From: Notamacropus eugenii
Lineage: Eukaryota > Chordata > Mammalia > Diprotodontia > Macropodidae
Direction: 5' to 3'
NCBI RefSeq assembly: GCF_028372415.1
Contig: NC_092872.1
Coordinates: 517,700,224 to 517,764,223, forward strand
DNA: 64,000 nt
In this document: piece by piece, positions 1 through 64,000 of the stretch
Layout: every line of letters begins with the position of its first letter
Numbering within the stretch: position 1 is the first letter of the stretch
Notes under the pieces: generated by a model
The model's input: only the letters and a program-made list of their open reading frames with translations
Database searches by the model: none
What the model was told of the DNA's origin: nothing
Made by a program: the position numbers and the translations under genes

Positions 1-615
1 GACAGAAAATCAAAGTCTATAGACAAGGTGTGTCTGTGGGTCAGGCAGCAACTAGGTGGGGAGCATCCATGCAGAGAGGCTGGCACCCATAATCCCCCCT
101 CCAAGAGACCCTCCACAGCCACCTGCCTCGATGCCTTTTCAGCCTTGCCTCTTAGGACGCCCCTCCATGTCATCTGTGCTCAAGCTTAGGAGGACTCCTT
201 CATGCTCCAGCCATGTCCCTTGCTTTCCAAGCACTAGGCCTTGGCTCACACCCTTTCATGCATGTATCTGGCATGTCTTCCTTTCCTCTCTTCACCTGTG
301 GAATTCTTACCCATCCCGGAAAGTCTAACTCAAGTGACAATAGTTTCCTGATCCCCAGACCCTCTTCTATCACACTTTGTCTTGCAGCTCTCTGAAGTAC
401 TTATCATGTAATATAATATCATGTTGTCGGTACCTAGGTTTATCTCAAATCTCCCTACTAGCTTGGAGGCTTTATGTTGGTAAGGACTTGCCTCAGTTTT
501 TCTATTCCAGTGCATAGCATGGTGCTTAATAAACATTTGTTGCATTTGAATTTGAAAGGGGCATGGGCAGGGGCCTGCCAAGGTCTCACTGAACCCTACC
601 CCTGCTGTTGTCATT

Positions 616-3600
616 GAGTCTTTTCAGTGGGGTTTGACTTGCCCAGGATCACACACAACTAGTAAATGTCTGAGGCCAGATTTGAACTCATGAAGATGAG
701 TCTTCCTGATTCCAAGCCCAGTGTTCTATCCACTGAGCCACCTAGCTGCCTCTTTAGTTGAAACCCTAACCAGGGTATTTATGTGTATGTATGGAACAGA
801 ATGTGCTATCTCCAGAAAAGAAACTTGCAATCCAATTCCAGGGACCTCCATACGGTCCTCTGTCCTCTATGCTTCAGAGACATAATTTATTGTTTACGGG
901 GGTGTACAGATTCACCCCTACTTTCCTGACTAGTAAATGAACTTGAAGTCTGTTGGAGCTGGGACCACCATAGGTTAGGAGGTAGACTTCAGCTGCGCTC
1001 AGCCCATTCTTGGAACTCTTTCATCAAATGCAGGCCAGGGACCTCGCTGCAGGGCCAACACCAGGCTCACCTGCAGCCTCAATAGTTTCTCTGACCCTGG
1101 GGCGGGGCTGCCTACCTCAGTCCTGGGGAACAACATGGGGCTGGAAATTTAGTCAGGAACTGGGCTTTTTCAGTAGAAAAGTGCTATGTTCCTGCCTAGC
1201 TGGCTGTTGAAAACATTAATATTTTGCCTTCCTCTTCCTTCAAGATCATATAAACAATAATAATACTAGCATTTGTATAATGCTTTAGGTCTTACAAAGT
1301 ACTTTACAATTATCTTCATTTGATCCTTATAATTCTATGAAGTAGGTACTACATTAGCCCCATTTTACAGTTGTAGAAGATGAGGCAGACAGAGGTTAAG
1401 TGACTTGCCCAAGGTCACACAAATAGTATATATCTGATGCCACATTTGAATTCCAGGCCCAGGTTTCCCAGAGTTCCATCAATCAAACCTCATATATCAC
1501 TCAGTCAACAAGGATTTATCAGTTGCCTACTAAGTAAGACACCCTAGACACCCTTCTTCCAGCCCAGTCATGTGCATTTACAAATGAAGGCCTCGTAGAA
1601 GCTCCACCCTCATCAACCTCACCCAGGGTGGAACTTTATCTATAGGACAAAAGATTGTCCCAAAGAGCTACACCCATGGAGGCCCAGGCAGCTAGGACTC
1701 ACCTACCTCTATTTTGTTTCCCTACAAGGAAATGGAGATACTGCTTAGCATTGGAGACAGGGCAGTACAGAGGGGAAGAAAATCAGCAGACAAGCTATTG
1801 TGAAGGTTAAAGGGTCTCCCAGTAGATCTTGGTCAATGCAGGCTTAGTAGAACCATGGCATGGTAGAAACTGGCATAGATCCCTAGATGGGGGAAATCAG
1901 AAGACTTGAGTTCTAGTCTCAACTCTGCCATTAACTGTCTATATGACTTTGGAAAAGTCATTTCCCCTCTCTAAACTCCAGGGTCAAACCTGCAAACTTC
2001 CTTAGAGCAGAAACAAAGTTTAGTCAAGACCAAATAAAATAACCACTATGAAAATACTATGTAAACCAAAAAAGCTCTGTGGAAATATAAGAGACTATTA
2101 GTATTTTCAATTTCCTCCCTCCTAGTTAGCTGAGTTTGGACCACAGCATCAAAGAAGGTGTGCAGCATATTTCCATTCCCACTGGTAGGTGATGACAGGT
2201 AACTCATCTCCCTACCTCAGTGTCTCTATCTGAGAAATGGGCTAATAGTACATAGACAGCTCGATATAATTAAAAGAGCACTAGATTTGGAGTTAGGATG
2301 CTTGAATTCAATTTCCTGCTCAATTTTTACTACCATTGGGATCTTGAATTTAATTAACCTCTCTGGGACACACTTTCCATGTCTCTAAAACAAGGGAGTT
2401 GGATTACATGGCCTCAAAGGTCTATTCCAGTTCTAAACCCTACAATGTTATGAGTAAGGATTATTATCAGCTTATAGAGCCTGGCCCCACTCTTAAACGT
2501 CCTCTTTTAGTTTCATGACCTGTATAGAAAGCATGGAAATAATAATAATAGCCAACATTTACATAGCAAGGTGCATTATATATGTCATCATCTTTGCCCT
2601 TTGATTTGTCACAACAACGTTGTAAGGTAGGAACTACTATTATTATTTCTATTTTATAGACGAAGAAACTGAGAGTCAGAAAGGTTAAGTGATTTGTGTA
2701 GAGTCACAGCTAGTGAATATTAGGAACAGGATTTGAACCCAGCTCTTTCAGAGTCCAAGTTCAGCACTTTTTCAACTGCCTTCAGAGCAGAAAGTAGATG
2801 GAAAAGGTGAGACATAGAGAGGGTAAATGACTTGCCCAGGTCATATAGCCAAAGCTTCAGACCAGGTTGCACAGGAAACCCAGGATCCCTTCCACTGACC
2901 TCCTCCACTAAACCAATCCCCCAGGTTTTGAAGGGTTTTATCCATAGGCCTTTGGACATAGGCTGTACTTTATATCTCACAGAATAAGGATGGGAGGTCC
3001 GCATTGGCCATAGAACAAAAGCACAACTCTCCCTGTCAGCTCCAGCTCTCCTTGGAAATGGCAGTCTCAAAGCTCCTGACTGACACTCTCTTGTATTCCC
3101 AAGCAATTAATATCCATTGATCTCTTACCTATTAATAAGGTAGAACCTGGCTCAACAACTAAGCTGATAGCCTCTGACTTCCATAGCCTTGTTAAGTGAT
3201 ATCTCCTGGGGCCGACAGATATGCGACAAGCCAGGAACATCTGTCCCCTTTACTCAACACAGACTGAATGGAAAATAGACCTCAGTGAGAGCCTCAAAGT
3301 CTGAAAGTGCCTACTGCCAGTGTTAGCCAGCTGAGGATGAAAATACCTTCCATCATTATTCTAGCATTGGCAATAATAATGGAATTAAGAAAAATTATTA
3401 TTAGCATTAATTATAAAAGAATTAGAGACAGCAATATAGCAAGCCAGCTTTGGAGCCAGGAAGACCTGAAATCAAATTTCAAGTACATACAGATTGCTGA
3501 TACATACTGGTTGCTTGACCCTGAGCAAGCCACTTAATCCTTCAGTTCTCTAGAAAAAAAAGTCTTTAAGACTATGCATTGTGTCTGTGTGACCCTGGGC

Positions 3601-4367
3601 AAGCCACTTAACCCCACTGCCTCAACAACAACAAAAAAGACTATGCCTTGCAAAGGAGATGCTGATTTACACTGGTAGTAATAATAGTAATAGCTAGTAT
3701 TTATATAGCATAGTAAGGTTTGCAAAACACTTTACAAATATCTTATTTGAACATCACAATCACCCTGGGAGGCAGATGCTATTATAATCCTCATTTTATA
3801 GCTAAAGAAATTGAGTAATACAGAGACTTACCCAGGATCACACAGCTAGCAAGTGTCTAGCTGAGGCAGGACTTAAACTCAGATTTTTCTGATGTCCAAT
3901 CCAGTCGTATAACCAAGCCACCACATAGCCTTATCTAGGAACTCCCTATGGCCATTAAAAAGCAAGGCTAGTCTCTATCCCTATTAGCAATAAAATATTT
4001 TGTTGTTAGCAATAACAATAATAAAATCTTTCTATTGCACTATGACATTTGCCCAACAATTCTGCTAGATTTCCAGTGAGAGGATCATTACCCTCTTTTA
4101 TGGAAGAAGAAAGTGAGAATCAGTTGGTAGAGAACCTGCATAGGCAGTATCTCACTTAATGCATACAATTGTCCTAGGAAGGAAACAACGTGAGCATTAT
4201 CCTCCCTACCTTACAAGTAAGGAAACAGAAGTCTCCAGTAAGAAAGTGACTTGCTTGAAGTCCCAAATCAAGTCTAGGCAGAGCCTGTATATCTCAATTC
4301 AGTGTTCTTGACACTGTGCCTCAGAGCAGGATATAGGTCTCAAACTATATATGGGGAGTGTGTGTGT

Positions 4368-4416
<49 letters not shown>

Positions 4417-5540
4417 ATAGGGAAAAGATCTATTCCTAAACCATTAAAATGCTAACTTTCTAATCATATGTTGTAGATTAACTAATAAACTAAAATGATG
4501 CTGAGGATAACTGGCTTATCTCAGCACTAGTCAAGCTTGCTTCAGATGAAAAATGAAATACTTACCCCAAAGCTCTTCCGAGTATTAGACAAAACTAGGA
4601 AGATGAAAGCCACCTTAGGTCATGGGATATTACTGCTGGAAAGGACCTTAAATGACAACATTTATCACTTCATAGAAGGAAAAAATATTAGAACATAGAC
4701 TGTTGGAATTGGGAATGACCTTAGAACAACAACAAGTCAGGGTTAGAAGGGTCCTGAGATATCATTCAATCCAACCCTCCCTCATCCAACAGTAAGTCAT
4801 CAGTGCTCTGGCTGTGGTTTGTCTGCAGCAAGGACTAGAACCCAGTCACTCTCTTCCTGACTCACAGTCCATTGACCTATTGAGGAAAATCTCACCAGTT
4901 TGGTGGAAATATCCCAGGAACCTTTACACAGGAGTAGGTGATTGCCTATCTCCAAGGCATTTATATTTGCTTTTCATTATTTTTATCCTCTGATAGCCCT
5001 TTGCCTCAGACCCTCTTTGACTGTGGCCAAAGGAAGGAGTTGAGGACGCTAATCACCAAAAGCAATCTGGCAGTCCCTCCCACAGCTTACCTTGCCCACA
5101 GCCCATTAAGGAATGACCAAAATTCAATCATTGAACAGTATCCTAATCACTATACCACCAAAAGATCCTAGGAGTTATAGCTAGAAGAACTCACTAATAC
5201 AAATCACTAATTTTTCAGAAAAGGAAACCAATGCCCAAAGTTACATGTGCAGTAAATGGTATGGCTACTCTTTCCACTCAGAGGCAGGTTCAGCATCACA
5301 GAGGTCTGTTTGGTCTTCCAGTGGGCACAAGGTAGATAGTTCAGTGCCTCCATATTGGGAATCACTGATTACTTCAGAATAGGAAATTCCCTCGATAAAG
5401 CCAGATCAAAACCTGTGATTTATTAAATAAGTCCTAGTCACATAGAAGTCAAGTAAACTTCCTAGGGCCACATGGATAGTAAGTATTAGAGGATATGAAT
5501 CCTGTTCTTCCTGACTCCAAGCCCAACACTCTATCCGTCA
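616..5540. repeat. Cluster of CORE-SINE fragments
   Basis: Minus copies: 616-756, 1250-1482, 2540-2790, 3680-3935, 4010-4330 and 5440-5538. Plus copies: about 1860-1990, 2255-2460 and 3420-3540. Recognised by the recurring gcaagtcacttaacc, aaaatgggg and agatttgaactca motifs or their complements. Most are worn. Between them I see no other feature. Confidence 0.6.
4358..4413 (+). repeat. TG microsatellite
   Basis: About 28 TG units with one TC interruption. Confidence 0.95.
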
Positions 5541-5748
5541 GGGGTTCTTAACTATTTTTGTGCCTTGGACCCCTTTGGGAGTCTGGTAAAAACCAATGGA
5601 CCCCTTCTCATAATAATGTTATAAATGTATTTTAAAATGCATTAAGATGCATTTTAAAGTACATGAAATTATAAAGGAAATCAATTATATTAAAGGACTA
5701 CAAAACAGTTTAAAAACAAGGTTGTGGACTCCTGGTTAAGAAATCCTG
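5539..5748 (+). mobile_element. hAT-type short DNA transposon
   Basis: Terminal inverted repeats caggggttcttaac (5539-5552) and ggttaagaaatcctg (to 5748) bound an AT-rich 210-bp body with ttggacccctttgggagtct. Non-autonomous and inserted in a minus-strand SINE. Relatives lie at 7000-7200 and 31447-31672. Confidence 0.65.
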
Positions 5749-8700
5749 CACTAGACTATAAGTGCCAACATTTAGCAGATGGGATTGAGGTCCCAGTCTT
5801 TCCCCTTAATGATATCACTGGACCTAAAATCGTTGCCCTTGGAAGCTTTGCCTCAGGGCTAGTCATCACCAGAGTGTGTCTGCCCTGCCACATAGAGGCA
5901 GTCCAACCCCAGACATGTAGCTAGAGTCAAAGCAGAGGTGCCTCCATACCCAGGGATGGATTGATTTCTCAGCTCAGGACTTCTAATGAATGACCCTCTA
6001 ATAATTCAACAAATTTCCAATCTAACAAATTCAATTCACCAAACATTTATTAAGCATCTACTCTGAGCTAAGTGCTAGGGAATCGAGACAAAAAAAAAAA
6101 AGATAGAATCCCTCCAGATAAATCAATGAGTAAATACAAAATCACTTGGGTAGAGAGAGAGCATTGGCAATTGAGAAAATCAGGGAAACCCTCATCAATC
6201 AACAATCATTTATTAAGGGCTTGCTATGCTCCAGTCAGTATGCTCTAGGGATACAACGGCAAAATCAGTCCCTGCCTTCAAGAAGGTGAAATCCTAGTGG
6301 ATGCCTGGCTTAGGTAGAGAACTGGCCTTGGGACCAGGAAGACTTAGTCCTGCTTCTACTACTGTCTGTGGGTCTTTAGAGGAAAAGGCTCCAACAGTTG
6401 GGGAGGTGAACCCAGGAAGGGGGCGCAGCCCTCCTGTAGAAGCTGAGATTTGAGCTACATCTTAATGGAAGTCGGGAATTTTAAGAAGCAAAAATTAGGA
6501 AGGAGAGAATTCCAGGCATGGTGGACACTTAGTGAAAAGACATGAAGGCAGAAGATGAAGTGTCATGTTGGAGGGACAGTAAGTGGCTGAGATAGAAGCC
6601 TTAAAGAGAGAGGTTTGTGAGAAGCAAAGATGAGAAGGAAGATTACCATGGGTTTGTTGTACTAGTACACAAAGGCAGAAAATGGAGCATTGAGTCCAGG
6701 GGAAAGCAGTTTGACTATAATGGAGTTTAGTGGAAGGGAGCAAGATTTCTACCTGGGCCCAAATAAGGTTGAAGTCAACATTCCCAATTGTTCTCTCTAT
6801 TTATCAGATAGGCAGCCATAGACACCTGGCAAAAGTATGATTTGCCATTTACCCAAGAAGTTTCCACAAGGTGATGAGTGGTTTTAATGACTCATGGAAT
6901 GCCACAGTTGGGGGAGGGGGGATTAAAACAGAGAATGCTGGCCAGAGTTGGGGGGGGGGGAGGGACTTAAAGCTTATCTAGCCCAGGCTAACATTGACTG
7001 AGCAGTCTGGTGATGGCTCTGGACCCCTTTATAGAAAAATATTTTTAAAAGCATAAAGTAAAATCCATAGGATAACAAAAGAAACAGCTTATTAAAATAC
7101 AGTACAAAATACAGTCAATATTGTAAAAAATATTTTTAAAAGACAAAGCACAGCGAAATAAAATACAAAAATGCAAAATAATTTTTAAAAACATTTTCAT
7201 TTACTCCCTGAAATCTATTCACAGACATTCCCCTCCTTCTTACAGATGAGACCCTTCATTTTGCAGATGAGAAAAATAAAGCCTGGAGAAAGAAGTGATT
7301 AGCTTAAGGTCAAACAATAAATTAGTGGGGAGTCTGGGACTCGAATCAACTTTTCCTAATGCCCAAGTTAGAGCTCTTCTCATTGAACCATGCTGCCTGC
7401 CTCTCAGAAAGATAAGGGACTGAGCAGTCACTGGAACCCATAGCTCTGTCTTGCTATCCCCAGTGCTATTTTACAGCTCATACCATAACCTCCCAAGGCA
7501 ACATTCAGGCAGTGTCTAATGCATGGCTAATGGGATCCCCCAAACTCAACTCAATCTCATCACATTTTCTCTCCTTCATCAATCACCTACCCAGGTAGAA
7601 CCACAAAGATGCTACTCCAAAGATGATGACTGTGGTCCTAGTGTCTGGAGGCCATATCCTACCCACTCCCTACACCCAATCCCTTTCCCTTCCTTCTAAC
7701 TTTCCTTTCCTTCTCCTCCCCACAATCTTCCCTTCTTTAGCCTTGGCCTCCTAACGTCTCTGAACATAGAAGACATTTGGTTATAATTTCCCTCTGGTCT
7801 CTTTGGAGCTGGGAGCTGTTTCCTGAATTGAACTGAATTGAATCCAAATGACCCCAAGTTTCCCCTCTCATTACCCCCACGAGTCAGCTCCCTCCCACCT
7901 GAAAGTTGGAAGAGTGTAATAAAATCCCTTGAGGCCAACAGGCTGCCCCTAATCCCCATAACCAGATTGGCTCCCATGATTCATCTGATTAAAACTGGGG
8001 AACACTAATTCCCCAGAGGCCAAAGACACCTGAGTAGTTGGAAATGGAGACGACCGGATGCTCTGGATATTGTCAGACAGCTCCCGCACATACCTTCTGT
8101 ATTCTAAAAAGAAAAGGCGTGGAGAGAGGGAAGGGGAAGGAAAAAGGCAAATCACTTTCTGGAGACAGCATAATGCAGTGAAAAGAATACTATCATATTT
8201 AAAGTCAGGAATATATGCTCCCTGAGGGCAGGAACAGTTTCATTTTTGCCAGGCACAACACATAGCATGCAGCAAGCCCCTTATAAATGTTTGTAGATGA
8301 ACAGATCTGGTCTGCCTCTCAGCTCCACTCTTAAGAGCTGTGTGACCCTGGGTAAATCATTTTAACTCTGCAAGTCTCTTTTCTCTCCTATAAAATAAGT
8401 ATAATCTTCATGTTACCTAATACACAGGGTTGTTACCCACAGCTAGAAAGCTGACCTCAGAAAGTGGACATTCATGACCTCCAGATACTAACAAGTCACT
8501 TAACCTCTCCATACTAGAAGCGACTCTCTATGACTATAACTTGCAGAGGGCTTGCCAACCTACAGTGGTAAAGGGAACTTCTTTCGCCTTTAATCTGTGG
8601 GATCACAGGTCTCATCCCTATTAATTATTCTTTTCAAGTGAAAAAAAACTTCTGGAAATTGAACCAGGGACAGGTCTTTCCTGGGCTTGAAGTTGGAGAA

Positions 8701-8854
8701 GAACTCTGGCATTGTCTCTGTAATCATAGAACTTAGAGCTGGAAAGGGATCCGGGAGATCATCTAGTCTAATTCCCCCTAATTTTACAGAGAAGGAAACT
8801 GATTCCTAGAAAAGTTAAGTAAATTAATTAATTAGAAAGCTACAGGCAGAATTC

Positions 8855-8855
8855 A

Positions 8856-8936
<81 letters not shown>

Positions 8937-8955
8937 GAGAGAGACAGAGAGAGAA
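8855..8955 (+). repeat. GA microsatellite
   Basis: GA repeat with GACA interruptions at intervals, about 100 bp. Confidence 0.95.
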
Positions 8956-9489
8956 AGCAATAGGAAAATTATTCTAGAGACTCTTAATTGATCCTACTAT
9001 ACTCTAAACTCCAAGAAAATAGGAAATGTGTATATTACCTAACATTCTGTTTTCCCAATGGCCTAGGAAAGGGCTGTGAGCACAGTAAATGCTTAATAAT
9101 GTTTTTTAAGCTTAGCTCAATGTAAGGAAAAACATATCAACCATTAGAGTTATCCAAAAATGTGCAGATTGCCATGGAAGTTAATGGAATCCTACTAACT
9201 GGAAGTCTCCAGGAAGAGGTCAGATACCAGTTGGGCTAGAGACCTGTGAGCTCCTTCCTGGCACTGAGATCCAAGGACTCCATAAGTGGAATTGAGAAAC
9301 ATCAGTGCAGTAGAAAGACTCCTATATTTGGAGTCAAGACTTGGGTTTTGAATCTCAACTTTGCCACTTGCCACCTGAGTAACGTAGAGTGAGTCATTTA
9401 ATTTCTCATGATCTCATTTTCCTCAACAGTAAAATGAAGGAGTTAGGCATCTGACATCTCTTCCAAATCTAAATCTGTGGATAAAATTG

Positions 9490-10500
9490 GTGGCTCTTAT
9501 TTTATTTTATTTTTTGAGTTTTTTGATACCTTTTATATTGACTTCAAAGTAATTTTGTTATGCTGCTCTCCTTACCCTTCTCCCACTGAGCCCTCCTTTA
9601 TAACAAAGATGAAAACATTTAAGCAAAATCAACCAACATGTACTATGTTTGAAATGTATACAGCATAGCACAACTAAAAACTTCCCTTCCCCACCTCATC
9701 AATGAAAGGAACTACATGTATTCATGTCTTCCCTGAAGCCAAGATTGTTTGTTATAATGGCCAAATGACCAGCTTTATGTTATCATATTTACACCATATT
9801 ATGGTTTCAGTGTATAGACTGTGTTCCTGGTTATACTCACTTCACTCTGCATCAGATCACACAAGTTTTCCCATGTCTCTCTAAAATTCTTCATATTATG
9901 TATTTCTTATTGCCCAATAAAATTCTATTATATTCATATATAACAGTTCATTCAGCCATTTCCCAGGAGGGCATTCACTTTGTTCCAATGATTTTTTTAC
10001 TACAAAAATTAGTACAAACATCTTAGCATATATAGTGCATTTAGATGCTGTGCTCTTTGAGCAAAGCAGAACTGAGACATCACAAAGTAAATGCAGGATG
10101 CACAAATTTGGGATATCCACCCCAAATATTCACACAGACTATCTGTGCCCAACCTGTGGTAGAGCATTCCGAGCTCATATTGGTCTGATCAGCCACTTTC
10201 GGACACACTGAAATTTCACTTTACAATGGTGATGTCATTTTGGTATTCTTCGAAGACGAAGGACAACAACCATATAATATGTGTACATATATATGCATAT
10301 GTGAGTGTGTATATGTCTACACACACATACACACACACACACCCCACGCTATATATAGGACCTTTCTACCTTTGATCTCTTTGTAAAGACTAACATACCA
10401 TCCCCCATTGTGGGTATCTCAGGGTCAAAGAATATGAATAGTTTAGGCATTTTTCTGAAATAATTCAAAATTGTTCTCTAAAATGGCTGGAACATTTCAC
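9490..10500 (-). mobile_element. L1 3' region, minus orientation, split by a later insertion
   Basis: Read on the minus strand this is the 3' part of a marsupial-type L1, including the segment matching ggaatggctaaacaaattgtggtatat-like L1 3' UTR sequence (9900-9970) and the stretch around 10380-10500. About 315 bp of unrelated sequence (10036-10350) splits it. Short ORFs here are L1 remnants or chance. Confidence 0.65.
10036..10350 (+). mobile_element. RTE-tailed short repeat inserted in L1
   Basis: An insertion flanked by ATATATAG at 10028-10035 and 10351-10358, a probable target-site duplication. It ends with gacgaaggacaacaacc, the tail shared with the SINEs at 38.5, 51.5 and 60.4 kb and typical of RTE-mobilised marsupial repeats, then an AC-rich repeat. 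Codons 10146-10208 encode a perfect C2H2-like pattern (C-P-T-C, twelve residues, H-F-R-T-H), followed by a stop. Confidence 0.6.
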
Positions 10501-10574
10501 AGTTGGTGGCTCTGATTAGAGGAGAACTGAAAAGAGGTGATTGCTTTAGGGCCTGGATCAGTAGTGGCAATCTT

Positions 10575-10825
10575 CAGACAGCTATAACTGCTTTCTTTTC
10601 TTATTTCCATTCATTCTTTCTTCATTCCTTTCTTTGTCTTCCTTTCTTTCCATCCCTTCCTTACTACCTTCCTTTCCTTCCTTCCTTCTTTCTTTCATTT
10701 CATATTATTTCCTTTCTTTATTTCTTTCTCTTTTTTCTTTCTTTGTTTCCCTTAGATTCTTTCTTTTCCTTCCTTCCTTCCTTCCTTCCTTTCTTCCTTC
10801 CAGTCTTCTTCCTTCTCTCCCAGGC
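10575..10825 (+). repeat. Polypyrimidine (CTTT/CCTT) low-complexity tract
   Basis: Mixed CTTT, CCTT and TTTC units with the clearest CCTT run at about 10767-10800. ORFs across it are repeat artefacts. Confidence 0.9.
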
Positions 10826-12432
10826 TAGAAATGCATGGGCTATTGACAGACCCTATTGTACTCTTGATTGGTACAGGGGCTTTGACTTATTCCATTCCTG
10901 ACTTAGGCTGGGTCACCTCTCTTTAGACAGCCTAGTGACCCTATGGCCCTAGTTCAACATATTGCTTCTGGACTCAGTTCAGCCCCTGATCAGCTTAGCC
11001 CACCACAGCTCAGAACCCCCAAGCTCACAAGCCTCACACTCCCCAGGACTTGAAATTACAGGCATGTGCCAACAAGCTCAGCCTTTTCCTGCTTTCCTCA
11101 GTATTCCCTGTGTTCCTAAAGGGAACCAATCCCAGAAAAAGATCACGAGTCCTAAAGAATGTCCTACAAAGACTCTATGACCCAAAGTCCTGAATATCTA
11201 GTCCCCCTCCAAAATCTGATCTTGACGACAGGAGCTCAGCATCCCCTCCAGATAAGCCTGTGGACATCTTGGAGACCTTGGAGGAAGCATTGAGGCATGA
11301 TGGAAAGAGCCCCAAGATCTGTGTCCATATCTGCCATTTATTGTGACTTGTGACTTGGATTCCCTTCTAGGATTCACTTTCCTTCTCGGTGAAATTTGAT
11401 GATTTCACCAAGGTCACAAGACTCAGTATGTGGAAAAAACATCCATTCTGGAGATAAAGGACCTGAGCTTGAATCTTGCTCTGTGGTCTTAATTTCCACA
11501 TCTATAAAATCAGAGAACTGGGCAAAATGGCCTCCAAGTTTCCTTCTAGCTCTTGTTCTTTCGTACTGTACAATCACAATTGTACCAAGATCCCCTTCCA
11601 GCTCTCAATTCTGTGAGAAAGGACAGGGCTAAGTATGCCAAACAGTCCTATCTATTCCCAGGGGTCAACTCCTCCCACTAAGGAAAAAGGGTTTGTTCTG
11701 GGGCATTTCCTGGAAAAGTCCTTCCTCTGATGAAATGGGAAGAGACCATAGAAGAATGTTCTTGGTTTCTATATAAATAGAACGCATTTCTATAAGAGTT
11801 TAATATGGTTGAAACAGCTTTCTTCTACACAAGTAGAAGTAGGTAGTACATTCTCATAAAGCAGGTAGTACAAGTATTATCTCCATTATATTGAAGTAAA
11901 AATTAAGACCCTGAAAGGGTGATTTACAGCTAAATCGTAGCAATCAAACCCAGATCTTTCGACTCCAAACCCAGTGATCTACAATTAGGCAGTCAATAAG
12001 CATTCATTAAGTTTTTATTATGTGCCAGGCATTGTGCTAAGCACTGGGCATATAAAAGAATGCAAAAACACAGCTCCTGGCTTCACTGTCTCTGAGATCA
12101 CATCTGGAATATGCCATCTTGTCAGACCCCATCTAGGGTAGAATGTTCAGAACAAGGGAGGGGGGGGTGATCAAATCCCACCTGAGGCATTCTGTCCAAT
12201 TGTCAGCATAGAATCATAGAAAAGACTTAGAAAAGCTGAAGTGTATTAGAGAAGATTCTTGGGAGGGGGCACGCAAAACCATGTTTTGTGAAGAAACAAT
12301 TGAGGAAACTGGGGGGCATTTAGCCTAGAGTAGAGGAGATTCAATGTATACGTGAACACTGTCTTCCATTTCGGAAGACCTGTCATGTGGAAGAAGGATA
12401 AGATTTATTTTGACCCAGAGACCAAAACTATT

Positions 12433-12700
12433 AGGACTAATAATGACTAATTTTATGTAGTACTATATGCCAAGCACTATGCCAAGTAAGCACTTAGCAA
12501 TGATCTCATGTGATCCTCACAACAACCCTGAGAGGCAGGTGCTAGTATTTATCATCCCCATTTTACAATTGAGGAAATTGAGGCAAACAGAGGTGAACTG
12601 ATTTGCCCAGGGTCACATAGCTAAGAAGTATCTGAGTCCAGATTTGTACTTGAGTCTTCCTGAGTCCAGGGCTGACACTGTATCCACTGCACCACCTAGC
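12433..12700 (-). mobile_element. CORE-SINE
   Basis: On the minus strand: ggtggtgcagtggatacagt head, then ccctgggcaaatcagttcac, then the core to its attatt end. Its head forms the left arm of the large inverted repeat described separately. Confidence 0.75.
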
Positions 12701-12889
12701 CAACTAATAGGTGGAAATTACAGGGAGGCAGATTTTAATTCAGTTTTAGCAAACACTGTTGGACAGCTCAAACTGTTGGGAAGTGTTTGCTAAAATTAAA
12801 TTAAAATCGCCTCCCTGTAACTTCCACCTATTAGTTGGCTAGGTGGTGCAGTGGATATAGTATCAGCCCTGGACTCAGGAAGGCTCGAG
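12650..12889. repeat. Large inverted repeat (arms about 108 bp, spacer about 24 bp)
   Basis: The left arm 12650-12757 and right arm 12781-12889 are reverse complements with few differences. The outer halves are the 5' head of a CORE-SINE (gtggtgcagtggata) and the inner halves are non-SINE sequence (ttagcaaacact / agtgtttgctaa). It could form a long hairpin in DNA or RNA. Confidence 0.9.
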
Positions 12890-13274
12890 CTGCTTTGAGA
12901 AGTAGTGAATTCCCCTGCACTGCAGGTCTTAATGTGGAGGTTGAATGACCTATGGATGCTAGAGGTCCTAGAATTTTTGCACCACTCAGGAGGTTAGAGG
13001 CCAGATGAAATTTAATATCCCCTCTTTTTTAAAAACTTTAAATTTGTTCACCTTTTTTTATTTAAAAAAATTAAAGATCTTTTCCAACTCTGAGAGTCTA
13101 TGGCCTTGTATTTACTGAGGGCTGAAAGAGGTAGGTTTGTAGATGGAATGTAGGACAAAAATGAGAGGAGAGGAAGTTGGGATCCCTACTTCGGAAGCTA
13201 TTATCTACTCAGATAAATAGAAGAAGTGGAAAAATACCTTAAAAAATAAAAGTGAGAGACAGAAGGGAGTTTAT

Positions 13275-13560
13275 GGGAGGCGGCCAGGTGGTTCAGTGGT
13301 TAGAGTGCTGGACCTGGAATCAGGAAGACCTAAATTCAAATCCAGTATCAGATACTTCCTAGGTATGTGACCCTAGGCAAGTCGATTCACCTCTGTCTGC
13401 CTTAATCTCCTCAATTGTAAAATGGGGATGACAATGATAATACCTACCTCCCCAGATTGTTTGTGAGGATCAAATGAGACAACATTTGCAAAGCACAGTT
13501 CCTGGCACATAGTAGGTGCTATGTAAATGTGAGCTAATAGCGACTATATAAATGCTAGCT
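13275..13560 (+). mobile_element. CORE-SINE, near full length
   Basis: ccaggtggttcagtggttag head, aaattcaaatccagtatcag B-box-like, tgaccctaggcaagtcgatt, the core with aaatggggatgacaatga, and the 3' end near tatgtaaatgtgagct. Confidence 0.8.
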
Positions 13561-14308
13561 ATTATTTTTATTTTATAATGAAAGGCCAGCAGACAAGACG
13601 TACATGTCGCCCAAAGTCACACCATCAAACAGGACAGAACTCAAATCTAACCTTAACTCTGAGTCCAGAGTTCCTTCTCTTTTCATTGGTATCTATTTGG
13701 TATTTATTCTTTACCTTCTTAGATGTGTACGTGTAGCTTCTCCTGATAGAATGTAAGGTCCTTAAAGGCAGGAACAGTTTTGTTAAAAAAAAAATTGTCT
13801 TTGTATCTCCAGTGTCCAGCACGGTACCTGACATACAGTGGGTGCTTTATGAATGCTTGTTGATTGACTGATAGATTGATACACCATGCTGCCTTCTCCC
13901 ACCAGAAGTTCACTTATACCACTTGGGGAGAATATAGGAGGAAGGGAGGTGATTTTCTCTTCTTCCTATGAGAAAGATATTTCTTTCCTGTCTCTGAAGA
14001 GTACATTCCCAGGTGCAAAGGGGAAAGCCACCTAAACAACCAGCCAAGGTTAAACAGACAATAGCTGGTGCGTAATTTATGAGTCTGCCTTTGCAGCACA
14101 TCAGTTATGAGTATTCCACACACTTTGATAGGGCCTGGGTTTTCTGCAGGTTGAAAATATAGTGTATGTATCAAAACTCCAAGAAGCACTCTCCTAGTGA
14201 TGTTTGCATTATCCCTTACTGCTTTGGGGACAGCTCCTCGCTAATCTTGAAAATCACATGCACACACACATGTACATGTGCACACATGCATACACGCAGA
14301 CAGCGGTG

Positions 14309-14330
14309 TGCTGGTAAACGTTTACCAGCA
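14309..14330. repeat. Perfect 22-bp palindrome
   Basis: tgctggtaaac is followed immediately by its own reverse complement. The half-site matches the terminus of the GTGTGCT-end DNA elements nearby, so it may be a joined or self-complementary transposon end. Confidence 0.85.
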
Positions 14331-14910
14331 TGTGTATATCCATATATGTATATACATGTGTGTACATATAGTTAACAACATGTGTATATGTGTATGTACA
14401 TATAATATAACATTTAATCATGTGTGTGTATAGTTAGGATCGTAGAACACAAAATGTCAGACCTGGAAGGAACCCTAGGGAGAGACTCCAACTCTGACAT
14501 TTTGCCTATGAGAAAAGAGACTTAAAAAGACCAAGTGAATGGCCCAGAGTCACACAGGTAGTAAGCTACAGAGCTAAGATTTGAACTCAGATCCACTGAT
14601 TTCAAATTCCGTGTTCTCACCACACCTCAACTTCTCCATCTGTCCAATGGTAGTATGCGTGGTAGTAGTATCATAAATGAACACTGGACCAGTAGTCAGA
14701 AGACCTGAGATCTAGTCCCAAACTTACTTTGTGTCTTTGAAACAAGTCACTTCCCCTCTCTGGGCCTCAGTTTATTACTCAGTAAAATGAGTAAGTTGGA
14801 CGAATGATCTCCAACATCGTTTTCAGTTCTAGTATTTTATGTTCTGTGTGCAAATTTCCCTATGTGTTCTGGGTTCTATTATGCTGTATTCTAAGGTCCC
14901 TTCCAGCCAG

Positions 14911-15122
14911 GAGTGTGCTAGAACTAGCTCTAAACAGCTTACAAAGCCCATTGTTAAATGTTCAGTGAGTATTTACCCCTCCAAAACTGCCAATCACTGC
15001 CATTGAAGGCTTCAGTTATTTTGTTGATTTCTAGCCCTTAGTGTTAATAAAGCAGAGTAAACTTAAAAGTGGATGTGCAACCTTTTTTGAGAACTTGGTT
15101 GTTAACTGCTTACCAGCACACC
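14911..15122 (+). mobile_element. Short DNA element with GTGTGCT ends
   Basis: Left gagtgtgctagaactagctc, internal cattgttaaatgttcagtga, right gttgttaactgcttaccagc then acacc. Same family as 39580-39790 (minus), 43649-43815 (plus) and 57193-57415 (plus, left end lost). No coding capacity. Confidence 0.6.
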
Positions 15123-15871
15123 CCCTGATAGCTCTAGAAATACTGCTTCAGCTCCACAGCAGCCCAGGAGAAGGCTCAGAGAATGAAGTCATCACTTGCC
15201 GGGAGTCCTGGTAACTCAAGGATAATAGGAATAATAACAATCACAACATTGAATATAATAATTAACTGGCATTTTATAGCACTTCAAGGTTTTCAAAATA
15301 TTTGACGGCCATTATGTCATTTGACATAATGGTACTCCTGTTATTTCCAGTTCTAGCATTCTGTAAATCCAATCATAATCCAGTCACATTTCCATAGCAC
15401 TTTAAGGTTTAAAAAGCCCTCTCATTACACTATGAGGTAAGTTAATGTACTGTTGCTCCCATTTTACAGATTAGGAAATTTATTACTTCTAGTCAACAAG
15501 TTAGTAAGAGTCCGAAATCAATTACAAATTAAACTTCCTAATTCCAAGTCCATGGTTCTTTCTCCTATACCATACCTGCTTTCTAAAGCAAAAGTAACCT
15601 GCAGATCATGAAGTGAGAAACAAAGATCTAGTTCCTAGGGAAAGGGACTGGACCTGGGATGTTGTTGGTAGAATGAACTCCTGGGGTGAGGAAACTCCCT
15701 TCACTAATACCGGGCTGCACCTTCTCTGAAATTGAGAGCCAAGAGAAATTACGTGATTTGGCCAGATCACACAGCCAGTGTGTGTCAAAAGTAGTACATA
15801 TATTTAACATTTATCCAAGTCTTCCTGGGTTGGAGGTCAGCTCTCTGATATAGAGGACAGAGCATGGCATT

Positions 15872-16121
15872 GGGAAGTCAGGAGTTGTTCAGGCATGTCA
15901 GACTCTTCTGTGACCCTGTGAACCATATTATCCATGATGTTTTCTTGGCAAAGATACTGGACTGGTTTATCATGTCCTTTGCCAGTGGATTCAGACAAAC
16001 ACAGGTTAAAAGTGACTTACCCAGGGTCACATGGCTAATAAGCATCTGAGACTGGATTCGAATTCAGGTCTTCCTTACTCTAAAACCAGCACCCTGTGCA
16101 TCACTCCATCTAGCTGCCTCC
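15872..16121 (-). mobile_element. tRNA-headed SINE with long tail, near full length
   Basis: On the minus strand: gcagctagatggagtgatgc head, gaattcgaatccagtctcag, gtgaccctgggtaagtcact, and the tail gccaagaaaacatcatgg with the gtcacagaagagtctgacat end. A plus-strand CORE-SINE (16125-16330) follows at once and reaches close to the KCNB1 acceptor. Confidence 0.8.
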
Positions 16122-16124
16122 AAC

Positions 16125-16330
16125 TAGATAATCAGGACACCTGAGTTCAGTGTGACACTATGGAAGTCATTTAACCTCTCTCAGACTCAGTTTCTTCATC
16201 TAGAAAGTGGGAGTAATATAGCACCTACCTTACAGAATTGTTATGATGATCAAATGAGATAATATATGTAAAACACTTTGCAAACCTTAAAATTCTGTAT
16301 AAATTCTAGCTATTCTTATTATCTTCTGCT
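16125..16330 (+). mobile_element. KCNB1: CORE-SINE upstream of KCNB1 exon
   Basis: ggacacctgagttcagtgtg, then cagactcagtttcttcatct, gatgatcaaatgagataata and ctgtataaattctagctatt. Core and 3' end are present and the head is worn. It ends about 125 bp before the exon. Confidence 0.7.
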
Positions 16331-16417
16331 ATGTCACACTGCCTCTCAATACAAATATAAAAGTATAAAATATAAATATAAAAGTATAAAATAATGACAT
16401 TATTATCATGATTAATT

Positions 16418-16455
16418 ATTATTATGAACTAAATCCAGCTCTCTTCTCTTCACAG
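16418..16455 (+). promoter_or_regulatory. KCNB1: KCNB1 intron 1 splice acceptor
   Basis: A pyrimidine-rich run (ctctcttctcttcacag) ends in AG at 16454-16455, directly before the first S1 codon ATC. It fixes the exon start in phase 0 and excludes the intronic ATG at 16408. CORE-SINE sequence comes to within about 120 bp of the acceptor. Confidence 0.9.
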
Positions 16456-18507
16456 ATCCTGGCCATTATCTCCATTATGTTCATTGTCCTCTCAACCATC
16501 GCACTGTCGCTCAATACGCTTCCCGAGCTTCAGAGCCTCGATGAGTTTGGACAGAGCACCGACAACCCCCAGCTGGCTCATGTGGAAGCCGTGTGCATTG
16601 CCTGGTTCACCATGGAATACCTCCTCCGATTCCTGTCCTCACCGAAGAAATGGAAGTTCTTCAAAGGCCCCCTCAATGCCATTGACTTGCTGGCCATTTT
16701 GCCCTACTACGTCACCATATTCCTAACCGAGTCCAACAAGAGCGTGCTACAGTTTCAAAACGTGCGCCGGGTTGTGCAGATCTTCAGAATTATGAGAATC
16801 CTGAGGATTCTCAAACTTGCCCGGCATTCCACTGGCCTGCAGTCTTTGGGGTTCACCCTCAGGAGGAGCTACAATGAACTTGGCTTACTCATCCTCTTCC
16901 TAGCCATGGGCATCATGATCTTCTCCAGCCTGGTTTTCTTTGCTGAGAAGGATGAGGATGATACCAAGTTCAAAAGCATCCCAGCTTCTTTCTGGTGGGC
17001 TACAATCACCATGACCACTGTAGGCTATGGCGACATCTACCCCAAAACCCTCTTGGGTAAAATCGTAGGGGGGTTGTGCTGTATTGCAGGAGTCCTGGTG
17101 ATTGCGCTTCCTATCCCCATCATTGTCAACAACTTCTCTGAGTTCTACAAGGAGCAGAAGAGACAAGAGAAAGCCATCAAACGTCGGGAAGCCCTGGAGA
17201 GAGCCAAGAGAAATGGTAGCATTGTTTCCATGAACATGAAGGATGCTTTTGCCCGAAGTATAGAAATGATGGACATTGTAGTGGAAAAGAATGGGGAGAC
17301 CCTGGGAAAAAAGGATAAAGTCCAAGATAATCACTTGTCTCCTAGCAAGTGGAAGTGGACAAAGAGGACTCTGTCTGAAACTAGCTCTAGTAAGTCCTTT
17401 GAAACAAAAGAGCAGGGGTCTCCAGAGAAGGCCAGGTCATCCTGCAGCCCTCAGCACCTGAATGTTCAGCAGCTAGAAGACATGTACAACAAGATGGCCA
17501 AGACTCAGTCTCAGCCAAACCTCAACACCAAGGAGTCAGCTCAGCAGGGCAAACACAAGGAAGAACTTGAAATGGACAGCATTCCAGGTCCTGTGGTACC
17601 CCTCCTGCCCGCACGAACAGAAGGGGTGATTGACATGCGCAGCATGTCCAGTATCGATAGCTTCATCAGCTGTGCAACAGACTTTCCAGAATCCAGCAGG
17701 TTCTCCCACAGCCCATTGGCATCCCTCTCTAGCAAGACAAGTGGCCCTATGGCCCAGGAACTCAGCTGGCGGGGCCCTCCAGACTCTGGTGGAAGCAGGT
17801 TATCAGACTCCAACCCAACCCCAGATGGCAGCCAACGTTCCAGCTTCTTTATTGAGAGTCCCAAGAGTTCCATGAAGACAAATAATCCCTTGAAACTCCG
17901 GTCACTGAAAGTCAACTTCATGGAAGGGGATCAAGGCTCACCCTTACCTATGGGCAGCATCCTGGGGATATATCCAGATCCTCTCAGAAACCGGGGTGGT
18001 GCCACCATCATGGGCCTTGAGAGTGCTATGCTCCCAGATAGATCCTTGCTGAGCCCGGAGTCCTCTGTCTACACCACGGCAAGTGCCAGGACGCCCCCCA
18101 AATCCCCCGAGAAACACGCAGCAATAGCATTCAATTTCCACGATGCCAGTATCCATCAGTACATCGATGCAGACACCGATGATGAAGGGCAGCTGCTCTA
18201 CAGTGTGGACTCTAGTCCTCCAAAGAGCCTTCACAGCAACACCAGTCCAAAGTACAGCATCACCAACAGTGGATTTCTCAGGCAAAGAGACAGTGTGCAC
18301 AGGACGGACAAGAACCACCAGGAGCTTTCCCCCTTACCCACCTCGCCCAAGTTTCTAGGGCAGAACTGTGTTTATTCCATGGAAGCATTGACTGGAAAGA
18401 ACCAGAGAAGTCAAGAAAAGGGCAAACTAGATAATCACATATCCCCAGAGGTCCATGTGCTGCCAGGGGGTGGAGGACAGGGAAGCACAAAGGATTCAAG
18501 CATCTGA
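16456..18507 (+). CDS. KCNB1: KCNB1 terminal coding exon: Kv2.1 channel core and C-terminus (partial CDS)
   Basis: Delayed-rectifier voltage-gated potassium channel alpha subunit of the plasma membrane; it sets repolarisation in neurons and endocrine cells and forms ER-plasma membrane junctions. The exon encodes 683 residues in phase 0, from the first residue of S1 (ILAIISIMF) to the stop at 18505-18507. Exon residue positions: S1 1-21, S2 about 41-63, S3 74-91, S4 102-123 with regularly spaced arginines ([18 protein letters not shown]), S5 142-163, selectivity filter TVGYGD 188-193 (17017-17034), S6 202-227 with the PIP bend 219-221. The clustering motif [15 protein letters not shown] (396-410, from 17641), which binds VAP proteins, is intact. 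The C-terminus ([30 protein letters not shown], ending TKDSSI) matches KCNB1 rather than KCNB2 as I remember them. The upstream in-frame ATG at 16408 is intronic, because an acceptor precedes 16456. No disruption is seen. The T1 domain exon lies outside the window. Confidence 0.98.
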
Positions 18508-18617
18508 AAAACCCTGGACAGGAGACCTGTTGGCACGTTTCCAGGGATGCTGTCTGCTCCCCCACCACTGAGCTTTTCTGCATGAACTTTACAAATGAAA
18601 CAAGCTACTTGTTTCTA

Positions 18618-18623
18618 AATAAA
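18618..18623 (+). promoter_or_regulatory. KCNB1: Poly(A) signal AATAAA, proximal
   Basis: AATAAA lies 111 bp after the KCNB1 stop, within tttctaaataaaatacag. It could give a very short 3' UTR. Usage cannot be judged from sequence. Confidence 0.4.
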
Positions 18624-21223
18624 ATACAGAATGAAGTATATCCAAGGAAATGCCCAGAGCAGCCACACAAGTCCTGATGTGGAAGGATCATCTAAGGTAC
18701 TTCCCAGTCCACAAAACCATCCATCAGAGTGAGGTTGACCAGGCAACAGTATCTCCTTGGATCTCTCCTGTTACCATCCTTCTTTGGAAGGGCTGGGAAC
18801 AATATTCACAGCAGTCCCTGTCCCCACTCCCTCCCATACACTCTTCTCTTTCCCCATTCTTGGGACACTCCAACCTCAAATGTTCCAGCCCTGGATGGGG
18901 ATATTTTCATCCCTCCCAGGAAAAAACAAAGCAGGGTAAAGGAGCAAACCTATGGGAAAGGAACGGAAGGGGGAAAGACAAGCCCAGTCTGGGGTCCTGC
19001 TTCACAACCATTGGGCACACCAGTCTTCTGTCTCCTGGATGGAGACAGTGTTTCAAGGTAGCAGGGGATGCTTACATCATGGAAATGTGAGCACTTGTAC
19101 AAGCCAAGATTCTGGCCTGAAAAGCGTATTGCAGACCCTTCATCTAACTTCAGTATTCTGTAGAAACCTGAGCTTTTGTTTTGAGGTCAAAGCAGGGTGA
19201 GTTGCACCACTTGTATCTGATTTAAATTGACTCCTTACCTCCTGGGGAGGGGTTGGTAACTGATATTTACCCAATACAATGAACTCGAGCACCAAGAGAA
19301 TGTTGTGGGAGAAAATGAGAATATTTTTGGAGATTTAACTAGCATAGAATCAAAAGATATGCAAGTATTAGATATGCAAAAAAAAATACCATAATCAAAG
19401 AGACCACAAGTGAGCCACAACGAAACCTAGTTGGTTTAAAACGGGGAAAAAACTGCAAAATTCAAAAGGAAACCAAGACCCACTTGCAGCACCCAGTTTA
19501 GACTCTGCAATAAATCCTTCCATGACAGGTTATAGCAACTACAAAGGGATTAACTTTTGTTTCTGTGATATTCACACTAAAAAGACAAAAACAAAAAATG
19601 TTCTAAACGAAAAGCACTTTATGGTCTCTCAAAGGTAGGATCTACCAAGGACAGGATAAACATCTAGCACTTTAAAACAAGCACTATTTCCACAGGGGCC
19701 ACCTGTTCTGACTGGCAAGGTTGTCATTAAGGCATTGGTCACTGGCCACAGTTGGTCATGTGACTTGTGCGCTGTTACTGCTCTGTGTTGTGTCTGTGTC
19801 TGTGGGTTCACCTTCCCCACCCCCAGCCCCAGCCCCACAAAACTAACTTGTTAATCCCCATGAGTCTTACAAGAAAAGGCTTCTAAACCCCCTATGACAG
19901 TGTAGGTGACCTGGGCAGTTAACGATCCAGTCTAGCTGTCCAAGGGACACCATGCCTGCACTGCTGAGAAAGACAGTCAAGAGTCTGGAGTCAGGTGTCT
20001 CTGTTGCTTTCTTGTAAACTAGTCTTGGGTTTGTTTTCGGTGTAACTGTCTGTACAAAATGCTGTGCTCTCGTATTCCTGCAACCAGTGATGGCCAGGGC
20101 AGCCTGTACAGACAACAGCAATAAGTGCACATGTACATTGTCAGTGGTTGTGATTTGTAACTCCATGGTTGGTTGTCCCGTCCTTAGTACAATGACTTCT
20201 ATGCTGCATATACACCTGGCTCTCCTCCCACCTCAGCATGCTGGGGGAGATGAATTCTCACTGAGTCAGGGTGGGCCCTGGGTGGGCTCTGTCCTTGGCC
20301 AGGTGACAGAGAAAAGTAGCAACTGGAAGGATTTGCCAAGATCTATTCACAGCACGTGTGCAGCAAATGCAAAAGTGTACTTAGAGGAATTGCTGCAAAG
20401 TATTCCCGGGATCCTTGTGTCAGATTGGGAGTATAGCACACTCCATGGCAATTATCCACCAAGGGGGCTTTTTCTCTGGCAAGCTATCTGGAGTGGCCTG
20501 TCTGCCTGTGGGAGCCAGTGGGAGGTAGTCCAACACAATGTCCGCCGTTCTTAGCATCTTCTCTTTGTTTGGGTCGCCATTCATGTCTGTCATCAGCACA
20601 AATGTGAAAATTCAGGGAAAAAAATAGCTTTTTTTTTTTACATATATTAAATATATATATATATAAAGTAAATAGTAGTGATTTCCAGTTGAGAAATTTT
20701 TAGAGCTGATGCTAATCTATTATGTTTAAAAATGACATTGCATATTTTACATATCAGGAAAGTGAACACATTTAAATATAGCCATATACCAAGGGAACTC
20801 ACCAACCCTACTTTAAATTGATGCATCTTATTTGCAGGTGATGTTGACAAGAGGTGTCTAGATCAGTAACATGTCATGTTTTGGTTTGGTTTTTAAAACT
20901 GAAATCAATTGGTGCAACTCTCCTTGTAACCAAAGGCCCTGTCTGCCTTGTGTGATCACTTAGGACTCAACCCTTAGCTCGCCTAGTTTGTCTCACTTTA
21001 AAGTAGCATTTTGAGTCACTTTTGAAGGATGAATTCAGAAGTATCCTTAAAAACCTACCTTTTGTGGCATCAGAGCCAAAACCCTATAGATTTCTTATAG
21101 AAACAGAATCACGGAGACCCAGCATTTACTATGCTTGAAGAATGTTTTGATTTCTTTTTTTATTTTTCACTTTTGTGTGTATGTATTATGGGAAATGTAG
21201 CTCTTACCGTGCACCCAGTTCCA

Positions 21224-21229
21224 AATAAA
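21224..21229 (+). promoter_or_regulatory. KCNB1: Poly(A) signal AATAAA, internal
   Basis: AATAAA in ccaaataaaaacatgacg, 2.7 kb into the UTR, followed by T- and GT-rich sequence (tttttaaaatatgtgg) suitable as a downstream element. Candidate alternative end. Confidence 0.4.
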
Positions 21230-22044
21230 AACATGACGAATCCAAATTTTTAAAATATGTGGATGTTATGTGCGTGCACATGCAGTCCTGTACATAGTTA
21301 CACGTATGTACATATACACTGGGAAATCTACTTAGGTGTTACTAAACGGTGAGACTCAAACGTCCTTGGTAGAGAAAAAACACTGATTTGGATCCATAGA
21401 GTGTTCCTCTCCCTCCCCTCCCCCTCTCAATCCCACAGGTATCTCAAGAAGAAGGCAATTCAAAAATTCCCATCATATTTTTCTCCTGGAGTCAACAAAA
21501 AGCAAGCAGAAGAAAAATAAAACACAAACTCACAGGTGGTGGTTTGTAGAAATACAAATAGAGGTGGGCAGAGATGGGTAGAAGAGATCCCAAGGTTCCC
21601 TTCTCTTTGGGTAATCAATTCAGCAAAACTCACCTGTCAGCTGGATCCCAACAGAGAATAAAGTCAAACTTCCACCACTCATCCCTAAGGGAACAAGTGT
21701 GGGCAACTTTTACACTGCCTCATGATAGTTTAGGGGCAATAAAATCTATTTTTTTTTCAAAAGGGTCAGAACAGATCACATCAATAAGAGCATCCCCATG
21801 TCATTCCCATCACCAATCCCTATCCAGTTTGTTGAAATGAAGGCATATCCCAATGACTAATTCATTTTCATCCACTCATGGATCCCAAACCAACAACTGG
21901 ATTCTGTGACAAAACTCTGGCCAAGTCAGTCAAATACTGGCTAGTTGGCCACTCCAATGCCACGCTCCAGAGACAATACTGTGGCCAGTTGTGGGTGGAG
22001 TGCTAACACTGGGAGGAGATGTTGTCTTGAACTTGTAAGCTTTG

Positions 22045-22050
22045 AATAAA
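22045..22050 (+). promoter_or_regulatory. KCNB1: Poly(A) signal AATAAA, internal
   Basis: AATAAA in ctttgaataaagaagaac, followed 45 bp later by the T-rich run gcctttttctctta. Well-formed candidate alternative end, 3.5 kb after the stop. Confidence 0.4.
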
Positions 22051-24559
22051 GAAGAACATTACTTCCAGGCAGTAGATTTCTCAGTGCCTTTTTCTCTTAG
22101 GAATTTCATCTAAGCACACTTAAAGGGGACAAGGAACACAAAAAAAGGAGGAAGAAAAAAAAGATACATTTGTTCCTGTGACTCCTACTTTCCTAGAAGA
22201 GTTAGGGAATTAAGAATTCAGAAGAAGAAAAAAAAAGATTCCCTCTTGACTGGTGCAGCCCAACCCCTGGGAATCACAGGCGATGCAAACTTTGAACTGT
22301 CAACACATCCTATAGGTATCTTTGGTGACTCCAAGCCTTTCCTTCCCTTGCAGCTAATAAAGTACCTGTTTATATGGAGCAAAACAAAACAGTATTCTCT
22401 TCTGTAAAATTGTAATGTACTGTTAATGTTTGTATCTATTGTATATTTCTGTCTTGACTGAAATTATGGTTGGTACAGTTTCTAGTAGATGAACTAGGGG
22501 TAATTTAAGACTTAAACCAACCAGGACACTAAAGCCAGGTTCTCTCTCTCTCTGCCACCAAGTCTCACATCACATTATCCAAGACTCTGAAACAAGAACT
22601 TGAGAAAATAACAAAACTCTGGAATCTGGGCCCTGAACAGCAGGACCATCATGCTGAAGCACTTTGGTCACTGGCTTCAAGGGGCCACACAAGTGGTAAA
22701 AGGAGGAGCCACCATCTATAGCCACCCTGCCAGAATCGACTAAGTCAAACTAGAGGTTTCCCTTCTTCAAAGTTTCATAGCCTCTCAAGCCCTTGTGCTA
22801 AGGAAACCAAAACTAACCTCACACAACCATAGAATGTTTGGGGATACCCGAAGTCAGGGAGAAGATGGCTTTAATTAGTTCCTGAAAAGGTACAAAAGTG
22901 GGAATTACCTCGGTGTTTACCTTTGAGCTGGCCCTTTAAGTATCTGATGTATGGAAATGTCACAAGACTTTCGTGCATCTCAGAATAGTCTATTTTTCTG
23001 TTCAGATAAAAATATATATATGTATTTTTAGCAAATTTATAATAGGGAAATTGAGTCAAATATCTTCTTTTGTATTACAGAATAATATATTAGGAGACTT
23101 ATTTATGGTCATTTCTATATCTGATTTCTTCTGGTCTTTTTATTTTATTCCTTGGTTTTTGTTGCTTCTAGGGGAGTGGGGGAGGAGAGGGAGGAAGGGG
23201 CACAGAAAAACCCATCCAAGGTTTTGGTGTCTGATTCCTTTGTGGAAATGTCAACCAACTGTCTGGTATTGTCATTTTACATAAGTTGTCTTTGTGTTGT
23301 TACTGTTTAAGGCTCATAAAGCAGGGACTGAAAGTGGAAGAGAGGAAGGAAGGAAGGAAAGGAGGAAGAAACGTATGATCTGTCAAATGGAATCCACTCA
23401 ACACGGGAATCTGGAAAGGCTGTCCTAATCAAAGCTGCCATTCCAGACATCCTGGATTGACCAGGGCTTTTTGGAACCAAAATTCTCTTCCCATTCAAAT
23501 TTTAGTCAACATTTTACATTCTTAGGTTCCTTTTAGCCCCAAATTGGCTCTTCTCAACCAGTCTGTAGCCTCTCTACCCAGCCCTATAACACTACCAAAT
23601 GAAATGGAAAGTTATCGATGTTTCCAGACTGAAAGCCTTTCATTGGCTTATTTCTAGAAACGTCACCCAAGACCAACTGCCTCTCCCACACCTGGAAAGG
23701 AAAACTGCTTCTCAGGATGTGCTGTCTAAACTTCCTTTCCTTGAAGGTTGCCTAAATATGTAGCCAAATGGATAAGGATTCAGTGCAACTGGGTCTACAT
23801 AGCCCTCTCTTGTTCAGATCTTGGGATTTCACTGATTTTTCCTCTGAGTTTGTCCAGGGGCATCTCTCCAAGTCTCCCTCTGTGCAATGATTAAAATCAG
23901 AGCTCATATTTCTATAGCACTTTATAAGGAATTGTACTCATAATAACCCTATAAGGCATGTGATTTGAAAGTTATTTTCCATATTTTATAGATGAGGAAA
24001 CTGAGGCTTGGAAAACCAAAGTGACTTGGCCATAATCACAAAGCTATTTAGTAGGAGAACTGAGACTAGAACCTGATCTTCTGACTCTAAGCCATAGTGT
24101 GCCACACTATGTCTCAATGACAATGGGGGAGGGGGAGCATCCTTGTGTGTCCCTTCTTGGGACAGCAGATTTCTAAACCAAACTGTGAATGAGAAACTGG
24201 AATGGGTCACATTAATAATTCTGGACTCTGAATGGAAAAATAGCTAAATTTCAATTTCCACAGTGAATAATGAACTGAACCAAAGATCTTTCCCAAGCAA
24301 ATCCTGGTAAACCAGTTCTAAGAGAGTCAAATGCAGTGTCTGTTATAACGTGGTAGAAAGAGCCCTGCACCAGAAACCAGGAGGACAAAATTCTGTCACC
24401 ACCTCCCTGGGTGATTCAAAGTGTGTCTCTTCCCTCTCCAGGCCTCAGTTTCTTCTTCTCTAAAAATGAGGGGTTTTGACTTAGTTCTCTATAAGTTTCC
24501 TCCCAGCTCTGGTATTCTGTGTTCTAAGGTTGCTTCCAGCTTTGAAAGTCTATCTTCTA

Positions 24560-24760
24560 TTTGCTAAGATTTTTTTCAGCTCTGAAATTTTGTGTTCTGG
24601 GTTCTAAGTTCCCTTCCAGCTCTGATATTCTGTGTTCTGTGTTCCAAGTTCCCTTCCAACAATGACAATCATTATGTTCTGAGGTCCCTTGCTGCTTTGA
24701 CATTTTATGTTCTAAAGTGTCTTCTAACTCTGACTTCCTTTGAGTCAAAAACTATTGAAC
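24560..24760 (-). repeat. 33-bp-unit tandem array
   Basis: About six degenerate units in minus orientation, each holding cagagctggaaggga and a form of cttagaacatagaat. The unit length is a multiple of three, so the minus strand stays open (repeats of SELEGTLEHRM-like residues). It follows a CORE-SINE and lies in the KCNB1 3' UTR. Confidence 0.75.
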
Positions 24761-24954
24761 CAGTATAACAGATGTCCAAAAACCTTTCCTCGCAGGAACT
24801 GAGCCATTCAGTGTTACAGACAAGCACTTACATCAGAGTTTGATGTAGTCCCAGACACCACTTACCTGAGAATTTCTCCAAAGCTTCCCAAATGCCACTT
24901 TGAACCAGGATTGGTTTTTGGAGTGGTCTCATTATAAAATGACTACACTGACTA

Positions 24955-24968
24955 CATACACACACATG

Positions 24969-25008
<40 letters not shown>

Positions 25009-25009
25009 G
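24955..25009 (+). repeat. CA microsatellite in KCNB1 3' UTR
   Basis: CA units with CATA variants at the start. Confidence 0.9.
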
Positions 25010-26268
25010 ACCCAAGTTGTCTCCTCCCTTCCAAGGAAGGCAGTCAGAGTTTTATTAATGTAAGATTAAGGAACCTCCTTTTATTAGTGTGGGAATGACT
25101 TAGAACAAAGTTTTGGAACTTTCCGATTCCAAAGTTTTTATTTGCTTTCAAGTTCTGATTCAAAGTTATAAGGTTTTATTTAGGGGATAGAACCTATATC
25201 CTGGGAATTGGTCATACTCTATGTCATATTTTCAAGCATATTGTTATATCTGTGTGAGATATTGTAGAAGACAGAAAAAGATCTTGTTCTCTACCCTCAT
25301 GATGCTCAAAGTCTTATTAAAGAGACATAGGATAGTAGAAAGAGACCTGTATCTGGAGTTAAAAGGACCTGGGTTTGAATCTATTAACCTTGTTCAAAAG
25401 GCTTTCCTGCTTCTGGGCCTAAGTTTAGATGACCTCTCAAGTCCCTTCCATCTTTCGTATTCTGTGTTTAAAGGTACCTTCAAAGTCTAAATCTTCCTCT
25501 GAGCTCATATCACTAGTAGGCAACTTAAGGAGAGGGAGAGCTGTTCTTTCCTTCCTTTGAGCTGTAGGACACAGCACAACCTTTAACCAATGCCCTATTT
25601 GATCCCTGGTACCAAACTGAATTTTTTGACCAGACAACTTGTAATTCTCCCCCATCTCTGAGGCCCTCAGAACCTTTCTAAGCTGATGTAAAAAGGCTTT
25701 TCCTCTTAAACCCCTCATCTTTGCTATTCTTTCTCTCTCAGAGGCCAGAGTTTTCCATTTCCCAACTAAGTAGCATCCCAAGGAGTAGGATTTCCTTCCT
25801 GGAATGAGTGAATCTCTTGTAGTGCAGAAATGTGTTTTTCCTATGGCTGATACAGGTGCCCCTATTTAAAGATAGGTCCATTTCAAGTCCCCATCCATGG
25901 TATTCCATGAGATCAGCTTTCAGTGGGATCATCCTGGAGTAAAAGAGAAGGAAAGCCCTTGTCAAAGTTCTACCTAAAATTATGACTAAGAATTCCCTAG
26001 GAAAAAGGCTGACAAGAGATGTCTAAACCAGGACTCAAACTCAGGTCTCCTGATTCTGAGGCTGGTGCTCTTTCCAATGCATCTAAATAGAGGGGACCCT
26101 TCTCTAAAGCTCCTAGAATGGGACAAGATTAACAGTAGCTCACTGTCTTCTATCAGATTTTGGGTCTGTAGAATTGGTGGGGTATAAATTTAGCCCATAC
26201 TAGATTTAAATCTATGTCACCTTATAAGCTGTGCTATAATGAAGGCCATATTTCATAGGAAACTGGAC

Positions 26269-26480
26269 CAAGGGTTCCTAACCTGGATTGCATGGACCTT
26301 TAAGGATACGTGGAGAGATTTCAGAAGATCTATGAGCCTGTATGGGGAAAAAAATTGCATCTTTATTTTTCAATAACCTCTAATTAAAATTTAACATTTC
26401 CTTCGATTATTTAAAAACATGATACCAAGAAGGGATCCATGAGTTTCACCAGACTGCCAAAAAAAGTTAAGAATTCCTGG
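26269..26480 (+). mobile_element. hAT-type short DNA transposon
   Basis: Ends caagggttcctaacctgg and aagttaagaattcctgg are inverted repeats; the body reads gatttcagaagatctatgag and gcatctttatttttcaataa, a widespread old mammalian hAT pattern. In the distal KCNB1 3' UTR. Confidence 0.65.
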
Positions 26481-28681
26481 GATAGAATAACAGCCTTGGA
26501 TTTTTTTCAGCACATACAGCTAAAAGCTAGAACATCCAAGGTTCCAGCTAAGTCAGTGTCTATGAGGATGAACACAATTCAGCACAATTCAGAATCTATT
26601 TTTCAAGAAAACACCTGTAACTATAAACCATCACCACCTCTTCTTTGTAATAATAATGATGATAATAATTCATGCTTCGGTAATGCTTAAAGATTTACAT
26701 ATTGCTTACCTCACAACAGCCCTGTGAGGTACGTAGTAGAAATAGTTTTGTCCCCATATGTCCATATAAGTGACTTGTCCAGAATCACCGAACTATTCAA
26801 ACAGGTTTATTCTGACTCCAGGTCCAGCACACTTTCCATTACAGCAGTGCTCCTAGAGGCCCTCCTGTCTATTTTAGGAGCCTACGGGAATCTTTTACCT
26901 TGAGGACTTTGTGTGTTTGACAGTGCAGGACAGGAGAACCATTAAAGGGAACACAGATGGGGTTTGGATGGAAGAGAAGTAAATGTCCCTAGTGCAACTG
27001 GGCTTCTCCTTAGAAACCTTAGAACAAAGCTTTAGAACTTTCCCAGAATTTCAAAATTTGGCATTTGATTTCAAGTTATTATTCAAAGTTCTAAAGTCTT
27101 CTTTGGAATGAAATTCTTCTAAGTATTGGTTCATGAGGAGCAAGAGGAAAGTTATCCCAAGCCCAGATCCTTATGCCAGAATGAGTCTCTGCTACATGAA
27201 AATCATCCTAATCTTTAACCAGCCTAATTAGGCCCTTTTGGATTGGAATTCTGACCCCACATGTATTTGCTCAGCAACAAAACCATGCTGGGTACTCAAT
27301 GGTCAGCATTCCCTCCCCTTGCGGCATTCACCAGCCTCCCTGTACCCTCCTCAGAGTATGCTTTGCTCATTTTTTAGGGATCAAACAAATAAAACTTGAC
27401 CTTAGTTGGGCCAGTGACCACTAGGGAAGGGGAGAGAGCTTGGGGCTGGGGACTATGTCACTCCCTAATGCCCTTGAGCCAAATTATCTGCAGGCTTTAT
27501 GCCTGACTCAGATTGGAGCCAGATCAACGCAGGACCTCCAAGTAGAGGAATCAGGAGTGGCACCAACCAGCTGCCGTGAGGGAAGTGTATACTTCCAGTT
27601 CCAGAATCAGGGTTGTACTTACTGGGAAACCAAAGAGGGATTGTCTCAACTGCAGTCCTTTCTTTCTGGCCTCTCATCTCCAGCTCCTACTTTGTGCACA
27701 GACTCGTACCACATACACTCAGACATACCTGTCTGTCTGTCTGTCTTCGTCCTTCTTTTTTGAAGAAGACCATGCACCCTATCTCCCAAGGGAGATAGAT
27801 TTCAAATAAGGGAAAACCAGCATTTTAAGATTCCCCCACTCTCAAGAATCAAGAGTTCCCTGTTCCTAGATGCAGACATCAGACACAGAAGGCCTACTGA
27901 GGAAAACAGTAAAAAAGGTGATTTCACAGTTCACAAAGCTCTTCCTTCACACAGTCCCCATTGTATAAGATGAGGAAATGGAAAGTCAAAGATGAGCATT
28001 GGCAGAACTGAGACAAAAACCCAGGACCTCTGACTCCCAAGCTAGTGTTCTCTCTTGGAACTCTTCTCTGCAATCCAACTACCCTACCCCTCAAAAAAAA
28101 AACAAAAACAACCCAGGCCAAAGGAAAGAGGGAATCTCTGAGCCCAAACTGGAAAAACTTTTTTGCATAAATGGGAGGCCCAGCCAGATGCAGGACAGCC
28201 AGCTTGTACACCAACTGCCCTATCCTCTCTGCCATAGAGTGAATAGTCCTTCTTCCCATCCCATGCTGATGGCCTAGCTTGAGCCTCTCTCCTCCCCTGG
28301 GCAAGTACACCTCAGCCTCGAATCTCTCCTCCAAGGCCTCCTAAGCCATCCAATGCCACTCTGACTGGGACAGGGAGTGAGCCACCGACATTAGCCATAT
28401 CGATGAGAGCACGTGGTCTCTGTTTTCTTTGGGTAACGTTCATCTAGTCTTTCTTTGTTCCAAGGTTGCTGACCTCTTCGAGCATTTCTGTAAAGGGAAA
28501 AAGAAATGTCACACACACTCACACACAGAGGAAAAGAAACTCGATGTCTTTATATGCATGTAGAGAGATGAAACTGTGATCCTTGTGTGACATTCAGAAA
28601 CTGTACTTATTGTCTTGTAAATTGTGTCCAAATGTCTAAGGGTTTTCCAACCGTGGTCCCTTACTGCAATCTGCGGAATTA

Positions 28682-28687
28682 AATAAA
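28682..28687 (+). promoter_or_regulatory. KCNB1: Poly(A) signal AATAAA, likely distal KCNB1 end
   Basis: AATAAA in ggaattaaataaaaagg, at the end of a unique block (about 28330-28700) that looks unlike the flanking repeats. SINE sequence resumes by about 28870. Cleavage would fall near 28705. Confidence 0.55.
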
Positions 28688-29044
28688 AAGGTATGGAGAA
28701 AACAGTCTTGAACTACTTCATTTGTTCCTGATGGAGCAGGGGTTGGCAAGCTCCAGCCAGCATTTCCCAAATTCCTTCTGCCATAGAACACTTCTGGACT
28801 GGAAATATCCTGACCAAACCAAGAGCTAGAGATAGGATATCATGCCTATCTCAGATAAACCATGGAAGTCCATGTAGGTATGGCATTTTAAGGTTCATAT
28901 ATCATCTCACTGGATCCTGATAACAACCTGATGAGGTGAGTGATGTTATTATCACCCATTTCACAGACAGGAAAACTGAGGCTCAGTACAAGAATCTTTA
29001 TTCGACTTATCCCATGAGATTGATGTGAGGCAAGAGCTTCTCAA

Positions 29045-29135
29045 ATCTTAATGCTAAAATGAACATTAAAAATTGTCTATGTATAATTGGGAAAAAATAA
29101 AATATTATTTCTAAACAAACAAACAAACAAACCTT
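29045..29135 (+). mobile_element. L1 tail fragment
   Basis: aaaattgtctatgtataatt, then gggaaaaaataaaat and an AAAC repeat, matches the last bases of a marsupial L1. It lies inside a minus-oriented CORE-SINE (28.87-29.28 kb). Confidence 0.5.
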
Positions 29136-30000
29136 AATGCACTATTGAAAAATGGCACTCGAAGAGGCTTTTAAGTAACTTGCATGGTCACAAGGCTAGT
29201 GTATGTATCTAAGAGGGAAGCTGAACCCAGGTCTTTCCAACACTAAAGTCCGTGGGCTATCCCCTTTACTTCATTGCTTCTCATTAAAGCAAGATCATAG
29301 AAGTTTGGGAGCAAGGCATGAGGGGAGCCTGGAGCACTTGTGTGTGTCAGACACACCATGTAAGAGGGATCTTCAGTAAGTACAGGGATATGCCTATGAG
29401 ACAGACAGCATTAGAGTGATCTATAAGATGTTATGTCTGAGAGACACCCAAACCCACATAGCCACAATGAGTGGTAGAAGTATATGTTGGAGACAAGATG
29501 TGGGAGATGGGGGTAGGTAGTCACGACTGGGTGGGACAGGGCCTCCACTCAGACAATGCAATTCTGAAAATAGTTAACAGACAGTACTTTATGTGTAGTA
29601 GAGGTTGTCTGGCTTGGTGGATAAGAGGGTCAGCCTTAGAATGAGTTTGGTGTCACTCTGACACATCCGGGCTGTGTGATCCCAGGGAGGTTACTTCACC
29701 CTTAGGGATTCCAGGTGATTCTCTAAAACTAAGTTGAAAAGAAGGTACTGAATTGTATTAGTAGAAAGTTTCCTCACAAGAGACTTCTCTATACCAGTAA
29801 AATCTCAAGTTCTGTCCCTCTTCCTGTCTTTTTACATACATTATCTCATTTGATCCTCACAACAACCCCATGAGGTAGAAGCTATTGTTATCCCCACTCT
29901 ACAGATAAGAAAACTGAGGCTGCCTTGCCTAGGATCCCATAGTTTATAAATAGCTGAGGCAGGATTCAGATTCAGGTCCTTGATATCTGTTCCCTTATCT

Positions 30001-30250
30001 GGGACAGCTAGGGGGTGTAGTAAATAGAGCACCAGGCCTGCAGTCAGGAAGATCTGAGTTTGATTTTGACCTCAAACACTTACTAGCTATGTGACTCTGG
30101 GCAAGTCACTTACCCCTGTTTGCCTCAATTTCCTCATCTGTAAAATGAGATGGGGAAGGAAATGGCAAACCACTCCAGTATCTCTGCCAAGAAAGCCCCA
30201 AATGGGGTCACAAAGAGTCGGAAAAAACTGAAATGATTAAACAACAAAAT
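30001..30250 (+). mobile_element. tRNA-headed SINE, near full length
   Basis: cagctagggggtgtagtaaa head, gtgactctgggcaagtcact, cctcatctgtaaaatgagat, ggcaaaccactccagtatct and gtcacaaagagtcgg end with AACAA tail. Same family as the minus-strand copy at 15.9 kb. Confidence 0.8.
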
Positions 30251-31446
30251 CTTATATGAGTTTCAATACTACTCTGGGTGGGGGCAGGGTGAGGATTTTT
30301 GTCCCCATTTCACAGATGAGACAATGCGATAGCACCATACTAAGAGTAAGGACACCTGGACTCCATTCCTCTCATACTTACTAGCTCTGTGATCATAGAT
30401 CTATCCTTAAACTTATCCTTAACAGGTCTGATGAATTCCTAATGACTAATTCCTCAAAGCAGCATTTTCTGAACTGTGTTCCATGAGGTCAAAATGTTCC
30501 AGGGAGAAGATTTTAAAGTTCCTAAAGGGACTGGGGATTGGAGCAGCTAGAAAACAAAATGAACTTATATTTGAGGCAGCTGGGTTGTATAATGGTCAGA
30601 GCTCTGGGGTCAGTCAGAAAATCCTTAAAATGCTAATGAAAGGTAAATAATTATGGTCAGAAAACAGAAGCCCAGTATGGGGAAGTAATTTGATCAAAAT
30701 CACACAGCCAGCTCGTAACTGCCAGAGACAGCATTCAAATGCAGGTCTTCGAAATGCCACCATTGCCTCCTGTCTTAGCCCTTCTTGGACCCAAGCCTCA
30801 GGCTAATGTTCTAACATTCCCATTATGCTGAACCCACAGTTGAAGTCAGGATTCTTGCCTTATGGTGAAACTGAAAAATCTCTGAAATGGATAGCCTGCT
30901 TTGCATTGACCCTAACTTCCATCCTGCAGTGATTCACTGTGCAAATTCAGCTCAGCTGGTCACACTCACTAGGAAGGCAAATGGTCACTGAGGCCAGGCT
31001 CCCAGTGAATTTGACTGAGGATATAATATCAAAAACAATACATTCATTGAAAAGGCTCTTCCATTCATTACCTCATCAGGTCCTCACAATTCCTCATAAT
31101 AACTCTGTGGTAGAGACAGAGCAAAGATAATTCTTCTCATTTTATAGGAAACAAACTGAGGCTCTAAATGGAAATGTGATGTGCCCAAGTCACACTCACC
31201 AGTAACTGGTGAAGGCAGAATTTAAACCCAGATCTCCTGTATCACTCATATAAGGTTCCTGGCCTTTGTATACAAGATATATTTATATATACATATATAC
31301 ATATACATACATACATATATAGAGATACACAGAGAATACACAATACAAAATATATGGAGAAATTTTACAGTCCTAATCTGGGCATCTGCTTAACCTGGGC
31401 CCAGGCCATCTTCCCAAGAGCAACATATATGGTTCTAAAATCTAGC

Positions 31447-31672
31447 CTAGGAGTTCTTAACCATTTTTTGTGTGTCATAGATGCCTCTGGCAGAATAAGG
31501 TTTCTAAATGCAGTAAAATATATAGGATTACAAAGGAAGTCAATTACATTGAAATAGTTATATATACATATGTATATATAATACAATATATAGTTAATAT
31601 AATATATGTAATGTGTGTATGTATAAACAGCAATTTCACAGATGCCAGGTTAAGAGCTCTTACTCTACGATG
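31447..31672 (+). mobile_element. hAT-type short DNA transposon with AT expansion
   Basis: ctaggagttcttaaccattt at the left and gccaggttaagagctctt at the right. The body contains ggattacaaaggaagtcaat, as in the 5.5 kb copy, and an internal TA/TG-rich expansion at 31560-31620. Confidence 0.6.
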
Positions 31673-34600
31673 AGGCCTGAGGATATTTAACAAGGAAATA
31701 CCCTCCCCACTAGGGTAAGGTTATCTCCCCAAAGCTGGAAAGGTCAAATCATGGAAGGTCACAGGGGTTCCCTCAGGCACCTGTGATCCCTCCCCTCTGA
31801 GAAAGACCCTACTGGATTCCTTCATAGACCACCTGCTCCCACCCCAAAGAACATACTCCATTACCCTCTGTGAAAGACCCCCAGGGTGGGCAATTTAGAA
31901 TCATCTGAACCTCAAAAGGACAGAAGAGTTATGTAGTTCTGGATTTTCATATGTAACGATTTTTTTTTACCAATTCACCAGACAGCATCGCATAGTGAAA
32001 AGAATGACAAACTTAAGAGTCAGGGTACCTGGGTTCTAATTCCAGCTCTAACACTTAGTAGCTACATGACCTTGAGAGAGCCCCCCAACTCATCTGAACC
32101 TCAATTTCTTCATCTATAAAATGGGGTTAATAATACTATACTCGGTTGGGACTATCATGAGGAGAGCTGTTTGTAAACCTCAAAGGCCTATAGAAACAGG
32201 AGCAATTTTTAATATAACTTTTAAAATTCCATTTTCCAGCACTGGTTCCATCCCCCTTCCCAACACTCATCTGTCTGGCCCATCACAATCCTCCCATTGC
32301 CTGCTTCTGGTCCCTTCTCAATTACATGAATAGGGCTGGAAGTCTAAAAGGAGCCATGCCGTCAGGGCTCTGGAGTGGTCTGCACAGCTGTCTTTCCCTC
32401 TCCAGCGGATGTAAGCAGAGAAGAGCAGGTGGACAAATAGATGTACTCCATAGCTCATGGTCTATCTTTGTATTTCCTTCTCTCCTGCTGACCATATGGT
32501 CTCTCATCTCGAAATCCCCCACTGCACATATTAGGATATCGAGTATTTTAACAGCCGGCATTGGGCAGCTCAGCAGCTACTCACTGTTGAAGTTCATTCA
32601 TTCAAACCACCAACACTTTTAAAAATGCCTACTGCACGTGGGCCACACAAAGTGTAGAAGGGAGTTCAAAGTTTGCATAAGACACGGCCCCTGCCTTCAG
32701 GGAGCTTATACTCTAGCAGAGCTATAAGACACAAACACGGACAATTTTAATATACAAGTTAATGTACAAGAGGGATGTGAACAAAGCGACATGCAAGGTG
32801 TTCACTTACTTAGAGGAGACAGGTCTTTACAGATCACTTAAAGCTTCCTGGAGGAAGATGGATTTTAAAGAATGGATGGGCATTCAATAAGTAAAGAGGG
32901 GGAGTAGGAACAGTTAATCTTAATCAATCAGGTTCATGGCTAATTAAACTACCACCAATGAGTAGATCTATTCCCCCATCCCCCACTCCCATCCAGTAGA
33001 ATGCAAAGTCCTTGGAGGTAAGAACTGTCTAATTTTCTCTTTTATCTTGTATATGGTAGGGACTTCTTAAATTCTCGCTAGATTACACTGGATTAGATTT
33101 TTAAAAAAAACAGAAGAATTTTAGAGCTTGAGGGAACTATGGTCATCTTGATTATAAAACTAGCTCACAGGCATATAATATATATAATATAGTATATCTG
33201 TAGCACCCCCTCTATATTAGCTCCCCAACTCAGCAATCACATTCACATATTGGGTCCCTAGAATGAGGCTACTACTCTCAGGTACTAGGGTATGCGGTAA
33301 GTCTACAGTATTAAAAGTCACAAGCCCCTACTGGTGAGTTTCCCCTTAATAGTCAGTCAGTAGACACATTTAATTCAAAGTAGAGGCATTTACTAAAATG
33401 GTGTAGTATGAAGAGTGGCTATACAGTGCCTAATATAAAGTAGATACTTAATTTTTGTTGATTGAAGTAGAAAAGCATTCCTCACATAAACTTGAGTTGT
33501 ATTTTTCCATAAACACACAGAATTCTTGGGAAGAGTGATCATAAACTTAGAGTGACATGGCAGTAAAACTTATATGTAAATCTATATGTAAGAAAGGCAT
33601 ATAATGTGCCAATGCATGTGACCTATAACCCTTTCTCTTCTCGTGGAGTTCTCACATTGTTCTTTCTTAGGGGCAGCATTACCACCAGGTGGCTCAATCA
33701 GTTGGTCTGCCTTCATGTGCTCCTGCCCATAACGTAACTCTTGACTGCCAGAACTAGTTCTCTCGTGAATCCATGCTCAGCCCCTTTCTCTGCTTCCAGA
33801 CATCTCACTCACTGAATTTGTTTCCTGCCTAGAATGATGCCCCTCACTGTCTGGGTCTCCATTTGGCAAGTGTGCCTCTGCTTCTGGCTGAATGCATCTC
33901 CAACTACACCTCAGACTCTCTACAAACAGACAAACTCTTCAGCTGTTGACTGTCTGATAAGAACCAGCTGGGAGGTAGCTAATCTTTTGTTCAGCCAATG
34001 ACTAGACTCCTTTCCTAATTCAATCAAAGAAATTGTTCATGTTTCGTAAAAGGATGTAGGGCTATAGACATCTTTATATTTAGTTTTACATTTCCCTATC
34101 TGCCTCTTATTTTCTGTAATTCCATCCAGATTTGGTAAGTTGACTGGTCAGGGTCCAGTTCCTCCGCCTATACATATATTATATTATTTCTTGCCCACAA
34201 CACATTTATGAAGTAGAGAGGTTAGATACTACCACTAGTTTATAGCTCAGGGCATCGAGGCATAAGTTGCATAGCTATGGATTGACTGAAGTGAAAGACT
34301 TGAGGTTCAAACTGAGGTCTTTGGATTCCAAATCCAATACTTTCTAATCCAGTCAATCCGACTAATATTCATGTGCAAGGTCTTGTGCTTTGTCCTGGGA
34401 GATACAAAAGCAACAGTTACTGTTCTCAATGACCTTATAGTCTAAATGGAGTGAAGACCAGAGAGACAAATAGCCATTGCGCTGCATTGCCTCTATGCCA
34501 ATAACAATAATGATAAAAATAATAAATAATAATAGCTAGCATTTACATTGCACTTTAAGGTCTACTCATCACTCTGCAAATATTACCTCATTTCATCTTC

Positions 34601-35624
34601 ATAACTTGTGAGGATCAAATGATATAATATTTGGGAGGCATGTAAAATTCCCATTTAAAGAAGAGGAAAGTGAGGCAGAAAGCAATCAAGTGACTTGCCC
34701 AAGTTCACATAGCTAGAAAGTACCTAATGTGAAATTTGAACACAGGTCTTCCTGACTCAAAGTCTCACATTCTACCCATTGTATCACCTACCCCTATAGA
34801 TTTATAGATGTGAAACCTGAGATCTTGAGTGGAGAAGTGACTTCCCCCAGTGTGAATGGCCTAAGGAAGACTTAAATTCAAGCCTTCTCTCTTCCAGCTC
34901 AGGTCTCTTGCTTTTACTTCGTATCCAAGGAATATAGGAAAAAAGTCAAAAAGAGAGAAGTTACTATTCTGATTCCTCTTTTCCCTGGTTCCAGCAACTG
35001 AAAGAAAGGGTTGAAAATATCCCCCTTTGAAACCCAGCTTGATTTGTAGGGAGAGAAATATACTACAGTAAAATACACTCTGGTCTCCCAAGTGGCCCTG
35101 TAATTGGTGCCATGAAAACACAGGGAGGGAGCCAATCACTTAATCGGCAGATGCATTTGCAATGAGCTTTGTGCTAATGAGGAGAAGCAGGGAGTGAAAG
35201 GAAACAGCTCCCTTCTGCAATTGACCCTGCCCGCTGCTCCCCCCACCCCCTGCACTGAGGGGGTCTCTTTGGTTGGTTATTACCAAGCCCTCCTCATCTG
35301 TTTTGCCAAGGGCTGAGCTACCCACGCAAGGCAATTTAACAAATGAAGGAGACTGGATGAACTCAATCAATTCATTCTCTCATAGACCCTTAAAGTCAAA
35401 AGCAAACACAAAATATCAGAAATGGAAGGTACCTAAGAACATAAAATATGAGAGCTGGAAGGAAGGTGAGGACATAGAACATCAAAGCTGGTAAAGAAAC
35501 TTTTGCGTCTATGATCCCATGATCTTAGGGTTCAAACTCCTCTTTTAAAAAATTTTATATTAACATCTGTTTTTGAATCACCTTCATGTCCAAACATTTC
35601 TCTCCTACCTTGGCAGCTAGGAGG

Positions 35625-35865
35625 GTCAGTATATAGAAAGAGCTTTAGGGCTTGAATTAGGAAGACCTGAATTCAAATGTGACCTCAGATACTTACTAGC
35701 TGTGTGACTTTGGGCAAGTCACAACCTCTATCTGCTTCAGTTTCCTCATTTTTAAAAGTGGGAATAATAATTGCACCTATATTGCAAAGTTATTGTGAGG
35801 ATCAAATTAGATAACATTAGCACAATGTCTGTCAAATAATAGATACTTATAAATACTTGTTTTCT
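35625..35865 (+). mobile_element. CORE-SINE
   Basis: gaattaggaagacctgaatt, ctagctgtgtgactttgggc, gaggatcaaattagataaca in family order. Confidence 0.75.
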
Positions 35866-38329
35866 TCCTTCCCGCCTACTCCTCCCTAAAGAGATATCCT
35901 TTGTAAGAAAGAATATTTTTAAATTAAAAAAAGTAAAAAAATAATGTAAAAAATTATTTAAAAAAAGTTCAGCAAAACTAACCACCAACAGATCATTCAA
36001 GTCTGACAGTATATTCAATGTTTCCTACCCATAGCCCCCCACTTCTGCAAAGAAGGGAAGGAGATACATCTTCTCATCTCTTCTCTGGCTCTAATTTTAC
36101 AAAAAAGAAGACTGATGCCCAGAGAGGGGCAGTGAATTATGCCAAATCACTCAGCTAAACAGTGGTTAGTTTGAGTAAGATTAGAACCCAGGTCTATCAG
36201 ACTTTTAGGTTACTACACCTGGCTACCATGATGTCTCTTTGCCACAGTGTACCCTGTTATCCCTTTTAGGTGTCCATTTGTGCTGGCACACACCAAAGTG
36301 ATCAGATGGTCATCCTCCCACACAAAAAAATCTCAGGATTAGAGAGTGAGGACAGTCTGAAGTCATCTATCCTCATCTCTCTGCCTTCTAATGGGAGAGA
36401 GAATCAAGTCCCTATTAATATAGATGAGGGCTGGCAATGACTGGATTTCCAAATGAGTTCAGGAGTTCAAAATCTCCATTTCTGGAAATACAAAGTTTAT
36501 GTAACAAAAATTAAAAGGAAAATTGGAGAAGGATATCATAAATGCCCAGTTTATAGCTAAGTGCTCTAGGTCCCCAGATGGCATGGAAGATAGATGAGAG
36601 AGTGAGCAAGAGCCTGCAGAGACAATAGACAGATAGCAGATACAGTGACAACAGCTGAGTGGCATTGTAGAGAGTGTCCAAGAGAAGGAGCTGGCTCCAG
36701 AGCCGAGGTCTGAACCCTCCCTTTACCATTTACTAGTTAAAATCCTGAGCCTCCAACTCCTTATCTGTAAAATGGGGCTAATGACCTTTATCCATTTACC
36801 TCCCAGACTCCAGTGAGATAATGGATATGAATGCTCTCTTTAAAGGTAATCTGTAGCCTAGGGGCCCACCTCTTCTAAAATTATAGGATCATATATGGAT
36901 TTAGAACTGGTAGAGATCTTAGAAGTCATCAGGTCTAATATCTTTATTTCACAAATGAAGAAAAAAAGGCATATGGAGGTTAAGTGATTTTGCTCAGGGC
37001 CAGGAAACAAAACTTGTAAGTATCTAGTTGCCAGGCATCATGCCAAGGCTTTACAAATATTATCTTATTTGATCCTCACAATAACCCTGCAAAATAACAC
37101 TGATAAGTGTCTGAGAAAGGGATTTGATCTCAGGTCTTCCTGACTCCATACACAGGTCAGGTTAGAGCCTAGGGCTGGTCCCAAAGGTCACTTCTCTTTT
37201 GGTTCATTGTCTCTATCTGGAGTTATTCCTGAAAAAAGTCTCCAAAATAAAGGTTAGGTGTCTCAAGCTTTCCCTAAAGGTAAGTATCAAAGGGTCTAGC
37301 GCCCCTATAGGTACTTAAAGTAGCAATTCATATGGATAGGACAGTCTGTGTCCCCTGGAAAATGCACCAATAACAGCCAAAAAAACTCTTCCTGTTCGTT
37401 GAATTCTAAGTGATTTTTGCCTAAATGGGCCATTTTCCTTTCCCAGGATACCCATCCTCTCCCAAGGGAATTTCCAGAAGTTACCAGGCCCCTGGAGGAG
37501 CTCAACAGCTAATAGCCGAGCCCACAAGCTGGAAAATCACCTTTCCTAGAAACCCAGCCCCGTTAGCCTCTTCTGTTCCCTAAAGGACTCACTCCATCTT
37601 CCCTTCCTCCTCTTCTAGAGGAGATTCCTGGGCCCCATCTCTGTTTGGTTTCCTGTCAAGTCCCCCTTGAACTGTATATGTTAGGCAGCCAATGCTGCCG
37701 GCTCTGATAAACAATGGTGCTTTCTTTGGAAACTTTTAAGCCATTCTGTCTCCAGAAAATGAATGAGTTGTGACAGGTATCTTCACTCAGGACCACAGTG
37801 AGCACGTGAACCCATCTGACCTGAGCCATAGCCCTTTTGACTCCAGTGGGGTTATAGCAAGGCCTACTGTCCACAGTCCCAGAGTTATCCTCATCCTTCT
37901 TCTCTAAGAGAACCAGTCCCATTTTCTGGTTCATCATAATTCAATCGAAAGGGCTCTCTTAACTGCTGGAGGGAAAAAATATTGGCCTGGAAATGGAAGA
38001 CCTGAGTATAATACCCAGTTCTTATTCTGATTAGTTAGTTATGTGATCACAGCCAGATCAATTCCCTCTCTGTACCTCAATTTCCTCATCTATCAAATGG
38101 GTATAATAATATTCTCATAGGGCTGTTGTGAGCAAAATGATATGGGAATGTGAGCTACAATTAGAAGTAGAAAGAGTCTGAGGACCTGGATTCAGATCTC
38201 CAGCTCTGCTAATATTCTACCCATGTGACCTGCTTTTCTCTGGATCTTAGTATTCCTATCCAAAGAGGCCTATTCACTGAATGGGCATTACCTCACTCAA
38301 AGTGAAAATCTGAAAAGCCCCTAGCCCAA

Positions 38330-38530
38330 AAAGGTCAGCCAGGGTCTTCCATTGCATCCCGGGCCATCTCCAGTCATTCTCATGAATATCTGGCCATTAG
38401 ACCCAGATGGCTCAGGAGGAGAAAGTGAACCTTGCACAGCCCTCTCTCACTCAAATCAAAGTCAACTGCAAGTCATATCATCACCTTGATGTCATGGTCC
38501 TCTTCGAGAACAAAGAATAAACACACAACA
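38330..38530 (+). mobile_element. RTE-tailed SINE, 3' half, divergent
   Basis: Same unit as at 51.3 and 60.3 kb, ending gtcatggtcctcttcgagaa and then an ACA-rich tail. More diverged, so probably older. Confidence 0.7.
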
Positions 38531-39579
38531 AGTATTCCTATCTATAAAATGAAGGACTTTGACTGAGTGGCTCCTAAGGTTCCTTTTAGTTCTGAACCCA
38601 ACAATCCTAAGAGTAGTAAGAAAAGAATAACAATTAAAGTTGTCAAAGAATGCAGTGGATGACCTGGAGGAGTAATGAGTCCCCATCAATGGAAGTATTC
38701 AAAAGACTTGACGAGCACTTCCATGAGATACCAGAGAGGATATTATTGAGTGAGGGAGGATTGGATTACATGACCTTGGAGGTTATTTCTAGGATTCTGG
38801 GATTTACCCTCTCTTCCATTCCTAGAGAAGTGTAATAGTCAGAAGACTCCTATTCTAATTCCTTCTGATACTGCTTGACTGTATGGTCTTAGAGAAATCA
38901 CTTAACTTCTCTAGTCCACAAGCAATGCATGTCTTTTCATTTACTATTGACATTCTTCAGTCTCTGCCCCTTCCTTCTCTCAGAGACTGCCAATACCTCA
39001 ATACCTAGCACAGGCTATCAGCTCAACTGATTAGTTCTTACTTCCAATCAATTGCCCTCTCCAGTCAGGTCCAACCACATCCTCTGATTAGTGGTCCACG
39101 TCCTGGGATCACATCCTGTCCTGGCAAGAAATATATAAGAAACCTCTACTTAAAGCCTGATTTTGCCTCAAAGTCAGATTCATTCCCCAGCACCAAGTTC
39201 ATTGGTCTTAAAGAGACCTGGTACCTACCTAGCTAACCCAGATTTCAGATTTTTGCCATCCTTCCCTCCAGTTACCCAACTTCCTTTCTCTTCTGAGCTC
39301 TGGAAAATTTAGGTTCCCCTACTATCACCTGACTCTCCTGGTCCCAGAATTTACCTGATTAATAATGGTAACCCATGCTTCACCAATGCCCTGGAATCTG
39401 GACAAAGCAGACATTGAGGGCTGCAAGATGAGACAGAGAGAGCAGCTGGGGGATGCAGACAGCCTGGACATGCTGGGAATGTAGCAGCTGAAACCCCAAA
39501 CTTGAGTGAGGTCTCTCCAGATGCTGAATAGAGATTCCCACTTGAGAAGAGGAGCCATGGAAACGGGACAGGTGCAGTG

Positions 39580-39790
39580 GGGTGCTGATAAATGTTTAAC
39601 AAGTAGCTCTGTGGTGAAAAAATGTGTCTGCCTGACACACTTTTAAGTTCAATGTACATTATTGACATTTTCTACACCACTTTCTTAAGTCTATATCATC
39701 AAAACCAACAAATTAAGTTGTGATTTGTAGCATCTGCTGACTTCCAAGGTATAAATTCTCACACTGAAAATTTAACAATTGGCTCTCCAG
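39580..39790 (-). mobile_element. Short DNA element with GTGTGCT ends
   Basis: Minus-oriented copy: ggtgctgataaatgtttaac at the left and aaaatttaacaattggctct at the right on the plus strand. Confidence 0.55.
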
Positions 39791-40107
39791 ATCTGGATTG
39801 AGCTGGTTCCAACATACCCCTGTGGCAGCCCTAAAAGAGATGCTTGGAGAAAGACCAGTGAGCAAGACCCAAGGCAGAGCCAACACTTTTTTCCTACATC
39901 TTCCTCACTAGGAAGGAACCAGAGTGGATTAAGCTTTGGGTATGAGACCTTATCACTCATCCCCATTGGGAACAATACCACTTGTAGCTACTAAGAATAA
40001 TGATCGTAACAACAGCTCATGTCTCTGTCATACTTTATAAGGTAGAGCAAGTGCTAAAATCCCCATTTTACAAATGAGGAAACTGAAGGTCACAGAGCTA
40101 ATAATGA

Positions 40108-40345
40108 GGAACTAGGTGGTGCAGTGGATAGAACTGTTGAACCTGGCATTAGAAAGACCTGAGCTCAAATCCTGCCTCAGACACTTGACAGCTGTGTAAG
40201 CCTGGGCAAGTCTCTTAACTGTTATCTGCCACAGTTTCCTCATCTGTAAAATGAGAACAATAATATTGCCTGCTTCCCAGAATTGTTGTGAGGATAAAAT
40301 GAGATTAATATTGTAAGGTTCTATCTAAATGCTAACTATCATCGT
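40108..40345 (+). mobile_element. CORE-SINE nested in an older minus-strand CORE-SINE
   Basis: A full plus copy (actaggtggtgcagtggata to ctaaatgctaactatcatcg) interrupts a minus-oriented copy whose parts are 40000-40107 and 40346-40440. The outer copy reads continuously across the insertion (cacagagctaataatgag, then aagtagcttgcccatagtcg). Confidence 0.7.
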
Positions 40346-40689
40346 TCAAGTAGCTTGCCCATAGTCGCACAGCTAGCAAAGGTCACAAACTCAGGATTTC
40401 TAGCTCCAAATTCTCCATTCTTTCTACTATATTTAACTGGCTCACTACCATTTCCAGAGCTATTTCATTTCAACTTCCATTCTGAAATTTTAAACACTAT
40501 GAAACTCTTCAAGGCAAGGAGTTTGTGATTTGTGAAATAGTAACAAAACATTGAACGTCAGAACTAGAAAAGAAAAGAGAACATAGAATTTTAGAGCTGG
40601 AAGGGACTTAGAACATGGAATTTAAGTTAGAAGCAATCTTGGAAGATAAAACATTGATTATTAGAAGTGGGAGGAACCTTAGAAGTCAT

Positions 40690-40935
40690 CTAAGGTAGTG
40701 AAATGGTTAGAGCACTAGGCCTAAAGTCAGGAAGACTTGAGTTCAAATCCAGCCTCAGACATTTACAAGCTGTGTGACCCTGGGCAAGTCACTTTTCTCA
40801 TCTGCAAAATGGTGATAATATCACCTACTTCCCAGGGTTGTTGTGAAGATCAAATGACACAATAAGTATAAAACACTTGGTGCAGTGCCTAGCATGTAGC
40901 AAGAACTATATAAATGTTAGCTATTATTTATTACC
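40690..40935 (+). mobile_element. CORE-SINE, near full length
   Basis: ggtagtgaaatggttagagc, gagttcaaatccagcctcag, gtgaccctgggcaagtcact, caaatgacacaataagtata and the 3' end aaatgttagctattattt. Confidence 0.8.
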
Positions 40936-41397
40936 TAATCCAACATTCTCATTTTATAGATGGAGAAAATGAGGTCCCTTACTCCTTCTGTGCATTCAGC
41001 CTTAGCAGCTGGATTAAGGACAAAAGAAGATCCTGAACATGGCAGAAGTCCAGCCCAATTCTCCAGCATGAGGTTATGTCCCTAAGGCACAAACAGCCCA
41101 TCACTCTCAGCTGGCCGGCACCCACTCGGATCCCTGTGTCTCCTCAATTCTAGCTGAAGGAGACCTTATCTTCTGGCACGCGAAAAATAACTTTCCCCTC
41201 CATTCTGTTTCAGAGGGGAATCTGGGAGGGAGGGGAGCTAGAAGCCAGCCAGAGCCCAGGGGCAATGACGTGTTTTAGGACGACAGCGGAAAAGTCAAAT
41301 GGAAGAGGGAGCCAACTGGACCCATCTCTTGAGGACGGGGAAGAGGTCAGGTACCAGCTCCCTCCAGCTTGCCTCTCACTGTCGTGACTCATTCAAG

Positions 41398-41700
41398 ATA
41401 CTAACGAGGGCTAGCCACCCCCAGAGAGAGAACTGATGGAGTCTGAATGCAAATCGACGCATACTTTTTTTTAACTTTATTTTTCTTGGGGGTTTTTTTG
41501 GCCTGTGTTTTATTTTACAACATATTTGGAAATAAGTTTTGCATAACTGTACATGCATAATCTATATCAAAGTTCTTGCCTTCTCAAGGGAAAGAAAAGG
41601 AGGGAGGGAATTTGGAACTCAAAATTAAAAAAAAAAACAAATTTAAAAATTGTTTTTTCATGTAATTGAGAAAAAAATAAAATAATATTTTTAAAAGACC
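41398..41700 (+). mobile_element. L1 3' end (5'-truncated)
   Basis: It contains cagagagagaactgatgg, tacatgcataatctatatca, gggaatttggaactcaaaat and an A-rich tail with aaaataaaataa, all in the order of a marsupial L1 3' UTR. Confidence 0.7.
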
Positions 41701-42292
41701 CTTGCCTGGGGCTACCCCAGAGCAGACTACACCATGTGCTCCAAGTTCTGAGGGAAGACGCTGATGGATCCTAAGGTCCCAAAAATGACCTGGCATCCTA
41801 GAAAAACAACTAACCCCCTTGGGAGACTATCCTCCCTACCAGCAGTCATGGACACACATCTCCTTACACATATAAGCCCATACAATAGTAATAATAATAA
41901 ACATCTATATAGCCCTTACTACGTGCAAGGCACTGTGCTAAGTAATTATTACCTTATTTGATCACCACAATTTCCCTGGCAGGTAGGTGCTATTATTATC
42001 CCCACCTTACAGATGAAGAAACTAAGGCAAACAGAGGCTAAGGAACTTGACCAGGGTCACACAGCTAGGAAGAGCCCAAGGTCAGATCTGAACTAAAGTC
42101 TAGACTCCAGACCCAGAACTCTATCCCATGGGCTACCTAACTCTGTGTGTATGTGTGTGTGCATACATACATACACACATACATAATTACAACAATAGCT
42201 CATATTTCTATGGTACTTTATAACGTAGAGCAAGTGTTAATAATACCCATTTTATAGATGAGGAAGATAGCTAAGTAGTACAGTAAAGTGCT

Positions 42293-42366
42293 GTATACAC
42301 ACACACACAGACACACACACACGTGCACACACACACATACACACACACACATGCACACACACACAG
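42293..42366 (+). repeat. AC microsatellite
   Basis: AC repeat with GC and TG interruptions; a TG/CATA-rich stretch at 42145-42190 is nearby. Confidence 0.9.
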
Positions 42367-43648
42367 ACTTGTAGAAATACACATGCATCAAGCTTTCAGT
42401 CAGCTCTCAGGAAAATGACCTATGCCCATGGCCCATACAATGCCCTTTCCCCTCAACACCCCAGGCTAAATGACAGCAGTCTCCTTCTATGACCCCCACC
42501 CCAAGACCACCCACGGGACAACCACTGCCTAGAACTTCATTTATCTCCTTCTTGGTGACCCCCAGCTGAGATGTGACCTTTGAGTTGTGTATTCAGAGGC
42601 CTGTGGCCCCCTCCCCTCAAGGCTAGCTCTCCAGAAGACCACTCCCCACACACTAGAGCCCACAGGGCCCTTAGGGTAAGAGGAAGGGACAGGCTCTGAC
42701 AGGGTAACTCCCAAGATACCCCACAGGCTCTGGCTGCCAGGGTCCAGGAAGGCAGCTGTTCCTAGTGTTGACATTGGCTGGTGAAAGGCCCAGAAGGTTG
42801 CCATGGGAACAGCTGTCATCTCTCGTAAACAGTCCCTGGTTCAGGGCCATAGCACCCAGCTGGTTGGCTTGTTTACAGTCCCAGGCCTCCTTTCAGCTCT
42901 GCTCACCCTGTGCTCACCCCAAGATGAGCCCTGGAGCTCCTGCAGGGACCCGTTCTAGACAGTGGTATGGACTCCATATTCTGTTCCCCCTCACCTGGTG
43001 AGTCTGGCCTCTGTCTGTATCAAAGGCACTGCAGCTAGCAGAGAGAACCAAAGGAAAGACATTGTGCAAGGAGTACTGAGCAGGAGTCCAGACACCTGCG
43101 TTTTTAATCCCAACCCTGACACTAAATCATTGTTTGACCTTGGATAAGTCCCTTTCCTTCTCAGTTTCTTTACTTAAAAAATGAGATGAGGAAAAACTAG
43201 ACTGGATAATTCCTAAGGTCGTTTCCAAGCTTTGACCGTCTATGTTCGGAGATGTCTTTCAGCTCTGACATTCTACATTCTAAGCCCCCTTCCAATTCTG
43301 ACACTCTCTGTTCTAAGGTCCCTTCTATCTGTGATATTCTATTTATCTATGAATAGCGAGGCTCTTCTCCTCCGACACTACCATCTCACTGGGGAAGGGA
43401 ATAAGCATTTATATGATGTCCACTCCGTGCCGGGCACTGTGCTAAGTGTTTTACAAATGTTGTCTCATCTGATCCTCACAGGGATCTATGATCCCTGTTT
43501 TACAGCTGCGGAAAGTCATGCAGAGAGAGGTTACACAGCTAATAAGTGTCTGAGGCTGGATTTGAACTCAGATCTTCCTGACTGCAGGCCCAGTGATCTA
43601 TCCATTGTGCCACCAGATATGCCACCAGCTGCTTCTAGTCTATCCAAA

Positions 43649-43815
43649 GGTATGCTAGAGCCAGCTCATAATAAGCCAATTGTTAAATTATCAGTATGAG
43701 TATTTATACTGGTGAACATGATAAATCAGGCCTTAATTTATTGTCCAGACTTAAGAAAGTGATAGAGGGGAAGCTAATTTTGGAGAGCCAGTTGTTAAAC
43801 ATTTACCAGCACACC
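43649..43815 (+). mobile_element. Short DNA element with GTGTGCT ends
   Basis: ggtatgctagagccagctca at the left, gttgttaaacatttaccagc and acacc at the right, internal caggccttaatttattgtcc. 167 bp. Confidence 0.6.
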
Positions 43816-44289
43816 ACTTTGTTCACCTCCAATACATTAGCCTCTAAGGTTGGGAAGTTCCATGCCTCAGAGAATCCATAAACAATCACTGAGCATCCAC
43901 TATTTGCAAGAGCTATCCTAGGTCCAGAGGAGGAGACAAGAGAAACACAAAATGTAGTCTCTGACCTCTGGTTGCTCAGGGTTCTGGAGAAGATAAAACA
44001 CATAAGCATGAAAAAATAACATGATGAAAGACTACATGCTCTAAAAAGTGAAACAGACAGATAAGAGTTATAGAAGGGCAGAGGAAGAAAAGATGAGCAC
44101 AAGCTAGTGAAGACCACGAAAGGCTTCCTGAAAGATGCAGACCTTGAGCTGGACTTGGCAGGATACAAAGGATTTCAGTAAGACCAAGGGAAGAATTCCA
44201 TTTAAAAGAAAGGACATGAAGTCAGAGTCAGAAACAAAGATCAGATACGTAACAACATATTCATAGCAAACACTCTTCACAGAAGGAAA

Positions 44290-44700
44290 AGCTAAAAGAC
44301 AAAGTAGATGCCCATCGATTGGGGAATAACTGAAAATGGTATGGTGCAAGAAGAAGTGACAGCCATGCGTATCTCAGAGATAGACGGGAACAAGCAAGCA
44401 GAACAAAGAGGGCGACATGCCCAATGTTTATAACAATATAAATGAAGGAAGGTGTCTTCCAAGACTAGAAAACCAGCAAAGGTCTGGGAGAAGAGACAAG
44501 AAAACATACCTTCTCCTTTGTCGCTGAGAGGTAGGGGCCTACAAGGATAGACGATCATATATAAAGTCAAGATTTTTGTATCAGTTCTTTTTCCTTAATT
44601 GTTTTTCCTTGTCAAATGGGAGGGCTCAATTTAGAGGGGGGGGATAGGAAATGATGTAATATAAAGACAAATGATATCAATAAAATGCTTTTTTTTAAGG
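44290..44700 (+). mobile_element. L1 3' end, partial
   Basis: It starts with gatgcccatcgattgggga, the L1 3' UTR motif, continues divergently and ends near aataaaatgcttttttttaa. Directly upstream (43.86-44.24 kb) lies a longer SINE-like repeat. Confidence 0.55.
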
Positions 44701-45009
44701 AAGGACAGAGAGAAAAAGACCACTGTCAGCAGGAGTATACAAGGTGTGTTTGGAGCATAGCACAGTGCACACAAAAATGAAGGAGACATAAAACTGATAT
44801 GGTGAAGAGAGCAGTTATTGGTGTGATCACTTTTTTGTGAAATCAAATTGTGAGGCCAAGAAAAGGCCAAAGGGTGTGGAGGCAGCTGCTGTCCCCTGGG
44901 AGATGGAGAGGGATCACTTGGTATTTGACATCTAGTCAAAAATGCATAGATCCATAAAAGCAGCTCTGATGCCATAAATCTTTATAGCCATATCGGGGCA
45001 TTTTGCAGA

Positions 45010-45235
45010 AATATTAATTGTCAAAGCTAGAAGGGACCTTAGAACACAGAATGTCAGAGCTGAAAGCATTCTTAGAATATAGAATGTTGGAGGTGAAAGG
45101 GGTTTTAGAACAAACTACAAAGAATGCCAGATCTTCAAAGGTCCTAGGAACACAGAACATAGAATGTCAGTCTCAGAAGTGGCCTTGGAGCATAGAATGC
45201 AGATCTCTGAGAGCTGGAATGGACCTTTATAAAGA
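45010..45235 (+). repeat. 33-bp-unit tandem array
   Basis: About seven degenerate units of the form gtcagagctgaaagc plus cttagaatatagaat. The plus strand is open across the array by periodicity; I do not regard it as a gene. Confidence 0.75.
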
Positions 45236-45589
45236 GAATATCCATGCCTAAAGACAGCTGTCTCGTGCTGCCTCATGTTTATTCAAGAGGGTATCACTTA
45301 AGTGAGAGGGCAAAGAACTTTGTCCATTTTGATCCCTGCAACTACCAAGAAGGCTCAAGTTCTATACTGAAGGGAGAGACTATAGATGGAAAGGCTAATG
45401 GCACAGGAGAGAGACAGTAATTTAATTCCATTCTGAAATGTCTTGGAGATTGGCAGGAGAAGGTATTAAGAAAATAGCTGCCCAGATAGTTTCTGCTGGT
45501 CCCGAATCCCTGGCACAGAAAAGACTGTAAGTCTCACTGTTGTAGCCCTTAGACCTGGATCTCAAATTATTGGACCTCTAGATCTTTCA

Positions 45590-46345
45590 GAGAAAGGGAA
45601 ATAGGGGAGAGAGAAAGGACAGAATGTGGGAGGATAGATGAGAGTCAATGAGATAGAGAGATGAGGGAAGATAGAGGAACAGGGGAAAGGAACAAAAAGG
45701 GGAGAGCGGAGAGAGAGGATGGAGAAAAGAAAGCTATCAAGAGGATAATGGGAGGACGAGGGACAAGGATGATCATACACAAGAACACTAAACTGGAAGT
45801 TATAAGACATGGAATCCAGTCCGAGGTCAGCCACTTGCTAACTATGCAACCTTAGGAAAGTCATTTCCTTTCTTTGGGCCTAAGGTTCCCTCATTTTTTA
45901 AAATGAAGTAGCTGGATGCAATAATATCAAGGGTCTCTTCCGGTCCTGGCATTGTATATTCTAAGATCCTTCCATCTGCGATTTTCTCTATCTCCAAGTC
46001 TCTTCTAGCTCTTTCTAGATTCAAAAGTCCCTTCCAGCTGAGACATTCTGTGAATCTGGGTTTAAAGGGAGAGGAAGAAAGATGACAGGAGATAACGAAG
46101 AGAGGGATAGAACTAGGAAGCAAGTCAGGAGAGAGAGAACAAGGGGTTAAGGAAGAGAAGAGAAGGGCAAAACAGAAATGGGCAAAAGGCTGAAGAGGAA
46201 ATTGAGATGGGAGTCATAGGAGAAGAAAACAGACAGAAGAAAGCCAAAGGGCAACAGAAGGAAGAAGAAAGAGAAGGAAAGTCAGAGAGGGGGAGCAAGC
46301 AACGGGGGTGAGGGAGGAAAAGAGGGGGAGGATGGAAGAGGGAGA
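45590..46345 (+). repeat. Purine-rich low-complexity blocks
   Basis: AG-rich DNA at 45590-45760 and 46065-46345, with a SINE and a 33-bp-unit fragment between. The end (46288-46333) has spaced runs of three to five G. ORFs here show no family likeness. Confidence 0.7.
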
Positions 46346-46956
46346 CCGCACCCCCGCGCAGGACCAACCCAGCAACTCTGACTCTTGGATCACTTCCAAA
46401 GCACCCTGTGAAGCTAGCCCCGAAGGAATGAACAGTGGTCTCTCAGAGCTCAGGAACCTTGTGAGTGATGGTCTCCAATATCTCCTGTGCTCCAGTTCCT
46501 AAATGTAGCTGCATTCTTTAAAAATGTCTTGACTCTTATGTAATGCAACAATGACGAATGCTGCACAGATGGTGCCGTGACAGGCTTTTTGGAGATGATT
46601 AGGAGGTATATTGTAAATTTAATGTATGGGCATTTAGCAGAGCTGAGCTGGTCACTGGCAAAGCAGGAACTGACCATGTAACTTGATTAAGAATCCATAA
46701 ATGGTCAGCCTCCTAAAGTACTGATCAAACACTCATCTCCTTCTGCTGGATGTGATAGCAAGGTCTGGGAGAATTAATCATTTGGGGTTAGAGTTACAAG
46801 TTTTAAGATGCGGTAGGACCACGTTCCATGTCTCTAAGGTCTCAGAAGGACCTTAGACCCTGCCAGAATGCCTCAGTCCCAAACCCAATACACTGGAGCC
46901 TCGTTACTTATTAATAGGCCATTGTTGGAACTTTTAAGCTATCTTCCAGAGAGCAG

Positions 46957-46958
<2 letters not shown>

Positions 46959-47020
<62 letters not shown>

Positions 47021-47084
47021 CTCTCTGTCTCTCTCTGTCTCTCTCTTTCTCTCTCTGTCTCTCTCTCTTCTCTGTCTCTCCCTG

Positions 47085-47117
<33 letters not shown>

Positions 47118-47139
47118 GTCCTCTCTGTCTCTGTCTCTG

Positions 47140-47219
<80 letters not shown>

Positions 47220-47422
47220 TCTCTGTCTCTCTCTCTCTCTGTCCTCTCTGTCTCTCTCTCTGTCTCTCTCTGTCTCTCTCTGTCTCTCCCTCTCTCTCTC
47301 TCTCTCTCTCCTCTCTGGCTCTGGCTCTCTCTCTGGGTCTCTGTCCTCTCCGTCTCTCTCTGTCTCTGTCTCTCTCTGTCTCTGTCTCTGTCTCTCCCTG
47401 TCTCTCTCTCTTTCTCTCTCTC
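46959..47422 (+). repeat. CT-rich microsatellite, about 464 bp
   Basis: Almost pure pyrimidine strand of CT units with interspersed CTGT and CCTCT variants. The long ORFs that cross it on both strands are artefacts of the repeat. A strand of this composition can form triplex DNA. Confidence 0.95.
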
Positions 47423-47769
47423 AAAGATATGTTAGTCACAAATTACGTTAGATGCAGCAAGGCGAGCCACCAGCCACCATCCCCCCAGCCCTGCCACTCC
47501 CTCCTTGGTACTCAGAGATGAGATCATTTCTCTTGGAGCCAATTATAGACTGTGCATGCTTGTAATGTACAAGGAAACCATCGGGTCCTGATCTCTCATC
47601 ACATGCTGTACTGTACGTGAGGCAGGGAGGGGCGGTCTGGTGTCTGACAGCTAGCTCAGAAATTTGCAAAAGTAGCAGATCCATCACAAGGAGTTCTGAT
47701 CCTACAAACCTGAATGGTACCACTGGCTAGATTGAATCAATATGCATTCGTGGGCAGAATCAGAGAGTT

Positions 47770-48020
47770 TCAGAGCCAAGAGGGACCTTAGAAGATGGGA
47801 TGTCGGAGCTAGAAGGGATCTTAGAAGATGGGATGTCAGGGCTAGGAGGGACCTTAGAAGGTGGGGTGTCAGGGCTGGGAGGGACCTTAGAATAGAACTA
47901 GTACATAGAAGATCAGAACAGAAAGAAGTCTTAGAACTTGGACTGATAGGTCTAGAAGATACATTAAAATATAAAACATAGAATTCTAGAACTGAGAGGA
48001 ACCTTAGAACACAAGGGACT
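47770..48020 (+). repeat. 33-bp-unit tandem array, most regular copy
   Basis: Units such as gatgtcagggctaggaggga followed by ccttagaag repeat cleanly three to four times and then decay over four more. Translation gives RRDLRRWDVRA-like 11-residue repeats, a by-product of the 33-bp period. Confidence 0.8.
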
Positions 48021-48880
48021 CTGGTGACTGTCCTTTCATGAATTCACACCTGACCGGGACAAAAGGATCTAAAGTTAAGTTGAATTCTGGGGCAGAAAGT
48101 GATGGCACCTAAGCTGCTGCTGCTGCTGTTACCACCTCCTCAGGGCATGACAGACCATGACTACCTGAGGACTATAATCCTCAGCCAGTAATTAAGAGCC
48201 AGTAATTAACAAGCAACATGTTCTGCCTGATTCTACAATGATACACCCCTTAGGGCTATCGCTCTGAAAATACCAGCCCACACTCTCTCCTCCAGCAGAC
48301 CTAGACAGTGGTGATACTGGACACAGACAAGGTGTGCATTCTTCCCAAGCCACCAGAGAAACCCAGGGGAAAGCTGCCTTCCCCAGATCATCCAGATATC
48401 TTTTCTGCCTGCCAGTCTGGGGAATTAACCTTATTAATCTTCAGTAGATGGCCAGGTATAATTCAGTACAGCAATCTCCTTCTGCCTTAAACTATTGTTC
48501 TCCTTTTGAATCCCCGTTAGTTCTGGAAACCCAGGGCAATTCAATCCAATGCAAATATTTATTAGTTACGTACTATGATAGAGGCCCTGTGTTCAGTACT
48601 GGGGATGCAAAGATGAACATGCTCCCAGACTTCAAAGAGCTGCTACTCTAATAGAAGAAAGAATATATACACATCTAACTATGTGTTAGATACAATCAAG
48701 ATGAGGATAAATGTACAGAAAAGGGGAACACAAAGCTATGGGTGACATTCAAAGAAGGGAGAGATCGCTTCCATGGGGGAATCAGGGACAGCATCCTGAA
48801 GGAGCTTTAAGACAGAGGTGTCTAACACGAGGTTTTATGTACCCACAGTAGAGCTTCAACCAATAAAATCGGGAAATATT

Positions 48881-48940
<60 letters not shown>

Positions 48941-48953
48941 CAGACAGATAGAT
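48881..48953 (+). repeat. GATA tetranucleotide microsatellite
   Basis: About 17 uninterrupted TAGA/GATA units, then GACA variants. It sits inside what looks like a GTGTCAAAC-end DNA element. Confidence 0.95.
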
Positions 48954-50219
48954 GAATAACAATAGGACAAAGGTAATGATCATGCAAGGTTTTCAGTTGG
49001 GGGCTAGTCACTACAAAATATCCATTTTATATTGAAATCTTTTTTAAAAAATCTTTCTATAAACAATTTTCTCTGCTAGACTATAAATTCTTTGAAGGCA
49101 GGGACTACATCTTATTCATTGTTACTTCCACAGCAAGGTCCTGTATACAGGAGAAGTTCAATACAAACTTACTGAATTGCTTGTGGCCTAAAGATCCCCT
49201 GGGAGGCCTTGTTGCTGTGCGGCAGAGAGGAAAAGCAGGTAGATAGGGTGGGGGGAAGATTGCATAGGGAGGAAACAACAGGGCTGGGCTCTCAGAGAGT
49301 GGGACAGCAAGGTGGAGACTGGGTTAGGGTATCGCTGAGGATGAGCCTTGAGAGACAAAGCCATTTCTGGGGCTCCAAGATTCAGGGAGATTGCCTCCTC
49401 TCAACCCACTTCAATCACCCTTGTCAAGGCCTCATCTCCTTTTGCCTGCATGACTAGAACTGCTTCATAATTAGTCTCCCTGCCTCTGATCTATCCTTTA
49501 TACCCCTTCTCAGGTAAGTGTCCTAATGCACCTCCATGATCAATCATGCCACTCTTTACAAAAACTTTCCATGGCTGTCATCACCTTCAGAATAAAGTAG
49601 AACTCTGATCTCAGACATTCAAGACCCTCCCCCATCTGACTCTGATTGATTTAGCTCTCCAGTCTTCTCATACTATTTCTCTTCCTATTCTCTCAGTTCC
49701 AGTTAAACTAAACTACTTTATACTCCCCAATTCTGTCCTTCCCTCTTCTGGTTTCGTGCCATCCTCTTGTGCCTGAAATGGCCTCTTCCCTCACATGTTC
49801 ATCTCTTAAAGCAGTGGTATCAAATTCAAATAGAAATGGGGACCTCTAAACCAAAAATAAGCATCCTTTCAGTGGGGCGTTGGGTGCCCAAGGAAACCAA
49901 TCTCTAAGGACCATATTCTTTCCTTGCTCTAGACCTTTTATACATCTCTCATCAGTACTGGTCACCGTGATCCATCTTGCTAGCAAATCCTTGTAGGATC
50001 CTGACCTTCCACCTGAAATCAAGCATCAGCTAGGCTCTGATGGGTATAAGGCAGGCTGGCCAGAGGCACCAGGGCAGCTAAAAGATCTTGGCCCTTCCAT
50101 TCGCTCATTCACATTCACACTTTGCATGCCCCAGCTAAGATGAAGGATTTTGCTAAGGGCCAACATTACTACTAAGTCTGGTTTTCTTCTAAGTCTATTA
50201 GACAAAAAAAAATTGCTGA

Positions 50220-50509
50220 GCTATAGTCTCTCCAAAACATCTTTATTCTCTACAGTAATATTTCAGGCCACACTGGTATAAGGAAAAGGGGAAAAAAACA
50301 AATAGAGAAAACAGAAAAAGGTGGGGGGGAAGAGATTTCCAGCGCTTTTTGGACTGGTAGGGGGAGGGAGAAAAAAGGCCTTCACATGACCAGAAGAATG
50401 CAAAACAAGTTTTCAGTCTTGAAGAGGGGGAGGTTAGGAGAGGGTACCATCCACCAGGATCCCAAAGCTCAGAGGCCCTCTATGGGTAGATAGCACAAGT
50501 TCATGGCCC
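50220..50509 (-). other. SBSPON-like: SBSPON-like 3' UTR with poly(A) signal
   Basis: A short 3' UTR of about 290 bp. AATAAA stands at 50247-50242 (gagaataaagatg on the minus strand), followed downstream by a T-rich run with GT (about 50212-50203), the usual layout of a working poly(A) site. No repeat interrupts the UTR. It supports a live transcript end in addition to the coding evidence. Confidence 0.7.
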
Positions 50510-50627
50510 CTAGACAAACAGGAAACTGTGGACAGCAGGACAGGAACAGACTTCCAGCTGCTGAAATCTCTTCCAGGTCCCTCTACAGCTGGGATTGCCA
50601 ACAGCCTGCCACTGAAGCAGCTGGTCC
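50510..50627 (-). CDS. SBSPON-like: SBSPON-like exon 5: C-terminal end and stop
   Basis: 118 bp of coding sequence after the acceptor gcttgtttgttccag, ending in TAG at 50512-50510. It encodes DQLLQWQAVGNPSCRGTWKR and then VCSCPAVHSFLFV, near the SBSPON end (CSCPAVHSFIFI). The last three domain cysteines are here. The motif CSCPAVHSF is the clearest family signature in the gene. Confidence 0.93.
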
Positions 50628-53600
50628 CTGGAACAAACAAGCACAGAGCATAAACCTTCAAGGCGGTAGCACCTGTAAGTTGGTCCAATCATCCGCAGGG
50701 TCACCACAAGGCCATCTGGATATGTTTCATAGGGATCTACATCTTCCAAGGCTGGAGAATTTGGAAATAAACCAACAAATAGTATGAATTTCAGAATCAC
50801 AGAATGAAAACAGCAAAGAACATGGAAAGAACCTAAAGAATGTTAGAACTAGAATGTCAGAGAAGGGGCAGAAACAAAACAAAAAAGAAGGTCCAAGTTG
50901 GAAGCAACCTTCGGGCAAGGAACACAGATTGTTAGAGTAAAAAACACCCTTAGAACATAAAATATCGGAGCTGGAAAAGGGGTTAGAACCTAGAATCTTA
51001 GAACTTAGTATACATCCAATGTTAGAACATAGAATCTCAGAGTTGGAAGGAACCTTGGGTCATAACTCTAGAGCTGGAAAGAACCTCCAAAGCCACAAAG
51101 CCCAACTTCCTCATTTTACAAATGAAGACACTGAGGCCCAGTAAAAGTCACACAAGTGAAATTCCAACCTCCCATGTAAAAGAGGAGCACCCCCTACAGC
51201 CTCCCAGAGAGGCAGACATGAAGCATCAGTTGACTAGCCAGGGAAAGATCATTTCACAAGTCAACGACTATAAGACAGCTCTAAACATCAGTTCTTGCTA
51301 ATAGTGAGCCAATATTTGCCTTTCTAAAGACCTTGACCTAAATGGCCCAAGGTCTCCCAGTGCATCCTGGGTCATCTCCAATCATCCTGAGCAATATCTG
51401 GTCACTGGATTCAGATGGCTCTGGAGGAGAAGTGAGGCTGGTGACCTGCACAGCCCTCCCTCACTCAAAACAAAGTCAAGTGCAAGTCATGTCATCATTT
51501 CTCCAATGGCATGGTCTTCTTCAGCAATGAAGGACGAACACAATTCTGTAACTTCCATCCACACACATTGGTTCAACCTTCTGGCATCTTCCTTTATCTG
51601 GCTCACTCTAAACCAAGAGGGATGACTTCTTCACACACAAACACACAAACACAAACACACACCACCCAGTGCCAAAGTCCAGACTCTCACCCTCTGGATC
51701 CTTTACCATCCCCATAGCACCGAAGGCTTCTCATATCCAGGGCAGGTGGCTCACACAACACACAGACCGTATGCCCTTGGGTGAGGTACTTCATCCACTG
51801 AGTGAAGGGGGCCCTTGTCTGAAGGCAGCCCACAGTGATGGTCACCAGCTGGAACATGACACAGTACCTGTGGCCAACATAAGGAAACACGCATACATAA
51901 CAACCATAACTACTAGCAATAATAGAGTATATTCTGAGACCATCCTCACCTCCAGCCCACCAACCAGAGCAAAAAAAAGCAAAACTTTGTTACGCGCCTA
52001 CTTCCCCAATGGTACCCCTTACTCCCACTTGTCTACGTCAGCATCCTCCAGAAACAACCTAATCTTGTGTCCCTTTTCCTATTAATCCCTGCTAAGGTTA
52101 GTGTAAACTGCTCACCATGGACCCAGAATAGGAAGGGGTACCTAGAACATAAAATTCATAATGTGAGAAGAAAAAGGGACCATATAACTGTGAACATGTT
52201 GTGTTTCTCTCAATAGAATGCCAACTGCCCCCCCCACCTTGAGGGCAGGGATGCCTTCACTTTGGTATTTGTATTTCCAGGGCCTAGCAAGTGCCTGGAA
52301 CATGTAGTAGGAGCTTAATAAAGGCTTGTTAATTGACTGATAACATGAAATATAGAATGGCAGAGCTGGAAGGTACCCTGACACTTAAAACGCTAGAAAT
52401 GGAAAGGATCTTAGGACATAATAAAAGCTAGCATTTGCATAGTTTGCATTTGAAGTTTGAAAAATGCTTTTCATATTATCTCATTTGACCCTCACAACAA
52501 CCCTATAAATTAGGTGATATTCTCATCCCCATTTTGCAGATGAGACAACTGAGGCTGAAAGAACTTAAGGGATTTGCCCACTTAACACAATCATACAACT
52601 AGTAAGTATCTGAGACAGGATTTGAAAAAATGGAGTCATTGAGCCCAGAAGACACAAGTTTGCCTTGCTTTCAATAACTTTGCCATATAAAAATTTCCAA
52701 TTAGGGGAATGGGGATTCAATTTATAAAAGGATGCTTTACTGTAAAAAAAAAAAATTCCACTGGACTCCTGTATCCAAAAAGCTTTCCTAAGGCACCTAA
52801 ATGTAATTCAATTTACAGAAATTCTATTTGCCTTCAACTTTGTGAAGAACTGTTTGGAGGTGGTGTGGAGCAGAGGGAAGGCTTAGCAATATCACCCCCT
52901 GCTGGGGAAAGAAGGAGACTGCCCTCCCCACTACCACATCTGTGACCACGTGCATCGGGTGCCCTCTAGTGGCAACAGATCTGAGCATCTCTGAAATAAT
53001 CCATGGAGCTGTGGTTTTTCAGCCCTTGCCTAAAGCATTGACTTTGGGTGGGGGTGGGGACAAGGTTCCCAGGACTGGCCCAGGCTGCGCTGGAGAGTTG
53101 TAGTGTCAAACTCCAAACAGAAGCACAGGCCACTAAACGATACATAAGGATCCCTGCAGACTGCATGGTAACTTAGTAACATTAAAATGTAATGCTCTCT
53201 GTGTTCTACTTCATTTCTGTTTGCTTTGTTAACTATTTCCCGCTTACATTTTAATCTTGTTCAGGAGCAGTTTTGGACAGCATGTGACCTCTTGGCCATG
53301 GGCTTGACACCTTTGATGCAGAACACTGAACCAAGGAAATTCAAAGACACTCTCCCCAGAGAGCAAATAACCTCTTTTTTCATGGGAAAAACAACACAGC
53401 ATAGTATACAGGGCCTGGGCTAGAAGTCAGATGTCCAATAGTCTTCTAGCTCTCATCTTGTCTCTTGATTCACTGGGTGACCTTAGACAAGTAATTTCTC
53501 CTCTCTGGGCTTTCATTTCCTCTTGTGAAACAAAAAGGAGGCTGGGATTGCTAAGAATTGGAGTCAGAGAACCTGGGTTTGACTACGGTACAATTTACCT

Positions 53601-56600
53601 TTTGGGTGAGTCCTAGGATAAATTGCTTCTCCTCCTTTTCTTAATTTTAAAATGCCACATTTAGTCCAGAGGGTCATTCTGCAGAAAAAAAGGGCTTTTT
53701 TTCTAGAAATGTAAACTGTCACACATGTGGGGGAACAGTGAGAAATAAGAAAGGAGATCACTGCAGGTTCTACAATGACTATTTTTTTTTTTACTTTTAT
53801 TTTCAGTTCCAATTCTCCCTTTCTTTTCACCTCCTCCCCCACCACTGAGAAGGCAAGAAAAGTGATACCCATTACACATTCGAAGAATGAGCCTATTTTC
53901 TTAACAAAAACTTGAGTCCTGTACCGGCTAGCACTCTCCTCAGGGAAATGATGTTGTACATATGTTGTATTTAATTCCCCAAGAGAAGGCAAGTTTCTTG
54001 AGAGCAGGGAGAGTCTGCATTTTTTTTCCTTTGTATTCTCCAGCACAGTGCTCATTTGGCACATAAAAGGCACTAAACAAAGTGCTCTTTGGATGGATTA
54101 AGGAATGAAGAATATCTTTCTCACTAAGCCTCATTAACAGAATATTTTCTTTTCCCGAAATCAGGAACAATCACGATAATGATGGCTAACGTTTACATAG
54201 TGCTTACTATGTACTAAGCACATTACAGTTATCATCTCATTTGAATCTCACAACAAACCTGGGAGGTAGGTACTGTTATTATCCCCATTTCACAGCCAAA
54301 GAAACAGGCAGAGAATAAGTGACTCGCCCAAAGTCACACAACAAGTAAGTTGATGAGGAATTTGAACTCAAGTCTTCCTGTCTCCAGGTCAAACACTCTA
54401 TCTACTGCACCTCCTAAAAAGTGACTGACAATAATGATCGCTGGTATCTCCATAGCCCTTTAAGGTCAACAATACACCTTCCTTACAACAAGCTTCTGAA
54501 GGAAGATGTGTAAGTATTTTTATTCCCATTTTGCAGATGAAGAACTTTGTAAACTCTAAATCCTATGAGTATGGATTATTATCAATTAATAGAGCCTGAC
54601 CCACACGTAGATATTCTCTTTTCACTTCATGACCCTTATAGAAAGCATGGGCATAGCAACAAACATTTATCAATTGCTTTAACATTGTAGAATGAGTGTC
54701 TGAACTGGAAGGTAGCTTGGAATATAATTATTATTATAACAATAGCAACAATAACAGTAATTAAATATATTATCTTATATGACTTTCACAGCAACCCAAT
54801 GAAATAGGTGCTAGTATTATCCCCATTTTAGAGATGAGAAAACTGAGACTGAGAGAAGCTTAGTGATTAGCCCATAGTCCCAAAGCTAGTAAATATCAGA
54901 GCTGAGATCCAAAGCCAGTTTTCCTGCATCTCCAGTCCAGTACACTTTCCACTATGGAGGAGATTAGATTTGATTCAGTCGGAAACAAGGAGCACTGGAA
55001 AGATTTTCAAGACAAGATGAAGACTGGGCTTTGTTTTTCTTGTTGTTCTTTTAACTGACATTTACCCTCCATCACAGACCTCCTCCAATGTTTCATTTTC
55101 ATGGGGTATTCATGATCCCTGGTTCTTAAAGCTTTTGCCAATGGGGTATGAGCTCAGGCAAGAACCCCCCAAGATGGAAAGTCTTTGAGCATGAGCCCAG
55201 TGATGGACTTGCCATGTTTGCCTGTCCTTCAAGGCTCAGCCTAGCTAAGATTGGCCACCAGGGGGTGATTTTTTTGTCCATAATAACCTGTGCAGACTGC
55301 TGGCACTCTGGTGCAGAGGGGTTGAGATCTAGGCTGGTAGAGGAAATGCTCAGACCCGAAAAATGGTGGATTTTTTGAAGTCACTTACATTTACACAGGG
55401 ACTTTAGGTTTTAAACGCACTTTCCACATATTAGCTCATTTGATCCTCACAGCAACTCCATGTAGCAGACAAGGCAGAGATCATCATTCCCCATTTCACA
55501 AATGGGAAACTAAAACTCAGAAAGGAAGTGACATGCCCCAAAGTTAGCCTCAGGAGACATTGTCTAGGTCCCCGTTCTCATCCTACTTACCCAGCTGATT
55601 TTCTCTCTTGGGCCACGGCTCTCTTTTTCCTCCCATTCTGGAAGGCCCCAGTGGTTATGAGAGCTGGGACTGTGGGGGCCAGAGAGAGAGAACAAGACTG
55701 AGTAACTGCCCCCAGCCAGGGCTCCTGAAGAAACAACAGCATCATCTACAGGAGAGCCAAGGCTGGTTCAATTTGACATTCAATCTATTAGAAAAAATAA
55801 TACTTCAAGTTGCACTGAAAGCCTAGCCTTGCCATTCCTCCCACCAACAAGCAGGTTTTTGATCAGGACAGTTGCAGGAAAGAGAGGAGAAGGAGGGAGA
55901 AGAACTGAGTCAATTCACAAGAGGTGGATAAATTCTTCCAAAAGCTCAAAATGGCAGCCATATCACAATCACAGGGGCTGCACTGGGTAAAAGACCCAAG
56001 GTGGCAATCAGAGGAAGGAGTGTGGGACAATTCCAGGGCTTCCTTGCCCATGATTTCTCTGTAGTAGAATTTGGTTTTCATGGTTAGCTCACTGGATCAC
56101 AAAGATTTAATGCTAAATGGAAACTAAGAGCGTGTCCATCAATTGGGGAATGGTTAAAGAAGTTGTGGTAGATAGTAATAATAGAATATTACTGTGCTGG
56201 GAGAAATGTTGAGCAGTCAGATTTAAGAAAAACATGGAAAAACTTGCATGAAATAATGAAGAGTGAAATGAGCTGAACTATGAGAATGTTGTATATAGTA
56301 ACAGCAATACTGTTCAGAGAACAGCTGTGAAGTTATTACGAATACTGCAAATGCTCAAATCAACTACAAGGGATCTACGAAGGAAGATGCTATCCACCTC
56401 TAGAGAAAGAACTGATCAATAGAAGTATGCCCAGTATGATTATACACGTATTTATAGATCTGTGTCAAATGGTGACCTTCTCTAGTGTGGGGCAGGGAGA
56501 GAGGGAGGCAGACACTTTGGAATTTAAAATGCAACAAAGAAAAATAAATTCAATTAAGAAAGAAAGAAGATTTTGTGCTAGAAGGGACCTTAGAACTCCA

Positions 56601-59600
56601 CATTTTACGGAAGGGTTAGTATGGGCCTAGATCGTAGAACATAGATTATTAGAATTGGAAGAGAACTTGAAAGAACATCTGGTCCAACCTCTCATTTTAG
56701 AGTCATGTAAACCAAGGCCCAAAAGTTAAGTGAGTTGCCCAAGGGTCCCACAAATCCATTGCTCATTCTAGCACGCAACACAGTGAATGCTGAAAGAGCA
56801 GCAATTATGCCATAGCTAAACTTTGTGCTTCTCCCAGCACACAGTAGGTGTTTCATAGCCATTTGCAACTATGGTCTTTCCTGCCTCTTTCTACTACTTA
56901 ATAACAAAAGTGAATCACAATGACCAGAGAAGGCTGAATTTAGGTCACACTTTTGTCCCCAATCTGCCTCATATAAAACCTAAATACAGCCTACAATTGG
57001 TGTCATTTTTCAATTTATATATAATTTTTTCTTCCATTCAAAGTGCTCTCATTTTAGGGTTACAGACCTATATTTGGTTCTCTCAACCATAAAGGATGCC
57101 AAAAGATACAGTGGAAGAAAGCTTGGATGACCACTTACCCAGGATGTTGTGGAGAGAATTTCTGTTCAGGTAAGAGTTGGACTAAATGATTTCTGGTTGT
57201 TAAATTTTCAGTGTGAACATATCAGAAATCAACAAATCCTACAAATCAGGGCTTGATTTACTGTTTTGCTGATTGTCTCAGTTTAAGGAAGTAATAGCGA
57301 AAATGTTAGTAAAGCTAATTAAACTAAAAAATGTGTCCTAAGTATTGTAAAGCAATATTGCAATAAAGCAGCATTGCTTTCAGAGAGTGGGTTGTTAAAC
57401 ATTTACTGCATACCCTTGCTTCCAACCCTAAGATTTTGGGAAGGGAGGAAATCCATACTAGTCATCAGGGTGGGTATCAATACAGCACAAAGATGGAAGA
57501 GGGCAGAACTGATCAGGGAATAGCATGCCATGCAGTTTGGTTGAAATATAGGCTGCAACAAGGGGAGCAGATCATCCATATGTATCTTACATGGCTAGCT
57601 ATTGCCCCATGATCCATTATCCCACTTTGGTCCTAGTTGCCAGGACGAGATTTGGAATTCCCAGAATGAGAATTCTATTCCTATTTGTGGAGTTAGGCTA
57701 AGGGGTCCTGGAGAGCAAAGCTAAAAAGGGAACAGTATCATAGCATTTGAAGCTAGAATGTTCCTTGGACAATATCTAGCTCAAAGGTGTCAAACACACA
57801 GCCTAGGCAGCCAACAGTCCTCTTGAGTGATCCAGATTAACATGTCATTGGGAAATATTTAACTAAAGAATAAAGATGCAATAGAACATGGATAATGTCC
57901 ATCTGTGGTTTTCTAAGTCAATGTGCAGCTGGAAGGGACCCTTTTGTACAGTTTAGCTGTTGATGTTTCTATCTGAGTTTGACACCACTGCTCTTTTTTA
58001 ATGGTCCTCGTCTTACAGAGGAAGACATTAAGACAAGTGTACCAGAATTCAAACCCCAAAACAGAACAGAACAAAACTGAGTTCTAGCCCAAACAGGTGA
58101 ACCCTGAACACTCTTGGATAGGCACAACATTTCCTCCTCAGTATAGACCACAGAGCATTCCTAGATGAGGACATTCTTTCTACAATGCAGGGCAACACCT
58201 TCTTTGGAATGTAGGGTCTTGGAGAGTTACTTAGACCCCTGAAAGATGAACTGCTTACCCAGGGTCACACAGCCAAAGCTAGGAATGAAGCCAGGTCTTC
58301 TTAGCTCTGAGTAAAGACCTTTTTTTTCTTTTTTGAGAAATTCAAAATTGGATTGGGCTGGGTGAGACTAGAGGTATTGGAACAGAGACTCTAGAGATTC
58401 ATCAGCCAACCCTCACCCTCCAGATCCATCTGATAGTAGAAAGACCTCTGGCCTTGGAGTCAGAGGACATGGAATTGAGTCCCAGCTCTTCTGTTTACCA
58501 CTTATGTGACCTGGGATAAGTCATTTCCCCACCTTGGGCCTCAGTTTCCACATCTATAAAATGGATCAGTCTTTCCTAAGGACCCTTGCAGCACTATAAT
58601 TCTATGCTCTATATTATAAAGTCTGTTCTTGCTCTATAACTCTATATTCTGGGAATCTTTCCAAGTCTAAAATCCTATGGGCCCTCAGGGTTCATAATAA
58701 CGTTGATAACAATGACTCACATTTATAGAGTGCTTTAAAATGCACAAAATGCTTTGCATCTATTATTTCACTTGATCTTCGCTATAGCAGGAAGGCAGGC
58801 AGTGAAAGAGCTAGACTGAGAGTCAGGAAGATCTGAGTGCAAATTCTGATTCAGATGTTTGCTCACTATGTGATCCTGGGCACATCCTTTAACCTATCTC
58901 ATCCTCAATTTCCTACTGTTTAAAGTGTGGATGATAATAGTGTCTACTTCCCAGAGTTATTGTAAGGATCAAGATATAAGATAGGTAAAGTGCTGTATAA
59001 ACGCAAAATATTCTTATTAATTATCCTATTAATAGATAAGCACTATCATCACCTCTGTTTTTCAGTTGAGACAACAGGGTGAAAAGGTGAGTGACTTGAA
59101 CAGGGTCACACAGCTATTTCATCTCTAAGGTAGGATTTGAACCCAGGTCTTCCTGACTGCAAGTCCATCCCTCTATTCACTGGCACTCAATAAATAAACA
59201 TGTATTAAGTGTCCACTATGTGCCAGACACTGTGCTGCAGGCTGGGGATATAAAAAGAAGGACAGTCCCTGCCCTCAAAGAGCTTATAATCTAATGGGGG
59301 AAATAACAAGCAAACACATATATAGAAGGCAAGCTCTGCAGAAGATAAATAGAAAATAATTAAAAGAGAGAAAGCACTGGAATTAAGAGGAGTGAGGGAA
59401 GGCTTCCTGTAGAAGGTGGCAATTTAGTTGAGATTTCAAGGAGGTTGGGAGCTTTTATATCATGCTATCTCCTCTGGCACTTGGGGCTTTTTGAAAGTTT
59501 TCCCAGCCTGCTGTTTCAGAAAACCCTCAACTTTCTGCCTTGTCCCTTTGGCCCCTTCCTGGCACTCACTCAGGGCCTGTTGGCACTCCACCCCCTCATG

Positions 59601-59764
59601 GCTCCAGTATTCCACACAACCGGCCCTCTCCTCCAGTGTGGGGCAGGGGCCACCGCCATTCCTTGGCTCTCTTAAGATTTGTCTCCTTCGAACTCGAAAA
59701 GTGACAGTACAGGGTTCAACACACCGGCTCCAGCCACTCCACTCAGACACTGCGCAGGTCACAG
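50510..59764 (-). CDS. SBSPON-like: SBSPON-like gene, coding exons 2-5 (first exon outside window)
   Basis: Four minus-strand exons join in frame: 59764-59570, 55669-55591, 51867-51691 and 50627-50510 (569 nt, 188 codons plus the completing bases of a split codon). Every junction has GT/AG and phases agree (1-1, 1-2, 2-2, 2-stop). The product has a six-cysteine thrombospondin type-1 repeat (WSGWSRC, NGGGPCP, EERAGC), a basic linker (PALITTGAF then GRKKRA), and an eight-cysteine C-terminal domain (WMKYLTQGHTVCVLCEPPA, WQAVGNPSC, CSCPAVHSFLFV). This is the order in SBSPON/RPESP, a secreted protein with somatomedin B and TSP1 domains. Identity to human SBSPON, from memory, is about 50%, low for a marsupial-human orthologue, so I take it as a paralogue. 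The signal peptide and somatomedin B exon, expected in phase 1, are not seen up to 64000. Open frames, good splice sites and a poly(A) signal argue for a working gene. Function: presumed extracellular matrix protein, otherwise unknown. Confidence 0.88.
50785..51080 (+). repeat. 33-bp-unit tandem array
   Basis: About eight degenerate units (agaacatagaatctcagagt, tggaaggaacctt) running into a SINE core. It lies in intron 4 of the SBSPON-like gene. Shorter or more decayed arrays: 14810-14905, 35380-35520, 40560-40690, 43215-43345, 45940-46060, 56565-56700 and 58565-58680. Confidence 0.7.
51340..51545 (+). mobile_element. RTE-tailed SINE, 3' half
   Basis: From tgcatcctgggtcatctcca to cagcaatgaaggacgaacac, nearly identical to the second half of the 60.2 kb copy. 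The tRNA-like head is missing. It lies in intron 4 of the SBSPON-like gene. Confidence 0.75.
51691..51867 (-). CDS. SBSPON-like: SBSPON-like exon 4: C-terminal cysteine domain, first part
   Basis: 177 bp, phase 2 at both ends. Acceptor ttatgttggccacag, donor AGAGG|GTGAGA. It encodes YCVMFQLVTITVGC, then FTQWMKYLTQGHTVCVLC and EPPALDMRSLRCYGDG; five cysteines match SBSPON positions (YC, C, VCVxC, LRC). About half the residues are identical to human SBSPON over this exon by my recollection. The junction to exon 5 keeps the residue spacing of human SBSPON exactly (GDG to LxWQ). Confidence 0.92.
53780..53930 (-). mobile_element. L1 3' end fragment, minus orientation
   Basis: A T-rich start followed by tcccccaccactgagaaggc and acacattcgaagaatg is the reverse complement of the terminal L1 3' UTR. 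Short fragment in intron 3 of the SBSPON-like gene. Confidence 0.5.
54175..54420 (-). mobile_element. CORE-SINE, near full length
   Basis: Plus-strand reading taatgatggctaacgtttac, tgaatctcacaacaaacctg, atccccatttcacagccaaa, caaagtcacacaacaagtaa and cactctatctactgcacctc is the exact reverse order of the family. In intron 3 of the SBSPON-like gene. Confidence 0.8.
55591..55669 (-). CDS. SBSPON-like: SBSPON-like exon 3: linker with basic cluster
   Basis: 79 bp, entered in phase 1 and left in phase 2, too short to find by ORF length. The acceptor has a long pyrimidine tract (ctctctctctggcccccacag) and the donor is GCTGG|GTAAGT. The translation PALITTGAFQNGRKKRA followed by VAQERKSAG aligns with human SBSPON PAFITTSAFNKERTRQA and its DAG just before YC. 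The RKKR run is a possible proprotein-convertase site that I do not recall in human SBSPON. Confidence 0.85.
56128..56560 (+). mobile_element. L1 3' end (5'-truncated)
   Basis: From cgtgtccatcaattgggga through gaatattactgtgctggga, gagtgaaatgagctgaacta and ctagagaaagaactgat to an A-rich end. Recognisable L1 3' UTR order, in intron 2 of the SBSPON-like gene. Confidence 0.7.
57193..57415 (+). mobile_element. Short DNA element with GTGTGCT ends, left-truncated
   Basis: Internal ggttgttaaattttcagtgt and cagggcttgatttactgttt, right end gttgttaaacatttactgca. In intron 2 of the SBSPON-like gene. Confidence 0.55.
57782..57990 (+). mobile_element. Short inverted-repeat DNA element
   Basis: Ends caaaggtgtcaaac (57782-57795) and gtttgacaccactg (57977-57990) are inverted repeats with 12 of 14 matches, around about 180 bp without an ORF. 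A left-end relative (cagaggtgtctaacacg) starts near 48814. In intron 2 of the SBSPON-like gene. Confidence 0.6.
58700..59185 (-). mobile_element. Nested pair of CORE-SINEs
   Basis: A minus-strand CORE-SINE (58700-58790 and 59030-59185) is split by a plus-strand one (about 58790-59030: gtcaggaagatctgagtgca, tgatcctgggcacatccttt, ctgtataaacgcaaaata). Another plus copy lies just upstream at 58440-58690. Confidence 0.65.
59190..59460 (+). mobile_element. Longer SINE-like interspersed repeat
   Basis: cactatgtgccagacactgt, gtccctgccctcaaagagct, ggcttcctgtagaaggtggc in order. The same repeat appears more decayed at 6200-6480, 12000-12100, 32600-32890, 43860-44230 and 48540-48830. It ends 110 bp short of exon 2 of the SBSPON-like gene. 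Confidence 0.6.
59570..59764 (-). CDS. SBSPON-like: SBSPON-like exon 2: thrombospondin type-1 repeat
   Basis: 195 bp, phase 1 at both ends. Acceptor tttgttcttccag and strong donor TGA|GTGAGT. It encodes about 65 residues beginning VTCAVSEWSGWSRCVEPC, with the W-x2-W tryptophan pair used for C-mannosylation in TSP1 repeats, the arginine ladder TFRVRRR, and NGGGPCPTLEERAGC, which closely matches SBSPON (NGGAPCPPLEERAGC). All six TSP1 cysteines are present. The frame stays open past both splice sites, giving an apparent ORF of 147 codons; only the middle is exon. Confidence 0.92.
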
Positions 59765-60149
59765 CTGGAAGAACAAACAGAGATTCATGGTGTGACTCTC
59801 CCAGACCTTCCAAACCTTTCCAGACCTTTCTCTGACATCTGAGCCAAATTATGCCCCAGAGAGGATTACATTGTGATGGAAAAAACACTGAGCTCCAACT
59901 CATCCATTTACCACTAACTGATCAGGCAAGTCACATAAACTCTCTGTCACTGTTTTCCCATCTGTAAATCAGGCATAATGATGCATACCTCACAGAAATG
60001 TTGAGATGATCAAATGAGATAACAGATGAGAAGTATGAATGGTATAAAATAGAATACATACAAATATAAAGCATTGATTATCATTATTATCACCTATGAA
60101 AATTTCCATTGGAAAGGATCTCAGAAGTAATATAGTCCAAACATACCTA

Positions 60150-60475
60150 AACGAGGGGCAGCTAGGTGGTGCAGTGGATAAAGCACCAGTGCAGGAGTCA
60201 AGAGGACCTGAGTTCAAATCTCACCTCAGACACTTGACACTCACTAGCTGTGTGACCTTGGGCAAGTCACTTAACCCCAACTGCCTCATCCTGGGTCATC
60301 TCCAGTCATCCTGATGAATATCTGGTCACTGGATTCAGATGGCTCTGGAGGAGAAATGAGGCTGGTGACCTGCACAGCCCTCCCTCACTCAAAACAAAGT
60401 CAAGTGCAAGTCATGTCTTTATTTCTCTGATGGCATGATCTTCTTCAGCAACGAAGGACAAACACACACACCTAA
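60150..60475 (+). mobile_element. SINE with tRNA-like head and RTE-like tail, near full length
   Basis: The head has gcagctaggtggtgcagtgg and gagttcaaatctcacctcag (A- and B-box-like), then gtgaccttgggcaagtcac, then the second unit from catcctgggtcatctccagt to cagcaacgaaggacaaacac. The tail matches 38330-38530 and 51340-51545. This is the best-preserved SINE of the type in the window. Confidence 0.8.
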
Positions 60476-60479
60476 ACAA

Positions 60480-63400
60480 GTGGAATGTGAGTAAAGTCAG
60501 TGACTCACCTGAGCTCTCCCCAATTCCCCTTCAAACAATGTTAAAATAATGCCTCAGAATGGTAGAACCAACAAAATGATGGGATGAAACAATTTTCCAG
60601 CCCAAGACAACTTAGGAGGTTGACAAGGAAGATCTGTCTCACTAGCGTGAAAGTGAAATGCAATCTAGTACAGACTCTACCCCCAGCAAGTCAGCAGCAG
60701 GCCTTGAGGCTCTCAGCCCACAGACTCTGAGAGGCTCAGACAACTGATCAGAAGGAGATTACAAGGGCCCTGGGAGCAGGATTCTGTTGCATTGCCTATA
60801 TTTAGTTCTGGGTCAAAGTCCCAGGGTGAGAAGGAGCCCTAACAGGAACAGGGACCCTGGTCGAAGTTCCAGGGTGGAAAAGAATGCTTTTGGTCACTCA
60901 GAAACCTGAGCATAAGCCAGAAGAAGAGTGACCACACCTCTGCTTAGATCCTACCACCTTGGAAGACCTGAAAACTTACACACCCCCAAAAGTAGCTCTG
61001 AAAACAGTAGCACAAAAATGTAAAGTTTGAGATAGTCCTTCCTTCTCCCCAAGAACAGAGCCCAACTTTAATAGAAAGTTAAAAGTCAAGAAATAGGTTG
61101 GAAAATGAGCAAACAACAAAAAATAACCTGACAATAGAAGGTTACTATGGTAACAGGGAAGACCAAAACACAAACTGAGAAGACAATATCAAAACAGCTA
61201 CATGAAAAGCCTCAAATAAGAGTGTTAATTGATTTCACATCCAAAAAATAATTCCTGGAGGAATTTTTAAAATTCAAGAGAGGTAGAGGAAAAATTGGAA
61301 AAAGAAATGAGTGATACAAGAAAATCATGGGGCCACATCCAGAGAAAGAACTGTGGAATTCAATCGCAGAATGTAGCAGATCATTTTTTATATGTGTTTT
61401 ATGTTTTGGTTTGTTATATGATTTTTCCCACTCATTTTAATTCTTCTATGCAACATGACTATAGTGAAAATGTATTGAATAGGAATGTGTGCATAGAACC
61501 TATATAAAATTGTATGCTCTCTCGGGGAAGGGGGGGCAGAAAAGGGGGGGGGAATCTAAGTTATATGGTAGTGATTGTAGAACACTAAAATAAATAAAAT
61601 TAATTTAAAAAAGAAAAAAGAAAATCTTGGGGAAAAAAGAGTCTACAACTTGGTGAAAGAGTAACAAAAAAAATACTGAAGAAAATAACCCCATAAAAAA
61701 CAGAACAGGACAAATGTTAAAAGAGGTACAAAAATCCACTAGAAAAGAACAGCTCCTTAAAAAGCAGAATTGGCCAAACAGAAAATGAGGTAAAAAAAAA
61801 AAAATCCTCAAAAAACAGAATTGGCCAGATGGAAAAAGAGGCACAAAAGTTCATTAAAGAAAATAATTCCTTAAGTATTAGAATTGACTAAGTGGAAGCT
61901 AATGATTCCATAAGACATTAAGAAGCAATAAAATCAAATCAAATGAATGGAAAAAAACAAGAAAATGTGAAATATCTCACTGGAAAAATAACTGAACTGG
62001 AAAATAGAATGAAGAGAGATAATTTAAGAATTATTGGACTACCTGAAAACCACAATCAAAAAAAGACCCTAGGCATAACATTTCAAGAAATTATCAAAGA
62101 AAACTACCGTGAACCACTGGGTAAAATAGAAATTGAAAAAATTCATTAGTCACCTCCTGAAAGAGATCCCAAAATGAAAACTCTTAGGAATATTATACCC
62201 CAATTCTAAAGCTCTCAAATTAAGGAAAAAATATTGCAAGTAGTCAGAAATAAACAATTCAAATATCACTGAGTGAAAGTCAGGTTAATACAAGATTTAG
62301 CAGCTTCTACATTAAAGGATCAGAGGGCTTGGGATATGATATTCTGGAGAGCAAAGGAGCTAGGATTACAACTAAGACTCACTTACCTAGTAAAGCTGAG
62401 TATAATCCTTCAGCAGGAAAAATAGACATTTGATGAAATAAAGGACTTCTAAGAATTTCTGATAAAAAAACACCTGAGCTGAATAGAAAATTTGACTTTC
62501 AAATACAAGACTCAAGATATGCATTAAAAAGTAAACAGGAAAGAGAAATCACAAGGGATTCAATAAAGTTAAATTGTATACATTCCTTCATGGGAAAATG
62601 ATACTTATAACTCCTAAGAATTTTATCATTATCAGGGGAATTAGAAGGAGTATCCATAGACAGAGGACTTGGCTGTGAATTGACTATGATGGGATATATA
62701 AAAAATAATAAAATTAAGGAGTGAGAAAGGGATACATTGGGAGAAGGAAAAGGAGAGGTAGAATAGGATAAATCATCTCACATAAAAGAAGTGCAAAAGG
62801 GCTATTACAGTGGATCAAAGATGAGAATGGGGATGGGTGACAGGAAATACTTGAACCTTACTCTCATTGGAATTGGCTCAAGGAGGGAATAACATACACA
62901 CTCAGCTGGGTATAGAAATATAACTTACCCTACAGTGAAGTAGGAGGGGAAGTGAATAAGATGAGGGGAGGCTGAGAGATGGGACAGTAGATTGGGGCGG
63001 GGGGGGGGGCACTGATCAGAAGCAAAACACTTTTGAGGAAGGACAGGATAAAAGGAGAGAGAAAATGATAAACTGGGGGAGGGGAGTAGGATGGATGGAA
63101 ATATACAACTAGTAATCATAGCTGTAAATGTGAATGAGATGAACTCACCCATAAAATGGAAGCAGTAGAATGAATTAAAAACCAGAATTCTACAATATGT
63201 TGTTTACAAGAAACACTTGAAGCAGAGAGACACACACAGAATGAAGGTAAGGAGCTGGAGCAGACTATATCATGCTTCATCTGAAGTTAAAAAAAAAAAA
63301 AGCAGGGGTAGCAATTATGATCTCAGACAAAGCAAAAACAAAAATAGATCCAATTAAAAGAGATTATCAGAGAAACTACATTTTGCTAAAAGGTGCCATA

Positions 63401-63850
63401 GACAATGAAGTGATATCAGTACTAAATATATGTGCACCAAATGATATTGCAGCCAAATTACATTAAATTAAAAACGTGTTGCACAAACAAAACCAAGGCA
63501 GTTGAGATTAGAAGGAAAGCAGAAGACTGTGGGTTGAGGGGGAAGGATTTTACAGCAAGTTTCTCTGAACAAAGCCTCATTTCTTAAATATATAGAGAAC
63601 TGAGTCAAATTTATAAGAATACAAATCATTCCCCAACTGGTCAAAAATTGTCCAAAGGATATGATCAATAATTTTCAGATGGAGAAATCAAAGCTATCTC
63701 TAGTCAAATGAAGAAATGCTCTAAATCAGTGTTGATTAGAGAAATGTGCATTAAAACAACTCTGAGGTACCACCTCATACATGTCAGATTGGTTAATATG
63801 ACAGAAAAGAAAAAAGACAAATGTTGGGAGGGATATGGAAAAATAGGGAC
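60480..63850 (+). mobile_element. L1 LINE, internally deleted, plus strand
   Basis: The order is L1-like: a 5' region (60.48-61.1 kb), an ORF1 start with MSKQQ near 61108, an ORF1 centre with RDNLRIIGLPENH (61943-62149 frame), an ORF2 N-terminal piece with AGVAIMISDKAKTKIDPIKR (63300 on), and then directly L1 3' sequence (63.48-63.85 kb). Most of ORF2, including the reverse transcriptase core, is missing, and the frames carry several stops. It is not active. It lies in intron 1 of the SBSPON-like gene, in antisense. Confidence 0.75.
61331..61618 (+). mobile_element. L1 3' end inserted inside the older L1
   Basis: It begins with the marsupial L1 3' UTR motif ccagagaaagaactgtgga and ends in an A-rich tail. 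Flanks aagaaaatcatgg (61318-61330) and agaaaatcttgg (61619-61630) look like a target-site duplication with one mismatch. Length about 290 bp, a strongly 5'-truncated copy. Confidence 0.65.
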
Positions 63851-64000
63851 ACTTATAGAACACACTAGAGTCCTCTTGACTTCAGGCCCAGTGCTCTATC
63901 TACTGTGCCACATAGCTATCTGAAGTTAGAAGACCTGAGTTCAAATCCAAATTTAGACACTTACTAGCTGTGTGACAAGTCAATGAGGGGAGCTAGTGCA

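Follow-up and report, generated by a model that had tools for sequence, protein, structure and literature searches.

We report an SBSPON-family gene beside KCNB1 in Notamacropus eugenii that is very probably a paralogue of SBSPON: intact, protein-coding and made up of five exons, it would derive from duplication of an ancestral KCNB-SBSPON-STAU block and have been kept next to KCNB1. This reading draws on the gene structure, its domains, a second copy beside KCNB2, the gene order common to both places and the conservation of cysteines, all of which were observed here. The 64,000-nucleotide window analysed contains exons 2–5 of the KCNB1-linked copy only, exon 1 being located beyond the window end.

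Structure of the KCNB1-linked gene

The whole gene comprises five exons with 266 codons and no internal stop, all four introns are GT-AG, and the coding part spans approximately 27.6 kb on the minus strand. Exon 1 (window-equivalent 78102-77871; L010:3871-4102) lies 14 kb past the window end and encodes a signal-like start and a somatomedin-B (SMB) domain. Exon 2 (59764-59570), defined by its splice sites, frame and Pfam TSP1_spondin match, encodes the TSP1 repeat with a WSGWSRC motif. Exon 3 (55669-55591) encodes the linker between the TSP1 repeat and the C-terminal domain, with canonical splice sites; its phases, 1 and 2, match those of the second copy on C14 (see below). The first part of the SBSPON_C domain is encoded by exon 4 (51867-51691), which was also matched by PF25031 in a whole-genome search, and its end by exon 5 (50627-50510), which terminates in a TAG stop (50512-50510). 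Direct reading of the sequence places an AATAAA poly(A) signal at 50247-50242 on the same strand. The initial annotation had proposed four in-phase exons with canonical splice sites and a poly(A) signal, and this was borne out: exons 2–5 have AG at all four acceptors and GT at the three internal donors, and form an open frame of 188 codons before the TAG. A longer, in-frame splice form (donor after 51707, acceptor before 50751) was rejected as the main form because it fits SBSPON_C more poorly (39.6 versus 50.3 bits). Five further open frames in the window gave no Pfam match.

Domains of the product

The spliced exons 2–5 scored 56.9 bits for TSP1_spondin and 51.3 bits for SBSPON_C, far beyond chance and above the cut-offs of 41 and 27, respectively, in agreement with the TSP1 repeat and SBSPON-family C-terminal domain that had been annotated. 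In the whole five-exon protein, we found SMB (PF01033) at 23.8 bits, a narrow margin above the cut-off of 23.1, a single spondin-type TSP1 repeat in one stretch (PF19028, 54.5 bits; cut-off 41) and SBSPON_C (PF25031, 50.3 bits; cut-off 27). The SMB exon was also matched in a genome-wide search (C1:517778095-517778169). The N terminus, MAHGAVLTWAWALALGAI, is hydrophobic as judged by eye. The product would be composed of a putative signal peptide, the SMB domain, one TSP1 repeat and then the cysteine-rich SBSPON_C domain, an arrangement from which it is predicted, most probably, to be secreted or to belong to the secretory pathway.

Two features set the C-terminal domain apart. Where human SBSPON has the Asn227 sequon NQT, also present in the C14 copy, the KCNB1-linked protein has DQL, and an RGD, straddling the exon 4/5 junction, sits in the loop of the missing N-glycosylation site. 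The loss of the sequon and the RGD in the same loop are a lead towards functional divergence of this copy, not proof of it; function may have diverged through these two changes. The linker, in addition, carries a basic site (RKKR) that is extra relative to SBSPON.

A second SBSPON gene beside KCNB2

The exon at 16390..18507 of the window (plus strand; a 705-residue open frame; Pfam Kv2channel, 198.6 bits) is the last coding exon of what we take, by comparison with the human sequence, to be KCNB1 rather than KCNB2. Its next-best place in the genome, 78% identical, is C14:293597797-293599116 (plus strand), assigned to KCNB2. A second SBSPON gene is present approximately 124 kb from it, at C14:293771478-293722681 on the minus strand, as the initial annotation had anticipated for a duplicate partner of SBSPON. 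Intron phases are 1,1,2,2 in both copies, and exon lengths are 232/226, 195/195, 79/88, 177/177 and 118/118 in the KCNB1-linked and C14 copies, respectively. The SMB domain of the C14 protein scored 21.4 bits, below the cut-off of 23.1.

The two copies are identical at 135 of 260 positions (about 52%). Against a corroborated human SBSPON sequence, the C14 copy is identical at 225 of 263 positions (86%) and the KCNB1-linked copy at 137 of 259 over the whole protein (about 52–53%), close to the 50% first estimated. The C14 copy, not the KCNB1-linked one, is therefore the closest to human SBSPON in this genome, which argues that the KCNB1-linked gene is a paralogue rather than a moved SBSPON; this placement is by identity among three sequences, all mammalian. 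Outside the signal region, the three sequences share every one of the 24 cysteine columns (probability 5e-8 under random placement of identities). Identity to SBSPON falls to 34% (10/29) in the linker, and codon positions 1, 2 and 3 are identical at 66, 71 and 36%, respectively (259 codons). Fast evolution of the KCNB1-linked copy could partly explain its low identity, and its age therefore cannot be read from identity alone.

Both copies lie tail to tail with their KCNB gene. Staufen_C gave three matches at two genome places only, C1:517.936 Mb and C14:294.324 Mb, and the order KCNB-SBSPON-STAU is thus identical on C1 and C14, a collinearity that covers three gene families only and in which the names of the neighbouring genes in both blocks are presumed. 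The strand of STAU is opposite between the blocks, and the Staufen match on C14 carries two TGA and one TAA, perhaps from reading across an intron. The C1 block also holds ZNFX1 and SNORD12 copies.

Search for further family members in the genome

A whole-genome PF25031 search returned seven matches at E ≤ 10, four of which are exons 4 and 5 of the KCNB1-linked and C14 genes. All single-exon matches fell short of the family cut-off (best E 0.109), and assignment to the SBSPON family therefore rests on the spliced protein. One match of the KCNB1-linked gene shows a TGA; it overruns exon 4 by 28 bases into the intron. The remaining three (C1:574990292, C15:60390660 and C23:323789642) bear stops, look unrelated by eye and were rejected. 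Exon 1 of the KCNB1-linked and C14 genes accounts for two of the 18 genome-wide SMB matches, and the 16 others all lie away from any SBSPON_C match. A third SBSPON_C gene was thus not found genome-wide, in a search that scored the best candidates and that a divergent copy could escape. A PF00090 search (at least 84 matches; best 150 of 341 candidates scored) had the TSP1 exon of neither gene among the matches listed.

Origin of the KCNB1-linked copy

The common order on the two chromosomes points to an ancient block duplication. An ancestral KCNB-SBSPON-STAU block would have been duplicated, presumably in either of the two rounds of genome duplication early in vertebrate history, and the partner copy would have been retained, and probably expressed, beside KCNB1 in this mammal. 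A more recent origin, in which SBSPON was copied on a small scale between these genome duplications and the marsupial/placental split and the copy landed at KCNB1 by chance, is unlikely. Such an origin is compatible with a comparison that covered mammals only, but chance landing would leave unexplained both the order of KCNB and STAU paralogues around the two copies and their same tail-to-tail orientation to KCNB. Its retrocopy version is contradicted by the retention of all four introns, and we rejected it.

That the true SBSPON orthologue was relocated beside KCNB1 by rearrangement is highly improbable: its domains do place the gene in the SBSPON family, but a better SBSPON already lies by KCNB2 (86% versus 53% identity to the human sequence). 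A gene intact in sequence yet already out of use, as an early-stage relic, might account for the divergent linker and the lost N-glycosylation site; we regard this as quite unlikely given a frame without a stop across 266 codons, four GT-AG introns, the full set of conserved cysteine columns and a third codon position far more changed than the first and second.

Comparison with known proteins

The SBSPON passages of PMC12320502 place human SBSPON (RPE-spondin) on chromosome 8, with 264 residues and five exons. The KCNB1-linked copy resembles SBSPON in its SMB, TSP1 and SBSPON_C domains, five exons, WxxWxxC motif, tail-to-tail placement with a KCNB gene, shared cysteine columns and intron phases, the last compared through the C14 copy. 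It differs in its overall identity of about 52%, the lack of NQT at the Asn227 place, the RGD in that loop, the extra RKKR and KCNB1 instead of KCNB2 as its neighbour.

A table in a dromedary study lists SBSPON, ZNFX1 and KCNB1 within 50 kb of one SNP on chromosome 19 (PMC10357240). Because its neighbours KCNB1 and ZNFX1 are the same, this entry, known from the gene symbol in that table alone, is likely an orthologue of the KCNB1-linked copy, which accordingly would not be marsupial-only. The annotated retention of the gene in this lineage thus stands, but not in the sense of this lineage only. Chicken SBSPONL, SBSPON-like by name, is listed with SUSD2 on chromosome 15 (PMC10976558, PMC7402339); KCNB1, PTGIS and ZNFX1 are all missing from its 1-Mb window list, a comparison by listing alone, and the genome search described above turned up no SBSPON_C gene beyond the KCNB1-linked and C14 copies.

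The best PDB sequence matches were Vasculostatin-120 (7r84, E 0.0028) and F-spondin (1szl, E 0.012); likeness to F-spondin and other TSP1-repeat proteins is confined to the TSP1 repeat. Among the 12 sequences returned at E ≤ 10, none was a convincing solved-structure match for SBSPON_C, and the vitronectin SMB domain was a weak match (2jq8, E 0.2). Vitronectin is a secreted protein in which an RGD directly follows the SMB domain. The KCNB1-linked paralogue might by analogy now be an integrin-binding, SMB-plus-RGD matrix protein, having lost the sole N-glycan, which helps human SBSPON to keep HSPA5 off the cell surface, with an RGD presented in that exposed loop, and having been kept by some mammals and lost in humans. 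We consider this proposal doubtful. Vitronectin has neither TSP1 nor SBSPON_C, the RGD of the KCNB1-linked protein is instead in the C-terminal domain, and the PAI-1-binding residues of vitronectin have no counterpart in it by eye.

Discussion

SBSPON is usually regarded as a single gene. The gene type is already known. Our literature search found no paper on the KCNB1-linked copy itself, nor any via the paralogon or the neighbouring genes, and the SBSPON passages of PMC7296076, PMC11640446, PMC13207980, PMC13371210 and PMC10238425 do not mention it. In the passages of PMC12320502, SBSPON is reported to act as a tumour suppressor, as seen with human bladder-cancer cells and with knockout mice. 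Given that a mammal carries this other intact copy as well, SBSPON function and this tumour-suppressor role have to be weighed against a lineage that possibly lacks the partner. If some mammals do keep the gene and human really lacks it, they would provide a clean natural comparison, from which the former function of the lost gene, and any takeover of that function by SBSPON, could be learned.

Gene structure and neighbourhood on the KCNB1 contig

The initial annotation placed an SBSPON-like gene beside KCNB1 at 50510..59764 of the window, which covers C1:517700224-517764223. Exons, frame and Pfam domains confirm such a gene on the minus strand, and the coordinates are correct for the part inside the window (four exons, splice sites, frame and AATAAA). 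Exons 2 (59764-59570), 3 (55669-55591) and 4 (51867-51691) each have an AG acceptor and a GT donor; exon 5 (50627-50510) has an AG acceptor and a TAG stop, with an AATAAA sequence at 50247-50242. Spliced, these exons form one open frame of 188 codons with TAG at its end, encoding TSP1_spondin and SBSPON_C (PF25031) domains that each exceed their Pfam cut-offs. From window position 59001 to the end of the 100 kb that follow the window, the minus strand holds a single match to the somatomedin-B (SMB) cysteine pattern. This is exon 1 (window-equivalent 78102-77871, in window numbering extended past 64000), which begins MAHGAVLTW, has a GT donor in the right phase and was recovered independently in a genome-wide SMB search. 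The five joined exons encode 266 residues, stop-free, in which the SMB domain is narrowly above its Pfam cut-off. An alternative in-frame exon 4 donor (51707) and exon 5 acceptor (adding 50751-50628), also on the minus strand, would lengthen the C-terminal domain, with a poorer domain fit than the main form.

The last coding exon of KCNB1 lies at 16390-18507 (plus). Past the end of the window, a run of four minus-strand SNORD12 matches precedes ZNFX1 (L015:811-905, 1238-1324, 1646-1735 and 3016-3107; window-equivalent 124811-127107). Two long open frames on the plus strand (window-equivalent 132600-134510 and 140166-142691) were read as ZNFX1. These positions give the order KCNB1 (+), SBSPON paralogue (-), SNORD12 cluster (-), ZNFX1 (+). 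Human ZFAS1 has three SNORD12 copies, and we take those found here to be ZFAS1 content. In human, KCNB1 and ZNFX1 are adjacent, and no SBSPON-type gene is known between them.

Within the KCNB1 exon, a match to Rfam K_chan_RES, a potassium channel RNA editing signal (17020-17133, plus; 73.3 bits, cut-off 51), may be nothing more than coding sequence common with Kv1 channels. A TC dinucleotide array of ~460 bases (46959-47422), which gives spurious frames on either strand, is followed by a 33-base tandem repeat (47780-47892). The interspersed repeats of the window resemble marsupial SINEs.

A second copy beside KCNB2

The SBSPON_C profile gave seven matches at E<=10 in the whole genome (3.445 Gb, 254 contigs); because exons were scored separately, no single match exceeded the cut-off of the family. 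Two are exons of the KCNB1-linked gene and two belong to a gene on contig C14; the other three contain stops, look unrelated and were set aside. The C14 gene (293771478-293722681, minus) comprises five exons with 267 codons in all, and its intron phases (1,1,2,2) are identical to those of the KCNB1-linked gene. After its own locus, the KCNB1 exon matches the genome best at C14:293597797-293599116 (plus), with 78% identity over residues 18-446; the third-best place has 50% identity. We read the C14 place as KCNB2. Both SBSPON copies thus lie tail-to-tail with a KCNB gene, and the second gene beside KCNB2 that the initial annotation had set as a check is present. Staufen_C, used as an independent neighbour family, has three matches genome-wide at two places (C1:517935682-517936802, on the contig of the window, and C14:294324314-294324550), so the order KCNB, SBSPON, STAU is common to both contigs. 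The STAU strand differs between the two blocks, and the C14 match holds three stop codons.

Relationship to SBSPON and constraint

The human SBSPON sequence used for comparison agrees with PMC12320502 in length (264), in mass (29.6 kDa), in having NQT at residue 227 and at six Thr/Ser positions. The C14 protein is identical to it at 225/263 positions, versus 137/259 for the KCNB1-linked protein, and the two proteins of this genome share 135/260. On these identities, from three sequences with no outgroup, the C14 gene is the SBSPON orthologue. By the same comparison, the split of the KCNB1-linked gene from SBSPON would thus predate the marsupial/placental split, unless the rate of the KCNB1-linked gene jumped.

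The KCNB1-linked gene looks to be under selection rather than decaying. Outside the signal region all 24 cysteine columns are identical in the three proteins, which has a probability of 5e-8 if the 135 identities were randomly spread; a 25th cysteine, in the signal region, is found in the human sequence alone. Identity between the two genes is 66%, 71% and 36% at first, second and third codon positions, and by domain it falls from SMB (33/51) through the C-terminal domain (53/99) and TSP1 (32/60) to the linker (10/29).

Proposed function

Human SBSPON is described (PMC12320502) as a glycoprotein chiefly of the endoplasmic reticulum, whose TSP1 repeat binds HSPA5 and whose effect on surface HSPA5 is partly undone by mutation of Asn227. 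In the KCNB1-linked protein the TSP1 repeat and its WxxWxxC motif are retained, and WxxW/C is a motif for tryptophan C-mannosylation (PMC8433626); the protein would therefore be likely to enter the secretory pathway and to have C-mannosylated tryptophans. The whole protein has no N-glycosylation sequon. Where SBSPON has the loop DGNQT, it has RGDQL, with the RGD spanning the exon 4/5 junction. The loop should be exposed, because human Asn227 can bear a glycan. An RGD arose in 1132 of 20000 shuffles of the protein (about 6%), so as a functional motif it is a lead only.

The KCNB1-linked copy in other genomes

Among the matches listed from open-licence papers, we found no description of a KCNB1-linked SBSPON gene. 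A dromedary association study gives 'SBSPON ZNFX1, KCNB1' for genes <=50 kb from the SNP at Chr19_10589993 (PMC10357240); at least one placental mammal is thus annotated with an SBSPON-named gene at KCNB1/ZNFX1, so public annotation already includes a gene of this kind. Chicken SBSPONL lies elsewhere, on chromosome 15 at 8-9 Mb, listed with SUSD2 (PMC10976558 and PMC7402339), and is possibly a third family member with other neighbours.

The reading of the KCNB1-linked gene as SBSPON's duplicate partner is supported, the C14 copy beside KCNB2 being closer to human SBSPON. The gene is best read as a genome-duplication partner of SBSPON retained here and apparently lost in human, an event of an ordinary kind in a poorly studied gene.
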